NCBI RefSeq assembly: GCF_023525255.1
Contig: NZ_CP073355.1
Span: 1,922,001 to 1,986,000, forward strand
Direction of reading: 5' to 3'
DNA length: 64,000 nucleotides
From: Thermospira aquatica
Lineage (GTDB): Bacteria > Spirochaetota > Brevinematia > Brevinematales > Thermospiraceae
The notes under the pieces: generated by a model
What the model saw: only the letters and a program-made list of their open reading frames with translations
What the model was told of the DNA's origin: nothing
The model's database searches: none
Translations under genes and position numbers: made by a program
In this document: in pieces, positions 1-64,000 of the stretch
How the letters are laid out: the number at the start of each line of letters is the position of its first letter
Position numbering within the stretch: position 1 is the first letter of the stretch

Positions 1-1577
1 CTCGCGTCGGCTTTTTCATAGAGGGCATGCCCATACCAGGAAAAACGGTAGCGGTTCTCCGGGGTTTCCAATTTTTTGTCGAGATAAGCCGCTAATTCTC
101 GGGGATAGTTTGTCCAGAGACTATTCGTAAGGGCAAGTAACTCCTCATAGAGTTGTTTTTGTGAGGGAGTAAGTGAAAAATGCGAGGTAAGTACACTTTC
201 CTGGAATTGTTTTAAGTCATTGGAAAAACGACCAGGAAATACCAGTTGTCCTGTAATGTCGTACAGAGCTAACGTCGTGAGAAGTCGCTTGTGAAGAGGA
301 AGAGAAGGGAGAGTGTTTGTCGTATGGGTAAACCAGTTAGTAAACTCAGAAGGATACTGCGCGTGAAGGGGTGAGGCATAAAAATTGGCAACACACCACT
401 CATAACTGTAAGGAGCATCGGAGAGAATACCTAAAAGCAGAGGATACGCCTCTTGTGGTTGATGGTGTTCGAGAAAGAGAAGTGCCCTGGTGAGAGAAAA
501 AGTAGGGTGTGGGGTGGCTTTTTCTCTTCTTTCTAACCAGCTTGGTAGTCTGGGGTCTTTTTTCTCAAGCAGGATACCAAAAACGGCGAGTGCCACATCC
601 TTGTTGAGGATGTTTTTTTCATTTACCTCGTACCACTGTAAAAGGGTTTCTGTTTTGTTCTGTCGGATGAGACTACGCGTGTATTCCCAGTGGAAAACAG
701 AACCAAAACGTACGATCCCCTGGTGGGCGAGTTTTTCTGTGAGGGAGTAGGCACGAAGCTGGTTCGCCCACGTAATGGCTTTCTGAAAATCCTCGATGGT
801 ACCAAGGAGGTTGTTCTGGAGAGCTTTTTCTATTTCCTCAATTGCTTGAGAAGGTTTTTTTTTGACGAGAGCGTATTCTACCCTTGCTTTCCATTGACGG
901 GAGGGAGGTAGAGAAGGAATGTACTTTCTTGCCAATTCTTCCACGATAGCCTCGGGTAATTGGGCGAGCCTTTTCCATAAACGCTCCCAGCTTGCCTCTG
1001 GCAGAGTGGAAAAATGAACGAGTTGATTTGTAAACTCCTGCCAGCAGACGGTAAGAAGTGTTGCCTGAGTGAGAATGAGAGGGATGGTAGAGGGCTCTTC
1101 TGAGAGAAAGCGTTGCCAGAGGGTGTATTGGGTTACAAGAAAGGGGAGTTCTCTCGGTGGCATGAAGTCATTGGAGATTTTCCAGATGTTCCAGAAAAGC
1201 ATCTCCATATGATTGGTGGAAAGATAGGGATTGGTATGTGCCCGGCTGAGCCAGTTTGTGAGGGTGGGGAGAATATCTTCGCTATGAGGGGGTAAAGGTT
1301 TTTCAAAAAGCTTTTGGATAAAAAATGCAAAGAGAAACTGGTGAAAGGGGTTTTCCTGAGGGACTGAGAGAAGCAAGGCTTCTTGCCAGGCGCCAAGACT
1401 TCCCTCTATCATGAGACGGGACTGGGCGAGGCGGTACTGGTCTTCAAAGGAGAGATTGGTGGATTGTTCCAGGAGAGAAAGTACCTGGCGATAGGATCCT
1501 CTCTGGTAAAGGGCAGCAGGATCAGACGGGGTTTTTAATGGGGCAGTTGTCATTGCTAAAAGAAAAAAAATAATCAT
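1..1577 (-). CDS. Large secreted helical-repeat protein, 5' part only (possible soluble lytic transglycosylase)
   Basis: An open frame runs from an ATG at 1577, preceded by GGAGC, for 525 codons to the window edge with no stop. The protein begins with a short hydrophobic segment (MIIFFLLAMTTAP) that fits a signal peptide. The rest is rich in Leu, Trp and aromatic helices with a TPR-like look, for example ALQNNLLGTIEDFQKA. The last visible stretch (RYRFSWYGHALYEKADA) resembles the end of the superhelical U-domain that precedes the catalytic domain in Slt70-type lytic transglycosylases. That resemblance is weak and the catalytic region lies outside the window. It could equally be a TPR-type envelope protein. 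The promoter is at 1611-1639. Confidence 0.6.
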   Translation of the reverse strand, partial: MIIFFLLAMTTAPLKTPSDPAALYQRGSYRQVLSLLEQSTNLSFEDQYRLAQSRLMIEGSLGAWQEALLLSVPQENPFHQFLFAFFIQKLFEKPLPPHSEDILPTLTNWLSRAHTNPYLSTNHMEMLFWNIWKISNDFMPPRELPFLVTQYTLWQRFLSEEPSTIPLILTQATLLTVCWQEFTNQLVHFSTLPEASWERLWKRLAQLPEAIVEELARKYIPSLPPSRQWKARVEYALVKKKPSQAIEEIEKALQNNLLGTIEDFQKAITWANQLRAYSLTEKLAHQGIVRFGSVFHWEYTRSLIRQNKTETLLQWYEVNEKNILNKDVALAVFGILLEKKDPRLPSWLERREKATPHPTFSLTRALLFLEHHQPQEAYPLLLGILSDAPYSYEWCVANFYASPLHAQYPSEFTNWFTHTTNTLPSLPLHKRLLTTLALYDITGQLVFPGRFSNDLKQFQESVLTSHFSLTPSQKQLYEELLALTNSLWTNYPRELAAYLDKKLETPENRYRFSWYGHALYEKADA

Positions 1578-1610
1578 GTTTGCTCCTAAGTATTGATTTT
1601 ATGACCGTAA

Positions 1611-1639
1611 AGTATAGGAGAAAAGAGCGAAAAAAGCAA
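1611..1639 (-). promoter_or_regulatory. Sigma70-type promoter of the minus-strand gene ending at 1577
   Basis: Read on the minus strand, TTGCTT (1634-1639), a 17-bp spacer and TATACT (1611-1616). The -35 lies in a TTTGCTTTTTTC block that recurs in other promoters of the window. An IS256-family element sits 26 bp upstream of the -35. Confidence 0.7.
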
Positions 1640-1665
1640 ATTTACAAAAAAAGAGGGGAGTTTAT

Positions 1666-2933
1666 GGCAGTGTATACTTAATTGTGTCTGGTAGGAAAAA
1701 GATAACCTCCTGTGATAATATAAATAAAACTATCACAGGAGGCCAGATATGATTGAGACGAAGAATATTTTAGAGCTATTCAAACCAATTGTCAAGGAAG
1801 TATTAGAGAGTATGTTAAAAGAGGAAAGAGAGATTTACCTGGAAAACAATCCTCCCACAAAAGGCAATGGCTTTTACGAAAGGGATTTAAAGACAGCTTT
1901 TGGCGAGCTTACAGCCATACGTGTTCCAAGAACAAGGGATAATGGATTTAAAAGTGCCCTTCTTCCCTATCGCAAACGCATCACAGAAGACTTAGATGCA
2001 TTAATCAGGGCTATGTTGATATCAGGAATGTCAACAAGGAAGATAGCAGAAGTTTTAAAAGAGCTTTATGAAATAAAGATTTCTTATGCTAACATCTCAA
2101 GGATAAGCCAGGTAGGCATAGAAGAGATTCAGAAGTGGCGTAGTCGCCCTCTCATGGAAGAATATGCCGTGGTATTTCTGGATGCTATGGTGTTTCCTAT
2201 CAAGAGAGACAGGGTAGAAAATGAATCAATATATGTAGCTATAGGCATTACACCTGAGGGAAGACGGGAGATTTTAGGATACTGCCAGGAGGCATGGAAA
2301 GTGCTTATAACTGGCGGGAAATTTTGCTAGATATAAGAGAAAGAGGTGTCAAACAGATTCATTTTATTGTCTCTGATGGCTTAAGTGGTATGAAAACGTC
2401 ATAACAGAGATATATCCCCACGCAAAGTATCAGCCCTGTGTAGTCCATGTCATGAGAAACATACTGGCTAAAGTGAGAGTTCAACACAGAAATATCATTG
2501 CCACTGAAATAAAAGAGGTATTTCATGCCAAAGACAAACAGGAGGCAGAACAATTGTTTATGAAATTTACACAAAAATGGAAAAATATCTATCCCAACTT
2601 AATGAATAACCTCTTGACAATAAGAGAGAATATATTCACTTACATGGAATTACCTGAAGGAATACGAAGCAAGGTGTATACAAACAATGCCCTGGAAAGA
2701 CTCTTTAAAGAACTTAAAAGGAGATTAAAAACAATGGAAATGTGTCAAAGCGAGGCTTCAGCTGAGAAATATCTTTACCTGTTATTAAGATACCAAAATG
2801 AGAAGTTCTTAAAAAGAAAGTTAAAAAATTGGGAGTATTACTTTCAACTCTATCGTGAGCAACACTCATACACCAAAGAAAATATTCACAGCGAGGTTAT
2901 CCTATGACTAGACACAATTTTCTTGACACAATG
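1666..2933 (+). mobile_element. IS256-family insertion sequence, copy A
   Basis: The element is 1268 bp and flanked by a perfect 8-bp target duplication GAGTTTAT (1658-1665 and 2934-2941). Its ends are imperfect inverted repeats: the left starts GGCAGTGTATACTTAATTGT, the right (reverse complement) starts CATTGTGTCAAGAAAATTGT. An 8-bp duplication is usual for IS256. Just before the transposase start lies a perfect CCTCCTGTGATA/TATCACAGGAGG inverted repeat (about 1708-1742), so the Shine-Dalgarno is in a hairpin. The insertion is upstream of the promoter at 1611-1639 and breaks no visible gene. Confidence 0.92.
1749..2907 (+). pseudogene. IS256-family (mutator-type) transposase, frameshifted
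   Basis: The start ATG at 1749 follows CAGGAGG. The N-terminal part (1749-2330) has the first catalytic Asp in FLDAMVFPIKRD. The C-terminal part (2452-2907) has the region around the catalytic Glu in NNALERLFKELKRR. The second Asp region (HFIVSDGLSGM, about 2361-2393) lies between them in a broken frame. Compared with the other copies a 4-bp deletion near 2282 (GATACTGCC against GATACTACCTGCC) shifts the frame, and one A is missing near 2393. The full-length product would be about 390 residues. Inactive as written. Confidence 0.9.
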
Positions 2934-2941
2934 GAGTTTAT

Positions 2942-3051
2942 TGTTTCATAAATAAAGACTTCAATAAAGGGGGAAAGTATTTTTCGTTTTTTGTATTTTT
3001 AGTTTGGAAAATTCTTGAATGATCAGTGAGAGAAGCTGTTTGTTTTTCTAC
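2942..3051. other. Intergenic remnant between two IS elements
   Basis: AT-rich sequence between IS256 copy A and the integrase-type IS. No gene, terminator or promoter is evident. Without the two insertions it would be joined to the promoter at 6524-6552, giving an original intergenic gap of roughly 260 bp. The last 5 bp (TCTAC, 3047-3051) are the target duplication of the next element. Confidence 0.6.
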
Positions 3052-3278
3052 CCCGTTGCGTCAAATAAAAAAGTACTCGAAATTCGAATCATTGCCTCAT
3101 AAAAAAAAGTACTCAAAAATTCCATACAGTTTCCTCCAAATTTTTGTTTTTTACATTCTTTTTCTTTTGAAGGCTGAAAAGTTTTCTCTGGCAAGCCGTA
3201 ATTTTTTGTCTTAGGTGAAACAAATCGAGAGCCTTATAAAGCCTTGTTAGGCGTTCCTTTTGTGCCTCACTTACATAA

Positions 3279-5341
3279 CCCAACTTGCAACCTAATGCTC
3301 TAAAACTAAGATGTATCAAGGCTTTCATTTTTTCGATTCTCCCTTTTAGGTAACACGGATTTTTTCTGAAAGAAGGGACATTCCTTATAGTTCAGGGCAT
3401 GATATATCTCCCTTACACGAACGATGGGTTTACTGCATTTCTTTATGTAAATCGTCCTCCCTGTCCTCGTCTTCATCTCACTGGTAATAAGCTTCTGCGT
3501 GTTCATCCTCCTGACTATATTACTCCAATCATCTCTTATCCCCTTCGCCTTGAGCTTTTGCCTTATGGTGTTTACAACCATATACGCAAGGATACTCCCA
3601 TAGATGTGTGCCTCTGAATAGATGTCTTTTTGATGAAACACTGGTCTCATCTTCAGATCACTCTTCAATACCCTGAATGTTCCCTCTATCTCCCTCAATG
3701 TGTTGTATATCTTCCATATCGTCTCTTCATCTTCCCCCTTGAGGGTGGTGCGGATAAAGTATGCCCCAGGCACCTTCACTCCTTCCACCCTCTTCCACTT
3801 AATCTCCGTCCTATCCCATCCTTCTCCTTTATCTTCACCTCGTACAGACGGTTCACCGAGGGTATCTCTCTTTAACCTCCCAAGCCTCTCATATACCTTC
3901 TCTATCCTCTTTATCCCTCCCTTCCTCTCTATCCCCTTGATAGACTCCAGCCCCTCTTCATACCTCTTTGAGAGTTCCTCTTCCATGCTCTGCTCTTTGA
4001 GCGCCTTCCCCTTTCTTTATATACAAAACCTGTCTTCATATCCTTCAACTTCTACCCATTGGGCAAAATCTCATTGCCTCTCCTGTCTGTAAGCCTTCTG
4101 CCCTTCTCCTCTATCTCAGCTATATGACGGTCTTTCATCTTCAACCAATACAAACATACATAGTCCCTCTTTTGCTCCCGTAACATCCTGAGATTCTCCT
4201 CAGTGGCTATCCCTGCATCTATTACTATCACAGGACAGTGACCCTCCGAAGGATATCGCTCCTCCATGTCTTTAATAGTCTTCTTCAAAGTCTTACTGTC
4301 CCTGATGTTTCCTTCATAGATATGGCTGTATCGGATGAAACCCATCGTGTCTGTCACCAATCCCAATGCCATAAGCTTTGCATCATTACGCCTCTCTTTG
4401 CTCCGACCAAACCTCGCCTTCTCACTATCCTCTTCTCCCCTCAAAATAGAGATTCGTTAGATCATAGAGTATTATCTTGTCTTGCGGTGTAAATAACTCC
4501 CCAGTGCGTCTGGCCATCCATCGATCTATCTCCTCTTTGGCTTGATAAAGCTTTCGGCTCACTTTGTAAAGATGGTGCCTGCTTACACTTGAGCTCTACC
4601 CCATAAAGTTCACTTAACCCACTGTTTTCCTTCAGCCATTCCTCTGTCTTGTGCTCAGAAGCAGGAAATACCGCACGGGCAGTTATGTATATCATCGCCA
4701 TCTTAATCCATCTCTCTCACACCCCAATTCACCCAGATATCTCGATAACCCTAACTCCTCAAGTGCCTGCCTGCATAACCACTCAGCACCAACCTCACGA
4801 GCATCATTATGCTCAAGACTGTTACATCTACCTCCTGATAGTCATGAGACCCTCATCTGCTGCCTCTGTGCTTACAAGGGATTCCTTTGGTATATCCAGT
4901 AACCCCTTCTGTATGATAATACTGGCATAATGCTGAGCAAGGTTTTCTATCTTTTGGGGTATCTGTGAAACAAAAAGGGAAGGCCTCTTGTAAACAATCT
5001 GTTCAATCCTGTCAGCAAGAACTTTATGGTCTGATCTATCAGGAAGTTCTTCGAGCTTACCAAGGTTGAGAATATTTCTATGTCTTACAGTATTACCGAG
5101 GCGATAACTCTCACAGAGGCGGTAGTAGGTATACCGTTTACCAGTCTTTCTGTTAGGTATGGATATAGGTTTAACGAACATGAGTAGAGTATAGCATAGG
5201 AGTGGCAGTAATGTCAAGTAGAAACTATTATTTAGGGACTACATACTAATTTCCAGAAACGATATTCATAAAAATCAAGGGGTTAGGAGCTTAAGATAAC
5301 CCAAATTGGAGGATTTTTGGGGTAAAATGTTGCAAGTTGGG
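3279..5341 (-). mobile_element. IS1634-family element inserted in the integrase-type IS
   Basis: The 2063-bp element has perfect terminal inverted repeats CCCAACTTGCAAC (3279-3291) and GTTGCAAGTTGGG (5329-5341). The host sequence ATAA is present on both sides (3275-3278, 5342-5345) but only once in uninterrupted copies, so the target duplication is 4 bp, slightly shorter than I expect for IS1634. Confidence 0.88.
3306..5181 (-). pseudogene. IS1634-family transposase with several frame breaks
   Basis: The likely start is the ATG at 5181 (MFVKPISIPNRKTGKRYTYY). Pieces in order are 5181-4828, 4701-4462, 4444-4052 and 3986-3306. The third piece carries VIVIDAGIATEENLRML, a hallmark of IS1634 transposases around the second catalytic Asp. 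The last carries GTFRVLKSDLKMRPVFHQ and EAHIYGSILAYMV, which fit the region around the catalytic Glu. At least three frame interruptions make it inactive. Confidence 0.88.
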
Positions 5342-6523
5342 ATAAGAGCTTTCTAAAAGCCGCTGGTAGGGAGTTTTAATATCATCATGCTTCTTTTGCA
5401 CCTTGCTTCCGATTCTCTTTTTCTCTGTCATTTTCATAACCGGTTGAAAAAAGTTGGCATAAAGCCTGAGATACGCATAGAGTCGGTTCAAGTAGTAGAC
5501 TTCTTCCTCGGTATCGTAGCGGAAGTATCCAACATTCTGGCGGACTATGGAATAGTTTTTCTGCTCAACGTAGCAGTTATCATTGGAACGGGAGCTTCTC
5601 CCCCTTGTAAATTTTATCTGGTGCTTCTCACACCAATCACGCAGAGGATGATTAATAAATTCAGCGCGGTATCAGAATCAATTCCCCGTAACTCAAAAGT
5701 CTTCTTTGGACTTTTCTATGGCTTCTCTTACCCATTTTGAAGCTTTGTTTTTGATTGCCACAAGTTCTGTCCAACCGCTCCAAACATCCACCATATTTAA
5801 TGTTTGAGCAAAATCTCCCCGGCTATTTCCTCCCTCATGGGCAACCAGATCAATCTCCATAAAACCAGGGCAATTTTCATCCCACTCTGCCCACGTGCGT
5901 ATAGCTATTTGTTGCTTTAATAGCGTTCCAGGCTTTGTACCTTTTCGTCCTTTTATCTCAAGCTTTTTACGCTCATGTTTCAAAAGTCGGTCAATACTTG
6001 AAGCACTTATATGGCGCAAGTTCTCTATGGCCTGTTGAAAACCCTGGAAATGCCCGTTTGCTAAGAGATTATCTAAAACTTCATTTAAAATTGGCTTTAA
6101 ACGTTTGCCACACATGTAGTTTTCAATTTCCCAGACCTTTTTTAGAAGTTTTAGTTCCTCTTCGCCGAATTTTTTCTTTCTGCCAGGTCTTTTGCCCTTT
6201 TTGGCTATATCGGCTTTAAGGTAATTTTTTTTGCCTACATATATGGTTTTTCCGTGCTGCCTCAAGAGCCTGGCGGCATAGTTTCGGTTTTTTAAACCTG
6301 TTATCCTCACAAAATAATCCAGTATCTCCATTTTTTCCTTTTTGCTGGCTTTTTGATATTGTTTTGCCGTTTCCCTGTAAATAGGTCTCCTTTCAAACAT
6401 CGCTAACTCCACCTTTTACCTCCAGTTCTTTGAACTGGATTATTCTTTAAATACTTTTTATTTTTTTTATTTTGAAGCAACGTTCCCTTTTCGAGTACTT
6501 TTATTATGAAGCAATTCGTCTAC

Positions 6524-6552
6524 TTGACAGGTTGTCTCTTTTTCACTATAAT
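6524..6552 (+). promoter_or_regulatory. Sigma70-type promoter of the membrane protein gene
   Basis: TTGACA (6524-6529), 17-bp spacer, TATAAT (6547-6552): a perfect consensus. The integrase-type IS ends at 6518, so only its 5-bp target duplication separates it from the -35 hexamer. Confidence 0.9.
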
Positions 6553-6581
6553 ACTATGTATACTATAAAGGAGTTTTGAGA

Positions 6582-7451
6582 ATGCGAATTGCTCTTCGTT
6601 ATTTAGAAAATGAACGGGTTGAATGTTCCTACAAGGGAGTTCATCTGGCTTTATGGGATGTGCTGAAGTATACTTTGCATCATCCTTATCTCAAGCATTA
6701 CTTTATAACTGATTATGAGGGAGGAAATACCCTTGTTCCTCGAGAGGCCTGGCGTTATGAAGAAAATCTTGTGTATAAAGAGTTGGCTCCCGGTGTTTTT
6801 TATTTTCCTTATGAATCTCTTGGTTTTGTTTTGAATGATAGTCTTTCTTCTTTGAGTTTGTATGCTTTTGAAGAAAGTTTTACAGGTATACCAGATACGC
6901 ATAATGCCGATCTTGCGATTGAGATCCGACATACGGATGAAATACGGCTTGTATTTCATCGGTCGTTTCTTCCCTTATTTCTAGGTTTTTATACGCTTTC
7001 TGTCTTGAAGATTGGATTCGAGGATGTGACTGTAACGCATCTTGGAGATGTTTTGACTTCTCTGGTAGAGAAAGAGAGACCTCTGGCGTGGGAACCTGTC
7101 ACCGGGAGTGTAACCATCTCTCCTAAAGGTTTGCAGTTTTTGGTAGAAACAGAGGAAAAGGGCAGTGAAGTATATTATCGTTTTACTTATAAATCGAAGT
7201 GTAAGAAAGAGCGACTTAAACCAAATGAGGTCAAGAGTCTGGTCTTAACCTTCAAAAAAAAAATTTTAGTGACGTGGGAGGATAAGGCTTTTTTTCTCGC
7301 TGGTTTACTTCTTATTTTGTGGTTAATTTTGCTTTTGGTAAAAAAGAAGTTTCTTATGCCTCTCCTTTTTTTCGTTCTGGTTCTTTTCGTAGGATGGCTT
7401 CTTCTCAAGAGATTTTATCTTATCTTTTTTGTTAAAAAGATATCTTCTTAA
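6582..7451 (+). CDS. Hypothetical membrane-anchored protein
   Basis: The product has about 289 residues and I recognise no family. The ATG at 6582 lies 8 bp after AAAGGAG. An in-frame TTG at 6576 is too close to that ribosome binding site to be the start. Residues 1 to about 225 are soluble and rich in beta-prone sequence. The C-terminus has two strong hydrophobic segments (FFLAGLLLILWLILLLV and LMPLLFFVLVLFVGWLLL) with lysines between and after them, so it should be a C-tail-anchored protein. It has its own consensus promoter and is followed by prfA after a new promoter. Confidence 0.8.
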   Translation: MRIALRYLENERVECSYKGVHLALWDVLKYTLHHPYLKHYFITDYEGGNTLVPREAWRYEENLVYKELAPGVFYFPYESLGFVLNDSLSSLSLYAFEESFTGIPDTHNADLAIEIRHTDEIRLVFHRSFLPLFLGFYTLSVLKIGFEDVTVTHLGDVLTSLVEKERPLAWEPVTGSVTISPKGLQFLVETEEKGSEVYYRFTYKSKCKKERLKPNEVKSLVLTFKKKILVTWEDKAFFLAGLLLILWLILLLVKKKFLMPLLFFVLVLFVGWLLLKRFYLIFFVKKISS

Positions 7452-7490
7452 CCACATCGTTTTGTTTGGCCCGGCGGTGATGTTGACAGT

Positions 7491-7519
7491 TTGCGTGATT
7501 GTTTTTTTTGTGTTATAAT
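7491..7519 (+). promoter_or_regulatory. Promoter of prfA-prmC
   Basis: TTGCGT (7491-7496), 17-bp spacer, TATAAT (7514-7519). A TTGACA at 7483-7488 is 25 bp from the -10 and therefore unlikely to be the -35. Confidence 0.7.
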
Positions 7520-7543
7520 ATTTGACTGTGATAAGGAGAGACT

Positions 7544-8605
7544 ATGCATCCAAAAGCTCTTGAATTGATGAGAAAATACGAGGAGATGGGACAAAAACTT
7601 GCCATTTTATCTCCTGGTTCTCAGGAATATATTAAGATTGCCAAAGACAGGGCAGAACTTGAGCCTTTTGTTGATGTTTATAACAGGATTATGGCTCTGG
7701 AGAAACAGATAGCAGATAACCGCGAGATTCTCGAGTCTCATGATGATGATTTGAAGCAGCTTGCCAAGGAAGAACTTCCTCTGCTTGAAGAGGAGAAGGA
7801 GAAACTGGAAAAAGAGATTCTTCTCCTTCTTTTGCCAAAAGATAAGATGCAGAGTAAAAATATCATCATGGAGATCCGGGCTGGTACCGGTGGGGATGAG
7901 GCGGCTCTTTTTGCGGCGGATCTTTTTCGTATGTACAGTCGCTATGGGGAACGAAAACGCTGGAAAATAGAGGTTTTAGATTTTAATGAAAATGAACTCG
8001 GTGGCTATAAAGAGATCATTTTTTCCGTGAAAGGAAAGGATGTCTATGGCCATCTCAAATTTGAGTCAGGTGTCCATCGTGTCCAGCGTGTCCCGGCCAC
8101 AGAGGCTAGTGGTCGTCTTCATACCTCCTCGGCTTCGGTGGTTGTCATGCCTGAGGCAGATGAGGTTGATGTGGAGATTCGTCCTGAGGATCTCAAGATT
8201 GATACCTTTCGGGCAGGCGGGGCAGGCGGGCAGTATGTGAACAAGACGGAGTCTGCCGTGCGTATCACCCACATACCGACGGGTATTGTGGTAGCCTGTC
8301 AGGAGGAAAGGTCACAGCTTCAGAACCGTGCAGCAGCTATGCGCATGCTACGTACCAAACTCCTTGATCTTCAGATCCAGAAACAGCTCGAGGATCAAAC
8401 CTCTCTTCGACGAAGTGCTATTCGTAGTGGTGATCGTTCCGAAAAGATTCGCACCTACAATTATCCCCAAAACCGGGTAACTGATCATCGCATTAATCTC
8501 ACGCTTTACAAGCTGGATCAGATTATGGAGGGGGATTGTGATGAACTTATTAACCAGCTGATTCTCAGCGAACAGGAAGAGCTTCTTAAAAGTCTTGAGG
8601 TATAA
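7544..8605 (+). CDS. prfA: Peptide chain release factor 1
   Basis: The 353-residue product has the usual RF1 length. It terminates translation at UAA and UAG codons in the ribosomal A site. Visible hallmarks are the PAT tripeptide of domain 2 ([14 protein letters not shown]), which separates RF1 from RF2, and the GGQ motif ([10 protein letters not shown]), whose glutamine is the methylation target of PrmC. The ATG at 7544 follows AAGGAG. Its stop overlaps the prmC start (TAATG), so the substrate and its modifying enzyme are translationally coupled. Confidence 0.98.
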
Positions 8606-9444
8606 TGGTTGCTCGAGAGGCGTATCGACAGGCTTTTTCATATTTGCAAAAAGAAGAGGTGAGGGATCCTGATTTTTCTGCCAGGTATCTTTTGGCGTAT
8701 ATTCTCGGGATAGAGACAAAGGAGATTTTTTTTCACTGGGATACAAGACTGTCTTTTTTTCAGAAATTTCGTTTTTTTTCCCTGGTAAGGAAACGAGCAA
8801 GGCATGTTCCTCTGGCTTATCTGGTGAGGTATGCCGATTTTTATGGAAGGCGTTTTATGGTCCTACCCGGGGTACTTGTACCAAGGCCGGACACGGAGCA
8901 TATTCTCTATGCCGTGGAGGAAATGCAGCGGACCTTTTCTGCTATTCTTGATGTGGGAACAGGGACGGGGGTTTTAGCAATTTCGCTTGCTTTTCTTTTT
9001 CCTCAAGCTCGGGTTGATGCGTGTGATGTGAGTGTGCGGGCGGTTTCCCTTGCTCGAAAAAATGCACGCCAACTGGGGGTTTCTCATATTCGTGTATTTC
9101 ATTGTGATTTTCTTCGTCGTCCTCCAAAAGGGCGGTATGATCTGATTGTTTCTAACCCTCCCTATATAAGCATGGAAGAAGCCCATCTTGTTGATAGGGC
9201 AGTGCGGGAGTATGAGCCTACAAGAGCTCTTTTTGCACCTGAAGGGGGACTTGGTTTTTACAAAGCGCTCGCTCATTATGCTTGTGAGCATCTCACTCCT
9301 GATGGTTGTGTGGTTGTAGAAGTAGATCATAAATGGGAGGATGTGGGGAAAATCTTTACCTCTTTGGGACTTCATTGGCAGTTAAAATATGACTATCAAA
9401 ATATGCCAAGGGTGATCATAGCCTCTCGGGAAAAGCCGGCTTGA
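8605..9444 (+). CDS. prmC: Release factor glutamine N5-methyltransferase
   Basis: The 279-residue SAM-dependent methyltransferase modifies the glutamine of the GGQ motif in RF1 and RF2. The N-terminal helical domain is followed by VPRPDTEHIL, the SAM-binding loop ILDVGTGTGVLAISLA and the catalytic SNPPYI motif. It starts at the A of the prfA stop codon. Downstream lies a 44-bp gap, then an IS. Confidence 0.97.
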   Translation: MVAREAYRQAFSYLQKEEVRDPDFSARYLLAYILGIETKEIFFHWDTRLSFFQKFRFFSLVRKRARHVPLAYLVRYADFYGRRFMVLPGVLVPRPDTEHILYAVEEMQRTFSAILDVGTGTGVLAISLAFLFPQARVDACDVSVRAVSLARKNARQLGVSHIRVFHCDFLRRPPKGRYDLIVSNPPYISMEEAHLVDRAVREYEPTRALFAPEGGLGFYKALAHYACEHLTPDGCVVVEVDHKWEDVGKIFTSLGLHWQLKYDYQNMPRVIIASREKPA

Positions 9445-10322
9445 AGCATGTTTTTTTAAGGAAGGAGTTTACACGTTAAAAAATAAAACCCGTTGCGTCA
9501 AATAAAAAAGTACTCGAAATTCGAATCATTGCCTCATAAAAAAAAGTACTCAAAAATTCCATACAGTTTCCTCCAAATTTTTGTTTTTTACATTCTTTTT
9601 CTTTTGAAGGCTGAAAAGTTTTCTCTGGCAAGCCGTAATTTTTTGTCTTAGGTGAAACAAATCGAGAGCCTTATAAAGCCTTGTTAGGCGTTCCTTTTGT
9701 GCCTCACTTACATAAGAGCTTTCTAAAAGCCGCTGGTAGGGAGTTTTAATATCATCATGCTTCTTTTGCACCTTGCTTCCGATTCTCTTTTTCTCTGTCA
9801 TTTTCATAACCGGTTGAAAAAAGTTGGCATAAAGCCTGAGATACGCATAGAGTCGGTTCAAGCAGTAGACTTCTTCCTCGGTATCGTAGCGGAAGTATCC
9901 AACATTCTGGCGGACTATGGAATAGTTTTCTGCTCAACGTAGCAGTTATCATTGGAACAGGAGCTTCTCCCCTTGTAAATTTTATCTGGTGCTTCTCACA
10001 CCAATCGCGTAGAGGATGATTAATAAATTCAACGGTATCAGAATCAATTCCCCGTAAATCAAAAGTCTTCTTTGGACTTTTCTATGGCTTCTCTTACCCA
10101 TTTTGAAGCTTTGTTTTGATTGCCACAAGTTCTGTCCAACCGCTCCAAACATCCACCATATTTAATGTTTGAGCAAAATCTCCCCAACTATTTCCTCCCT
10201 CATGGGCAACCAGATCAATCTCCATAAAACCAGGGCAATTTTCATCCCACTCTGCCCACGTGCGTATAGCTATTTGTTGCTTTAACAACGTTCCAGGCTT
10301 TGTACCTTTTCGTCCTTTTATC

Positions 10323-11577
10323 GGCAGTGTATACTTAATTGTGTCTGGTAGGAAAAAGATAACCTCCTGTGATAATATAAATAAAACTATCACAGGAGGC
10401 CAGATACGAAGAATATTTTAGAGCTATTCCAACCAATTGTCAAGGAAGTATTAGAGTATGTTAAAGAGAAAAGAGATTTACCTGGAAAACAATCCTCCCA
10501 CAAAAGGCAATGGCTTTTACGAAAGGGATTTAAAGACAGCTTTTGGCGAGCTTACAGCCATACGTGTTCCAAGAACAAGGGATAATGGATTTAAAAGTGC
10601 CCTTCTTCCCTATCGCAAACGCATCACAGAAGACTTAGATGCATTAATCAGGGCTATGTTGATATCAGGAATGTCAACAAGGAAGATAGCAGAAGTTTTA
10701 AAAGAGCTTTATGAAATAAAGATTTCTTATGCTAACATCTCAAGGATAAGCCAGGTAGGCATAGAAGAGATTCAGAAGTGGCGTAGTCGCCCTCTCATGG
10801 AAGAATATGCCGTGGTATTTCTGGATGCTATGGTGTTTCCTATCAAGAGAGATAGGGTAGAAAATGAATCAATATATGTAGCTATAGGCATTACACCTGA
10901 GGGAAGACGGGAGATTTTAGGATACTACCTGCCAGGAGGTATGGAAAGTGCTTATAACTGGCGGGAAATTTTGCAGATATAAGAGAAAGAGGTGTCAAAC
11001 AGATTCATTTTATTGTCTCTGATGGCTTAAGTGGTATGAAAAACGTCATAACAGAGATATATCCCCAAAAAGTATCAGCCCTGTGTAGTCCATGTCATGA
11101 GAAACATACTGGCTAAAGTGAGAGTTCAACACAGAAATATCATTGCCACTGAAATAAAAGAGGTATTTCATGCCAAAGACAAACAGGAGGCAGAACAATT
11201 GTTTATGAAATTTACAAAAAATGGAAAAATATCTATCCCAACTTAATGAATAACCTCTTGACAATAAGAGAGAATATATTCACTTACATGGAATTACCTG
11301 AAGGAATACGAAGCATGGTGTATACAAACAATGCCCTGGAAAGACTCTTTAAAGAACTTAAAAGGAGATTAAAAACAATGGAAATGTGTCAAAGCGAGGC
11401 TTCAGCTGAGAAATATCTTTACCTGTTATTAAGATACCAAAATGAGAAGTTCTTAAAAAGAAAGTTAAAAAATTGGGAGTATTACTTTCAACTCTATCGT
11501 GAGCAACACTCATACACCAAAGAAAATATTCACAGCGAGGTTATCCTATGACTAGACACAATTTTCTTGACACAATG
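10323..11577 (+). mobile_element. IS256-family insertion sequence, copy B, nested
   Basis: The 1255-bp element has a perfect 8-bp duplication CTTTTATC (10315-10322 and 11578-11585) of integrase-IS sequence. It starts GGCAGTGTATAC and ends GACACAATG as in copy A. It is oriented opposite to its host IS. Confidence 0.93.
10458..11551 (+). pseudogene. IS256-family transposase, start codon deleted and frameshifted
   Basis: Compared with copy A, 9 bp covering the ATG and first codons are missing (CCAGATACGAAG). The frame resumes at 10458 and runs to 10982, keeping FLDAMVFPIKRD, then shifts. The C-terminal part (11246-11551) keeps NNALERLFKELKRR. The 4 bp lost in copy A near 2282 are present here. 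Confidence 0.88.
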
Positions 11578-12152
11578 CTTTTATCTCAAGCTTTTTACGC
11601 TCATGCTTCAAAAGTCGGTCAATACTTGAGGCACTTATATGGCGCAAGTTTTCTATAGCCTGTGGAGAACCGTGGAGATGTCCGTTTGCTAAGAGATTAT
11701 CTAAAACTTCATTGAGAATCGGCTTTAAGCGTTTGCCACACATGTAGTTTTCAATTTCCCAGACCTTTTTTAGCATTTTTAGTTCCTCTTCGCCGAATTT
11801 TTTCTTTCTGCCAGGTCTTTTGCCCTTCTTGGCTATGTCGGCTTTAAGGTAATTTTTTTTGCCTACATATATGGTTTTTCCGTGCTGCCTCAAGAGCCTG
11901 GCGGCATAGTTTCGATTTTTTAGGCCTGTTATCCTCACAAAATAATCCAGTATCTCCATTTTTTCCTTTTTGCTGGCTTTTTGATACTCTTTCGCCGTTT
12001 CCCTGTCAATAGGTCTTTTTTCAAACATCGCTAACTCCACCTTTTACCTCCAGTTCTTTGAACTGGATTATTTTACACAAATTTAAAGTACTTTTTTATT
12101 TTGAAGCAACGTTCCCTTTTCGAGTACTTTTATTATGAAGCAATTCGTAAAA

Positions 12153-12181
12153 TGGCAATTTTTGTTCTCCTTCGTTACAAT
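12153..12181 (+). promoter_or_regulatory. Promoter of the beta-barrel protein gene at 12209
   Basis: TGGCAA (12153-12158), 17-bp spacer, TACAAT (12176-12181). The -35 is imperfect but the spacing and -10 are good. The IS target duplication TAAAA abuts the -35. Confidence 0.65.
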
Positions 12182-12208
12182 GTTTAGGAAAGAAAACAGG
12201 AGTGTATC

Positions 12209-13306
12209 ATGCGTTTCTGGTGGTTTTTTTTCTTGCCTTTGGGTCTCTTTGCAAGAGGTGAGATTGGTCTTTACAATCAGGTTTATGCTTACAATGGAGA
12301 AAATGGCACAGGTTGGGAGGAAACTCGAACGACACTTACCTACTTTGAGAATATCTTTGAACCGTATGTTTCTGTTGAACCTCACGAGCGAGTGAGGTTT
12401 ACGTTTGGGGTTGGAGTGGTGGTACCTTTTCAACAGGAGTACCCCCTTTCAGATGTGTTTTTTCGATGTCAGACTCGCCTGACACTGACACCGTTTCTCT
12501 GGTTGTATCTCGGATCCCTGGAAAAGGATCATCAGTTTCTTGAACCTATGCTTGATCCCCTTACAGAATTTGTTCCCAGGATACGTTTGATTTCGCTTTC
12601 TCAGGTGCCGATTGATTATGAGGTTTTCCCAAAGGGAAGGTTTTCCCATGGGTTTTATGAGTATGGAGCTCAGCTTCGCTGGATGGATAGATGGACAAAG
12701 GGAGAACTCTATATGAATTGGCAGCTTGCGGATACGACGAATCACCGGGAAAGGTTTGATGTTGGGCTGATTCAGGAGGGGATAGGGGGAGTGCCAATCT
12801 ATGCCGCGTTTCACTACTGGCATAATGGCGGACACGAGCAAGAGCATGTTGTAGGAATTACGGAAAACTATGTTGGGTCTGTGGGGTGGGAGTTTCCGCA
12901 GATTGGAAAGAGAAGTGGTATCTACTACCTGGTGTCGTATTTTTTGCCGGATAGAGATGAACGTCCGGAACTCAATGTTTTTGGACAGGCTCTGTATACC
13001 CGTTGGGAGTTTTCTCTTGGGAACTGGAAATTGATTCCTCACCTGTTTATAACGAGTAGCTGGCTAAGTGAAAAAGAGCAGTTTATTTCTATTGAGGGGG
13101 ATCCTTTTTACCGGGTGCCTTTTTACGGTGGGATGAATGTTCGATATGAACAGCCTATAGCTCCGGGAGTGGTGTTCCAGGTAGGGTTTGTGAACGGGGT
13201 TTTTCTTCTTCATACGAAAGAACCGTATGATTGGAAGATGATCCGGTATGACCAGCTTGTTCGGGCGGAACTGCGGTATGTCTTTGCAAGTTGGGGAGAA
13301 AAGTGA
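12209..13306 (+). CDS. Predicted outer-membrane beta-barrel protein
   Basis: The 365-residue product starts with a signal peptide (MRFWWFFFLPLGLFARG). The mature part is dominated by alternating hydrophobic and polar, aromatic-rich strands (GIYYLVSYFLP, AELRYVFASW) typical of an outer-membrane barrel. The family is not recognised. The ATG at 12209 follows CAGGAG. The next gene encodes another protein of the same style, so the two may form a pair. Confidence 0.75.
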   Translation: MRFWWFFFLPLGLFARGEIGLYNQVYAYNGENGTGWEETRTTLTYFENIFEPYVSVEPHERVRFTFGVGVVVPFQQEYPLSDVFFRCQTRLTLTPFLWLYLGSLEKDHQFLEPMLDPLTEFVPRIRLISLSQVPIDYEVFPKGRFSHGFYEYGAQLRWMDRWTKGELYMNWQLADTTNHRERFDVGLIQEGIGGVPIYAAFHYWHNGGHEQEHVVGITENYVGSVGWEFPQIGKRSGIYYLVSYFLPDRDERPELNVFGQALYTRWEFSLGNWKLIPHLFITSSWLSEKEQFISIEGDPFYRVPFYGGMNVRYEQPIAPGVVFQVGFVNGVFLLHTKEPYDWKMIRYDQLVRAELRYVFASWGEK

Positions 13307-13374
13307 ACATTTTTCAGAATATGTTTTCCACTACCCTGGAAAGAAAGAAATGATTTCTATAAGGAGAGGGTTTT

Positions 13375-14289
13375 ATGCTTGGACTTTTCGCGATGATTTT
13401 TTTTCCGGAGCTTTTGCCGGTGGATACGATTCATGAGATTGTCTCGTCTACCAATGCTCAGGAGATAGTCTGGCATAGTTCAGGGCTTTTTACCTATGGG
13501 GCTCATACGAATACGTTTCATCTTCGGTATGCGTATGTTAAGGGAGAACAGAAGAGAGGACCATGGCAGTGGTGGGTTACTGTTCGTGGGTATGCGGACA
13601 CCCATATTCCAGAGACGAATTATGGCTACTTTCTTGCCAATCTCTCCCTCTATGATTATGGGGTAGAAATAGAGAAATGGGGATGGTTTGTGAGTTATCG
13701 AGGGGCAGCTGTTCCTAGGTGGAATCAGCAGTCATTTTTGCTTTTGCCTTTTGGCGTACGACGGGAAAATCCCGGGGAATTTGATGCCTCTTCTTCGTAT
13801 CTTGAGGAGCCGGTAAATGCTGCCGGCATACGCCTGGGATGGAAAAATAAAAACTTTTATCTTTCCTACTCCCAGGGAGACTATAGGCACCTTATTCCTA
13901 TGGGGGTGACGGCGCATGTTTTTCTTCCCTGGTTTCAGTGGCGAAACACCCTGATCATTTACAATGGAGAGCCTGAAACCTATCATCTCAATGATTATCA
14001 TGGAAAAGTTCAGTCCAGTCTTTCTACCGCGCTAAAGATTTCCGGGATGACGTTTTTCTTTTTAACTGAGGGGCACTATCTTCAAAAAGAGGACCGTCTT
14101 GGGGTGCGAATGGAAGAAGCCATTCGCCTGGGACAGGTGCAACTGGGATGTAGACAGATCTGGTGGCGGGATGTTGGTTGGAATATCGAAGGAAGCCTGA
14201 TGTACTTTCTTCCTGGAGAGGAGGTTGCTCTGGGGATGCAGGCTTCAACGGAAGGCAAAATATATATTGGTACCAGAGTTGATTTTTAA
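13375..14289 (+). CDS. Predicted outer-membrane beta-barrel-like protein
   Basis: The 304-residue product starts at an ATG after AAGGAGAGGG. It has a short hydrophobic N-terminus (MLGLFAMIFFPELLP), then many Trp- and Tyr-rich amphipathic strands and a C-terminal aromatic residue (GTRVDF), which fits a barrel protein's last strand. No family recognised. It follows the 12209 gene by 68 bp, probably in the same transcript. Confidence 0.72.
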   Translation: MLGLFAMIFFPELLPVDTIHEIVSSTNAQEIVWHSSGLFTYGAHTNTFHLRYAYVKGEQKRGPWQWWVTVRGYADTHIPETNYGYFLANLSLYDYGVEIEKWGWFVSYRGAAVPRWNQQSFLLLPFGVRRENPGEFDASSSYLEEPVNAAGIRLGWKNKNFYLSYSQGDYRHLIPMGVTAHVFLPWFQWRNTLIIYNGEPETYHLNDYHGKVQSSLSTALKISGMTFFFLTEGHYLQKEDRLGVRMEEAIRLGQVQLGCRQIWWRDVGWNIEGSLMYFLPGEEVALGMQASTEGKIYIGTRVDF

Positions 14290-14329
14290 GGAAAATGGGG
14301 GTAAATTGTTAGGAGATTTTTTGAAAAGG

Positions 14330-15103
14330 ATGTTTGTGATGAAACGAAAAGCATTTTTTGTTTTGTTCCTTGTTTTTGGTCTGAGTTATGGCGAAGCAAA
14401 GATATTGTCTTCCCTGCCCATGAAATATGGTGAAAGACTTTCTTTTCGTATTTATATTTTAGGGCAGTATGTGGGAAACCATTTTATGCAAATAAATCGA
14501 CAAACGAATATCGCTGGAGTGATCTATCCCATCGTGGCGGGTCGAACCTTAACACGAGAGGATTTGCGCCACCTCTATGATATGGATGATAGGGATTGGA
14601 CGATTTTTGATAAAAGGACACTTTTTCCTCTTTATAACGAGCGAATTGTGAAAGAGGGGAAGTGGGAAGATTTTCTGAAACAGGAGTTTGTAGCCAGTGA
14701 ACGTGCCTGTTATTATTATCACAGGACCCGTAACTACGAGCGGAACGAAATGAAGGGAAAATTGCCTATCATGGATTATAACACGCTGATACTGTATTTT
14801 CGAAGCCTGGATTATGACAGGATGAGTGTCGATCAAGAGATTCCTGTAAGTTATAAACATCGGGATACACTCTATGAGACTACTTTTACTTCCCGAAAAA
14901 TAACTGTTACGTATAAAAAAAACAAGGTCCCAGCAATCCAGGTAAGGGAAAAAGGAGGATTGGGGATCTATTTTACCATGCTGGATGATGAAAATCGCAC
15001 ACCCTACGAGATTCGGATTGCTGCTTTTTATATTGTGGGTTTTCGTTTTGTGGATTTACGAGTAGCGATAGAAAACTTTCAGCCAGGAACAACATCCCTT
15101 TAA
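14330..15103 (+). CDS. DUF3108-like secreted protein
   Basis: About 257 residues with a signal peptide (MKRKAFFVLFLVFGLSYG). The segment KYGERLSFRIYILGQYVGNHFM resembles the start of DUF3108 domains, which are periplasmic beta-rich proteins of unknown function. The start could be the ATG at 14330, the ATG at 14339 or a TTG at 14321; AGGAG at 14311-14315 suits the upstream choices best. It is the last gene of the run beginning at 12209 and ends 4 bp into the convergent gene. Confidence 0.75.
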   Translation: MFVMKRKAFFVLFLVFGLSYGEAKILSSLPMKYGERLSFRIYILGQYVGNHFMQINRQTNIAGVIYPIVAGRTLTREDLRHLYDMDDRDWTIFDKRTLFPLYNERIVKEGKWEDFLKQEFVASERACYYYHRTRNYERNEMKGKLPIMDYNTLILYFRSLDYDRMSVDQEIPVSYKHRDTLYETTFTSRKITVTYKKNKVPAIQVREKGGLGIYFTMLDDENRTPYEIRIAAFYIVGFRFVDLRVAIENFQPGTTSL

Positions 15104-15480
15104 CGCTTTCTCCAGTTTCCAGAAGAGATGACCGTGCAAGAAAATCGGCGAAGCTGTCTTTCATTCATGATATAACACCACACAGAAAAAGGGCTTCCTT
15201 TGTCTGGATAAAAGAGAATTTCTTTTCTTTCGTACAATGCGTCTTCATCATCGGGATCACATCCTTCGTAACGATCCAGATCGGATAGGAGATCATTCGT
15301 GATTTCGTACACTTCCCCTCGTACGCGTCCTTGAATTTCTTCGATATTCAGAGCTGGAAATCCGACATGAAGATCGTAGAGAGTGCCTTTGACATATCCT
15401 GTGGCTATGAGTGGAGAGTTTTCTAATAGATTGTGTGACTCTTCTCCTTTGAGGAGTGTGCCATAGACAAACAGATACAT
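15100..15480 (-). CDS. Gamma-glutamylcyclotransferase-like (AIG2/GGACT) protein
   Basis: The 126-residue product fits the small GGCT-like fold. The N-terminal VYGTLLKGEESHNLL carries the YGTL motif that binds the gamma-glutamyl moiety, and GEVYEI plus LDRYEG follow in the usual order with the conserved acidic residue. Such enzymes release 5-oxoproline from gamma-glutamyl amines or peptides; the substrate here is unknown. It lies 9 bp after the cNMP protein gene and may share its transcript. Confidence 0.85.
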   Translation of the reverse strand: MYLFVYGTLLKGEESHNLLENSPLIATGYVKGTLYDLHVGFPALNIEEIQGRVRGEVYEITNDLLSDLDRYEGCDPDDEDALYERKEILFYPDKGSPFSVWCYIMNERQLRRFSCTVISSGNWRKR

Positions 15481-15489
15481 GATGGTGTC

Positions 15490-16737
15490 CTAAATAAGCG
15501 GAGGCATAGAGCTACCGCTACTGGAACGTTTTTTCCGTTCGATTTCGAGTTGTCGTTTGATGACCTTGAGGCTATTTTCCAGAGCTCCAATGTCTTTGCA
15601 GATGATTTTGTTCTCTATGATCTGGATGGTTTTGTCTTCATCCATGAGTTTTTTCAGATGAAGTCTACCTTCTTGAGCAGAAAAGCCAACAAACTTGATA
15701 ACCTCGTCAGGACCAAAATCGAAAGTATGGGATGCTCCAGGTACGATAGGGATACGGGCTTTTTGAAGCTGGGTATAGAGAGCATCATAGATTTTGCCTA
15801 CAGGGTTGGGAATAAGACTGTTGGAGAGTTGTTTATAGATAATCCAGATGCGTTCACTGAGAAGTTCGATGATTTTTGTGGCGATCTCGGGATGTGCCTG
15901 AACGGTTGGTTCGAAGTTAGCACGGTTGATGGCCATGAGTTTTGTTGGGCCAAAGGCTATGGCACTGGCACTTCTTGGTTTGTTGTCGAGAAGGGCCATT
16001 TCACCAAAGATGTCTCCTTTTTTGAGGACGGCGAGCAATACTTCGTTGTTTCCAACAAGTTTTGTGATCTTGACTTTGCCTTCTTGAATGATGTAAAGCT
16101 CGTTGCCGGGTTCGTGTTCAAGGAAGATGATCTGACCATCCTCATAGAGAGAGAAGAAGTTTTCTTTCTGAGGTTGAAGTTTCTCAGGAGAAGGATTGAT
16201 TTTGGCGAGTTTGATCTTGGCTTGATTTACGTATCCTCCATCAGGACAGTATTTGATGTAACGAAGGTAAGCATAGGCAGCCTGGATGAGAAGCTGGTTG
16301 GAGAAAAAATATTCTCCTATAGCAAAAAGATGAGAGGGATCTTCTTCTAAGGAATTTTTGAAGTGGAGTTGAGTAAGCTGCGAGTCGTAGTAGCGAAGTT
16401 GTTTTCCAAAATAGCGCAGAATCTTCATGGCAATGGCAGTATTTTTCTGAATGAGTTCACCAAATTGCTCACGTTTGACCACAATACAGGAAACATCCTC
16501 AAGGGCTTGAACGGTTTCTATGCGTGGACGTCTGGACATACAGGAGAGCACACCAAAAAAGTCTCCTGTACCGAGGACAGTACCCTGCTCTTCTTGTTGG
16601 ACAATGGATACGGATCGATATTCAACAACTTTTCCCTGACGAATGATATAGAATTCATCACTTTTTTCTTCGTCTTCGACAATAATATAACTGCCCTTTT
16701 TGTAGTTAGCGACCTGAAAAGCAACACTGTCTGCCAT
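15490..16737 (-). CDS. Protein with two cyclic-nucleotide-binding domains
   Basis: The 415-residue product has one cNMP domain at about residues 5-110 (DEFYIIRQGKVVEY, GDFFGVLSCMSRRPR) and a second at about 195-310 (NELYIIQEGKVKITK, GDIFGEMALLDNKPRSASA). The phosphate-binding cassette is best preserved in the second. Between them lies a helical segment resembling a TPR. The C-terminal part (about 320-400) may be a winged helix but I cannot show this. The C-terminus is basic and Ser-rich. Double-cNMP proteins of this kind are common in spirochaetes. The ligand and target are unknown. Confidence 0.88.
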   Translation of the reverse strand: MADSVAFQVANYKKGSYIIVEDEEKSDEFYIIRQGKVVEYRSVSIVQQEEQGTVLGTGDFFGVLSCMSRRPRIETVQALEDVSCIVVKREQFGELIQKNTAIAMKILRYFGKQLRYYDSQLTQLHFKNSLEEDPSHLFAIGEYFFSNQLLIQAAYAYLRYIKYCPDGGYVNQAKIKLAKINPSPEKLQPQKENFFSLYEDGQIIFLEHEPGNELYIIQEGKVKITKLVGNNEVLLAVLKKGDIFGEMALLDNKPRSASAIAFGPTKLMAINRANFEPTVQAHPEIATKIIELLSERIWIIYKQLSNSLIPNPVGKIYDALYTQLQKARIPIVPGASHTFDFGPDEVIKFVGFSAQEGRLHLKKLMDEDKTIQIIENKIICKDIGALENSLKVIKRQLEIERKKRSSSGSSMPPLI

Positions 16738-16810
16738 CTTTGCCTGTACTCCTTACTTATATTTTTCGGCTTTTTGGGTTTAAGTCTTGAGTTTTTGAGA
16801 GATATATTGG

Positions 16811-17971
16811 TTAGTGTCGGTGTGTAGGCAAGAGGTAGCCGAGCTCTTGCAAAGATGGGTCCCTGGAGAATGCCTCGAGGATTCGTTCCATATGGTCACT
16901 TCCATAACGTTCCATAAGAGCATTGGCAATTACAGGGGCAACGGCAGATTCGATCACGATACTTGCGGCAAACACAGCTGTCACATCGGATCGCTCTTTT
17001 ACAGAGAGGGCTTTTTCTTTGGTTTGAACATGGACAGTTTCCAGGGGAGACATTTGAGTGGGGATGGGTTTCATCACACTTCGGAAAACAACTGGATTTC
17101 CGTTGGTCATGCCACCTTCTATGCCTCCCGCATAGTTGGTTTGACGGTAGTAACCTCTTTCACCGTAATAGATAGCATCCATAGCGTCTTTTCCGGGACG
17201 GTTGGCATAGGCAAAACCTAGTCCAAATTCAATACCTTTGATGGCCTGGATGCTGAGAACGGAAGCAGCGATTTGAGCATCCAGTTTTTGTTCAGCGGTT
17301 TGGTATGAGCCAAGCATAGGAGGGATAGGGTAGATGATGGTTTCTATGATACCTCCCAGGGTAAAGCCTTCTCGCATAGCTTGTTCGATAAGCTTTGTGA
17401 GCGTTTCGTCATCAGAGGGAGTGCCAAGCCATCGGAAGGGGGAATTCTGGGAGATTTCTCGAATCTCCGTAAGATTTTCTGTTTGTCTTGAGGGGGTGAT
17501 ACCGCCCCAGTTTACGATATGAGAAAACATGTCTATTTTAAAGGCTCGGAGAAAGAGTTTGACGAGTGCTCCAGCAGCCACTCTTGCTGCCGTTTCACGG
17601 GCGCTCGCTCGTTCCAGGACCTTGCGGGCGTCATCGAGGTGACCGTATTTGTACATGCCGATAAGGTCCGCGTGTCCCGGTCTTGGGGTAAGAATAGGCT
17701 CTGTTTTTTTGTCTTTCCAGTTGTCCCAATCTTTGTTCCAAACAGCTATGGTGATGGGTGAACCTGTGGTTTTCCCATTGATGACACCCGTGAGGATATC
17801 AGCGGTGTCAGTTTCTATTTTCATCCGGCCGCCTCGTCCGAAACCACTTTGACGGAGTTTCAGCTCATGGTTGATAAAGTCGAGGTCTATTTCAAGGCCG
17901 GAAGGTATACCTGTTATAGTGGCCAGCATGGCACGACCGTGGGATTCTCCTGATGTGGTGATGTGAATCAT
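16811..17971 (-). CDS. aroC: Chorismate synthase
   Basis: The 386-residue FMN-dependent enzyme makes chorismate from 5-enolpyruvylshikimate 3-phosphate, the last step of the shikimate pathway. Signatures are TSGESHGRAM at the N-terminus, SGFGRGGRMKIETD, RPGHADLIGMYKYG and LERASARETAARVAAGA. The shikimate kinase gene aroK is at 54912-55445, so the pathway is dispersed. Confidence 0.98.
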   Translation of the reverse strand: MIHITTSGESHGRAMLATITGIPSGLEIDLDFINHELKLRQSGFGRGGRMKIETDTADILTGVINGKTTGSPITIAVWNKDWDNWKDKKTEPILTPRPGHADLIGMYKYGHLDDARKVLERASARETAARVAAGALVKLFLRAFKIDMFSHIVNWGGITPSRQTENLTEIREISQNSPFRWLGTPSDDETLTKLIEQAMREGFTLGGIIETIIYPIPPMLGSYQTAEQKLDAQIAASVLSIQAIKGIEFGLGFAYANRPGKDAMDAIYYGERGYYRQTNYAGGIEGGMTNGNPVVFRSVMKPIPTQMSPLETVHVQTKEKALSVKERSDVTAVFAASIVIESAVAPVIANALMERYGSDHMERILEAFSRDPSLQELGYLLPTHRH

Positions 17972-17992
17972 AGGTACCTCGCTTTTTGTCTT

Positions 17993-18355
17993 TTAGAGAA
18001 GAAGCTCTACAGCACTTCCCGGGGTTTCCCAGAGGACGAGGCGGACGAGGCGCAGGTTTTTCTGGGCAAGGGGAAACTCAAGGGTATTGGCTATCCAGGT
18101 AGCCAGATTTTCTGCTGTGGAGAGGGGAACAATATCGTTAAGGTAGGCATGATCGAGTTTCTGGATGATATACTCGTGAACAATCTGTTTCAGCTCAGCA
18201 AAATCACACACCATTCCGGTGGTTTCATCTTTTGGTCCTTCGACGGTAACCTGAAGTTTGTAGGTATGACCATGGAGATGTTCACATTTCCCATTGTAAT
18301 TGATGAGGTTATGGGCAGCGTCAAAGGTAAATTCTTTTATCAAACGGTAGATCAT
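17993..18355 (-). CDS. queD: 6-carboxytetrahydropterin synthase (QueD)
   Basis: The 120-residue product converts dihydroneopterin triphosphate to 6-carboxytetrahydropterin in queuosine precursor synthesis. It shows FDAAHNL, then CEHLHGHTY with the catalytic Cys and zinc histidines, LDHAYLND, and the late PTAEN-type segment (LSTAENLA). It overlaps the upstream Nudix gene by 4 bp (ATGA) and is followed by aroC after 21 bp. Confidence 0.95.
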   Translation of the reverse strand: MIYRLIKEFTFDAAHNLINYNGKCEHLHGHTYKLQVTVEGPKDETTGMVCDFAELKQIVHEYIIQKLDHAYLNDIVPLSTAENLATWIANTLEFPLAQKNLRLVRLVLWETPGSAVELLL

Positions 18356-18921
18356 GGCTTTGCCTCTCGTTTTGTTTGTGTTTCGTAGGCAAGTATTGCC
18401 AGAATGGTTTTACTATCTTCGATTTGCCCTGTGCGTATGGCTTCTTTAGCCTCAGAGAGGGAGAGGGTTTCTGTGAGGATAAATTCATCCTCATCGGCTT
18501 CGAGAGGAGCGGGAAAGAGATTGCGGGCAACGTAGGTATGAATTTTTTCAGTACTATAGCCTGGACAACTATAATAGGAGAGCAGGTATTCGAGATCATG
18601 ACTATCGTAGCCTGTTTCTTCTCTGAGTTCCCGGCGAACTGTCTCCATGGGAGTTTCCCCGCTATCTATTTTCCCGGCGGGGATTTCGAGTAGAATTTTT
18701 CCGGGAGCATAACGGTACTGTTTGATAAACAGAATCTTGTCATCAAGAATGGGCAGGATGGCTACAGCATCGGGATATTTTACATAATCTCTATATCCCT
18801 TTTCTCCATTAGGGAAAACGACCTCATCGCGCCAGAAGGAAAAAGATTTTCCCTGGTGGAGACAGGAGCTTGTGAGGGTGGTTTCTTTGAGATCATTTGA
18901 GGGAAGCTTGTTGGATTTCAT
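18352..18921 (-). CDS. Nudix hydrolase, ADP-ribose pyrophosphatase type
   Basis: About 189 residues. The Nudix box is clear as GKIDSGETPMETVRRELREE followed by TGY, and the upstream IPAG motif is typical of ADP-sugar pyrophosphatases. The start at 18921 (MKSNKLPSNDL) follows AAGGAG with a 9-bp gap and lies inside the end of purF (29-bp overlap). The open frame extends further upstream only as an out-of-frame overlap with purF. Confidence 0.92.
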   Translation of the reverse strand: MKSNKLPSNDLKETTLTSSCLHQGKSFSFWRDEVVFPNGEKGYRDYVKYPDAVAILPILDDKILFIKQYRYAPGKILLEIPAGKIDSGETPMETVRRELREETGYDSHDLEYLLSYYSCPGYSTEKIHTYVARNLFPAPLEADEDEFILTETLSLSEAKEAIRTGQIEDSKTILAILAYETQTKREAKP

Positions 18922-20323
18922 GATCGAAACTCTCCTTGCTGACATTGTGGATAGGCGTGGGATAGTTTCCATCGAAGCAAGCGCGACAGAAAAGCTCTCT
19001 GTTGACAAGTGCCTCGGGGAAAAGCCCCTCAATACTTACATACCCGACGGAATCGACACCAATATACTTGGCAATTTCTTCGATGGACTGAAACTTGTTG
19101 GCAAGAAGCTCTTCAGGTCGTGAAAAATCAATACCGTAAAAGCATGGGTATTTTACAGGGGGTGAAGCCACCCGAAAATGCACTTCTCGAGGATGGAGAT
19201 CCTTGATAATCTGGATGATTTTTCGTGATGTGGTACCGCGAACGATAGAATCATCGATAATGATGATGCGCTTGTTTTTGATTATCTCAGGAACAGGCAT
19301 GAACTTCATTCGTACTCCAAAATCTCTGATTCCTTGAGACGGTTCAATAAATGTTCGTCCCACGTAGTGACTGCGGATGAGCCCGAGAGCCATGGGAATC
19401 CCTGACTCATGGGAATATCCGAGGGCAGAAACAATCCCGGAATCAGGAACAGGAATCACATAATCGGCTTCCACGGGAAATTCTCGAGCAAGTTGACGAC
19501 CTATTTCATAGCGGTATTCGTACACACTCGTTTCAAATACCCGTGAAGAAGGCTTGGCAAAATAGATGAGTTCAAAGATGCACTGGCGACTTTTTGGTTG
19601 AGAAGACACGATTGGTAAGGATTCCAGACCTGAGGAATTTACCACTACCATCTCATTGGGCATGATCTCTCGTACGCGTGTTGCCTGTACAATACTGAAT
19701 GCGGTATCCTCCGAGGAGAAAACGTACGTTTGCGTGGCTGGGGTGAGCGTTTCCTCGTGGCTGCCAAGCGCGAGAGGGCGGAATCCCATTGGATCGCGTG
19801 CCGCAATGATGGTGTCTCGGTTCATGACCAGAACAGCAAATGCGCCCTCAAGCTGGGAAAGAGCCCATCGTGTTGATTCGACAATATCGTCGTAGGGAGC
19901 TCGAGCGATGAGGTGCAGGATCACTTCACTATCGCTTGTGGTTGAAAAAGTCTGACCTTCTTTCATGAGACGCTGGCGGATAGAGGAAGCATTGGTGAGA
20001 TTGCCGTTGTGAGCAAGGGCAATAGGACCTTTGGTAGTCATGGCAGAGAGGGGCTGAGTGTTGACAAGAGTGGGAGAACCGGTAGTTGAGTATCTTACGT
20101 GCCCTATGGCTTGATTGCCCTTGAGATAGTTTAGTTTCTCTTCGTCAAAGAATTCAGAAACCTTCCCGAGTCCTATCTGCTTGTAAAAAGAGGTTTGGTC
20201 CGAGCTGATGATACCACATGATTCCTGTCCACGGTGTTGTAAGAAATGTAAGCCGAGATAAACGTACTGTGCAGCTTCTTTTTGACCATAGATACCGAAG
20301 ATTCCGCATTCTTCCCGGATCAT
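18893..20323 (-). CDS. purF: Amidophosphoribosyltransferase
   Basis: The 476-residue enzyme makes 5-phosphoribosylamine from PRPP and glutamine, the first step of purine synthesis. The glutaminase nucleophile is Cys6 in MIREECGIFGIYG after a very short propeptide. Further hallmarks are HRGQESCGI, GHVRYSTTG, and the PRPP-binding IIIDDSIVRGTTSRK. It begins the operon purF-Nudix-queD-aroC. Confidence 0.98.
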   Translation of the reverse strand: MIREECGIFGIYGQKEAAQYVYLGLHFLQHRGQESCGIISSDQTSFYKQIGLGKVSEFFDEEKLNYLKGNQAIGHVRYSTTGSPTLVNTQPLSAMTTKGPIALAHNGNLTNASSIRQRLMKEGQTFSTTSDSEVILHLIARAPYDDIVESTRWALSQLEGAFAVLVMNRDTIIAARDPMGFRPLALGSHEETLTPATQTYVFSSEDTAFSIVQATRVREIMPNEMVVVNSSGLESLPIVSSQPKSRQCIFELIYFAKPSSRVFETSVYEYRYEIGRQLAREFPVEADYVIPVPDSGIVSALGYSHESGIPMALGLIRSHYVGRTFIEPSQGIRDFGVRMKFMPVPEIIKNKRIIIIDDSIVRGTTSRKIIQIIKDLHPREVHFRVASPPVKYPCFYGIDFSRPEELLANKFQSIEEIAKYIGVDSVGYVSIEGLFPEALVNRELFCRACFDGNYPTPIHNVSKESFDHEIQQASLK

Positions 20324-20511
20324 GAGAACCCCTCTTTCAAAAAGGATGACTATAGTTTAAAGAGGAAGAGGAAAGATATCAAATCTTTTGATTCAGTTTT
20401 TCTTCGAAAAATTGTTTGCAATAAAAGATTTTTCTCTTTTTTCTTCTTTTTTGCCATCGGCGTCATCCCCGCCATAGGAAAAGGGATTTTTGTATGTTTT
20501 TTGGTTAACCT

Positions 20512-20540
20512 TTGACAAAAACTCTTAAACTCCCTATAAT
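20512..20540 (+). promoter_or_regulatory. Promoter of the glycan cluster
   Basis: TTGACA (20512-20517), 17-bp spacer, TATAAT (20535-20540). Perfect consensus with no IS upstream, so it shows an unoccupied promoter of the kind used by the integrase-type IS elsewhere. Confidence 0.9.
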
Positions 20541-20564
20541 AAACAGCTGTAAAAGGAGGAAATC

Positions 20565-21530
20565 TTGGACAGGCCACTTGTTTCGGTCATTATTCCGCTC
20601 AAGGCGTTTAACTCCTATATTCGTGAGGCTATTTCTTACTATGAGAAACTTGATTATCCCTCTTTTGAGATTATCCTTCTCCCTGACAGTGAAGAATCTG
20701 AGGTTTTGTCGGAAAAACTTTCCCTGCGTGTTGTACCTTCTGGTCCAGTAGGACCAGCGGAAAAACGTGATATGGGTGCGAAACTGGCAAAAGGTACTAT
20801 CCTTGCGTTTACGGACGACGACGCCTATCCCGATCCTTTGTGGCTTAAGAACGCCGTGGCGTTACTTCTTTCTTCCGAGGATATTGGTGCTGTGGGAGGT
20901 CCGGGGATTACTCCTCTTCACGATAGTTTCTGGCAAAGGGTTTCAGGCAATGTCTATGCCTCTCTCTGGATGAGTGGAGGCTATCGCAAACGTTATCTTC
21001 CTGTGGGTAAAACCCATGAGGACTATGACATCCCTTCGGTAAACCTTATTGTAAGGCGAGAGGTTTTTGAAAAAGTGGGAGGTTTTGATTCCACCTACTA
21101 TCCAGGCGAGGATACGAAGCTCTGTCTGGCGATTAAAAACCTTGGCTATCGGATTTTGTATAGTCCGGAGATCCGCGTATGGCATCATCGACGGAGTCTC
21201 TGGCCAACGCATTTCAAACAGATTGCCAATTATGCCCTCCATAGGGGTTTTTTTGTGAAACACTATCCTGAGACTTCTCTTAAACTTACCTATATTTTGC
21301 CTTCCCTCTTCTTGATAGGAGTAACAACGGGGTGGGTGTTTGGCTTGTTTCTCCCTGTTGTATGGAAGCTTTACTGGGGAGTTCTTGGGGTGTATTTTGG
21401 TGGGGCTCTTTTCTTTTCTACGGGAAGCTATGTCGAACGACCTTTTACCGTACTTGCTATCTTTTTCTCCCATCTTACCTATGGATGGTTTTTTCTCCAG
21501 GGACTCTTTACAAAAGAACTCAAGAGGTAG
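20565..21530 (+). CDS. Family 2 glycosyltransferase with C-terminal membrane segments
   Basis: The 321-residue product has a GT-A domain: VSVIIPLKAFN at the N-terminus, the metal-binding FTDDDAYPDPLWL and GFDSTYYPGEDTKLCLAIK in the acceptor region. The C-terminus holds at least two hydrophobic helices (about residues 235-290). The start is TTG at 20565 after a strong AAAAGGAGG. It leads a four-gene run for a surface glycan or glycolipid. Substrates are unknown. Confidence 0.9.
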   Translation: MDRPLVSVIIPLKAFNSYIREAISYYEKLDYPSFEIILLPDSEESEVLSEKLSLRVVPSGPVGPAEKRDMGAKLAKGTILAFTDDDAYPDPLWLKNAVALLLSSEDIGAVGGPGITPLHDSFWQRVSGNVYASLWMSGGYRKRYLPVGKTHEDYDIPSVNLIVRREVFEKVGGFDSTYYPGEDTKLCLAIKNLGYRILYSPEIRVWHHRRSLWPTHFKQIANYALHRGFFVKHYPETSLKLTYILPSLFLIGVTTGWVFGLFLPVVWKLYWGVLGVYFGGALFFSTGSYVERPFTVLAIFFSHLTYGWFFLQGLFTKELKR

Positions 21531-21533
21531 TGT

Positions 21534-22991
21534 ATGAGAATATGTGTTACCTATCCCCCACTGGAAAGTCCTAAGGGTGTGCCCCTTCTCTCCCAGAATC
21601 GACAATTTCAGTGGTTCAATAATCCGACGTTTATTTATCCGGTGGTACCGGCAAGTGCTGCCACCCTTCTCAAGTCGAGAGGCTATGATGTTCTCTGGCT
21701 CGATGGGATAGCTGAGAGACTTACGCTGGATGCATGGTTTGATTTTCTGAAAAGATCAGAGATAACACTTGTGGCTATGGAAACCAAAACTCCCGTGATA
21801 AAGAAATACTGGGAGATTGTTCAGCGCCTGAAGACTGAGATGCCCGGGGTAACGGTGGTACTCATGGGGGACCATGTTACCGCCCTTCCCGAAGAGACCC
21901 TTCAAGCCTGTCCGGTAGATTATGTCCTCACGGGTGGGGATTATGATTTTCTTCTGCTGAGTCTTGTCGATTTTCTTTCTGGCAGGGTAAAAACCCTTGA
22001 ACCGGGCTTTTACTATCGAGAGGGAGGAAAGATTGTTTCTACCGGTCCCTTTCAGAGGAAGTATGATCTCTCGACTCTTCCGTGGATTGACAGGGATCTT
22101 ACAAAGTGGGAAAACTATGCCTACCACAATGGAAACTATAAATACACCCCCGGTACCTATATTATGGCGGGGCGGGACTGCTGGTATCATCAGTGTACTT
22201 TTTGCTCATGGACAACAATTTATCCCACATTTAACAAACGTTCTGTCGAAGATGTTTTGGATGAAGTTGGTATGCTCATTGAGAAGTACAGGGTCCGTGA
22301 AATCATGGATGATACCGGGACCTTTCCTGTTGGAGAATGGTTGGAAAGTTTTTGTGAAGGAATGATCCGCCGTGGATATCATAAAAAAGTCACTTTTGAC
22401 TGTAACATGCGCCTCGGAAAAGCACTCACCTACGACCAGATGAAGCTCATGAAAAGGGCGAACTTTCGGCTTGTCCTCGTTGGTATAGAATCAGCGAACC
22501 AGACAACCCTCGACAGGGTCAAGAAAGGAGAAACCATCGAAGAAATGGTAGCCAATGTAAAACTCATGCGTAAAGCAGGGCTTTATCCTCATATTACCAT
22601 TATGTTTGGTTATCCATGGGAGACGGAAGAAGACGCAAAACGAACGCTTGAGCTCGGACGGGAGCTTCTCATCAAAAACTATGCATATACCATGCAAGCT
22701 ACCGTGGTTGTTCCCTATCCAGGGACGCCGCTTTTTGAGGAGTGCAAACGCAATGGCTGGTTGGTCACCGAGGACTGGGATCGGTATGACATGCGTGAGC
22801 CAGTGATGAAAACACCCATGTCGGAGGAGGTGTTGATGAAGTATGTTCAGGGATTGTATTCTGTGGCATTTCATCCCGGTTTTCTTGTACGAAAAATTCT
22901 CTCTATCAGAGATATAGAGGATGTAAAATATTTCTGGCGTGCCGGTATGAAGGTGTTAGGCCATATTCTGGATTTTGGAGAGAAAAAATGA
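21534..22991 (+). CDS. B12-binding-domain radical SAM protein
   Basis: The 485-residue product has an N-terminal Rossmann-type cobalamin-binding-like domain (about 1-150) and a radical SAM core. The cluster motif is C216-X4-C221-X2-C224 (CWYHQCTFC), one residue longer than the canonical CX3CX2C, as in some relatives of this class. VGIESANQTTLDRVKKG and HITIMFGYPWET are typical of the TIM barrel. The product lies between glycosyltransferases and may modify a lipid or sugar; the substrate is unknown. The gene overlaps the next by 4 bp. Confidence 0.9.
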   Translation: MRICVTYPPLESPKGVPLLSQNRQFQWFNNPTFIYPVVPASAATLLKSRGYDVLWLDGIAERLTLDAWFDFLKRSEITLVAMETKTPVIKKYWEIVQRLKTEMPGVTVVLMGDHVTALPEETLQACPVDYVLTGGDYDFLLLSLVDFLSGRVKTLEPGFYYREGGKIVSTGPFQRKYDLSTLPWIDRDLTKWENYAYHNGNYKYTPGTYIMAGRDCWYHQCTFCSWTTIYPTFNKRSVEDVLDEVGMLIEKYRVREIMDDTGTFPVGEWLESFCEGMIRRGYHKKVTFDCNMRLGKALTYDQMKLMKRANFRLVLVGIESANQTTLDRVKKGETIEEMVANVKLMRKAGLYPHITIMFGYPWETEEDAKRTLELGRELLIKNYAYTMQATVVVPYPGTPLFEECKRNGWLVTEDWDRYDMREPVMKTPMSEEVLMKYVQGLYSVAFHPGFLVRKILSIRDIEDVKYFWRAGMKVLGHILDFGEKK

Positions 22992-23902
22992 GTGAAAGGC
23001 CTCTTGTTTCGGTGGTGATTACTACCAAAAACGAAGAACGAGTGATAGAAGATTGTCTACGAAGTATCAAAGAACAAACCTATCCCAATATCGAGATCAT
23101 TGTGGTTGATAACGCTTCTACGGATAGAACCAAAGAGTTGGCTCGAAAGTATACGGAAAAGGTTTATGATAAAGGACCGGAGCGATCTGCTCAGAGAAAT
23201 TATGGTATGATAGAGGTTGCACGTGGAGACTATGTGATGTATGTTGATGCTGATATGCTCCTTTCCCCTTCTTTGATTGAGGGTTGTGTAAAAACGATGG
23301 GTAAAGAGGAAGGGATTGTGGCCCTGTACATCCCTGAGATAATTTTAGGGAAGAACTTTTTTAGTAAAGTAAGAAGGTTTGAGAGAGTATTTTACAATGG
23401 AACGGTCATAGATGCCGCACGATTTTTTTTCAGAAAAAAGTTTATTGAGGGCGGGGGTTTTGATGTAACTCTCTGTGGTGTAGAAGATTGGGATATGGAT
23501 AAAAGAATAAAAACTTTTGGAAAAGTTCTTTTGCTCTCCTATCCTGAAAATTCTTACACGGGATTTGTGAGTTCTTTTGTAAAGGAAAGAGGGATCACCA
23601 GACTCCCAAAATTCTCCTGCGTATTTCACAATGAGTCAGAGTTTAACTTACGAAAGTACCTTTCTAAGAAAAATTACTACACGAAAAGTTTTCACCCTTA
23701 TATCGAAAAGTGGGGAAAAGATGATCCCGATCTTCGAAAACAACTGGGCTTTTTCTATCGATATATTGGTGTTTTTGTAGAGAAGGGAAAGTGGAAACGG
23801 ATAATGCTTCATCCTGTCTTAACCATGGGAATGTTTTTTCTAAGAGTCCTCGTGGGGGGAGTATTTTTCCTTGAAATTTTGCAATCGAAAAAAAGAGCTT
23901 AG
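22988..23902 (+). CDS. Family 2 glycosyltransferase
   Basis: The 304-residue product has the GT-A start VSVVITTKNEERVIEDCLRS, NIEIIVVDNASTDRT and the DxD-type VDADM. One hydrophobic segment near the C-terminus (about residues 278-297) may be a membrane anchor. The ATG overlaps the upstream stop (ATGA). Acts in the same glycan pathway by context. Confidence 0.92.
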   Translation: MSERPLVSVVITTKNEERVIEDCLRSIKEQTYPNIEIIVVDNASTDRTKELARKYTEKVYDKGPERSAQRNYGMIEVARGDYVMYVDADMLLSPSLIEGCVKTMGKEEGIVALYIPEIILGKNFFSKVRRFERVFYNGTVIDAARFFFRKKFIEGGGFDVTLCGVEDWDMDKRIKTFGKVLLLSYPENSYTGFVSSFVKERGITRLPKFSCVFHNESEFNLRKYLSKKNYYTKSFHPYIEKWGKDDPDLRKQLGFFYRYIGVFVEKGKWKRIMLHPVLTMGMFFLRVLVGGVFFLEILQSKKRA

Positions 23903-23941
23903 GATAATACGTTTTCAATTTCAAAAGACCACGAGAGGTTT

Positions 23942-25075
23942 GTGGTGAAGAGGGTTTTGTGTTTTCAAAATGCTTCCTGGGGAGAAAAGGCTTTAAGTGG
24001 GGGTGATATTCGCTTCATTGAAATTTTTAAGCGTCTCCGGTCTTTTTACGAGGTAAGCGTATTTACTAATCCTGCAGGAAAAAGGGCTCATGAATATCTT
24101 GGAGTTGCAAATTTGTTTACTTTTTATTGTACTCCTGAATGGTTTGATAGAATGGGGATTTATGTTTCGTATTTTTTACGAACGGTGTATGCATGGCTTG
24201 TTCTTGCAACATTCGCTAAGAATTATGAGATATTGTATGCCACGTCGGATTTCTTTCCTGATGTTCTGCCTTGTTTTTTATTGAAAACAAAAAAACAACA
24301 ATGGGTTCAAGTTGTTCATCACATCTATGTACCTCCCGCGCGAAGACAGGGGGACTTTTTAAAAAATGTTATAGGCTACTTTATGCAACGGTTTTCTTTT
24401 GCTTTGATGAAAAAAAGAGCCGATAAAGTCATTGTTGTCAATGAACTGGTGAAGCAGGCTCTGATAGCATTAGGTTTTCCTGCTGAAAGAATTTTTGTTA
24501 ACTCAAATGGTCTTACGCTGGAAGCTTACGCTAGAAAAGAAGCCTTCAAAAAAGATTTTGATTTATGTATGATTGGGAGATTTCATCCCTCAAAAGGGCA
24601 TCGAGATCTCTTATCTATTTATCCCTTGATGAAACATAAACCACAGCTTGCCTTAGTTGGCGGTGGAGAAAAGACCTATATTGAGTCTTTTCTGCGTGCT
24701 GTAGAGCAAGAGGGTTTGTCTGATGTTATTCACTACCTTGGACAGGTCTCTGAGAATGAGAAGATTGAGTTGCTTTTTTCAAGTAAGATCTTTGTCTTGC
24801 CCTCGCATGAAGAGGGATGGGGGATAGTGATAGCTGAAGCGATGGCAGCCGGTCTTCCTGTGGTGGTTTGGGATCTTCCAAACTATACGCCTGTTTTTGG
24901 TGATAAAATTATTAAAGTGCCTGAAAATGATTACCGGGCCTTTGCACAGGTTATTGATGATTTGTTAGCTGATGAAGAAAAAAGAAAACATCTCGGAGAA
25001 GAAGCACGAGAGTTTGTCAAGCGCTATGACTGGTCAGAAGTGGCTAAGAGAGAACGTGTTTTTATCGAGGGATGA
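23942..25075 (+). CDS. Family 4 glycosyltransferase
   Basis: The 377-residue product is of the GT-B fold. The C-terminal half has GRFHPSKGHRDLL, LALVGGGE and the EX7E motif in EEGWGIVIAEAMAAGLPVV, characteristic of GT4. The start is GTG at 23942 or the adjacent GTG at 23945, after GAGAGG. Last gene of the cluster, 39 bp after the GT2 gene. The convergent 25076-25143 gap has no clear terminator. Confidence 0.92.
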   Translation: MVKRVLCFQNASWGEKALSGGDIRFIEIFKRLRSFYEVSVFTNPAGKRAHEYLGVANLFTFYCTPEWFDRMGIYVSYFLRTVYAWLVLATFAKNYEILYATSDFFPDVLPCFLLKTKKQQWVQVVHHIYVPPARRQGDFLKNVIGYFMQRFSFALMKKRADKVIVVNELVKQALIALGFPAERIFVNSNGLTLEAYARKEAFKKDFDLCMIGRFHPSKGHRDLLSIYPLMKHKPQLALVGGGEKTYIESFLRAVEQEGLSDVIHYLGQVSENEKIELLFSSKIFVLPSHEEGWGIVIAEAMAAGLPVVVWDLPNYTPVFGDKIIKVPENDYRAFAQVIDDLLADEEKRKHLGEEAREFVKRYDWSEVAKRERVFIEG

Positions 25076-25143
25076 TGTTGTTCACGTGTAAACTTGCATT
25101 CTTCGCTGTTTTTAAAAGGTATCATCTTTGAAAGAAACACTTT

Positions 25144-25704
25144 TTATCCTAAGAGACTATTGTAAAACTCAACACTCTTAGTATGAAGATACCGGCGTTC
25201 ATCGAAGAGATACTGAAGTTTGGCAAGGAGGACAAGCAGGCATCCCTCTTTGAGGTTAGCTTCACAACTTGCCAGAAGGGTCTTTTGATGAACAAGCTGT
25301 CGGTTTGGATCAAGATAGTCTGAAATATAGAGAATCCACCCGAGGGGACCATAATCAGGATGGCCGGTACTGTGGTGATTAATGGCAAAAAGGACCTCTT
25401 CATCTTGAATTCCAAACTGAGTCCGAGCGATAAAAGCACTCACTCTGGCATGAATTACTCCCTCTGCTTTCATATCCTCTTCAGTAAGAAGGTGATTTTC
25501 CAAGGCAATCTCACGTTGCTTTTCGATGGGATAAGCTTTGCCAATATCGTGGAAAAGGGTAGCAAGGTAAACTTTCTCCTTATCAATCTTATGAAGAGTA
25601 GCAAGATGAAGGGCTACCTCAAGTGCTCCTCTGGTATGTTGCCACCTTTTTGGGGGGAGAAGGGAAGCTATTTTCTCTTCCCAGGCTAAATATTGCTCGT
25701 TCAT
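25144..25704 (-). CDS. yqeK: YqeK-like HD-domain hydrolase
   Basis: The 186-residue product matches the YqeK family of HD enzymes that split diadenosine tetraphosphate symmetrically. The metal site residues are visible: H23 (WQHTRGAL), H52-D53 (LFHDIGKAYP), the HAR motif, INHHSTG and ISDYLDPNR. Its start overlaps the upstream ankyrin gene by 4 bp. YqeK usually sits near nadD, which is not seen here. Confidence 0.88.
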   Translation of the reverse strand: MNEQYLAWEEKIASLLPPKRWQHTRGALEVALHLATLHKIDKEKVYLATLFHDIGKAYPIEKQREIALENHLLTEEDMKAEGVIHARVSAFIARTQFGIQDEEVLFAINHHSTGHPDYGPLGWILYISDYLDPNRQLVHQKTLLASCEANLKEGCLLVLLAKLQYLFDERRYLHTKSVEFYNSLLG

Positions 25705-27341
25705 GGAGTATCTCCTGGCCAGAGGTTAAAATTGAGATTGGTTTCCATAAGAGTTGTGGCGCCATCTCGGATCTTGAGAAAAAGAGTATGGTTGGTCAAT
25801 GTTTCCCTCAGAAGGGGGATAACAAGATTTCTCTTTTCGCCGAGATTGAGCTGGGCAATATTGTAGGTATACAGGAACGTATTGGTTTGTGTAAGAATTT
25901 GAGCTTCTATAATGAGATTCGTGGCTTTTTGTTCTCCGATGTTTCCCATTTCAATCATAGGGTAACTTTGAATGATACTATTGGTGAAGACCTCGGTTAT
26001 ACTTTCGCCTGTATCAGTGTTGGAGAGATTGGTCGAGATGTAGAGATTGAGTTTTTTGTAGAGTAGGGGTTGGAAAACAAAGATGGGGGGGAGACACCCT
26101 CTTGTCGGAAGAGAGCGGGAAAAGATGAGGGGATGTGTCAGAGAGGGAGAAAAGATCATGAGTTCAAGGGATGTTTCCCCATCCTGAACGTTCTCTGTCG
26201 TTTCAAGAGAAACCACGAGGTTGGTCATAGTATTTCTGGGAAGGGATGAGATATCAAGGGAGAGAGGGATAATCCACCCCTGACGGTCCTGTATGTGGAG
26301 TTTTCCCTGTTGAAGAGGGCCAAAACCATCGTTGGAGAGCACAAGCTGCAAATTTGCTACCATCATTGGGCGAAGCTCAGGGGTGTTGCCAAACAGGATG
26401 GCAGCTACAACGAGATGAGGAGGACGATTTGACCATATCCAGAAGGAGACTTCCTGCCAGCTTGAGGTTCTCTTGCTTTCTTGGTCCCTGGCGCGAACGA
26501 GGAAAGAAACGAGTGTATCCCTTGGTGGAGAGATATTCGAGATTTCTGTTGTCCAGAGAGAAGAGCTATTGATGCTGATGTACTGCGGGGGAAGATTGGT
26601 TTGCACCCTTATCCATGGATTGGTAAGATTCATAAATTCGAGGATGGTGCTTGAAGCGGGACCCTGTCCTGTATTTTCTACACGTATAAGAATATTTCCA
26701 GTTTCTTGAGAGAGGAGAATGTTGGAAAGTGAGAGTTGAGGGGTTATATTAAGAGCGAGAAGGGGCTTATTAGCAATATTTTGGTACGTTTGAGGAACAG
26801 AAAGCGCTTCGATATAGGCTTGTTTATTGATTTTGAGAGCAATATCAAGAGCTGTAAAGCCAGCAGGAATACCCATCGATGGTTTGGTTGTTTTTATCTC
26901 GAGATCAGCGTCGGCGTAGATGAGGTATTTTACTCCCATCTCGAACTGGTAATAAGTATAATAATGAAGGGGTGTCCAACCAAAAGAGTCCTGTGCATTG
27001 ATCGAAGCCCCTTTTTGAATAAGGTACTTTACGATGTCGAGGTTTTTGCTATAAGCAGCAAAGTGAAGTGGCGTGGCACCGTTTTTTTCTCGAGCTTCAA
27101 GATCAGCTCCTTTGTGAACGAGATAAGCGACTATTTTAAGGTCTCCTGCGATAACGGCCCAGTGAAGTGGGGTTCGTTTATTGACGTCCCGGTAAGCCAC
27201 CGAAGCTTTTTTCGTTTCTATAGCATTTTGAACGGCTTCAAAATTTTTTTGGGATATAGCCAGGAGAAGCTCACGGTTTGCATCGGCAAAGAGGGTTTCT
27301 CCTACGAGAAATATCAAAATCAAAAGATAGATACGAGACAT
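25701..27341 (-). CDS. Secreted ankyrin-repeat protein with CARDB-like C-terminal part
   Basis: About 546 residues starting at the ATG at 27341 after AAAGGGGCG, with signal peptide MSRIYLLILIFLVGETLFA. Residues about 20-180 hold four ankyrin repeats (RTPLHWAVIAGDLKIVAYL, ATPLHFAAYSKNLDIVKYL, WTPLHYYTYY). The rest looks beta-rich, with three recurrences of an NTG/NDG/NIG-type segment (VENTGQGPAS, LSNDGFGPL, MGNIGEQKA) as in CARDB-type adhesion modules. A periplasmic or surface interaction role is likely. Confidence 0.85.
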   Translation of the reverse strand: MSRIYLLILIFLVGETLFADANRELLLAISQKNFEAVQNAIETKKASVAYRDVNKRTPLHWAVIAGDLKIVAYLVHKGADLEAREKNGATPLHFAAYSKNLDIVKYLIQKGASINAQDSFGWTPLHYYTYYQFEMGVKYLIYADADLEIKTTKPSMGIPAGFTALDIALKINKQAYIEALSVPQTYQNIANKPLLALNITPQLSLSNILLSQETGNILIRVENTGQGPASSTILEFMNLTNPWIRVQTNLPPQYISINSSSLWTTEISNISPPRDTLVSFLVRARDQESKRTSSWQEVSFWIWSNRPPHLVVAAILFGNTPELRPMMVANLQLVLSNDGFGPLQQGKLHIQDRQGWIIPLSLDISSLPRNTMTNLVVSLETTENVQDGETSLELMIFSPSLTHPLIFSRSLPTRGCLPPIFVFQPLLYKKLNLYISTNLSNTDTGESITEVFTNSIIQSYPMIEMGNIGEQKATNLIIEAQILTQTNTFLYTYNIAQLNLGEKRNLVIPLLRETLTNHTLFLKIRDGATTLMETNLNFNLWPGDTP

Positions 27342-27363
27342 TTTTCGCCCCTTTGGAAAGAAT

Positions 27364-27392
27364 ATTATGCAGATAAGAAGCGAAAAAAGCAA
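27364..27392 (-). promoter_or_regulatory. Promoter of the ankyrin-yqeK operon
   Basis: On the minus strand TTGCTT (27387-27392), 17-bp spacer, CATAAT (27364-27369), again inside a TTTGCTTTTTTC block. It lies just inside the gap after the PEGA gene. Confidence 0.6.
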
Positions 27393-27407
27393 ATTTTTTA
27401 AAATTTT

Positions 27408-28571
27408 CTATTCCTTCTGGAGAAAAAGCCTTCTCTCTGAACTGTATGAAGAAGTATCGATGAACTTTTTTTTCTTTTGTTCATAGAGGCTTTGTTTGGT
27501 AGGGTCTTCTTTACTCCATGCGCGGTAGAGATCAAGCTCAAACCAGTCTCCATCTTCCACAGAATAAAAGAACTGAACACTTTTTATCATGGAGAGGTAG
27601 GATTCTGCTTTTTGAAACTGTTTTCTTGCTATTTCAAGTGTAAAAAGTTCATAGAGAGTAAATTCATAGAAATCAATCACAGGGTATGTTGACAGGATTT
27701 TCAGAAAGATCTGGTAGGCGTCACTATAGGCTTTTTTTTGTTTGAGGATTCTTCCCCATTGGTAAAGTGCCGCGGGAATCAAAGGGCTTTCGGGATAGAG
27801 AGAGAGGAGGGTTTCAAATTTTTGAATGACTTCATCATTTTTCTCACGTGCTAGAAAATCGAGGGCTTCTTCATAGAGAAGTTTGTCTTGTCCGTAGTAA
27901 CCACTTTTGGGGACAATGAATTGATTCGCTTTCTTTTTAAAAAGTGCATTTTCCGCATCCAGATAAAAAGTGGCCACTCCGCCGACAGCGGCAAGGCCAA
28001 GTCCCCAGAGAGCCAGGTTGTCATAAAACATACTTGCTTGCATGCTTTTCACCGCCTTATCATAAGTTTGAGCTGTTTTGAATTTTTCATATTCAAAGGA
28101 TCCCATAAGAAGGCCTAAAGCACCTGTTACCAGTCCTGTAGTTGTTACCCCAATGCTAAAGTAAAAAAATGGCTTGTTGGGATTGATTTTAGTGATAGAG
28201 AGGGTGTTACTCTGAACGGTAAACTGATAGATTCCCTGAGCAAGATTTTTGATTTCATCAGCACGAAACTTTTGTCCATTGATGAGGATGGTATCATGTC
28301 CTGGTAACTGAATGTGAAAACTTTCACTGGAAAGTGTATAATTCATGTTCGTGATGCGGCTTGAGATCTTGACACTGGTCTTAATCGAGGTGTACCCTGG
28401 TTTGGCTAGCGTGAGGGAGAAACGAGGTGGTTCATTGGTAATGATATAAGGTGTTTTTCCAACTTTTTGATCATTGATAAAGACGTCGGCTTGTAAGGGA
28501 TCGGATGAGATAAACACCCATCCCCAGCTACTCACCCACCCTAAGAAAAAGAGAATTATTACTCGATACAT
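27408..28571 (-). CDS. PEGA-domain envelope protein with TPR-like C-terminus
   Basis: The 387-residue product has a signal peptide (MYRVIILFFLGWVSSWG), then a PEGA-type domain (SDPLQADVFINDQKVGKTPYI, about 22-75). Two hydrophobic helices lie near residues 135-155 and 185-205. The C-terminal part (about 230-370) reads as TPR or tol-pal YbgF-like repeats (FETLLSLYPESPLIPAALYQWGRI). Exact function unknown; a cell-envelope scaffold is plausible. Confidence 0.82.
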   Translation of the reverse strand: MYRVIILFFLGWVSSWGWVFISSDPLQADVFINDQKVGKTPYIITNEPPRFSLTLAKPGYTSIKTSVKISSRITNMNYTLSSESFHIQLPGHDTILINGQKFRADEIKNLAQGIYQFTVQSNTLSITKINPNKPFFYFSIGVTTTGLVTGALGLLMGSFEYEKFKTAQTYDKAVKSMQASMFYDNLALWGLGLAAVGGVATFYLDAENALFKKKANQFIVPKSGYYGQDKLLYEEALDFLAREKNDEVIQKFETLLSLYPESPLIPAALYQWGRILKQKKAYSDAYQIFLKILSTYPVIDFYEFTLYELFTLEIARKQFQKAESYLSMIKSVQFFYSVEDGDWFELDLYRAWSKEDPTKQSLYEQKKKKFIDTSSYSSERRLFLQKE

Positions 28572-28662
28572 ACAAAACCTCCACTTCTATTATAACTCAA
28601 AAAAGAAAATATTACAACACTTGAGTTTTACCCCTCTTTTATACGATGATTAAGAGAGAAAA

Positions 28663-29250
28663 ATGCAATTTTTCTCCGATAAAGAGGCAACCACGCGACA
28701 GTTTTTTTATTCTTCATTGACAGACGAAGAGTTGCTTACGTTGGTGTCAAAAGATAAAAGCGCCGAAAAAGAGTTTTATCATCGGTATCGTTACCGCATT
28801 CTTAGGTGGATTGCCCCTTTTCACTTCTGGGATAAGGATGATCTTTTTCAGGAGGCGCTTATTGCACTGTATGAAGCCATGAAGACCTATGATCCAGATA
28901 GACATACTGGTTTCAAAACCTATGCCAATACATGTATCAGGAATCGCATTGTGAGTTATATGAGAAAGTTTTCGACGATGGTAGATTATGTTGATCCTGA
29001 GGTTATGTCAGAAATCCCTGGAGAGGGGTCTTTGAAAGGTGTAGAAGAGAAACTCTTTTTTGAGGAGTTTTTGCATACCCTTTCCTCTTTAGAGCAAAAA
29101 ATACTTGTGAAACGATTTATAGAAAGAAAAAGTTATGTGGATATTGCTGCTGAACTTGCAATTTCTCCCAAAAAGGTAGATAATATTCTCTACAAGATTC
29201 GTCATGAGCTTGAAAAGTATCAAAAACAGGAGGATGATCATGAAGCTTAA
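28663..29250 (+). CDS. Sigma-70 family factor, SigH-like
   Basis: The 195-residue product has region 2 (DKDDLFQEALIALYEAMKTYDPDRHTGFKTYANTCIRNRIVSYMR) and region 4 (LSSLEQKILVKRFIERKSYVDIAAELAISPKKVDNILYKIRHEL) with no region 1 or full region 3. The pattern resembles Spo0H/SigH-type alternative sigma factors. The downstream membrane-protein ORF starts inside its last codons and the Mla genes follow, so it is co-transcribed with an envelope lipid transporter. No anti-sigma factor is recognised, though the next small membrane protein is a possible partner. Confidence 0.9.
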   Translation: MQFFSDKEATTRQFFYSSLTDEELLTLVSKDKSAEKEFYHRYRYRILRWIAPFHFWDKDDLFQEALIALYEAMKTYDPDRHTGFKTYANTCIRNRIVSYMRKFSTMVDYVDPEVMSEIPGEGSLKGVEEKLFFEEFLHTLSSLEQKILVKRFIERKSYVDIAAELAISPKKVDNILYKIRHELEKYQKQEDDHEA

Positions 29251-29551
29251 TCTTAAGGCTTTATCCTTGAGTATGGCTATTCTGTCTGCGGGAGTGACAC
29301 TTATTCTGGGACTCTGGTTTATAGCGACAGGATATGGCTCTCAGGTGTTTGAAAAATTGTCGCAGATAGTGTCGTTGTATTCGGTTCTTGTGAGTTTTAC
29401 CTATGATCCGCTCCTTCCATTTTTTAAGAACTTCCAAAACAATGTTCTTGCTCTTTTGCTTTTGACAGGACTTGCTGCGCTGGATGCAGGGCTTTTAGCC
29501 TGGCTTTTTGGTTTTCTTTACAATAGCTTACTTCCCAAAAAGGAGAAATGA
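29240..29551 (+). CDS. Small two-helix membrane protein (DUF5676-like)
   Basis: About 103 residues. The ATG at 29240 is 7 bp after AGGAGG and overlaps the sigma gene stop by 11 bp. Two hydrophobic segments (LSMAILSAGVTLILGLWFIATGYG and ALLLLTGLAALDAGLLAWLFGFLYN) flank a polar middle, as in 2TM proteins of the DUF5676 type. Its position between the sigma gene and mlaE suggests an envelope role or control of the sigma factor; both are guesses. Confidence 0.75.
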   Translation: MKLNLKALSLSMAILSAGVTLILGLWFIATGYGSQVFEKLSQIVSLYSVLVSFTYDPLLPFFKNFQNNVLALLLLTGLAALDAGLLAWLFGFLYNSLLPKKEK

Positions 29552-30342
29552 TGGGTCGTATCCTGGAGTGGTTTTCAAGACAGTGGACTGGGTTTCGAAG
29601 GTTTGTTCGTTTTTTGGGTGGAATATATGCTTTAATTGTTTACTCTATAAAAAACTATTTTGGAGAAAAAAAGGGACGGGACCAGGTCAACGCCATCATA
29701 GTGATGCAAATGTATTTTACAGGAGTAATGGCTGTTAAGATTATCAGTTTTGTGGCATTGGCTCTTGGGGCTATTACCATATTGCAGGGGTTTACGCAGC
29801 TTTCCAGAGTAGGCGCCCTTGATTTTGTTGGAAGACTTCTGAATATTGTGATCGTTCGAGAATTGGGACCTGTATTGACGGCTTTTATTGTACTCAGTCG
29901 TTCGGGGACGGCTATTGCCGCTGAGATTGGTACCATGATGGTGAACGATGAGGTAAACGCTCTGGAAATTCAGGGAATTGATACACTGAAGTTTATTGTT
30001 TTCCCAAGAATCACCGGTATGGTGCTTTCCCTTGTGTTGTTAAATATTTATTTTAGTACTCTTGCCCTTGTAGGAGGATTTGTGGTGGCGAATATTGTGG
30101 GAGGTGTCTCGTACGAACTTTTTTTTGAGTATGTTTTTAACAGTATTACCTTGCTTGATATTCTGGCAAGTTTTTTGAAATGTGTCCTTTTTGGTATTTT
30201 TATCGCCACGGTTTCTGTTTTTCATGGGTTTCAGGCTTTTGTGAGTACCCAGATTCCTCAGGTTACGACGGCCGCAGTCATGAGCTCAATTAGTGTGCTT
30301 TTTGTTCTGGATGCGATCTTGACAGTGATATTTTATATTTAG
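29548..30342 (+). CDS. mlaE: MlaE-type ABC transporter permease
   Basis: The 264-residue integral membrane protein is the permease of an Mla-type phospholipid transporter. Hallmarks are ELGPVLTAFIVLSRSGTAIAAEIGTM, EIQGID, FPRITGMVLSL and five or six hydrophobic helices. Its start overlaps the upstream stop. The N-terminal 30 residues are amphipathic and basic, as usual. Confidence 0.93.
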   Translation: MMGRILEWFSRQWTGFRRFVRFLGGIYALIVYSIKNYFGEKKGRDQVNAIIVMQMYFTGVMAVKIISFVALALGAITILQGFTQLSRVGALDFVGRLLNIVIVRELGPVLTAFIVLSRSGTAIAAEIGTMMVNDEVNALEIQGIDTLKFIVFPRITGMVLSLVLLNIYFSTLALVGGFVVANIVGGVSYELFFEYVFNSITLLDILASFLKCVLFGIFIATVSVFHGFQAFVSTQIPQVTTAAVMSSISVLFVLDAILTVIFYI

Positions 30343-30352
30343 GAGAGAGAGG

Positions 30353-31081
30353 GTGGGAAACATTTATATCAAAAAACTTTCTCTCGTGATGGGTGATTCT
30401 GTCATATTGGATTCGATCGAGGAGTTTATTCCTTCGGGAACAGTGTACTATATTCTCGGGAAATCCGGAAGTGGAAAATCTTTGCTTTTAAAAACAATAG
30501 CGGGGCTCCAGCTTGTTCAGAAAGGAGAGATTATTGTTGATGGGAAAAATATCCTGAATTTCAATCAGAGAGAAATGCTTGCTTATCATTGTCGGTGTGG
30601 TTTTGTGTTTCAAAATGCTGCCCTCATTAGCAATATGTCTATAGAAGAAAACCTGACGCTCTTTTTCCGATATAACTACAACATGAGTTTTAAAGAATCT
30701 ATCAAAAAAGTGATGCCATACATAGAAATGTTTCAGCTTGAGAAGGAATTGAAGTACAGGCCAGCGGCACTGAGTATGGGAGAACGGATGCTGGTGAATA
30801 TTGTTCGGGCGATAATGCATGATCCTGAGTATATTTTCTGGGATAATCCCATGGCAAATCTTGACCCAGCATCAAAGAAAAAGGTGCGCTCTCTTTTTGT
30901 AGAACTGAAAGAAAAAGGCAAAACTATGTTATTGGTGAGTGACGATGTGCCTTTTGGCAGCTGTGTTGCTTCTCGCATCGGCTATCTTGAAGAGGGGAAA
31001 CTTCTTTTTAGTGGCTCTCTTGAAGAAGCGAAAAAATCTGGTCTGGAAGGACTGGGGACACTTTTATGCCACGCTGAATAG
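30353..31081 (+). CDS. mlaF: MlaF-like ABC ATPase with altered catalytic residues
   Basis: The 242-residue product starts at GTG 30353 after GGAGAGAG. Walker A is intact (GKSGSGKS). The signature is LSMGERM in place of LSGGQ. Walker B is YIFWDNPMANLDP, so the usual catalytic Glu after the Asp is Asn. The switch His is also missing (LLVSDDVP where a THD or SHD is expected). ATP binding looks possible but hydrolysis should be weak. Context leaves little doubt about membership in the Mla system. Confidence 0.88.
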   Translation: MGNIYIKKLSLVMGDSVILDSIEEFIPSGTVYYILGKSGSGKSLLLKTIAGLQLVQKGEIIVDGKNILNFNQREMLAYHCRCGFVFQNAALISNMSIEENLTLFFRYNYNMSFKESIKKVMPYIEMFQLEKELKYRPAALSMGERMLVNIVRAIMHDPEYIFWDNPMANLDPASKKKVRSLFVELKEKGKTMLLVSDDVPFGSCVASRIGYLEEGKLLFSGSLEEAKKSGLEGLGTLLCHAE

Positions 31082-31093
31082 AGGAGGTTAGTT

Positions 31094-32044
31094 ATGCCGT
31101 TTACCTTTAAAGCAGCTCAGAAGGCTGTTTCCGTTTTTATTTTTGTGGGAATTTTTTCTCTCTTGACCGTTGTAATTCTGATCTTACGCGGGAGTGAAGT
31201 TCTCCAGCAAAAGATATGGTACTATACCATTTTAGAAGAAGCTTATAGCATTACAAGCGGCATGCCAGTAAAGTATAAGGGTATCACCATCGGGAAGGTT
31301 AAGCGTTTAAGACTCACCTCTGATAGAAAGGTTTCTCTTGATTTTTATGTTCTCAAAGAGTATTATGAACTTATGCAGGAGAATAGTGTTCTCAAAGTTC
31401 AGACGTCCCTTCTTGGTGGAGCTTCTCTGATGCTTGTGGTTCCTCTTGAGGAATCGCAGCTTTTACCTTCTGGGAGTCTCGTTCTTTCGATGGATATGCC
31501 TCGTGGGCGGGAGATTCTGGCCCTGGTGGCTCAGCAGCAACCTGCAAAAGATGATCTCACTGCCAGGGTAAAAGATGTCCTTGATGGTGTGATAGAACTC
31601 AAGCCAACGATTCAGGGTATACTGGCAAACCTGCAGAATACCACAGGAGAGCTCAATCTTATTGTTCGTGGACTTCGCACGGGCGAATCTACGGTGATGT
31701 CGGATAAACTTCTCGCTTCTCTGGCTAATCTCCAGGATATCACCAAGAATCTCAAAGAGCTCACACTTCTCCTTCGTTCAGATAACAATACGGTTGGAGC
31801 CTTCTTACAGGACAAAAAACAGCTTTACACAAAGTTGGAGAGCATCCTTGGTTCGGTTGATAAAAGTCTCCAGAGTCTCTCCAAAGTAAGCACAAAACTT
31901 GAAACCACACCGGATGATGTCAAACAGCTTACCTCTCTTTTGAAAGATAATCTTATCGAACTCCGCGCTGTGCTTCAGAGTTTAAGAAATATTCTCGGTG
32001 GAAGTACCTCATCTCCATCTTTGAAACAAGGAGAACGAAAATGA
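31094..32044 (+). CDS. mlaD: MlaD-type MCE-domain protein
   Basis: The 316-residue product has one N-terminal membrane helix (about 14-34), then a single MCE domain (about 40-130: GMPVKYKGITIGKVKRLRLT, LLGGASLMLVVP) that binds lipid in the periplasm. A long C-terminal helical region (about 150-300, Leu- and Ser-rich) could form the channel or coiled coil seen in other MCE assemblies. 12 bp after mlaF. Confidence 0.92.
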   Translation: MPFTFKAAQKAVSVFIFVGIFSLLTVVILILRGSEVLQQKIWYYTILEEAYSITSGMPVKYKGITIGKVKRLRLTSDRKVSLDFYVLKEYYELMQENSVLKVQTSLLGGASLMLVVPLEESQLLPSGSLVLSMDMPRGREILALVAQQQPAKDDLTARVKDVLDGVIELKPTIQGILANLQNTTGELNLIVRGLRTGESTVMSDKLLASLANLQDITKNLKELTLLLRSDNNTVGAFLQDKKQLYTKLESILGSVDKSLQSLSKVSTKLETTPDDVKQLTSLLKDNLIELRAVLQSLRNILGGSTSSPSLKQGERK

Positions 32045-32838
32045 AGCGGAAGATTTTTTTAGGATTGTTGCTGAGTGTGGTTGTTTTCACAGGGTGTAGT
32101 GGCAATCCTACTCTTCGGAGTGATGTCAAAAAGAGCATCGAACGACAGAGTCTTTCGGGTATTACAGCCTTTCGTCGGGGGGAGTATGAGTCTGCCATGT
32201 CTTTTTTTGAGGAAGCCCTTCAGTTGGCGTATCAACTTTACCTTCCCGCAGAAATCATCAAACAGTATGCTAATCTTGCTGAGATTTCACTCCGGCTTGG
32301 ACAACTTGATAAGGCAGGGTCTTTTCTTGTTGCAGCAGAAACCATAGCAGGAAAGGAAAAGCTCTCTTCGTTTGATCTCTTGTTGGTAAAAGCTCGTTTC
32401 TATCAGGAGAAAAAAGATATATCACAGGCTCAAAAAATCTATGAAGAGGTAGTACAGATAGCAAAAACAAAAAGTGAAAAGATTCTTGCAAGAATTCACT
32501 ATGCAGATCTCTGGATAGCGAGTACTAACTGGAATGAGGCCCAGCGGATTCTCGATGAAGCCTGGTGGAATCTTTTTCTTTTCTCCGATAATGATATTTT
32601 AGGATTGTATTACTATCAAAGGGGAGTAGTGGCTCAGGGGAAAAAAGAGTATGATAAAGCCATTCAGGAGTTTAAGAAGGCCCTCATTTACGATCGCAGA
32701 GCCGAAAATCTTGAAGGGATAGTGAAAGATATTTTAAGACTTGGTGAGGTCTATGCACTGAAAAATGACGAGGCCTGGTCAAACTATTATCAGGAGATGG
32801 CAAAAATTCTACTTGACAAAAACCAAAATCCACGCTAA
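32041..32838 (+). CDS. TPR lipoprotein
   Basis: The 265-residue product has a lipoprotein signal peptide with lipobox FTGC (Cys18), then TPR-like repeats (GEYESAMSFFEEALQLA, LGQLDKAGSFLVAAE, KKEYDKAIQEFKKAL). It overlaps the mlaD stop by 4 bp, so it is probably part of the lipid transport operon, in the place where other bacteria have mlaC or an outer-membrane partner. Confidence 0.87.
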   Translation: MKRKIFLGLLLSVVVFTGCSGNPTLRSDVKKSIERQSLSGITAFRRGEYESAMSFFEEALQLAYQLYLPAEIIKQYANLAEISLRLGQLDKAGSFLVAAETIAGKEKLSSFDLLLVKARFYQEKKDISQAQKIYEEVVQIAKTKSEKILARIHYADLWIASTNWNEAQRILDEAWWNLFLFSDNDILGLYYYQRGVVAQGKKEYDKAIQEFKKALIYDRRAENLEGIVKDILRLGEVYALKNDEAWSNYYQEMAKILLDKNQNPR

Positions 32839-32864
32839 GATAGAAGGAGACAAGGAGGTTTTTT

Positions 32865-33194
32865 ATGAAACAATGGATCATGGCGTTACTGGTTTCTTTG
32901 TTTTTGGTGGCACCTCTCTTTAGTGTTGAGGTTATTTATCCTTCAGGATTTCCGTACATGGGTATTCTTTATCATCATCTCAAGATACCTTTTGAAGAAA
33001 GAAAGAATATCCAGATTGTTTCCAATGATTACTACAACGTTGTTTTCCAGTGGAAAGGGAAAACCTACAAGGCTCGACTTTTTGTTTTTGGGGCTATTTA
33101 TCTTGAAAAAGAGGGAGAAATGCCCTGGCTGTTGAGTTTTGATGTGAAACAGTTTAGATCTGATGGGAGTTTCCCTTTTTCTACTGCGTGGTAG
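32865..33194 (+). CDS. Small secreted protein of unknown function
   Basis: The 109-residue product has signal peptide MKQWIMALLVSLFLVAPLFS and a beta-prone mature part. The ATG at 32865 follows AAGGAGG. No family recognised. It is 26 bp after the TPR lipoprotein gene and ends with a 14-bp convergent overlap with xseA. Confidence 0.75.
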   Translation: MKQWIMALLVSLFLVAPLFSVEVIYPSGFPYMGILYHHLKIPFEERKNIQIVSNDYYNVVFQWKGKTYKARLFVFGAIYLEKEGEMPWLLSFDVKQFRSDGSFPFSTAW

Positions 33195-34497
33195 GCGTTA
33201 CCTCTGAGAAGACATCGCCGGTGGCAAGCTGAGTTCTGAGAAGTGATCCTTCGGGTGCTTCATGTGGAGAACGAAGGAGCTTTTCACCTGTTTTCGTCTG
33301 GATAAAGGTGAGAGAAAAGCCTCTTTCGAGGATCTTTTGGGGATTGAGTTTTGTGAGCTTTTCTCCAAGAAGGGAAAGGGTGTGATGGGCTTTTTGAAGT
33401 CTTGCATGATAGAGAGACAGGATGTTTTCGCTTAATTTATCCAGGTGGAAGGAATACTTTTCGATTTTGTGCTGGAGGGGTAAACTCATCCTTATCAGGT
33501 GATTGTGAAGTTGTTTTTTGGTGTTCTGGAAACGGGTTTCTGTGAGGTGAAAGAGCGCGGTGGGATTGGCGTTGGTAAGTCTCTGGCTTACCAGGCGAAA
33601 GCGGTTGTCGAGGGTATTCCAGAGCGTTGAAGCGTAGTATTGGAGGGTTCTGTTCTGGGTGATGATTTCCTTCATGAGGTGTTCTGCTGCAGCGGTGGGT
33701 GTCGGGGCACGGTAATCAGCGACATAGTCGGCGATGGTCCAGTCTACCTCATGTCCCACGGCGGAGATAATAGGGATATGTGAAGCATAGATAGCTCGAG
33801 CCACCACTTCTTCGTTAAATGCCCACAGGTCCTCAACGGATCCTCCACCACGCCCTACAATGAGCACATCCACCATATCCTGGAAGTATTGATTGGCTAC
33901 TTCTATAGCGGCTGCAATCTCAAAAGCGGCTGTTTTCCCCTGGACCTGGACAGGGAAAACAATAATATCCAGAGCTCCATGAGGTTGTTGAGTGCGATTC
34001 AGAATATCCTGGAGAGCGGCACCAGTTGGAGAGGTAATGACCCCCACACATCGAGGAAAACGGGGGAGAGGTTTCTTGTGACTTGGGTCAAAGAGACCTT
34101 CCTCCAGGAGACGTTTTTTCATCAGTTCAAATTGTCTCTTGAGTTCCCCTTCACCGCTTATGAGAAGATCGAGGACACGGATACTGATGGAGTTTTGTTT
34201 GGTATAATAGTTTATTTTACCGTAAACGTACACTTCTATCCCGTCTTTGAGAGAAGGGATGAGTTTAAAGGCAGGGGAAGAAGCGGGGATGTAGAGGGTG
34301 ATTTGCGAAAACTCGTCTTTGAGGGAACAAAAAATATAGTTTTTTGAGAGATCAAGATTTTTTTGGTTGCTAAGATTGGTGATTTCTCCACGAACCCAAA
34401 AGGTATCGGGGAACGCGCCTCTGAGAGCCTCATCTGCACGTTCCCCGATCTCCGATACTGAAAAATACCTATCAGGAAAAAGAACTTCCTGGGGCAT
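33181..34497 (-). CDS. xseA: Exodeoxyribonuclease VII large subunit
   Basis: The 438-residue subunit degrades single-stranded DNA in both directions. The N-terminal OB fold (about 10-110, FWVRGEITNLS) is followed by the catalytic domain with VGVITSPTGAALQDILN, DVLIVGRGGGSVEDLWAFN, HIPIISAVGHEVDWTIADYVADYRAPTP. The C-terminal half is a long helical region. Its ATG overlaps the rpmE stop (TAATG). xseB is not seen. Confidence 0.97.
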   Translation of the reverse strand: MPQEVLFPDRYFSVSEIGERADEALRGAFPDTFWVRGEITNLSNQKNLDLSKNYIFCSLKDEFSQITLYIPASSPAFKLIPSLKDGIEVYVYGKINYYTKQNSISIRVLDLLISGEGELKRQFELMKKRLLEEGLFDPSHKKPLPRFPRCVGVITSPTGAALQDILNRTQQPHGALDIIVFPVQVQGKTAAFEIAAAIEVANQYFQDMVDVLIVGRGGGSVEDLWAFNEEVVARAIYASHIPIISAVGHEVDWTIADYVADYRAPTPTAAAEHLMKEIITQNRTLQYYASTLWNTLDNRFRLVSQRLTNANPTALFHLTETRFQNTKKQLHNHLIRMSLPLQHKIEKYSFHLDKLSENILSLYHARLQKAHHTLSLLGEKLTKLNPQKILERGFSLTFIQTKTGEKLLRSPHEAPEGSLLRTQLATGDVFSEVTPTTQ

Positions 34498-34697
34498 TAC
34501 TTGATATTGTAGCGTTTCTTGAAGCGTTCTACCATACCACCACGCTCAACGAGCTTCTTCTGCCCTGTGTAGAAGGGATGACATTTCGCACAGACTTCTA
34601 CATTGATCTCCGGTACAGCTGTACGAATGGTAAACTCGTTGCCACAGGTACATTTGACGAGTGTATCATAGAGCTGAGGATGAATATTTGCTTTCAT
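34497..34697 (-). CDS. rpmE: Ribosomal protein L31
   Basis: The 66-residue protein of the large subunit is of the zinc-binding type: Cys at 16 and 18 (VKCTCGNEF) and CAKCHPFYTG. It starts with MKANIHPQLYDTL and ends in a basic tail. Its promoter is at 34730-34758, against which an old IS remnant lies. Confidence 0.97.
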   Translation of the reverse strand: MKANIHPQLYDTLVKCTCGNEFTIRTAVPEINVEVCAKCHPFYTGQKKLVERGGMVERFKKRYNIK

Positions 34698-34729
34698 CGG
34701 TTTTCTCCTTGTCTTTCTCTGTAAAAGAT

Positions 34730-34758
34730 ATTATAAGCCAAAAAAAAGATTTTGTCAA
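34730..34758 (-). promoter_or_regulatory. Promoter of rpmE-xseA
   Basis: On the minus strand TTGACA (34753-34758), 17-bp spacer, TATAAT (34730-34735): perfect consensus. The IS remnant begins 5 bp upstream of the -35, at 34764. Confidence 0.9.
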
Positions 34759-34763
34759 TTTTT

Positions 34764-35061
34764 CGAATTGCTTCATAATAAAAGTACTCGAAAAGGGAAC
34801 GCTCTTTCAAAATAAAAACTCCTCTAAAGGTAGGTATAATAATTTATTTTGCACCATTGGAGTTTTATAGTTGGGTAGGTTTACCAAGTGAAGTGAGCTT
34901 AACGGTGTGTGAAAGAATACTGAAAAACTATGCCGGGAAGACAAAAGTCCCTGTGTGTCAGCGAAAACCTGATAACCTCCAAAAGAAAAAATATACCTTA
35001 AACAAAGGTTTAAAGAAAACGGTACAAAATTTTTATATGTTTTTTTATTTGATGCAAGGAG
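34764..35061 (+). mobile_element. Deleted and diverged remnant of an integrase-type IS (copy 6)
   Basis: The left end (34764 on) is nearly identical to the other copies: CGAATTGCTTCATAATAAAA, then AGTACTCGAAAAGGGAACG. The right end TTTGATGCAAGGAG (about 35048-35061) matches TTTGACGCAACGGG. Between them only about 300 bp remain. Residual coding similarity to the transposase C-terminus is seen around 34880-35030 (CQRKPDNLQKKK against CQRKLFSLQKKK). The 5 bp beyond the left end are TTTTT and are not repeated at the right. Confidence 0.8.
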
Positions 35062-35082
35062 AGGGTGTTTGTCACAATTTTT

Positions 35083-35140
35083 GCTCTTCCCTTATCACAG
35101 TCTAAGGTTAAGGGATCATACACTGCAACAAGGGAAGAGC
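35083..35140. repeat. Imperfect inverted-repeat unit A
   Basis: GCTCTTCCCTTATCACAG (35083-35100) pairs with CTGCAACAAGGGAAGAGC (35123-35140); 14 of 18 positions match across a 22-bp loop. Related units B, C and D lie at 36253-36621 on the other side of the IS1595-type remnant. Confidence 0.8.
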
Positions 35141-35269
35141 ATTTTTCTTACAACCCCAAAATCTCCCCATCGATCTTACTTTTAAAATATATAAAACATC
35201 TTTTTTAACAACTATAACAAAAAATTTTCGATATATATAGTATGAAAAAATTTCTCTAAGGAGAAAGCT

Positions 35270-36075
35270 ATGGAAAAGGATTTTTTCACCCTCTCAGAAA
35301 ACGGGGCCTACCAGATCCTCGAAAAAGCCCTCTGGCCAGAAGGGGCGATCTGTCCCCACTGTAAGGCAAAGGCTCACCTTCTCTCGTGCCGGCTGGTGTA
35401 TCAGTGTACCAAATGCGGGAGGCAATTCTCCCTTAAAAGCCAATCCATCATGCGAAAAAGTCACCTCTCGCCAAAGGTTTGGCTTATCGCCATCTTTCTT
35501 GTCTCTCAAGATGGCGGCATAAACGCCGTGAAACTTTCCCAACTTCTTCATATTAGCTACAAGGCAAGCTGGCTTCTTCTTCAAAAGCTACGAAGCCTCA
35601 TGCGGCTTACCAACCGACACTACACTACACAAAATCCATACGAAAACTTGTTAAAACCTTTTTCTTTCTTTCCGGTATCAAACGCCGCCAGCGGAAAAAT
35701 TTCTCCCCGATGCAGGTTGTCGAAATTGATGCGGATGATACCCCTTCCAAACTTCACATTCACCTTGTGGATGATGTGAGTATCGATTGGCTTTCAGACT
35801 TTTTTGGCAAATTTTTCCGCCATACGCCTGTTGAAAAAAGAACGCCCTGGCTTTCAAATCTTCATGACGGCTTAAAAGAACTTCTCGAGGGGGTGTATCA
35901 CTACGGTTGCCGAAAACACATGCAGCGCTACCTTGATGAGTTTTGTTTTCGGTTTAATATAGAAGATGCTTCGACCAGGCTACAAGAGCTTTTAAAAAGG
36001 CTTGGTAAGCGTCGCCAGCTCCTCCCGTGGAAAAAGCTTATTGCTGAAGGGCTTATTCTCCCCATCCACGCGTAG
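35270..36075 (+). pseudogene. IS1595-family transposase, internally broken
   Basis: The start ATG at 35270 follows AAGGAG. Residues 1-50 form the typical zinc ribbon (C28-PH-C31, C46-TK-C49), followed by the IS1595 N-terminal region (SHLSPKVWLIAIFLVSQDGGINAVKLSQLL). The first frame is lost near 35640. A second frame (35710-36075) ends with the family's KHMQRYLDEFCFRFN. The part between lacks most of the DDE core, so a deletion and a frameshift are likely. Element ends are not certain: an inverted pair in repeat units A and B (35122 and 36271) would bound 1150 bp but shows no target duplication. Confidence 0.82.
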
Positions 36076-36252
36076 GTTTTGTTTTTTTCTTTCTCAAAAC
36101 GTTTCCTGAGTCTGTCAAATGGAAATTAAAGTTTTTGTCTTACTTTTTTCTTTCTGGATTTTTTTCATTCTTTTGAAAGAAAAGGACAGGAAAAACTCGA
36201 AAATTCATGGTGAAAACGTTTTTTCGTGAGGGGGAAAGAAGAAAAAACATGT

Positions 36253-36328
36253 GCTATTACCCTGTTGCAGTTTTTGGCACCTTATACCCCATAGTATGGT
36301 GACGGCTTTCCTGCGATAAGGTAAGAGC
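36253..36328. repeat. Imperfect inverted-repeat unit B
   Basis: GCTATTACCCTGTTGCAG (36253-36270) and CTGCGATAAGGTAAGAGC (36311-36328) form imperfect arms around a 40-bp loop. Confidence 0.75.
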
Positions 36329-36435
36329 AATTTTGGCAAGTCTCGCGTTAAACGTTTAACTTGAGTTTCTCTTCCACACTCTTGAGTGAAAAGACATTTG
36401 ATCTTACCTTCTTACAGCTAAAAACTGTTTTTTTA

Positions 36436-36502
36436 GCTATTACCTTGTTGCAGTAAAAAAAACCGTCCACGAGCACCATAAAAACTGAAACAAGGTAAGA
36501 GC
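36436..36502. repeat. Imperfect inverted-repeat unit C
   Basis: GCTATTACCTTGTTGCAG (36436-36453) and CTGAAACAAGGTAAGAGC (36485-36502), loop 31 bp. Confidence 0.75.
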
Positions 36503-36564
36503 AGTGCTTCCTCCACCGTCCCCCGATGATACCTTTGGAGAAAAAAGAAAAGAACAAAACAAAA

Positions 36565-36621
36565 GCTCTTCCCTTATCGCAGTTTTTTTCTTTCACTTTT
36601 CCGCTGCAACAAGGAAAGAGC
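36565..36621. repeat. Imperfect inverted-repeat unit D
   Basis: GCTCTTCCCTTATCGCAG (36565-36582) and CTGCAACAAGGAAAGAGC (36604-36621), loop 21 bp. It is closest to unit A in sequence and size. Confidence 0.75.
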
Positions 36622-36722
36622 AGTCTTTTTCACTCCAACAAGGTAGAATTCCCTTCTCTCAAAACTTCACAAAGCCCATGAAAAGTGTTCAAGAGAAGGA
36701 GACTTTATAGATAAAACTTTTT

Positions 36723-37931
36723 TTACTCATATCGTAGTGCATCGATAGGATTGAGTTTTGAGGCTTTTTGAGCAGGATAGTAGCCAAAACCTATGCCAAT
36801 CAAAAGCGTTACGGCAAAGGAAAAGGCAAAAACTGGCCAGGAGAAGACAATATTCCATTCCAACAGCTGACGGAGAAGCAAACTGAAAAAAATTCCAGCG
36901 ATTAGGCCCAGGATACCTCCCATGATACAGAGAAGAAGGGATTCTGTGAGAAACTGCCAGAGGATATCCTGTTCTCGTGCGCCAACAGCCATACGAATAC
37001 CTATCTCCCTTGTTCGTTCTACGACAGAAACCAGCATAATATTCATGATTCCGATGCCCCCAACTAACAGGGAGATGGCCGCAATGCTCACAAGAAAGAG
37101 GGTGAGAGAAGAGCTTACGGTTTGGGCTGTCTCTAGCATTTCACTTTGATTGAGGATCCTGAAGTCATTCGAAACGTTTTCTCTGAGCCGATGAGAGCGT
37201 CTGAGAATAGAGGTAATCTCATCGATACTCTCCTCGATGGTGTTTTTTGAAAGAGAGCTTGCTAAAATTTGAGGGATATAACGGGATTGATTTAAACGAA
37301 GTCGGTAAGTTGTGTAAGGAACGAAAACAACATCATCTTCATCCTGGGGACCACTTGATCCCTTTGGTTGTAAAACCCCGATAATGTTAAAAAGTGAGTT
37401 CTGGATCTTGATTTGTTGGCCTACGGGATTGACTTCTTCACCAAAGAGGGCGGTACTTGTTGTATATCCGAGGACACATACAAATCTTGACCCTTTTTCT
37501 TCCTCTTCACTAAAAAATTCTCCCCACTTGAGAGACCAGTTTCGGACGAGAGGGAAATCGGCAGAAACACCAGAGAGAGTAGTAGAATAGCTTTCTTCTT
37601 TGGTAGAAATGGTTGCTGAACTTCTTGCAAGAGGGGTAATACCGGCAAGGGTAAGGGCTTCTTTTTTCAGGGTTTCGTAATCGGCATAGGTAAGACGATT
37701 GGCTCCTGCGGTGGATACTCCACCACTTCGGTAACGTGAGGGGAAAATGGTGAGAAGATTGACCCCCATACTGGTTATGCGAGACTCTATTTGTTTTTGC
37801 ATACCCTGTCCATAGGATACCATCACAGAGACGGAGGCTATGCCTATGACAATGCCTAACATGGTAATAAATGTTCGAATTTTGTTTCGGCTAAGCGAAC
37901 GAAAGGCTAATTCTATCATCTGGCGTATCAT
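36723..37931 (-). CDS. MacB-type ABC transporter permease
   Basis: The 402-residue protein has the MacB/FtsX topology: one N-terminal helix (about 17-40), a large periplasmic domain (about 45-270) and three C-terminal helices. IGIASVSVMVSYGQGMQ and VVERTREIGIRMAVGAREQDILWQFL are typical of the family. It overlaps the ATPase gene by 4 bp and ends a TolC-MFP-ATPase-permease operon. Confidence 0.93.
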   Translation of the reverse strand: MIRQMIELAFRSLSRNKIRTFITMLGIVIGIASVSVMVSYGQGMQKQIESRITSMGVNLLTIFPSRYRSGGVSTAGANRLTYADYETLKKEALTLAGITPLARSSATISTKEESYSTTLSGVSADFPLVRNWSLKWGEFFSEEEEKGSRFVCVLGYTTSTALFGEEVNPVGQQIKIQNSLFNIIGVLQPKGSSGPQDEDDVVFVPYTTYRLRLNQSRYIPQILASSLSKNTIEESIDEITSILRRSHRLRENVSNDFRILNQSEMLETAQTVSSSLTLFLVSIAAISLLVGGIGIMNIMLVSVVERTREIGIRMAVGAREQDILWQFLTESLLLCIMGGILGLIAGIFFSLLLRQLLEWNIVFSWPVFAFSFAVTLLIGIGFGYYPAQKASKLNPIDALRYE

Positions 37932-38647
37932 GATTTTTCCTCCCTGGCTATTATATCAATGATTTCGCCGTCACGCATGCGGATGATTTTTTTTGCATAG
38001 CTGGCAATATCTTCTTCGTGCGTTACCATAACGATAGTGAGGCCTTTTTTATTCAGGTCAACAAGAAGTTCCATGATCTCCTTGCTTGTGTGACTATCGA
38101 GATTTCCCGTAGGCTCATCCGCAAGCAAAAGCGAAGGATTACCAACGAGAGCCCTGGCGATAGCCACGCGCTGCTGTTGTCCTCCTGACATCTGAGTGGG
38201 ATAATGGTGCGCTCTGTGTGAAAGTCCCACCAATGAGAGCATAGAAAGAGCTCGTTTTCGTATTTCTTGAGCAGGAAGATGGGGACGTCGATAAAAAAGG
38301 GGAACCTCAACGTTTTCAAGGGCTGTTGTTCTGGGGATAAGCTGAAAGTTCTGGAACACAAATCCAAGTGTATGATTACGAAGTGTTGCACGTTCAATGC
38401 CGGACATGGTGTGAACCGGTTTTCCCAAAAGGTAGTATTTCCCACTCGTGGGTGTATCCAGAAGTCCAAGGATGTACATAAGTGTGCTTTTGCCTGATCC
38501 CGATGGTCCGGTAAGGGCGATAAAATCTCCTTGATATACGGTGAGTGACACCTCGCGCAAGGCGTGGACAGCAGTTTCCATGGAATGATCAGAGGTATAA
38601 ACACGAGAGATGCGTTCGGTATGGATGACAGGAAAATCGGATACCAT
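37928..38647 (-). CDS. MacB/LolD-type ABC ATPase
   Basis: The 239-residue ATPase has Walker A GPSGSGKST, signature MSGGQQQRVAIARAL, Walker B LLLADEPTGNLD and the switch His in VMVTHEEDIA, all intact. It powers the permease encoded next to it. Confidence 0.95.
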   Translation of the reverse strand: MVSDFPVIHTERISRVYTSDHSMETAVHALREVSLTVYQGDFIALTGPSGSGKSTLMYILGLLDTPTSGKYYLLGKPVHTMSGIERATLRNHTLGFVFQNFQLIPRTTALENVEVPLFYRRPHLPAQEIRKRALSMLSLVGLSHRAHHYPTQMSGGQQQRVAIARALVGNPSLLLADEPTGNLDSHTSKEIMELLVDLNKKGLTIVMVTHEEDIASYAKKIIRMRDGEIIDIIAREEKS

Positions 38648-38673
38648 ACATTTCTCCCTTTTTCATTTCTGTT

Positions 38674-39975
38674 TTAAAAACCAGGGTGGGGGGGAATACC
38701 AGGACCACCTGCGGGTATGCTAACAGGAGAGGAGAGTGTGTTCTGGCTTTGCGAAGAGGTAGAGCGAGGAGTTTGTGAAGAAGAGGTTTTGCTGGTGTTT
38801 TTTGTTGTTCTTATGGCGGTGATGATGGTTTTTCCTTCGAGATTTTCATTCTCCTCCCAGGGGAGAATCTCGGTGTACTGTCCATCAGAGATGCCTGTCC
38901 GTACTCTCAGAGGAAGGATTTCTTTTGTATTGGTATTGATGAGCCAGAGAGTAGCAAAAGATCCCTGCGTGGCATTGGTGATATTTTGGGGTCGTGTGGT
39001 TTGTCTTCTCCCGGAAGTGGTGGCTTCTCGTGGGGGGTATACACGAGGTATATTCGTGAGTGTAGCGAGCATCTCTTGGGTAGGTTGAATACGGAGAGCA
39101 CGACTTGGAACGCGCAGGACGTTCTCTTTTCCCTGGATGATGATCTCAACAGAAACAGACATACCGGGGAGGAGTTTTCCGGTGGTATTCTCTGTGAGAA
39201 TAATCACGGGATAATAGACCACATCCTGGGATGTTTGGGGTTGATACCAGATTTCAGAGACTTCACCGGTGAAGGTGTTGGTATACGCAGAGACAGTGAA
39301 GAGTACCTTTTGTCCTTTTTTAATACTTGCGATATCAATTTCGCTGACAAGGCACTTGATTTGCATTACCGAAGGGTGGCTGGCGATGATAAATGCCAGT
39401 GTTGATGAATTTGGCAGATTGGTTCCCGTGGTTAGATTGTTGAGGGCTACAACGCCAGATACAGGGCTGACAAGAGTACAATTTTGCAGGGTATTGATTG
39501 CTTCCTGAAGCTCGAGAAGGCTCCGTTGATAACTTGTAATGGCGTTTTCATAGTTGATTCTCGCACTTTCCAATTCAGCGTAGGAGATGAACTGTTTGTT
39601 ATAGAGTTTTTGGGCATCTTCATATTCTTTTTTTGTGGTTAAAACGCTATTGGATTGTTGAAGCAGAGTTTGCCGAAGTTTTTCGTAGGATATTCGAAGC
39701 TCGGTGTCATCGATTTTTGCCAATATCTGACCTGATCTTACTGTGTTCCCCGGGGAAACGTAGACACCTGTAACTATCCCTCCTGTTTTGGCGTAGATGG
39801 AGTGTTTGAAGGCATAGTCTACGTTCCCCGTTGTGGTAATGGTTCGAAAGATATTCCCTCGCTCAATAATTGCCGTTTGGTAGGATGGGGGTTGTTTCTG
39901 TTGCGAAAGAAACCACCATACACCCCATACTCCTGCGAGAAGTATGACTATTCCAAGAAAAAACCATCGTTTCAT
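38674..39975 (-). CDS. MacA-like periplasmic adaptor (membrane fusion protein)
   Basis: The 433-residue product has an N-terminal membrane anchor (about 5-22), a split lipoyl domain (GGIVTGVYVSPGNTVRSGQILAKIDD and LVSPVSGVVALNNLTTG), a coiled-coil hairpin between them, and beta-barrel domains. It should link the permease to TolC. The C-terminus is a Ser/Thr/Pro-rich tail, SSSQTPRSTSSQSQN, ending in GGPGIPPHPGF. Confidence 0.93.
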   Translation of the reverse strand: MKRWFFLGIVILLAGVWGVWWFLSQQKQPPSYQTAIIERGNIFRTITTTGNVDYAFKHSIYAKTGGIVTGVYVSPGNTVRSGQILAKIDDTELRISYEKLRQTLLQQSNSVLTTKKEYEDAQKLYNKQFISYAELESARINYENAITSYQRSLLELQEAINTLQNCTLVSPVSGVVALNNLTTGTNLPNSSTLAFIIASHPSVMQIKCLVSEIDIASIKKGQKVLFTVSAYTNTFTGEVSEIWYQPQTSQDVVYYPVIILTENTTGKLLPGMSVSVEIIIQGKENVLRVPSRALRIQPTQEMLATLTNIPRVYPPREATTSGRRQTTRPQNITNATQGSFATLWLINTNTKEILPLRVRTGISDGQYTEILPWEENENLEGKTIITAIRTTKNTSKTSSSQTPRSTSSQSQNTLSSPVSIPAGGPGIPPHPGF

Positions 39976-39996
39976 AAAGATTCTCCTTTCTTTATT

Positions 39997-41232
39997 TTAG
40001 GGGAGTTTGTCCCAGGATGGATCATACCAGAAGGCAAGCTCAATTCGTATTGAAAGAAGACTTGTAAGGGAGGAAAGGTAATGAGCAAGAGTGGAAAGAT
40101 AAAAGCTCTCAGCCGCGAGAAGGTCAAGGGATGAAATTTTGCCCATGGTGAATTGCTCCTGTGCCTTTTGATACTGGAGCGTGGCAGATTCGAGAGACAG
40201 AGAAATAAAGTTGAGGGATTCGCGGGCTGATTTTTCTTGTCCTTCAAGAAGAACAAGTTTTTGTAAAAGAGACATTTTTTGGTTCTCGAGCTTGATGTGA
40301 AGGGTATGGATGTCTTGTTGAACTCTGGCTCGTTCGAGGGAGGAAGATGTTCCCGGAAACCATGAAAACGGATCGAGAGAGATAGTGACTCCGGTACTCC
40401 ATTGTCCCTGGAGTTTGTCTTTATTCATTTTTACCTGGTAACCACTTTGAAGACCAAGATCTGGCCAGAGTTTTGCCTCGTGGATCTTTTTGGTTAGCAG
40501 GGTGTTAGAAAGGGTGTAGGTGAGAGAAAGATAGGTTTCATCCCTCTCGAAAAGGGGAGGAGTTGGCTCGTAAACAAGGTTTGATAAAAAAGTTTCAGCC
40601 TCTTCTCTGGTAGGAACAATGTCATTATTGGTCATTTTTGTTAGGTTTTGTAGGGTAAGAAGACTTTCTTCGTGTGCCTGAATCTTTTGTTGCCATGTGA
40701 GGTAGGCTTGTTGGGATTTACTTTGATACTCCTGGAGGGTGGAGAGAGGGATTTTGCCGAGTTCGTACTGCATTTTGTAGAATTCTTGTTTTTTGATGGC
40801 AAGCTCATAGTCTTTTTCTGCTGCTCGAACATCGGCGGCGATGCTAAGAAACGAAAAATAGGTGCTCACAATCTCTTTTTTGAGAGTGGCTATGGTGAGA
40901 GAACGTTTTTTTGCCAGAAGGTCTTGTTGAAGTTGGTTTTGTTTGAGGGAAAACCATTCACTTCCTCCGAGATTGATGGATTTGGAGAGACTGACAGAGG
41001 CGTTGGGAGTCATGTTTCCCTCTTCGGTGAAAGAAATGCCTGAAGAGAGTTTGAGAGAAGGCTGCCAGAGAGAAGCAATATTTGCTTTGAACATGTATTG
41101 AGTGGCTTGCTCTTCACTTATGAGTTGTTTTAGCGTAAGGTTGTTGGTTGAGACTGAAAGGAGAAGATCTTTGAGTGACGAAGCAAAAAGATTTGAGAAA
41201 ATCAAAAAAAGCAAGATAATAGTTTTTTCCAT
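39997..41232 (-). CDS. TolC-family outer-membrane efflux protein
   Basis: The 411-residue product has a signal peptide (MEKTIILLFLIFSNLFASS) and two long helical repeats of the OEP type (STYFSFLSIAADVRAAEKDYELAIKKQEFYKMQ; LYHARL-like second half SLDLLAAESFYLSTLAHYL). It is the first gene of the exporter operon, 21 bp before the adaptor gene. Confidence 0.92.
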   Translation of the reverse strand: MEKTIILLFLIFSNLFASSLKDLLLSVSTNNLTLKQLISEEQATQYMFKANIASLWQPSLKLSSGISFTEEGNMTPNASVSLSKSINLGGSEWFSLKQNQLQQDLLAKKRSLTIATLKKEIVSTYFSFLSIAADVRAAEKDYELAIKKQEFYKMQYELGKIPLSTLQEYQSKSQQAYLTWQQKIQAHEESLLTLQNLTKMTNNDIVPTREEAETFLSNLVYEPTPPLFERDETYLSLTYTLSNTLLTKKIHEAKLWPDLGLQSGYQVKMNKDKLQGQWSTGVTISLDPFSWFPGTSSSLERARVQQDIHTLHIKLENQKMSLLQKLVLLEGQEKSARESLNFISLSLESATLQYQKAQEQFTMGKISSLDLLAAESFYLSTLAHYLSSLTSLLSIRIELAFWYDPSWDKLP

Positions 41233-41305
41233 ACGTCTTTCCTTCTTCTATTTACTTATAATGATCCTTTCTTAAACAAAAAAGTTGCAAAAAAAGAGTA
41301 TTTGC

Positions 41306-41334
41306 TTGAATTTTTTTCTTTTTGAGAGTATAGT
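41306..41334 (+). promoter_or_regulatory. Promoter of the FecR-domain gene
   Basis: TTGAAT (41306-41311), 17-bp spacer, TATAGT (41329-41334), 30 bp before the start codon. It is divergent from the TolC gene. Confidence 0.65.
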
Positions 41335-41363
41335 ATACGTGAAAAGAATCGAGGAGGAAGACG

Positions 41364-42152
41364 ATGAAACAATGGTGGATATACGGTATTGTGATGATGG
41401 TGATTTTGGTTTCTTCTCAGACAACCTCACCATCCTATGAGGTGGAGAGTTTCATAGGGAAGGTAGAGTATTCCAGCGATGGCAAAATCTGGAAACCTGT
41501 GGACGTGGGCATGAGATTGTCGAAAAATAGCTGGGTGAGAACAGGACAGAGTTCTGAGGTCACAATGACCTATCAGGGGAAACGAACGCTTCAGGTGCTT
41601 CAGCAGACGGTTATTCAGCTCAAGAACCTCGGAACAACGGAGACTGTCAAAGTCAAGAGTGGCAAGATTTACCTCAATGTGTTTACCAAGTTAAAAGGTG
41701 GTGAGGTTATTCAGGTAGAAAATGATGTGGCTGTTGCAGCAGTCCGTGGGACGCGGTTTATCATTGACTATGAGGAAAATGAGGCTTCTACCTGTACGGT
41801 AGTAGAAGGGCGCGTTGTATTAACGAGAAATGTTGTCCTCCCAGCAGAGGTTGCCCGGGATCCTGAGGTAAAGAAGCTGCTGACCGTGGAGGTCAAAGAA
41901 AACCAGAAGCTTTCCATGACGATGGATGAAAACAAATCCCTGGAAGAGACAATTCGTCGTAGCAAGAATAATCTTGCAGCGCTTAAACAGGCTCTCTCTG
42001 AAGCTCAGCGTGAGACAATGTCACGTGTCATGGCAATTAAAAACGCCGAACGTGTTCTGGAGGAGTTGATGCAGTATGATGAAGAAAATAGTGATAATGG
42101 TGAAGATGAGACGGAAGATACTGTTCAAAAGATTAAAAGCAAGGTGAAGTAG
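41364..42152 (+). CDS. FecR-domain secreted protein
   Basis: The 262-residue product has a signal peptide (MKQWWIYGIVMMVILVSSQ) and a FecR domain at about residues 30-150 with the hallmark AVAAVRGTRFIIDY. The C-terminal third (about 185-262) is a charged helix, likely coiled coil. No sigma/anti-sigma pair is adjacent, so it is probably a stand-alone envelope FecR protein of the kind frequent in spirochaetes. A strong terminator follows. Confidence 0.88.
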   Translation: MKQWWIYGIVMMVILVSSQTTSPSYEVESFIGKVEYSSDGKIWKPVDVGMRLSKNSWVRTGQSSEVTMTYQGKRTLQVLQQTVIQLKNLGTTETVKVKSGKIYLNVFTKLKGGEVIQVENDVAVAAVRGTRFIIDYEENEASTCTVVEGRVVLTRNVVLPAEVARDPEVKKLLTVEVKENQKLSMTMDENKSLEETIRRSKNNLAALKQALSEAQRETMSRVMAIKNAERVLEELMQYDEENSDNGEDETEDTVQKIKSKVK

Positions 42153-42174
42153 ATACCTCTGTTCATACTAAAAA

Positions 42175-42204
42175 ACGGCTGTCTTTTGACAGCCGTTTTT
42201 TTTT
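42175..42204. terminator. Bidirectional intrinsic terminator
   Basis: A 9-bp perfect stem (ACGGCTGTC, 42175-42183; GACAGCCGT, 42188-42196) with a TTTT loop. It is followed by a T run on the plus strand and by T's on the minus strand (the A run before 42175). It can end both the FecR gene and the hcp operon. Confidence 0.92.
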
Positions 42205-42216
42205 CTGCAGGTAATG

Positions 42217-43848
42217 TTATTGAGCTAATCCCCATGTTGTGAGGTCTTCTTCAACAGTAGTAGGGGCTGTTATTCCGAAAGTTTCTACCAGCAATTCCAG
42301 GACAGCTGGAGAAAGGAAGGCAGGTAAAGTTGGCCCGAGGCGGATATTTTTTACACCAAGGGAGAGGAGGGCAAGGAGTACAATAACCGCCTTCTGTTCG
42401 TACCATGCGATATTATAAATGATAGGGAGATCGTTGATGTCTTTGAGCCCCAGGGTTTTCTGGAGGTGGAGAGCAGCGGCGACGAGCGAGTAGGAGTCAT
42501 TACATTGACCGGCATCGAGTACTCTCGGAATACCATGAATATCTCCCAGTCCGAGCTTATTGTAACGGTATTTGGCGCATCCTGCTGTGAGGATCACGGT
42601 ATCAGAGGGAAGTTCTTGAGCAAATTGGGTATAATAGTTGCGAGAGGGCATTCGACCGTCACATCCCGCCATCACTACAAAACGTTTGATAAGTCCTTTG
42701 TTAACAGCATCAAGGATAGTTTCTGTAAGAGAAGTAAGGGTAGCGTGGGCAAATCCTCCGATAATTTCTCCATGTTCTATGGGGAGAGGTGGGGGACATT
42801 TTTTGGCGTGTTCAATGATAGAAGAAAAGTCTTTTCTCCCATTTACATCAGCGGGTATATGACGGAGACCTGGATAACTGACAGGTCCTGTAGTATAGAC
42901 ACGGTCTTTGTAACTTTCTTTTGGGGGCACAAGACAGTTTGTGGTAAATAAGATTGGGCCACGGAAGCTTTCAAACTCCTCTGTTTGTTTCCACCAGGCA
43001 TTGCCGTAGTTACCGGCAAAGTTGGGGTATTTTTTAAACACGGGATAATAATGTGCTGGAAGCATTTCACTATGGGTGTACACATCTATGCCGGTGTCTT
43101 TTGTTTGTTCTAGAAGTTCCAGAAGATCTTTGAGATCATGGCCACTTATGAGTATGCCTGGATGGTTTCTCGTCGTGATAGAAACGTGGGTGGGTTCGGG
43201 GTTTCCAAAAGAGGAGGTGTTGGCCCTATCGAGGAGTTCCATAACCATAACGCCGTGTTTTCCGGTTTCAAGCGTCAATTCTACAAGTTTTTGCATATCT
43301 TGGAGTTGTACCGTAGCCACCAGAGCTTTTTCAACGAAATCGAGGATACGATCATCTTCAAATCCAAGATGACTTGCATGATAGGCATAAGCAGCTATGC
43401 CCTTGATTCCATATGTGATGAGTTCTTTGAGCGAGCGAAGGTTTTCATCCTTTTCATTTAAGATAGCACCAGTTTTCTTGAGAGAATCGATATCCTCTTC
43501 GTTTTTTATGGATATTCGTGCAAATTCAGGAACGGGAAGTGCATGTTCTTTTTGCAGCTTTTCTCCATAAGAGACAGTTTGCATGATTCGGGAAATAAAA
43601 TCCTCAGGATCAAAATTTGCGTTTGTGATGGTAGTAAAAAGTCCCTCCCATATGAGTTTTCCTACGATGGAATCGGTTTTCCCTTGTTTACGAAGTGCTT
43701 GATGGGTTGCCGCAAGTCCCTTGATAGCGTAGACGAGAGCATCCTGAAGTTGTGCTGTTGTATCGTCTTTTCCACAAACGCCTTTTATAGTGCATCCGAG
43801 ACCACCTGCAGCTTCCTGACATTGGTAACAGAACATATTGTGATTCAT
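42217..43848 (-). CDS. hcp: Hydroxylamine reductase (hybrid cluster protein)
   Basis: The 543-residue product matches Hcp, which reduces hydroxylamine or NO and protects against nitrosative stress. The N-terminal iron-sulfur Cys are 7, 10, 19 and 25 ([21 protein letters not shown]). Later hallmarks are [38 protein letters not shown] and [11 protein letters not shown]. It is the third gene of an operon with two ferredoxin-type genes and is followed by a terminator. Confidence 0.97.
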
Positions 43849-43868
43849 AGTGTTTCTCCTTTTATTTT

Positions 43869-44648
43869 TTAGATCTCTGTTTGACCCAGGATATTTCCTT
43901 CAATACCCACGGTGATTACCTTGATTGGAAGGGAAGAACCACTTGTGTCTCGGGCTTTTTTTGCCAGAAAAGCAAGCCCGCGACAACAGGGGACCTCCAT
44001 GACCATAGTGGTGAAGGATTTTGGTTCTTTCTTTTCAAAAATAGTCACAAGTTTTTCGAGATATATTTCCTGATGCGTGTCGAGTTTTGGACAGGCAATC
44101 AAAAGTTTTGTTTCCTTCAAATGGGTATGGAAGCCTGGAAGGCTAAAGGCAGTACAGTCGGCGGCGAGAAGGATATTGGCGTCTTCCCATGCCTCATCCT
44201 CTCCATGAACAAGATGAAGTTGAATAGGCCAGTGTGTGAGGGTATATCCTGTTTGAAATACCTCCGGCGAAGGAAAATGCTGGTTTGGTTTTTCTCCTTC
44301 GGTAAAGGAGATACCCTTTTCGCGGAGGATGGAAACAGCTATTTCATAGTCTTTCCACTGGTTGTGACTGGCGAGGTGTTTAAGATGAGCATCGATAACG
44401 TTTCTTCCCTGACGGATAATGTTTTGAAGTACACGAGCCTCATCATAAGGTTCTGCTTCCCTTTCTTCTATGTGGAGAGCGTTTTGTGGACAGTATCCCA
44501 CGCAAGCTCCAAGTCCATCGCAGTAAAATTCTGAAACAAGTCTTGCCTTGTTGTCAATAATCTGAAGAGCTCCCTCGGGACAGTTGGGCACACAGAGTCC
44601 ACATCCATTGCATTTCTCTTCATCGATAACTATCATCTTTCTCTTCAT
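43869..44648 (-). CDS. Two-cluster ferredoxin-domain protein linked to hcp
   Basis: The 259-residue product has an N-terminal ferredoxin domain: [16 protein letters not shown] and [16 protein letters not shown] give two 4Fe-4S sites. The rest (about 95-259) is a domain seen in iron-sulfur proteins beside hcp, with conserved-looking Cys in [16 protein letters not shown] and EVPCCRGLA. It probably passes electrons to Hcp. Confidence 0.88.
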
Positions 44649-44683
44649 TGATAATCTCCTTTAACTTCTTTTTCCCACATTTT

Positions 44684-44872
44684 CTATTCTTTCTCTACCG
44701 AGATAGCACCGACAGGACACTGACGGGCGGCATCCTCAGCGAGGGACACATCATAGGCAACATTTTCTTTGACATGGGCTTTGCCATCAGCCCGCATCTC
44801 AAAGAGTTCTACGTAAATACTTTCACACACGCCACATCCAATACAGGTATTCTGGTCAATAGTAACAGCCAT
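44684..44872 (-). CDS. Single-cluster 4Fe-4S ferredoxin
   Basis: The 62-residue product has Cys10, Cys13 and Cys16 (TCIGCGVCESIYVELFEM) and a distal Cys53 in the CPVGAI motif, as in Thermotoga/Desulfovibrio-type monocluster ferredoxins. First gene of the hcp operon, behind AAGGAGG, and the likely electron donor. Confidence 0.92.
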   Translation of the reverse strand: MAVTIDQNTCIGCGVCESIYVELFEMRADGKAHVKENVAYDVSLAEDAARQCPVGAISVEKE

Positions 44873-44885
44873 ACGTTCCTCCTTT

Positions 44886-44914
44886 TTGCTTTTTTTCTGT
44901 GTTTATATTATACT
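44886..44914 (+). promoter_or_regulatory. Promoter of the Crp/Fnr regulator gene
   Basis: TTGCTT (44886-44891), 17-bp spacer, TATACT (44909-44914), predicted start near 44921. The palindrome at 44934-44949 lies just downstream, where bound protein would block transcription. Confidence 0.6.
44907..44912 (-). promoter_or_regulatory. -10 element of the hcp operon
   Basis: TATAAT on the minus strand, predicted start near 44900. No good -35 hexamer lies at 17 bp (CAGAAA). That fits a promoter needing an activator, and the palindrome at 44934-44949 is centred about 41.5 bp upstream of the predicted start. Confidence 0.6.
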
Positions 44915-44933
44915 ATTTTTGTAGGGATTTTTC

Positions 44934-44949
44934 TGTCACCTGGGTGACA
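44934..44949. promoter_or_regulatory. Palindromic operator for the Crp/Fnr regulator (HcpR-type)
   Basis: TGTCACC-TG-GGTGACA, perfect 7-bp arms with a 2-bp centre. It resembles the GTAAC-N3-GTTAC type boxes reported for HcpR in several phyla, with C for A. It lies between the divergent regulator gene and hcp operon. Confidence 0.78.
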
Positions 44950-44964
44950 AAAAAGGAGGAAAAT

Positions 44965-45627
44965 ATGTTTTTACCATGGCATCTTCCTCTTTTTCAGGGT
45001 ATTTCTCAGGAAGAGAGGGAGAGGATTCAAAAGCTTCCCTGGCACGAGTACACCTTTGAAAAAAAAGAGATCATCTTACGAAGTGGGAGTGAGTACAAAC
45101 ATCTCTGGATTATCATTTCGGGAGAATGTCAGGCTATCTTTCCTTCTCTTGTTGGAGAAGTGTTTGTGGTGGAGAAACTTCGAGCTCCGGTTGTTCTTGC
45201 CTCGGCGCTTCTTTTTGCAAGTTCGTCGTATCTTCCCGTGGATGTGGAGGCCATAACACCAGGCAAAGCTCTCTATGTAGAAAAATCGGTGTGGGAGAAT
45301 ATTTTGGGAGAGTGTGAAATATTGCGAAAAAATTTTCTTCGTGAGGTTTCGGATAAGCTTCTCCTTATTTCAAAACGGATGATGCTTTTTCAATTGCCAG
45401 TGGAGAAGCGGCTTTTGTTGTATCTGTCCCAGATGAAAAAAGACAGCATGGAGATCCATCTCCCTATGAGTATAGAAAATCTTGCAGCCTATCTTTTTGT
45501 TACAAGACAGGCTCTTTGTAGAGTTTTTCGTCGACTTGAGAAGGAGGGATATCTTCTTCAAGATCGTCGAACCATTCGTCTTCAGCCTCGTTTCTTGGAA
45601 GAGTTTGGGGTTAAAAACGGAGAGTAA
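44965..45627 (+). CDS. hcpR: Crp/Fnr-family regulator, probable HcpR
   Basis: About 220 residues from the ATG at 44965, which follows AAAGGAGG. The N-terminal cNMP-like barrel spans about 10-115 (YKHLWIIISGECQAIFP). The C-terminal winged helix has SIENLAAYLFVTRQALCRVFRRLEKEGYL. No N-terminal FNR-type cysteine cluster is seen. HcpR proteins activate hcp in response to nitrosative stress; the divergent position next to the hcp operon and the shared palindrome support that name. Its end overlaps the convergent gene by 17 bp. Confidence 0.82.
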   Translation: MFLPWHLPLFQGISQEERERIQKLPWHEYTFEKKEIILRSGSEYKHLWIIISGECQAIFPSLVGEVFVVEKLRAPVVLASALLFASSSYLPVDVEAITPGKALYVEKSVWENILGECEILRKNFLREVSDKLLLISKRMMLFQLPVEKRLLLYLSQMKKDSMEIHLPMSIENLAAYLFVTRQALCRVFRRLEKEGYLLQDRRTIRLQPRFLEEFGVKNGE

Positions 45628-46933
45628 CGCCTCCGCTGAAGGTGAGGGGAGTAGCGGTGGTGGTGTATTCCCTGTCCGGTTTGCCTATAGCCCACGATAG
45701 TCCCGCCGAGAGAGTGACATCACTTGTAGGAGCGTAGGTGAGGGTGGGTTGGAGGATAGCTGATTCGTCTTCAATGTTCCAGAGGGTATACATTTGGGTA
45801 GAGAGTTCGCGTACGAAGATTTTTTTGAATCCTAGAGAGAAAAGGAGATACCATCGCGCGTATTCATTGGGGATATACGCTCTGGTGGCAAGGGCAGTCT
45901 GAAGTTTTATGGGATTGTCGAAAAGACTGGCGTTGGTCCCTTGACTGTTGTGAAATATTTCTAGCAACGTAAACAGCCGCTCTTTTTCATCAAAAACATC
46001 CCATGAACGGGAGATGGAGAAAGAAAGCCGAGAAACCCATTGGTGAGAGATTGGTTCAGCAACATAATTAGTAAAGGGAACATATCCTATCGTAATGATT
46101 TCCTCTTTGAGAGAAGGGCGATTATCTCCATAGGATATGGTGCCTTCGGCTTTGATATCAAAACCCCATAAACGAGTGGAGAGATCCGCACCATAAACAG
46201 GAATCGCGTTTTTCTTCCACCAGCCACAGATGCCTATTTCTGTGGTGCCCAGGAGTACCTCTAAGCGGGAGGCAAGGGCGGTATGTTCTATGGTATCTGT
46301 GTCGGTGAAATCAACAAAGGTGTACCAATTGGCTACGGTTTTGTAAGGGATGTGTATCTTGAGTCCCCACGTACCTTCTCTGGTAGCTTCGAGATTTCCC
46401 AGGTTTTTTCTTTCACGGTTAATCAGATCCGTTGGGTTCCAGAAATAGGTTGTTCCCCATTTGAGGAACTGTTTGCCGAGTCTGAGATACACGGTGTGGG
46501 CGAGGGGAAGATCAATAAAGATCTCTTTCATCTGCAAAATGAAAGTATTGGTTTCTGTCACCGAGGTTGACGTGTCTGTGGCAGGATCATAAAAACGATG
46601 GAGGAAAGGAATTCCACCGGATGAGGTGGCAAAGGCTATATCTACAAAGGCCTTGTATCCTTTTCCCTGTCGAATATCCAAAAACAGATCCCCTCCGATA
46701 GTAAAGAGATAACGGTTTGGATCAGAACTCTCAAGGTTGGTGAGTCGGCTTTTGGGGATCAGGTAAGAAAACTCCCCCTGAATCTGCCCGGTGAGGGAAA
46801 AAGCCTTGAAAGACTCATTGGTGAGCAAAGGGGCGTCTGTGATGATATCACTCTTTTCAAAAAGCTCGTTTTCGTCGATGGTCTGTGTCCATACAACCGA
46901 AAGGCAAAGAAAAAACAAAAACAAAACCCGCAT
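45611..46933 (-). CDS. Predicted outer-membrane beta-barrel protein of the ABC operon
   Basis: The 440-residue product has a signal peptide (MRVLFLFFLCLSVVWTQ) and many amphipathic strands, ending in GGVTLRF with the C-terminal Phe of barrel proteins. A segment YLRLGKQFLKWGTTYFWNPTDLINR resembles the DUF1302-type barrels. It is the last gene of an operon with an ABC exporter and a LolA-like protein, so it may be the outer-membrane partner. Confidence 0.8.
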   Translation of the reverse strand: MRVLFLFFLCLSVVWTQTIDENELFEKSDIITDAPLLTNESFKAFSLTGQIQGEFSYLIPKSRLTNLESSDPNRYLFTIGGDLFLDIRQGKGYKAFVDIAFATSSGGIPFLHRFYDPATDTSTSVTETNTFILQMKEIFIDLPLAHTVYLRLGKQFLKWGTTYFWNPTDLINRERKNLGNLEATREGTWGLKIHIPYKTVANWYTFVDFTDTDTIEHTALASRLEVLLGTTEIGICGWWKKNAIPVYGADLSTRLWGFDIKAEGTISYGDNRPSLKEEIITIGYVPFTNYVAEPISHQWVSRLSFSISRSWDVFDEKERLFTLLEIFHNSQGTNASLFDNPIKLQTALATRAYIPNEYARWYLLFSLGFKKIFVRELSTQMYTLWNIEDESAILQPTLTYAPTSDVTLSAGLSWAIGKPDREYTTTATPLTFSGGVTLRF

Positions 46934-46941
46934 AAAGACTC

Positions 46942-47694
46942 CTATTTACTTAGGTTCTCCAGGTATGCTTTAGTAAAAACGTGACCGGGAATCCTATCAA
47001 AAGAAATACCGGAAAGTTCGAAAATAGTTTTGTTTCCCTGATCGAATTCATCGATAAAAATTTGCTGGAGGGGAATATAGCGTCCCTGGATCTGGGTGTA
47101 CTTGAGGTAGTAGATGGTCTGCATCAACGTTCCCGAGAGGGCAAAAGCCAGAGCCTTGAGAACAAGAAAATTTTCTTTATGAATCCAGAGAATTTGTTTT
47201 GGGTAGGTGACATCACTCACTCTGGCAATGAGTTCCACTTTATACACGGGAATAGATCCAAGTTTTTCTTCGGTGATTTTTTCAAGATTGTTTTCATCTC
47301 TGGCAACGGTGTAGAGTTCACTAAGCTTGCGTTTTTCCAGGTCACCACTTCGAGCATCCGTTCCAGCAACAGATTCATCCCGACTGATGTGCTGAAAGGT
47401 ACGGGTGTTTCGTTTGTACATCCAGAGGTTCTCACCTACCTTGAGGTACCCGTTCCCTTTTTCTTTGTCTGGTGCTGTCATCACGATGAGGAATGAATCA
47501 TCAGCATCCCGGCGGTAATAGATGGCTTCAAGCTTCTGGATGCTTTCCCCTTTTTGTTGAGAGATGGTTACTCTGGCGGTAATATCAGTACGCATTTCAG
47601 AGAGTGCATCCAGTTTTTTCAAAAGTTCCGGTCCTGTGATACTCCAGCCGAGGGAAAGTATTCCCATACTCACGATAACCAGGATTCTTTTCAT
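46942..47694 (-). CDS. LolA-like outer-membrane lipoprotein-sorting protein
   Basis: The 250-residue product has signal peptide MKRILVIVSMGILSLGWS and a LolA/LolB-like fold: DITARVTISQQKGESIQKLEAIYYRR, KGNGYLKVGENLWMYKRNTRTFQHIS and FLVLKALAFALSGTLMQTIYYLKYTQI are typical of the family often paired with MacB/LolE-type permeases. It is 11 bp after the permease gene. Likely periplasmic carrier of a lipid or lipoprotein. Confidence 0.85.
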   Translation of the reverse strand: MKRILVIVSMGILSLGWSITGPELLKKLDALSEMRTDITARVTISQQKGESIQKLEAIYYRRDADDSFLIVMTAPDKEKGNGYLKVGENLWMYKRNTRTFQHISRDESVAGTDARSGDLEKRKLSELYTVARDENNLEKITEEKLGSIPVYKVELIARVSDVTYPKQILWIHKENFLVLKALAFALSGTLMQTIYYLKYTQIQGRYIPLQQIFIDEFDQGNKTIFELSGISFDRIPGHVFTKAYLENLSK

Positions 47695-47705
47695 ATTTTT
47701 TCTCC

Positions 47706-49421
47706 TTATTTGTAATGAATAAGGGCTTTTGCTGGCGAAAGACGGGAAGCGCGTCTAGAAGGTCCAGCTGCGGTGATGAATCCGAGGAGAAGGACAAAGA
47801 AGAGACAAAAGAGGTTCCATCCCCAATCAAGAGAAAGTTGAAGACGGTTATTCACCAGAAACATCATCAACATGCCTTCATTTTTCATAGGAATAGCACA
47901 GATGATAGTGACAATGAGCGCACCCAGAAGGATACCTGCAAGACCTGCAAAAGTCATGAGAAGTTCTACCTCCATGAGAAAGAGCCTGCGAACATCTTTT
48001 TGTTGCATTCCAAGGGCGCGGAGGGTGCCAATCTCTCGTGTTCGTTCACGAATGGTCATACGCAGAGAGTTTGCCAGTCCCACCATAACAATCAGAAAAA
48101 GAAACGAAGCAAATATTAAACTCACCATATTGATACCAGAAAGAAACTGGAGAAAAGAAGAAGTGGATTCGTAAAGGGTAGAAACAAGAATCTTGTCTGC
48201 ATAGATAGGATTTTTCTTGAGATCTTCGTAAAACATCGTGATATCCTGATCACTTTTTGGTCTCGGGAGAAGGTACCATTCAGTGCAGAAAAAGTCGGTA
48301 TTGGTGAGAGGGAGATTGGTAACCATGATATCCCTGGAGGGAAGTGCCTGAAATGTCTGGAAGAAATCCTTCTCGTTGACGAGCACAAGCTCGGGAAGAG
48401 AGCGACTTGAATAGATGGCGTTGATAGGGAGAGAAACGGTCTTCCATCCTTCAAAACGGGAGAGATAACGAAGATTGAGAACCTCTCCTGGCATACGACG
48501 AAGTGACCTGGCAAGTGTTTCAGGGATGAGTATACCCTTTCGACGAAAGTCGAGGTCTTTTTCGCTTTTGATGATGGTGATCTCGTTTGAGAGTTTTTGA
48601 AAACGTTTCTCGTCTCGCCAGAAGCCAGCAACCTGGATGTTTTTTCCTTCGGTTTGAGCCTGGAAGATAAGAAGAGGGGGAGTGAGTCTTTTGTGGATTT
48701 CGTTTGCTAGAGAGAGGGTTTGTTGTCTATTTTTGAGAACAATAGTCGCACTTCCTGCCTCATAGTCCCGGTAGTCTAAAAGAGAAACCATCGCTTGTTT
48801 GGGAACATACCCAACCCATCCCATGAAGGAGACATCAGATTTATAGATAGCGACAATAGTAAAGCGTGCCGTCTGTGTTTGTCCATGAATGGTTTGAAAA
48901 GATGCTTTTACCGTATCGTAGAGCTTGACTCTGAGGTATTCGGCTTTGTCTTTGGTAATGACGAGAGGATTTTCGTAACGCGTGTTGGTGAGATCCCAGC
49001 CGTTTCCTTCGATGATATTGAGAAAACCAAGAAAGCCTTTATCGATATCGACACCAACGAGCTGGATGAGATCGCTTCGTTTATTACCTACCAGTTTTAC
49101 AAAGGCAGAAGCATCTGTATAGTAAAACTCCATATCATTTGTATAAGGATGTATTGCATCCTCGAGAACACGTTTGTCTCTAAAGTATCCTTGAGCCCTG
49201 CCATAGAAGTCATTGACTATGCCTAAAACACTTATCTGAATGTGTCCATTCATATAGGTGATCCACCGATCTATGAGAAGTTTTTTGAGACCATTGGAAA
49301 AGGATCCGGCAACCACCAGCATGCTCATGCCTACAACGATCCCTGCGCTGAGGAAGAGGTTACGTCGTTTCTGGCGGGTGAGGTTTCGTAGAGCAAGAAA
49401 GAAAAGAGTGAGGAGTTTCAT
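47706..49421 (-). CDS. FtsX/LolE-type ABC permease
   Basis: The 571-residue protein has one N-terminal helix (about 18-45), a large periplasmic region (about 50-430) and three C-terminal helices. SLRMTIRERTREIGTLRALGMQQKDVRRLFLMEVELL is the family's cytoplasmic loop. The periplasmic part is longer than in LolE. Second of two permeases in the operon. Confidence 0.9.
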   Translation of the reverse strand: MKLLTLFFLALRNLTRQKRRNLFLSAGIVVGMSMLVVAGSFSNGLKKLLIDRWITYMNGHIQISVLGIVNDFYGRAQGYFRDKRVLEDAIHPYTNDMEFYYTDASAFVKLVGNKRSDLIQLVGVDIDKGFLGFLNIIEGNGWDLTNTRYENPLVITKDKAEYLRVKLYDTVKASFQTIHGQTQTARFTIVAIYKSDVSFMGWVGYVPKQAMVSLLDYRDYEAGSATIVLKNRQQTLSLANEIHKRLTPPLLIFQAQTEGKNIQVAGFWRDEKRFQKLSNEITIIKSEKDLDFRRKGILIPETLARSLRRMPGEVLNLRYLSRFEGWKTVSLPINAIYSSRSLPELVLVNEKDFFQTFQALPSRDIMVTNLPLTNTDFFCTEWYLLPRPKSDQDITMFYEDLKKNPIYADKILVSTLYESTSSFLQFLSGINMVSLIFASFLFLIVMVGLANSLRMTIRERTREIGTLRALGMQQKDVRRLFLMEVELLMTFAGLAGILLGALIVTIICAIPMKNEGMLMMFLVNNRLQLSLDWGWNLFCLFFVLLLGFITAAGPSRRASRLSPAKALIHYK

Positions 49422-49435
49422 AGTGGTTTCTCCTT

Positions 49436-50956
49436 TTACTCTCTTGAAATGGCTTCAAGAGGGGTGGTTTTTTTCGCTAAATGACCGGGATAGAGTGATG
49501 CAAGCCAGAGGACAAAGAAAAGTACCAGGAGGTTACCGAGAATATCGAGAGGTGTCACCATAGGGATAAAATACTCTCCCCCAAAGATCAATTGGAGCAT
49601 CTCATTTTTAGCAGGAAGTTTCACAAGAGCAAAAATCCAGCTCACCAGAGCCCCTACGAGGATACCACTTCCTCCGAAAACAAGTCCAAGGGTTAGCGTT
49701 TCAAAAAGAATCATTCTCCCTACAAAATTTTTCTGGGCTCCAATCGCACGCATCATACCGATTTCTGTCGTACGTTCTATGACAGACATTGAGAGGATAT
49801 TCATGACAATAATGAACGAGACAAGGAAAAGGAGAAACATAATGACGGAGAACATGCCCTGAACAATGCCAATAAACTGGGAGAATTGGGGCGTGGCTTC
49901 CTGCCAGGAGATTGCCTTTCCATCGGCTTTGGCTTCGATGAGAGCGCGGTTAAGTTTTTTGAGGGCTTCAGCATCTCCTGTGCCTGGTCTCGTCTTGATG
50001 ATCACTGCATTGTAGGCTTCGGGATTGTAGGTATAGTTTTCCTGTCGCTTAAGTGACTTTTTGAGAGTGGTTTCATCATAGGTGGAAGAGGATACAGGAG
50101 TCTCTTGTGAAAAGAGATTTTGTTCCAGAAGGGTATCGAGATTGTCTGCCTGGAGGATAGTTTTTTCTGTTTTGGTGAGAGAGATGTTTTCAGGAGTAAT
50201 AACATAGTGAAACATCTCCACGTACGAAAGTGGATCCACAAAGGCAATAAAATCTCCCAGGAGATTATTGAGCTTTTCGAAGCGGAAAACTCCCTTAACA
50301 TTGAGGCGAATATCGCTTCCACCTTCTTCGCTTAATCCCATGAGAACGACATTTGACGCATACGAGAGGCTTTCCAGGTTACTCAGGATTTTGGGTGGCA
50401 TATTGCTTGTGATCACCTCACCACCCTCCGGGAGAAGCCAGAGGTTAATAACTTCTGCTGTTTGGTTTCTCTGAACATTTCCGATCATAATGCCCCGTTC
50501 TCCGGAGAGAAGGCGCCTCCCTTCCACAACAATGAGCCGGTTTTGAAAAAAGCGTTCATACCTATCAACATCCACAGCGTATATCATGTAAAACACGGGA
50601 AGTCCGGTGGGGTTGAGAAGCATGGCGACGTTTCGACCAAGAGGGAGAAAATCCTCAACAAAAGGTAGAGAAGAGAGGATATTGCTGATCTGAGCATAAT
50701 TGTGAATGAGACTCATAGGCCGTCCCGTCATGAAACCAAAAACCTCTTTGTCCATCTGGTTGGTGGAGATGATCACCATGTTTCCCGTAAAACCATGGAT
50801 GATATTTTGTTCCAGAGAGGTATTTATCCCTTTAATGGCAGCGTTTCCAAAGGTGAGAAGAAAGGCAACGAGAAAAAGAAGTCCACCTACGATGAGACTT
50901 TTTCCCTTATGGCGGAAAAGGTTACGAAAGGCTATACTATAAAATAGGAGTTGCAT
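49436..50956 (-). CDS. FtsX/LolC-type ABC permease
   Basis: The 506-residue protein has the same topology (FRHKGKSLIVGGLLFLVAFLLTFGNAAIKG at the N-terminus; SVIERTTEIGMMRAIGAQKNFVGRMILFETL before the last helices). It forms the other half of a heterodimeric transporter with the 47706-49421 product. 3 bp after the ATPase gene. Confidence 0.9.
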   Translation of the reverse strand: MQLLFYSIAFRNLFRHKGKSLIVGGLLFLVAFLLTFGNAAIKGINTSLEQNIIHGFTGNMVIISTNQMDKEVFGFMTGRPMSLIHNYAQISNILSSLPFVEDFLPLGRNVAMLLNPTGLPVFYMIYAVDVDRYERFFQNRLIVVEGRRLLSGERGIMIGNVQRNQTAEVINLWLLPEGGEVITSNMPPKILSNLESLSYASNVVLMGLSEEGGSDIRLNVKGVFRFEKLNNLLGDFIAFVDPLSYVEMFHYVITPENISLTKTEKTILQADNLDTLLEQNLFSQETPVSSSTYDETTLKKSLKRQENYTYNPEAYNAVIIKTRPGTGDAEALKKLNRALIEAKADGKAISWQEATPQFSQFIGIVQGMFSVIMFLLFLVSFIIVMNILSMSVIERTTEIGMMRAIGAQKNFVGRMILFETLTLGLVFGGSGILVGALVSWIFALVKLPAKNEMLQLIFGGEYFIPMVTPLDILGNLLVLFFVLWLASLYPGHLAKKTTPLEAISRE

Positions 50957-50959
50957 AGC

Positions 50960-51649
50960 TTACTCCTCACCTATGATCTTTCCGTCTTTGAGTCTCACAA
51001 TTCTTTTCGCGTATTTGAGAACGTCGGGGTTATGGGTAGAAAAGATAAAAGTGGTTTGCTGGGTTTCATTGAGATGGCGCATGATGGAGAGGATGATTTC
51101 TCCTGTCTCTGAGTCAAGATTGGCGGTCGGTTCATCAGCCAGAACAATGGCAGGGTTGGTTACCAGAGCCCTTGCGATAGCGACACGCTGTCTCTGTCCG
51201 CCGGATAATTCGGCAGGCTTATGGGTGATAAAATCCTTCAGTCCCACATTCTCAATAAGTTTTTCCACTCGTTCCTTGATCTCCTGTCTGGAAAGACCAG
51301 ATTTATCTTTCATAAGGAGAAGGGGAAACTCCACATTCTCTCTCACATTAAGCACCGGGATAAGATTGAACGTCTGAAAGATAAATCCCACTTTGTGAAG
51401 TCTCATATTGGTGAGTTCTTTGTCGTTTAAAGACGAGACATCCTGTCCGTCAATAATAACATCCCCTGAGGTGGGTTTGTCGATACATCCTATGAGGTTG
51501 AGAAGAGTTGTTTTACCGCTTCCTGATGGTCCTACGATAGAGAAAAACTCTCCCTTTTCTACGGTAAGGGATACTCCTCGCAGAGCATGGACAGTGGTTT
51601 TGCCCAGGGGATAATCTTTTGTCACTTCTTTAATCTCTATGAGCGGCAT
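50960..51649 (-). CDS. LolD/MacB-type ABC ATPase
   Basis: The 229-residue ATPase has Walker A GPSGSGKTT, signature LSGGQRQRVAIARAL, Walker B IVLADEPTANLD and switch His in IFSTHNPDVL. First gene of the operon ATPase-permease-permease-LolA-like-barrel. Confidence 0.95.
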   Translation of the reverse strand: MPLIEIKEVTKDYPLGKTTVHALRGVSLTVEKGEFFSIVGPSGSGKTTLLNLIGCIDKPTSGDVIIDGQDVSSLNDKELTNMRLHKVGFIFQTFNLIPVLNVRENVEFPLLLMKDKSGLSRQEIKERVEKLIENVGLKDFITHKPAELSGGQRQRVAIARALVTNPAIVLADEPTANLDSETGEIILSIMRHLNETQQTTFIFSTHNPDVLKYAKRIVRLKDGKIIGEE

Positions 51650-51674
51650 ACAGACTCCTTTTTAGTTTTGAAAC

Positions 51675-51703
51675 AGTATATCACAGGAGACTGAAAAAAG
51701 CAA
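51675..51703 (-). promoter_or_regulatory. Promoter of the LolD-type operon
   Basis: On the minus strand TTGCTT (51698-51703), 17-bp spacer, TATACT (51675-51680). The integrase-type IS starts at 51709, leaving only the 5-bp target duplication before the -35. Confidence 0.78.
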
Positions 51704-51708
51704 ATTTT

Positions 51709-53108
51709 CGAATTGCTTCATAATAAAAGTACTCGAAAAGGGAACGTTGCTTCAAAATAAAAAAGTACTTTAAATTTGTATAAAATAATCCAGTTCAAAG
51801 AACTGGAGGTACAAGGTGGAATTAGCGATGTTTGAAAGGAGACCTATTTACAGGGAAACGGCGAAAGAGTATCAAAAAGCCAGCAAAAAGGAAAAAATGG
51901 AGATACTGGATTACTTTGTGAGGATAACAGGTTTAAAAAACCGAAACTATGCCGCCAGGCTCTTGAGGCAGCACGGAAAAACCATCTATGTAGGCAAGAA
52001 AAATTACCTTAAAGCCGACATAGCCAAGAAGGGCAAAAGACCTGGCAGAAAGAAAAAATTCGGCGAAGAGGAACTAAAACTTCTAAAAAAGGTCTGGGAA
52101 ATTGAAAACTACATGTGTGGCAAACGTTTAAAGCCAATTTTAAATGAAGTTTTAGATAATCTCTTAGCAAACGGACATCTCCACGGTTCTCCACAGGCTA
52201 TAGAAAACTTGCGCCATATAAGTGCTTCAAGTATTGACCGACTTTTGAAACATGAGCGTAAAAGCTTGAGATAAAAGGACGAAAAGGTACAAAGCCTGGA
52301 ACGCTATTAAAGCAACAAATAGCTATACGCACGTGGGCAGAGTGGGATGAAAATGCCCTGGGTTCATGGAGATTGATCTGGTTGCCCATGAGGGAGGAAA
52401 TAGCGGGGAGATTTTGCTCAAACATTAAATATGGTGGATGTTTGGAGCGGTTGGACAGAACTTGTGGCAATCAAAACAAAGCTTCAAAATGGGTAAGAGA
52501 AGCCATAGAAAAAGTCCAAAGACTTCCTTTTGAGTTACGGGGAATTGATTCTGATACCGGCGCTGAATTTATTAATCATCCTCTACGCGATTGGTGTGAG
52601 AAGAACCAGATAAAATTTACAAGGGGGAGAAGCTCCCGTTCCAATGATAACTGCTACGTTGAGCAGAAAAACTATTCCATAGTCCGCCAGAATGTTGGAT
52701 ACTTCCGCTACGATACCGAGGAAGAAGTCTACTACTTGAACCGACTCTATGCGTATCTCAGGCTTTATGCCAACTTTTTTCAACCGGTTATGAAAATGAC
52801 AGAGAAAAAGAGAATCGGAAGCAAGGTGCAAAAGAAGCATGATGATATTAAAACTCCCTACCAGCGGCTTTTAGAAAGCTCTTATGTAAGTGAGGCACAA
52901 AAGGAACGCCTAACAAGGCTTTATAAGGCTCTCGATTTGTTTCACCTAAGACAAAAAATTACAGCTTGCCAGAGAAAACTTTTCAGCCTTCAAAAGAAAA
53001 AGAATGTAAAAAACAAAAATTTGAAGGAAACTGTATGGAATTTTTGAGTACTTTTTTTTATGAGGCAATGATTCGAATTTCGAGTACTTTTTTATTTGAC
53101 GCAACGGG
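51709..53108 (+). mobile_element. Integrase-type IS, copy 3, uninterrupted
   Basis: The 1400-bp element has target duplication ATTTT (51704-51708 and 53109-53113). It begins CGAATTGCTTCATAATAAAA and ends TTTGACGCAACGGG. Two direct copies of TTGCNTCA...AGTACT lie in each terminal 70 bp, likely transposase binding sites. Before the transposase, CCAGTTC-AAA-GAACTGG (51790-51806) is a perfect hairpin whose 3' arm runs into the Shine-Dalgarno GGAGG. Confidence 0.94.
51816..53047 (+). pseudogene. Integrase-core transposase, frameshifted
   Basis: The start is GTG at 51816 (MELAMFERRP) with an alternative ATG at 51828. The first frame ends at 52274 because one A is missing in the AAAAA run of GTAAAAAGC near 52260. 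A second set of changes near 52350 (GCCCTGGGTTCATGG) disturbs the segment with the first catalytic Asp. From about 52480 the frame is open to the end, with GIDSDTGAEFIN (second Asp) and CYVEQKNYSIVRQNVGY (Glu). Full length would be about 410 residues. Confidence 0.9.
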
Positions 53109-53200
53109 ATTTTTCCTGTTTTTTTAAAAAAAGAAAAAAAGTTCACACTTTTGATGAGGAATGAGGGGAAAAGAAATGAAAAGCTGTTCCTTTTGAATTT

Positions 53201-53941
53201 CTACAGGTACACGATCTCAAACCGGTGTACCCATTCTTTCCCTCTGGTGCTGGTTCGGTAACGGATATACACATACGCCGAACCTGAAACAAGATAGGGT
53301 CTGACTGCAGAAAGGGGAGTCCACTGGATGGAGAGAGGACCTGGTGTATAGTAGGCGAGGGGGATAAGAGAAGCGAGACGATCTCCCTGCTTGTTGTAGA
53401 GTTCCACCTCTATCCATGCAGGACTGAGCAGGGAAAAATCCACGGAGAGAATCCCCTCGGGATGGTAAACAATTTTGGGATTGACAAGCACAAGGGAAGG
53501 GGTAAGGGGAATTTCTTCCTTACGAACGATTCCAAAGCTGTAGAGGGTGATTCCAGGGGAAAGATATGCCCAGACGTCAATACGACGCTGAAAGATATTT
53601 TCTAGAAAGATACTTCCACTCTGAAGAAGTTGTACATTGGTAAGCAGGCGGTTGTCCTCGCTATCGTGGACTTCGATGATGAGGCCTTCGTTTCCACTAT
53701 CTTGAAAATCAGCAAAAATATGACTAAAAAGATATCCTTCTCCACAGGAAAGATCCAGGAGGGTAAGCCAGCCCATGTCAGTAGTGGTGGACTGAATACC
53801 CAGGGGGGACAGTGAGATGTTTTCCCAGTCACTTATCCATGAGAAACTATTAGTGTTTTTTACAGAGATCTTGAAAATATCATTAATCGTCCATTGAGCG
53901 TACAGAAAGACAGGAAAAAGCCACACAAAATACCATTTCAT
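53201..53941 (-). CDS. Secreted protein of unknown function
   Basis: The 246-residue product has signal peptide MKWYFVWLFPVFLYAQ and a beta-rich body. The last third (SVDFSLLSPAWIEVELYNKQGDRLASLIP, GPLSIQWTPLSA) resembles FlgD/FlnA-like Ig-type modules that often close secreted proteins. Function unknown. Overlaps the upstream gene by 4 bp. Confidence 0.75.
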   Translation of the reverse strand: MKWYFVWLFPVFLYAQWTINDIFKISVKNTNSFSWISDWENISLSPLGIQSTTTDMGWLTLLDLSCGEGYLFSHIFADFQDSGNEGLIIEVHDSEDNRLLTNVQLLQSGSIFLENIFQRRIDVWAYLSPGITLYSFGIVRKEEIPLTPSLVLVNPKIVYHPEGILSVDFSLLSPAWIEVELYNKQGDRLASLIPLAYYTPGPLSIQWTPLSAVRPYLVSGSAYVYIRYRTSTRGKEWVHRFEIVYL

Positions 53942-54936
53942 TTTTTTTCCTCTTTTTGCTGGGAGATGAATTCCTCAACCCAGCGGATATTTTGTTCTTC
54001 GATTTCGTTTTCTTTTGATTCCTGGCGTTTATGATGGTTAAGAAGTTGGTTCATGTTGTGATCAAGCCAGAAAAAGAAGCTGATAATGACTATGAGAATA
54101 CCCAGCACTACAAACAGACGTCCAAAAACACCTAGCATTCGAAGAAAACCACCTTTTTTAAGAAACATATCAACTTTTCCAATGGTTTCTGTTTTCCAGA
54201 GGAGGGGAAAAGAGACTATCAAGTAGTCACGAGAGCTTTTGGCCTGATGGGGTTCATCTTCTAGCATCTTTGAAGGAATTTTTCCAGAGGTGAGGAGAAT
54301 TTCTCCAAGTCTAAGAGCGAGGGGAGTCTGTGTTGGTGGTATCCATGATTGGAAGTTTTCTTTTTTAAATAACAGGTGAAATTGGAGTTCACGATCAAAG
54401 GTTGCATCCTTCCAGGTGATGACACATTCGATGAGATTATCTATATAGCGGAAATTATAAAGATTCTCTGATGCTATCTTTTGTGGTGAAATACTGTAGG
54501 TGCCATGCTTGTAGAGAAGCTGTCCACTCTCTCCAATAACATAGCCTTCGACAAAACCTGGAAGTTTTTCCCAATAGGTTTCTATGATGGTGTGGAGAGA
54601 GGGAAGGGTACCTGAAACAACGTAGAAAAAAATAGCATCGTTGAGGTTTTTATCCTGTTTGAAACGGTCCACAATCGAAAAGAAATGATCCTTTTCCTGT
54701 TCTATCAGAGCGAAGGTGTTTGTGGCTTCTTTGGCAAGATTTTCCATGTATTGATCACTAACAATGAATTCTCGAATTTTTTTGTAGAAAGCCTCATGCC
54801 AGATAAAAAAGGCGTAATGCGAGATTCCACTCTCCACTTGGAGTTCTGTGGTGACAGCAATCACTCCAAAAGATATCATCCATATCAGCACGATAAGCAT
54901 CATGACTTTGGTCAGGATGGCAAAGCTTCGTTGCAT
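53938..54936 (-). CDS. Membrane protein with extracytoplasmic sensor-like domain
   Basis: The 332-residue product has an N-terminal helix (about 10-30), a periplasmic region of about 230 residues, a second helix (about 268-292) and a short cytoplasmic tail rich in Glu and Lys. The layout matches Cache-type sensor proteins but no kinase, HAMP or methyl-accepting domain follows. Function unknown. Its start overlaps the end of aroK by 25 bp. Confidence 0.75.
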   Translation of the reverse strand: MQRSFAILTKVMMLIVLIWMISFGVIAVTTELQVESGISHYAFFIWHEAFYKKIREFIVSDQYMENLAKEATNTFALIEQEKDHFFSIVDRFKQDKNLNDAIFFYVVSGTLPSLHTIIETYWEKLPGFVEGYVIGESGQLLYKHGTYSISPQKIASENLYNFRYIDNLIECVITWKDATFDRELQFHLLFKKENFQSWIPPTQTPLALRLGEILLTSGKIPSKMLEDEPHQAKSSRDYLIVSFPLLWKTETIGKVDMFLKKGGFLRMLGVFGRLFVVLGILIVIISFFFWLDHNMNQLLNHHKRQESKENEIEEQNIRWVEEFISQQKEEKK

Positions 54937-55445
54937 AAATCTTTCCTTTGAGTTTTTTTGAGGATGATTGCTACGGCTTGATTAACATCGATTGTGGATG
55001 TATCAATCTTTAAATCAGCGAGCTCTTCATAGAGGGGAGATCTCTCTTTGAGGAGGGTGTGAATTTCCTCTTCGAGGGAGAGGTTGGTGAGAGCCGGGCG
55101 GTTTTTGTCTCCACGGATACGTTCAGCAAGAATACTCACAGGTGCGGTGAGATAAACAACAAGATCGGCTGTTCGAATCAGGATCCGATTTTCTGGTCTG
55201 AGGACAATCCCTCCGCCGGTAGAGATTACGCCTCTACCTAACATAAGGGCTTCTTTGAGCGCACGACTTTCTCGTAGACGAAATCCAGATTCTCCCTCTT
55301 TGTGAAATATTTCCGGGATACTCATACCAGCCTGACTGACTATGAGATGATCCGTATCGATAAAGGGAACGTTCAGAGCTGTAGCGAGGTGTTTTCCTAT
55401 GGTGGTTTTGCCACTCCCACGGTAGCCTATGAGAACGATTTTCAT
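54912..55445 (-). CDS. aroK: Shikimate kinase
   Basis: The 177-residue enzyme phosphorylates shikimate. Walker A is GYRGSGKTT at residues 7-15, followed by FIDTDHLI, ESGFRLRESRAL (shikimate-binding Arg), ISTGGGIV and the lid ERIRGDKNRPAL. It overlaps the FtsB-like gene start by 4 bp upstream and the sensor-like gene downstream. Confidence 0.96.
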   Translation of the reverse strand: MKIVLIGYRGSGKTTIGKHLATALNVPFIDTDHLIVSQAGMSIPEIFHKEGESGFRLRESRALKEALMLGRGVISTGGGIVLRPENRILIRTADLVVYLTAPVSILAERIRGDKNRPALTNLSLEEEIHTLLKERSPLYEELADLKIDTSTIDVNQAVAIILKKTQRKDLCNEALPS

Positions 55446-55846
55446 AACTGGGGTTCTCCTTTAGTAATAAAATAAATAAAAATCTCACCCAGCAAAAGGG
55501 AGAACGTAAGGATGAAAAATACTGCATACAACCGGCTGAGAAGATCGGTGCTTCTTGGTTTTTCAGGTGACTGGGGAGGTTTTACAAAACGAAAGACGAC
55601 CGTATTTTCCGGGATATACCCGTGACGGAGGAGGTACTCATCAATATTTTTTCTCGATTTTTCGGAGAGTAAATCGGCTTGTTCAGTCAGGAGGGCTAAC
55701 TCTTTTTTGTCTGTTTCATTCTGTAAACGGGAAAGTTTTGCCTTTTCATTTATGAGCTCACTTACCCCACCATTTCCAAAGAAGAAGTTGATGATGATAG
55801 TAAAAGCGATAACATTCACTACAAGATAAACGAGTCGTCGCTTCAT
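55442..55846 (-). CDS. FtsB/DivIC-like septum formation protein
   Basis: The 134-residue product has an N-terminal helix (about 7-25), a coiled coil (about 30-68, NEKAKLSRLQNETDKKELALLTEQ), then a short motif LRHGYIPENTVVFRFV that matches the family's conserved C-terminal region. Unusually it carries a second membrane helix near the C-terminus (about 106-128). It starts the operon with aroK. Confidence 0.72.
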   Translation of the reverse strand: MKRRLVYLVVNVIAFTIIINFFFGNGGVSELINEKAKLSRLQNETDKKELALLTEQADLLSEKSRKNIDEYLLRHGYIPENTVVFRFVKPPQSPEKPRSTDLLSRLYAVFFILTFSLLLGEIFIYFITKGEPQL

Positions 55847-55915
55847 GGGTACCCCTTTCTCTTTCTTATTATAGTTTCGGAAAAAAGAGAAAGGGGCTTG
55901 AGAAATTTGACAAAA

Positions 55916-56155
55916 CTAATGAACAGAGAGGAGACGCTCAATCTGAGATACGTTAAATCCTACTACCACATGATTGTTGATGAGAATAACGGGGACTCCC
56001 ATCTGTCCAGATCTCCGTACCATATCCTGAGCGGCAGCGGGATCGCGCGATACATCAATCTCCTTGAACTTTAAACGGCGGCTTTGAAAGTATTCCTTGG
56101 CTTTTTTGCAGAAAACACACGTTGGCGTGGTGAAAATCACAATCTTGGGTTCCAT
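55916..56155 (-). CDS. Glutaredoxin-like protein
   Basis: The 79-residue thioredoxin-fold protein has the active site TCVFC (Cys 12 and 15) and the cis-Pro segment GVPVILINNHVVVGFN, as in NrdH/YruB-type glutaredoxins. It is a stand-alone gene with an AAGGAGA ribosome binding site; an AT-rich stretch with several TATAAT-like sequences lies upstream. Confidence 0.92.
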   Translation of the reverse strand: MEPKIVIFTTPTCVFCKKAKEYFQSRRLKFKEIDVSRDPAAAQDMVRRSGQMGVPVILINNHVVVGFNVSQIERLLSVH

Positions 56156-56220
56156 AAATATCTCCTTATAATATTATTTTATTATAATATATTCATAAAA
56201 AATCAAATCGTCAAGTGATG

Positions 56221-56247
56221 TTGAGTTTTCTTGTATTTCACCGATAA
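56221..56247 (+). promoter_or_regulatory. Possible sigma28 (FliA)-type promoter of flgA-flgI
   Basis: TTGA (56221-56224), 15-bp spacer, ACCGATAA (56240-56247) compared with TAAA-N15-GCCGATAA. The -10 matches at 7 of 8 positions, the -35 poorly. It lies immediately before the gene, so the leader would be very short. Confidence 0.4.
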
Positions 56248-56251
56248 TAAA

Positions 56252-56923
56252 ATGAGAAAGTGTATGAGAGTTTTAGTATTTTTGTTTCTTACGTCTTCTT
56301 TGTTTGCCTCGTCGTGGACGTTAAAACCTTATTTCATCAGTACGCACAACGAAGTATGGCTTCAGGATCTCCTTGTGGAAAAGCTTCCCACCAATATGCT
56401 TGTAACTGATGGAAAATCTTCTTATACAGCAAAGGAGATTGGAATGCTTTTAAGAAAGGTGGGGATGAGGGATTTTATTCTCGTCGGTGAGGAAGTAAAT
56501 GTTTATAGGGGAGTAAGGCTGATAACTCCGGAAATATGGTTTGACGAGGCTCAAAAGCGTTATGAAGGATGGATCGTGAGTGAAATTGAGTTACCCGAAT
56601 ATTTTGAGGTAAGAGAGGAGACTATAGCAGATGAGGGTATAATCCTTCTCTGTCGGGTGTATCTTGCTGACAGGGTTGAGGAACGAAGGTATACCATTCC
56701 CGCAAGAAAGAAAAACATTTCTTCTGGAAATGTTGGGGTGAAGCTGTCTTACCGTTTTGAGAGAGAAGGGGAAAAGGAGGGGTTTCTCGTGTATGAGAAA
56801 GGGGGGCTCCGTATTCGTGTGCCGGTGAGAATTCTTCCCACTCAATTGGATGAGATTTTGGTCGAAAATAAAAGTAATCAGCGTGTTTTGCGTTTCAAAA
56901 GAGGTGAGATAGAAGGGTTATGA
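56252..56923 (+). CDS. flgA: Flagellar P-ring assembly chaperone FlgA
   Basis: About 223 residues. The start could be the ATG at 56252 or the one at 56264 (MRVLVFLFLTSSLFA); neither has a good ribosome binding site, and a sigma28-type start near 56254 would require 56264. The signal peptide is clear. The SAF-like domain region (ILLCRVYLADRVEERRYTIPARKKNISSGNVGVKL) and the C-terminal SAF/FlgA segment with VPVRILPTQLDEILVENKSN fit FlgA only weakly by sequence; the position overlapping flgI by 4 bp supports the call. Confidence 0.75.
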   Translation: MRKCMRVLVFLFLTSSLFASSWTLKPYFISTHNEVWLQDLLVEKLPTNMLVTDGKSSYTAKEIGMLLRKVGMRDFILVGEEVNVYRGVRLITPEIWFDEAQKRYEGWIVSEIELPEYFEVREETIADEGIILLCRVYLADRVEERRYTIPARKKNISSGNVGVKLSYRFEREGEKEGFLVYEKGGLRIRVPVRILPTQLDEILVENKSNQRVLRFKRGEIEGL

Positions 56924-57924
56924 AAAAAGTAGTTTTTCTCCTCGTTGTAAGCATGGCCTGGCTTTGGGCAGAACCTGTGGAGTTAAAGTATATTGTGAGT
57001 GTGGAGGGTTTGTCATTTAACCCTTTGATTGGCTATGGGATTGTTATCGGGTTAAAAGGGACGGGTGATAGTGAAGGTGGGTCTCAGACAAAGGAGTTTC
57101 TTGCCCGTATAGCGAACCATTTTGGCATTCAGGCAAATATAGAAAAATTTAAACCCAAGAATGCGGCTGTTGTGATGGTGATGGCTGATGTACCACCTTT
57201 TGCCCAGACGGGCAACCGTCTCGATGTTCGTGTCGCTTCAGTGTTTGATGCGAAATCCCTTGAGGGTGGAGAGCTGGTGGTCACGCCGCTGCTGGGTGGG
57301 GATAATGAGATGTATGCTGTGGCAAGTGGGAAACTCGTTGTGGATAGTTCCTCAAAGAGTGTGAGTGGAACGATTCTCCAGGGGGCTATTGTCCAGAAAC
57401 CTATCCCTCAGACATGGCTTCAGACAGATAGAAGCGTGATTCTCCATCTGGATCCGAACTATTCGTTTGATGCGATGATGGCGGTGGAAAAAATGCTTCA
57501 GAGAGACTTTTCTGATACTGAGTATACGCTGGAAAATTATACGATAAAAATCAAGATTCCTGAAGGGGAACAGCCTTCTCAGTGGTTAGGGCGTCTCCTT
57601 GCCAAAAAGGTAGATGTTCCTCAGGTGCCAAGTATTACCATCGATAGCAAAACAGGGATGGTAGTGGCAGGAGGAGATGTTGTGGTTACCGAAGCGGCTG
57701 TAGTGTATCAGGGATCACAGATAACGATTGGGAGTGGAGGGTTTTCTTGGGGAGGAAGTTCTTCTTCTCAGAAGGGAAGTGCCCAGGTGCTTCCTGCGTC
57801 GACAACGATTCAGGAGCTGGTAACCGGGCTGAATCAACTGGGAATGAGCGCCCAGGATGTGGTAAAGATTCTTCAACTTCTTCACAAGAATGGGAATATC
57901 AAAGCAAGACTTCAGGTTTTGTAA
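56920..57924 (+). CDS. flgI: Flagellar P-ring protein FlgI
   Basis: The 334-residue product has a signal peptide (MKKVVFLLVVSMAWLWA) and the conserved FlgI sequence: NPLIGYGIVIGLKGTGDSEG, KNAAVVMVMADVPPFAQTGNRLDVRVASVFDAKSLEGGELVVTPLLGG and VASGKLVV. The C-terminal region has TTIQELVTGLNQLGMSAQDVVKILQLLHKNG, which is typical. It forms the periplasmic ring around the rod. Downstream flagellar genes such as flgJ are absent; the next feature is a restriction gene fragment in reverse orientation. Confidence 0.95.
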   Translation: MKKVVFLLVVSMAWLWAEPVELKYIVSVEGLSFNPLIGYGIVIGLKGTGDSEGGSQTKEFLARIANHFGIQANIEKFKPKNAAVVMVMADVPPFAQTGNRLDVRVASVFDAKSLEGGELVVTPLLGGDNEMYAVASGKLVVDSSSKSVSGTILQGAIVQKPIPQTWLQTDRSVILHLDPNYSFDAMMAVEKMLQRDFSDTEYTLENYTIKIKIPEGEQPSQWLGRLLAKKVDVPQVPSITIDSKTGMVVAGGDVVVTEAAVVYQGSQITIGSGGFSWGGSSSSQKGSAQVLPASTTIQELVTGLNQLGMSAQDVVKILQLLHKNGNIKARLQVL

Positions 57925-57964
57925 AGGCATAGGATAGTGATCCCCCTTCAGAGGGAGGATTGCC

Positions 57965-58444
57965 TCACGAGGGGATTTTCATGAGATTTTCGAGTTCTCT
58001 TATATCCTTAAACCAGTAGTTCTGGTATTCCTGTAAAACATTTGCCCTGTCGGTGGTTTTTAAAAGCAGCTTCACTTGTACCGACAATGTATTGTGGGAG
58101 AATGTCTTGGGTTGGCTTTCGCCGTTTTTTTCTTTTTCTTCTTCAAATATCTTTACAAAGCCCTCTATTTTTCTATACCCATCAGCATGCTCTGTTCCCT
58201 TTGGATCGACAAAGAGAATGGCATAATCCTTTTCTTTCTTGAACCAGAAGATAAAGTCGGGTTTGAATTTTTCTATTCTATTTGTTTTGGGTTGATAGTA
58301 GGGGATATACACTTCGTCAAGGGTTTCATCAATTTTTGAGAAAAACCACCAATCAAATTGTTGAAAAAAGTTATTATCTTGTTGTAAATATTTTTCTAAT
58401 TCTTCTAAAAATTGCATTGTGTCAAGAAAATTGTGTCTAGTCAT
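57965..58444 (-). pseudogene. C-terminal fragment of a restriction (type III Res-like) protein, truncated by an IS
   Basis: The open frame of 159 residues begins in IS256 sequence (MTRHNFLDTM comes from the IS end), so only 57965-58414 is host sequence. The fragment has VYIPYYQPKTNRIEKFKPDFIFWFKKEKD and ILFVDPKGTEHADGYRKIEGF, which resemble the C-terminal PD-(D/E)XK-like nuclease part of Res-type helicase-nucleases. The missing part upstream would hold the helicase domains. A minus-strand start codon with strong ribosome binding site survives beyond the IS at 61090. Confidence 0.75.
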
Positions 58445-59527
58445 AGGATAACCTCGCTGTGAATATTTTCTTTGGTGTATGAGTGTTGCTCACGATAGAG
58501 TTGAAAGTAATACTCCCAATTTTTTAACTTTCTTTTTAAGAACTTCTCATTTTGGTATCTTAATAACAGGTAAAGATATTTCTCAGCTGAAGCCTCGCTT
58601 TGACACATTTCCATTGTTTTTAATCTCCTTTTAAGTTCTTTAAAGAGTCTTTCCAGGGCATTGTTTGTATACACCATGCTTCGTATTCCTTCAGGTAATT
58701 CCATGTAAGTGAATATATTCTCTCTTATTGTCAAGAGGTTATTCATTAAGTTGGGATAGATATTTTTCCATTTTTGTGTAAATTTCATAAACAATTGTTC
58801 TGCCTCCTGTTTGTCTTTGGCATGAAATACCTCTTTTATTTCAGTGGCAATGATATTTCTGTGTTGAACTCTCACTTTAGCCAGTATGTTTCTCATGACA
58901 TGGACTACACAGGGCTGATACTTTGTGTGGGGATATATCTGTTATGACGTTTTTCATACCACTTAAGCCATCAGAGACAATAAAATGAATCTGTTTGACA
59001 CCTCTTTTCTCTTATATCAGCAATTTCCCGCCAGTTATAAGCACTTTCCATGCCTCCTGGCAGGTAGTATCCTAAAATCTCCCGTCTTCCCTCAGGTGTA
59101 ATGCCTATAGCTACATATATTGATTCATTTTCTACCCTATCTCTCTTGATAGAAACACCATAGCATCCAGAAATACCCGGCATATTCTTCCATGAGAGGG
59201 CGACTACGCCACTTCTGAATCTCTTCTATGCCTACCTGGCTTATCCTTGAGATGTTAGCATAAGAAATCTTTATTTCATAAAGCTCTTTTAAAACTTCTG
59301 CTATCTTCCTTGTTGACATTCCTGATATCAATGCATCTAAGTCTTCCTTGCGATAGGGAAGAAGGGCATTATTAAATCCATTATCCCTTGTTCTTGGAAC
59401 ACGTATGGCTGTAAGCTCGCCAAAAGCTGTCTTTAAATCCCTTTCGTAAAAGCCATTGCCTTTTGTGGGTGGATTGTTTTCCAGGTAAATCTCTCTTTCC
59501 TCTTTTAACATACTCTCTAATACTTCC

Positions 59528-60932
59528 CCCGTTGCGTCAAATAAAAAAGTACTCGAAATTCGAATCATTGCCTCATAAAAAAAAGTACTCAAAAATTCCA
59601 TACAGTTTCCTCCAAATTTTTGTTTTTTACATTCTTTTTCTTTTGAAGGCTGAAAAGTTTTCTCTGGCAAGCTGTAATTTTTTGTCTTAGGTGAAACAAA
59701 TCGAGAGCCTTATAAAGCCTTGTTAGGCGTTCCTTTTGTGCCTCACTTACATAAGAGCTTTCTAAAAGCCGCTGGTAGGGAGTTTTAATATCATCATGCT
59801 TCTTTTGCACCTTGCTTCCGATTCTTTTTTTCTCTGTCATTTTCATAACCGGTTGAAAAAATTTGGCATAAAGCCTGAGATACGCATAGAGTCGGTTCAA
59901 GTAGTAGACTTCTTCCTCGGTATCGTAGCGGAAGTATCCAACATTCTGGCGGACTATGGAATAGTTTTTCTGCTCAACGTAGCAGTTATCATTGGAACGG
60001 GAGCTTCTCCCCCTTGTAAATTTTATCTGGTTCTTCTCACACCAATCACGCAGAGGATGATTAATAAATTCAGCACCGGTATCAGAATCAATTCCCCGTA
60101 AATCAAAAGGAAGTCTTCTTTGGACTTTTTCTATGGCTTCTCTTACCCATTTTGAAGCTTTGTTTTTGATTGCCACAAGTTCTGTCCAACCGCTCCAAAC
60201 ATCCACCATATTTAATGTTTGAGCAAAATCTCCCCGGCTATTTCCTCCCTCATGGGCAACCAGATCAATCTCCATAAAACCAGGGCAATTTTCATCCCAC
60301 TCTGCCCACGTGCGTATAGCTATTTGTTGCTTTAACAACGTTCCAGGCTTTGTACCTTTTCGTCCTTTTATCTCAAGCTTTTACGCTCATGTTTCAAAGT
60401 CGGTCAATACTTGAAGCACTTATATGGCGCAAGTTTTCTATAGCCTGTGGAGAACCGTGGAGATGTCCGTTTGCTAAGAGATTATCTAAAACTTCATTTA
60501 AAATTGGCTTTAAACGTTTGCCACACATGTAGTTTTCAATTTCCCAGACCTTTTTTAGAAGTTTTAGTTCCTCTTCGCCGAATTTTTTCTTTCTGCCAGG
60601 TCTTTTGCCCTTCTTGGCTATGTCGGCTTTAAGGTAATTTTTCTTGCCTACATAGATGGTTTTTCCGTGCTGCCTCAAGAGCCTGGCGGCATAGTTTCGA
60701 TTTTTTAGGCCTGTTATCCTCACAAAATAATCCAGTATCTCCATTTTTTCCTTTTTGCTGGCTTTTTGATACTCTTTCGCCGTTTCCCTGTAAATAGGTC
60801 TCCTTTCAAACATCGCTAACTCCACCTTGTACCTCCAGTTCTTTGAACTGGATTATTTTACACAAATTTAAAGTACTTTTTTATTTTGAAGCAACGTTCC
60901 CTTTTCGAGTACTTTTATTATGAAGCAATTCG
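59528..60932 (-). mobile_element. Integrase-type IS, copy 4, nested in IS256 copy C
   Basis: The 1405-bp element has duplication CTTCC (59523-59527 and 60933-60937). The ends are CCCGTTGCGTCA at 59528 and CGAATTGCTTCA (other strand) at 60932. The target is transposase coding sequence, but reading outward there is TTGACA-17-TAGAAT after the 5-bp duplication. Confidence 0.93.
59589..60825 (-). pseudogene. Integrase-core transposase, frameshifted once
   Basis: Start GTG at 60825 (MELAMFERRPIYRETAKEY). The first frame (60825-60394) is lost where two one-base deletions occur in homopolymers near 60381 and 60397. The second frame (60338-59589) is open and holds FMEIDLVAHEGG, GIDSDTGAEFIN and CYVEQKNYSIVRQ, so all three catalytic acidic residues are present. 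It is the least damaged copy in the window. Confidence 0.9.
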
Positions 60933-61067
60933 CTTCCTTGACAATTGGTTTGAATAGCTCTAGAATATTCTTCGTCTCAATCATATCTGGCCTCCTGTGA
61001 TAGTTTTATTTATATTATCACAGGAGGTTATCTTTTTCCTACCAGACACAATTAAGTATACACTGCC

Positions 61068-61090
61068 CTTTTTTTAGCTTGATCTGACAT
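61068..61090 (-). pseudogene. 5' stub of an interrupted gene
   Basis: GTAGGAGG then ATG at 61090 on the minus strand, followed by MSDQAKK before IS256 copy C begins. It has the same orientation as the restriction fragment on the other side of the IS. They may be the two ends of one gene or operon whose middle was deleted. Confidence 0.5.
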
Positions 61091-61154
61091 AAAATCCTCC
61101 TACTTTCAATTATTAAGGGATATTTTAAAAAAAATAACAAAAAAAAATTTTTTT

Positions 61155-61169
61155 TGTCTAAAATAGACA
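61155..61169. promoter_or_regulatory. Palindrome upstream of the gene stub, possible operator
   Basis: TGTCTA-AAA-TAGACA, perfect 6-bp arms, 65 bp upstream of the stub start in very AT-rich DNA. It might bind a controller of the lost restriction gene. No clear promoter hexamers. Confidence 0.35.
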
Positions 61170-61261
61170 GAAATAATTTTTGTTTTGTGCTTGAGAATTT
61201 CCCGTTGCGTCAAATAAAAAAGTACTCGAAATTCGAATCATTGCCTCATAAAAAAAAGTAC

Positions 61262-62699
61262 TCAAAAATTCCATACAGTTTCCTCCAAATTTTTGTTTTT
61301 TACATTCTTTTTCTTTTGAAGGCTGAAAAGTTTTCTCTGGCAAGCCGTAATTTTTTGTCTTAGGTGAAACAAATCGAGAGCCTTATAAAGCCTTGTTAGG
61401 CGTTCCTTTTGTGCCTCACTTACATAAGAGCTTTCTAAAAGCCGTTGGTAGGGAGTTTTAATATCATCATGCTTCTTTTGCACCTTGCTTCCGATTCTCT
61501 TTTTCTGTCATTTTCATAACGGTTGAAAAAGTTGGCATAAAGCCTGAGATACGCATAGAGTCGGTTCAAGTAGTAGACTTCTTCCTCGGTATCGTAGCGG
61601 AAGTATCCAACATTCTGGCGGACTATGGAATAGTTTTTCTGCTCAACGTAGCAGTTATCATTGGAACGGAGCTTCTCCCCTTGTAAATTTTATCTGGTTC
61701 TTCTCACACCAATCACGCAGAGGATGATTAATAAATTCAGCACCGTATCAGAATCAATTCCCCGTAACTCAAAAGGAAGTCTTCCTTTGACTTTTATGGC
61801 TTCTCTTACCCATTTTGAAGCTTTGTTTTGATTGCCACAAGTTCTGTCCAACCGCTCCAAACATCCACCATATTTAATGTTTGAGCAAAGTCTCCCCGGC
61901 TATTTCCTCCCTCATGGGCTACCAGATCAATCTCCATGAACCCAGGGCAATTTTCATCCCACTCTGCCCACGTGCGTATAGCTATTTGTTGCTTTAATAG
62001 CGTTCCAGGTTTTGTGCCTTTTCGTCCTTTTATCTCAAGCTTTTTACGCTCATGTTTCAAAAGTCGGTCAATACTTGAAGCACTTATATGGCGCAAGTTT
62101 TCTATAGCCTGTGGAGAACCGTGGAGATGTCCGTTTGCTAAGAGATTATCTAAAACTTCATTTAAAATTGGCTTTAAACGTTTGCCACACATGTAGTTTT
62201 CAATTTCCCAGACCTTTTTTAGAAGTTTTAGTTCCTCTTCGCCGAATTTTTTCTTTCTGCCAGGTCTTTTGCCCTTTTTGGCTATGTCGGCTTTAAGGTA
62301 ATTTTTCTTGCCTACATAGATGGTTTTTCCGTGCTGCCTCAAGAGCCTGGCGGCATAGTTTCGGTTTTTTAAACCTGTTATCCTCACAAAATAATCCAGT
62401 ATCTCCATTTTTTCCTTTTTGCTGGCTTTTTGATATTGTTTTGCCGTTTCCCTGTAAATAGGTCTCCTTTCAAACATCGCCACCCCAATTCCGGTTGGCG
62501 AGCTTGTCGAGCCACGGTTGGCGAGCCTGTCGAGCCACGGTTGGCGAGCTTGTCGAGCCACGGTTGGCGAGCTTGTCGAGCCACGGTTGGCGAGCTTGTC
62601 GAGCCACGGTTGGCGAGCTTGTCGAGCCACGGTTGGCGAGCTTGTCGAGCCACGGTTGGCGAGCTTGTCGAGCCACGGTTGGCGAGCTTGTCGAGCCAC
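61262..62699 (-). pseudogene. Integrase-core transposase fused to repeat-encoded N-terminus, frameshifted
   Basis: A GTG at 62699 inside the tandem repeat opens a frame that runs through the repeat (a 23-residue period, VARQARQPWLDKLANRGSTS...) into MFERRPIYRETAK and on to 61806. After that one-base deletions near 61815, 61680, 61520 and 61507 break the frame; the C-terminal piece is 61483-61262. The fusion is probably accidental, since the usual ribosome binding site was lost. Confidence 0.85.
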
Positions 62700-62722
62700 G
62701 GTTGGCGAGCTTGTCGAGCCAT
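62493..62722. repeat. Ten-unit 23-bp tandem repeat
   Basis: Ten head-to-tail 23-bp units with starts at 62493, 62516 and so on to 62700. The core is GGCGAGCTTGTCGAGCCAC. Nine units are identical except for the last base of unit ten (T for C); unit two has CCTGT for CTTGT. The unit contains the direct repeat CGAGC-TTGT-CGAGC and is clearly more GC-rich than the surrounding DNA. It is not a CRISPR array because there are no spacers. Confidence 0.95.
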
Positions 62723-62815
62723 GAACTGGATTATTTTACACAAATTTAAAGTACTTTTTTATTTTGAAGCAACGTTCCCTTTTCGAGTACTTTTATTATG
62801 AAGCAATTCGGGTAC

Positions 62816-62844
62816 TTGACAAAGTCAGGGAAATATGCTATAAT
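62816..62844 (+). promoter_or_regulatory. Promoter of tRNA-Glu
   Basis: TTGACA (62816-62821), 17-bp spacer, TATAAT (62839-62844): perfect consensus, 19 bp before the tRNA. The IS ends 5 bp upstream. Confidence 0.92.
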
Positions 62845-62862
62845 ATATCCCTCTTAAAGAGT

Positions 62863-62934
62863 GCCCCCATCGTCTAGGGGTTAGGACACAGGGTTTTCAT
62901 CCCTGCAACCGGGGTTCAAGTCCCCGTGGGGGTA
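62863..62934 (+). tRNA. tRNA-Glu (anticodon TTC)
   Basis: The 72-nt cloverleaf has acceptor GCCCCCA/TGGGGGT (with a G-T first pair), a D arm GTCTAGGGGTTAGGAC, an anticodon stem CAGGG/CCCTG (62889-62893, 62901-62905) with loop TTTTCAT, and T arm CGGGG-TTCAAGT-CCCCG. The anticodon TTC is 62896-62898. CCA is not encoded. Confidence 0.95.
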
Positions 62935-62938
62935 ATAC

Positions 62939-62963
62939 GGCTGGTTTCGACCAGCCTTTTTTT
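62939..62963 (+). terminator. Intrinsic terminator of tRNA-Glu
   Basis: Stem GGCTGG (62939-62944) and CCAGCC (62951-62956), loop TTTCGA, followed by seven T. Confidence 0.93.
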
Positions 62964-63032
62964 ATTTTTTGATTGAACAAGATAGTTTCTCCGTGTAAGA
63001 GCAAAAAATCTTTTAAAATTTCTCAAAAACAC

Positions 63033-63061
63033 TTGTTTTTTTTTTCTCTTTATGCTAAAAT
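63033..63061 (+). promoter_or_regulatory. Promoter of the lipoprotein gene
   Basis: TTGTTT (63033-63038), 17-bp spacer, TAAAAT (63056-63061), 33 bp before the start codon. Confidence 0.55.
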
Positions 63062-63093
63062 AAGCACAAGAGAATTCGCACAAGGAGGGATGT

Positions 63094-64000
63094 ATGAGAA
63101 AATTACTTGTTACGTTATCCATTATTGGAATGGTGTTATGGTTTGCAGGATGTTCATCAGTACCCAAAAAAGAACTTGAAGAAGCCAAAAAAGCTATTGA
63201 ACAAGCCCAGGCAGTCGATGCGGCCTTATTTGCCTCTTCGGAGTTAGCAGCAGCTCAGAATGACTATGATGCTGCCAACAAATTCGTAGAAAATAAAAAG
63301 AACAAAGAGGCAAAAGAAAAGGCTGTTTCCTCGAAACAGAAAGCAGATGAAGCTTACAGTCTTGCCCGTGAACGTCGTGCTGAGGACATTTATCAAAAGA
63401 ATGTTGCTTTAATGAACCAGATTAAGGAAAACTTTGGTGAGAAGCGGGCTCCTGAAGCGTATGAAGATGCTGTATCCTCTTTTAATGCTTTCGAACAGAC
63501 CTATGCAAAAAAGGATCCTGATGCAACCTATCAGGAGGGTTCAAAGCTGTATGAAAAACTTTCTCCTCTTGCGCAAAAACTCCTTGCCGATGTTGAGCAG
63601 GCAACGGCTGCTGTAACCGCAGCGCAGGACAAGTACTATGCGGCAGAGAATCGTGATATTGTGAAAACCTATGCCTCCAAGGAGCTTTCGGATGCGGCTG
63701 TTATCCTGCAGCGAGCCAAGGAAGCTCTTGCAAATGGTGATCTGGAAGAGGCTATCTCTCTCGCTCAACAGGCTTCTGCCCTGATTGATGGTGCCATTAC
63801 CAAGGCAGAGCAGGCCTATCAGCAAGAGTTGGCTTCCCAACAGCAAGTTAGCCCTGCAGAAGGGAATATTAATACCAACAAGCAAAAGGCAGAACAGTAC
63901 ATTGATGAAGCCAAGAAAAAGCTAGAAGAACTTAAAAAACGTCGCGGAAGTAGTTATCTTCCTTTAGAAGCGTCGTTTACGTATGTTGCTGCCGGTGAGG
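63094..64000 (+). CDS. Coiled-coil lipoprotein, 3' end outside window
   Basis: At least 302 residues. The ATG at 63094 follows CAAGGAGGG. The signal peptide ends in a lipobox WFAGC (Cys20). The mature part is Ala-, Lys- and Glu-rich helix (ELEEAKKAIEQAQAVDAALF, KEAKEKAVSSKQKADEAYSL, DAAVILQRAKEALANGDLEEAISLAQQA), resembling DUF4398-type lipoproteins. The last visible part (SSYLPLEASFTYVAAGE) leaves the helical region. It could lead to a LysM or similar module but that is not visible. Confidence 0.85.
   Translation, partial: MRKLLVTLSIIGMVLWFAGCSSVPKKELEEAKKAIEQAQAVDAALFASSELAAAQNDYDAANKFVENKKNKEAKEKAVSSKQKADEAYSLARERRAEDIYQKNVALMNQIKENFGEKRAPEAYEDAVSSFNAFEQTYAKKDPDATYQEGSKLYEKLSPLAQKLLADVEQATAAVTAAQDKYYAAENRDIVKTYASKELSDAAVILQRAKEALANGDLEEAISLAQQASALIDGAITKAEQAYQQELASQQQVSPAEGNINTNKQKAEQYIDEAKKKLEELKKRRGSSYLPLEASFTYVAAGE

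Follow-up and report, generated by a model that had tools for sequence, protein, structure and literature searches.

We propose that a single operator, lying between two divergent genes in a 64,000 nt window of the Thermospira aquatica genome (the whole stretch of DNA that we analysed), acts in two directions: a regulator of the HcpR family bound there would activate the operon of the hybrid cluster protein gene, hcp, and would limit the production of HcpR itself. We put the probability of this whole circuit at about 0.7. Among the known switches for the hybrid cluster protein in anaerobes, HcpR is the principal one, but its own restraint has been little studied; if our proposal is correct, a single operator makes the HcpR circuit self-limiting. 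The HcpR family is already known; the operator variant and the conserved two-way layout that we predict here appear to be without description in the open-access literature that we searched.

The leftward operon has the gene order ferredoxin-frdX-hcp and is divergent from hcpR. It begins with a gene for a 62 aa single-cluster ferredoxin (44684-44872, minus strand), followed by a gene for a 259 aa frdX-type 4Fe-4S protein (43869-44648, minus strand), which is also the gene divergent from hcpR in relatives, and by hcp, which encodes a hybrid cluster (prismane) protein of 543 aa (42217-43848, minus strand). This last protein matches Pfam PF03063, scores well over the cut-offs of NCBIfam TIGR01703 and NF003658, and is the sole copy in the genome (one PF03063 match). 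When the window genome is compared with its genus mates, the ferredoxin heads the hcp operon in the window genome only; a paralogue that is 80% identical is found elsewhere in the same genome, and the genus mates have a single copy away from hcp. These sequences suggest that a duplicate of the ferredoxin gene was inserted between the promoter and frdX. Four FlaA homologues encoded in the window genome point to a spirochaete.

On the other side of the intergenic region, hcpR (44965-45627, plus strand) encodes a 220 aa protein with CRP/FNR architecture (Pfam cNMP_binding and HTH_Crp_2, PF00027 and PF13545, both above cut-off). The first and second of its PDB sequence matches are 1o5l (6e-18), which we take to be the Crp-family protein TM1171, and 9day, the HcpR of Porphyromonas gingivalis (7e-12); an AlphaFold model built from 17 relatives (pLDDT 89.4) has 9day as its top PDB fold match. 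The gene adjoins hcp and frdX, a layout shared by relatives, and the palindrome upstream of hcp matches the specificity residues of the protein. Pairwise and profile sequence matches, together with the fold, place the regulator in the known HcpR family. Since it combines Gln181 with GTCACnnnnGTGAC, rather than Pro181 with GTAACnnnnGTTAC, it falls outside the HcpR2 subgroup that shares the common operator. Its cysteines are solely at positions 55, 117 and 185, and there is thus no FNR-type N-terminal cysteine cluster. The heme ligand of P. gingivalis HcpR is Met68 (PMC12750200); this residue aligns with Phe59 of the T. aquatica regulator and the position varies among related proteins, such that heme sensing cannot be assumed. 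In the same stretch (codons 55-62, 45127-45150), Cys55 is common to the genus and to some other related regulators, and could be an alternative heme ligand.

The putative operator, TGTCACCTGGGTGACA (44934-44949, no strand assigned), reads TGTCAC-n4-GTGACA and is centred at 44941.5. An earlier note on this DNA had described a perfect palindrome at this position. We recomputed the palindrome, both -10 hexamers, the -35 hexamer and the distances between them, and the observation as a whole was confirmed, including the position and centre of the palindrome; "perfect" is a slight overstatement because the central T-G pair is not self-complementary, leaving 7 bp arms and seven matching pairs of eight. 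Against dinucleotide shuffles of the 92 bp intergenic region, the palindrome taken alone is only modestly surprising: a 7 bp-arm inverted repeat with at least four G/C per arm arises in 0.4% of shuffles, and a 16-mer with 6 bp arms and a 4 nt centre in 3.3%. Its strength comes instead from its conservation in both genus mates and its uniqueness outside coding sequence. The two genus mates, with 58% and 57% identity between regulators, carry TGTCACTTTGGTGACA and TGTCACCTTGGTGACA at the operator position, with invariant TGTCAC-n4-GTGACA arms. In whole-genome searches for exact TGTCACn4GTGACA, the hcpR site is the sole match in both genus-mate genomes; the window genome has one further match, within a 500 aa glycerol-kinase-like ORF (L001). 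We also considered, and rejected, a wider HcpR regulon in the window genome, where sites with up to two mismatches number 62 on each strand as compared to 60 in the reversed control. Given these counts, and that the one-mismatch sites are in long ORFs except for one repeated sequence occurring twice, the palindrome looks like a single-target operator. The repeated sequence, TGTCACGCCAGTGGCA, is present with identical flanks at two places outside long ORFs (positions 1501-1516 of L004 and L006) and is probably a repeated element.

The strongest evidence that the neighbouring regulator binds the palindrome is covariation between operator and recognition helix, which ties one to the other. The helix TRQALCR (45502-45522, plus strand) has Arg, Gln and Arg at positions 180, 181 and 185, numbered as in Escherichia coli CRP. 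Among related loci, Arg180-Pro181 pairs with GTAAC (GTAACnnnnGTTAC), and does so again in Bacteroidales; Arg180-Gln181 pairs with GTCAC (GTCACnnnnGTGAC) in the window genus only, and with GTCGC in Porphyromonas loveana; and Arg180-Ser181 pairs with GTTGC in combination with Arg185, but with GTTGT where Asn, Ala or His takes that position. Base 7 of the operator is C in all 19 loci with Arg185 and in none of the 14 without (Fisher P ~1e-9, a value that ignores relatedness). There are exceptions to the rule for residue 181: the close relatives L051 and L053 have GTACC with Pro, and L102, L081 and L112 also deviate, and in these three the adjoining DNA examined contains no match to hcp or frdX. 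The pairings found in these sequences extend the correlation with residues 180 and 181 given in the sections consulted of an earlier study (PMC1274295). Arg-Ser regulators that lack Arg185 and have TGTTGTnnnnACAACA-type sites are found at L085, L086, L093, L098, L106, L111, L113, L115 and L120; the portions of the HcpR literature consulted contain no mention of this operator class. On the basis of these comparisons, we consider it very probable that the adjacent HcpR-family regulator uses the palindrome as its operator.

The position of the operator relative to the hcp promoter was as the earlier note had claimed. With starts placed 7 nt after each -10, the TATAAT at 44907-44912 (minus strand) predicts a start near 44900 and puts the centre of the palindrome at -41.5; the promoter has no good -35, the best in-register hexamer being CAGAAA (-0.2 bits). 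Both genus mates have TATACT in place of TATAAT at the same position. The set of related loci consisted of those with a palindrome between a related regulator gene and a divergent hcp or frdX gene. The mean hcp-side -10 score of these loci is highest at 29 nt from the centre of the palindrome, equivalent to the -41.5 geometry, and this maximum is reached by 0 of 5000 dinucleotide shuffles for eight lineages (likewise for seven without the window) and by 0 of 3000 for 18 loci (z = 8.4), although the loci share descent, such that these shuffles, like the Fisher test, overstate independence. The spacing is kept across the 18 loci; examples of the -10 range from TATATT, which is AT-rich, to TAGACT in a GC-rich genome. 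The class II position proposed in the earlier note is therefore strongly supported, and class II activation best explains the hcp side: the predicted promoter fits the CRP/FNR-activated type, with a site near -41.5 and a weak -35, and hcp is very likely activated from the palindrome in this way.

The divergent hcpR promoter was likewise recovered as described, with TTGCTT (44886-44891, plus strand) and TATACT (44909-44914, plus strand) separated by 17 bp, a predicted start near 44921, and the palindrome at +14 to +29. In the genus mates the -35 is TTGCTT and TTGATT and the -10 is identical. A Shine-Dalgarno sequence, GGAGG (44955-44959, plus strand), begins 5 nt past the palindrome and is kept in the genus mates; in the predicted hcpR leader RNA (44950-44995, plus strand), the Shine-Dalgarno region pairs with coding sequence at 44983-44995. 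The earlier note, which proposed that a single site acts in both directions and that the bound dimer should repress hcpR owing to its place just downstream of the regulator start, had the position right; it missed the HcpR family name and a further feature of the locus, which is that the hcp and hcpR -10 hexamers overlap by 4 bp. This overlap is present in all three genus members. In the genus mates, both -10s are within AGTATACT, which is itself palindromic and serves both directions, and both -10s, the -35 and the spacing are kept alongside the operator arms. The promoter pair thus has the overlapping divergent -10s of bidirectional promoters, with a predicted start-to-start distance of 21 bp. 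Since the hexamers share 4 bp, polymerase cannot occupy both, and activation of hcp and transcription of hcpR should exclude each other.

We scored the 18 loci for a regulator-strand promoter of at least 9.5 bits with its -10 beginning 35 to 25 nt before the palindrome centre. Such a promoter is present at eight loci, as compared to 0.86 expected (0 of 1500 shuffles reach eight), and these loci carry at least four family labels (f1, f22, f23 and f42), f22 supplying most of them, such that they are not fully independent. Where this promoter is present, a distance of 21-28 bp is predicted between the two starts, and the palindrome falls within +6 to +29 relative to the regulator start. By contrast, the regulator promoter is absent from L044, L047 and L051 among the loci scored, suggesting that autolimitation is common but not universal. 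The claim that the site limits its own activator is thus upheld by the geometry both in the window genus and across several further families, and fails to extend to those three loci. At the window locus, we consider it probable that hcpR is lowered by the same binding event, and this autolimitation may come from competition between RNA polymerases as much as from a block by the bound protein.

Reading the binding, the direction of regulation, the start sites and the route by which hcpR is lowered from the sequence, we envisage the following circuit. HcpR would be activated, presumably, as its family membership suggests, by a reactive nitrogen species such as NO, and its dimer would bind the palindrome. 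Bound at about -41.5, the dimer would recruit RNA polymerase to the strong hcp -10, which lacks a -35. Polymerase held in the hcp direction would exclude polymerase in the hcpR direction, owing to the overlapping -10s, and the dimer, occupying about +14 to +29 relative to the hcpR start, would also lie within the part of the polymerase footprint that extends downstream. The result would be an inducible activator with negative feedback.

An alternative possibility, which we regard as unlikely, is that hcp is activated via the palindrome while hcpR is constitutive and little affected, basal competition between polymerases being weak. Basal activity was indeed too low for competition in all five E. 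coli bidirectional promoters tested (PMC12825309), and several relatives lack an overlapping regulator promoter. Nonetheless, overlapping regulator promoters with the palindrome downstream of their start are enriched in several families, and strong activation in the E. coli system reduced the divergent transcript (PMC12825309). It is considerably less likely that HcpR is a repressor here, with an arm of the palindrome serving as the -35 of a sigma-70 promoter (GTGACA-16-AATAGT or GTGACA-18-TAGTAT) and hcp blocked until NO releases the protein. A consensus scan does find GTGACA-based promoters overlapping the palindrome, TAGTAT is kept in both genus mates, and a published model of Desulfovibrio desulfuricans HcpR2 has this protein repressing hcp (PMC5701242), which counts against our activation reading. 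However, the two promoter hits compare with 1.3 expected in shuffles, the alternative -10 position (24-26 nt) is not conserved beyond the genus, and with the conserved -10 at 29 nt the arm would be 21 bp away, which is too far for it to act as a -35; we rejected a GTGACA-based hcp promoter on this cross-lineage spacing. Moreover, induction of hcp in Clostridioides difficile is abolished without HcpR.

The palindrome might instead act in RNA, as a hairpin in the hcpR leader that tunes translation from the adjacent ribosome-binding site. A 6 bp RNA hairpin can form just before the Shine-Dalgarno sequence, but the leader fold is not unusual (z = -1.37) and the arms show no compensatory changes within the genus, and on these grounds we rejected a hairpin role for the leader. 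In other lineages, 80-100 nt separate the palindrome from the regulator gene while the distance from the palindrome to the hcp -10 is constant, and the palindrome covaries with a DNA-recognition helix; we consider the hairpin very improbable. Lastly, although 6 bp-arm 16-mers do arise in shuffles of this region at the rate given above, the idea of a chance palindrome in AT-rich intergenic DNA is refuted by the conservation in genus mates, the uniqueness outside coding sequence, the conserved spacing and the helix covariation, leaving it a negligible probability. If the operator does activate hcp and restrain hcpR, this layout has been kept over several bacterial families while the operator shifts with two recognition-helix residues plus residue 185. 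Natural variants could then separate polymerase competition from a roadblock, and a simple rule based on the helix residues would allow HcpR sites to be predicted from the sequence of the protein.

The HcpR system was described by comparative genomics (Rodionov et al., 2004, 2005; PMC545781, PMC1274295). In the sections consulted, the regulon of the HcpR2 branch resembles the window locus in having a CRP/FNR gene by hcp and frdX, a palindrome upstream of hcp, and an operator that correlates with the residues at 180 and 181; Treponema denticola is among the species listed, and positive control of hcp-frdX is predicted from sites near -35 in Desulfovibrio. The common HcpR2 operator there is GTAACnnnnGTTAC, whereas that of the window is GTCACnnnnGTGAC with Gln181, and those sections do not describe one site common to two overlapping promoters. 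Activation of hcp under NO is known for P. gingivalis HcpR (PMC12750200), and in C. difficile hcp and frdX rise ~200-fold on NO in the wild type but not in an hcpR mutant (PMC12915319). P. gingivalis HcpR (PG1053, PDB 9day) is the best fold match and shares Arg-Gln at 180-181; it differs in its operator, GTCGC as compared to GTCAC, and in having Met68 as heme ligand where the window regulator has Phe59. A profile from a two-protein regulator alignment, scanned against genome contigs, found P. loveana only. P. loveana has TGTCGCCTATGCGACA upstream of hcp, with TACCTTTG beginning about 30 nt from its centre (by inspection), which we take to be a Bacteroidetes -7 element. Its hcpR and hcp genes are convergent and thus, unlike those of the window, share no promoter.

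HcpR also controls hcp in Bacteroides thetaiotaomicron, where a transcript, SnoA, opposes the hcp -7 element (PMC13370916). A SnoA-like mechanism, in which the leader RNA of hcpR, made from the shared promoter and containing the operator in hairpin form, works with HcpR at the hcp promoter, would mean that the divergent transcript itself regulates hcp; SnoA is a separate RNA whereas the divergent transcript of the window is the hcpR mRNA, and we judge such a mechanism to be highly unlikely. The predicted circuit also resembles the bidirectional promoters of E. coli, which have overlapping -10s and in which an activator near -40.5 lowers the divergent transcript: when one direction is activated, transcription in the other falls, for the most part through competition between polymerases (Warman et al., PMC12825309). 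When a CRP site was engineered at -40.5 of acrA, CRP activated that direction and blocked transcription of acrR; for this variant the study could not tell competition from binding, since the site overlaps the -35 (PMC12825309). The window locus shares this ambiguity. The predicted distance of about 21 bp between the window starts, which comes from sequence, differs from the distances most often seen in E. coli (10, 18 and 23 bp; PMC12825309), and the window locus differs further in that the activator is encoded by the divergent transcript itself.
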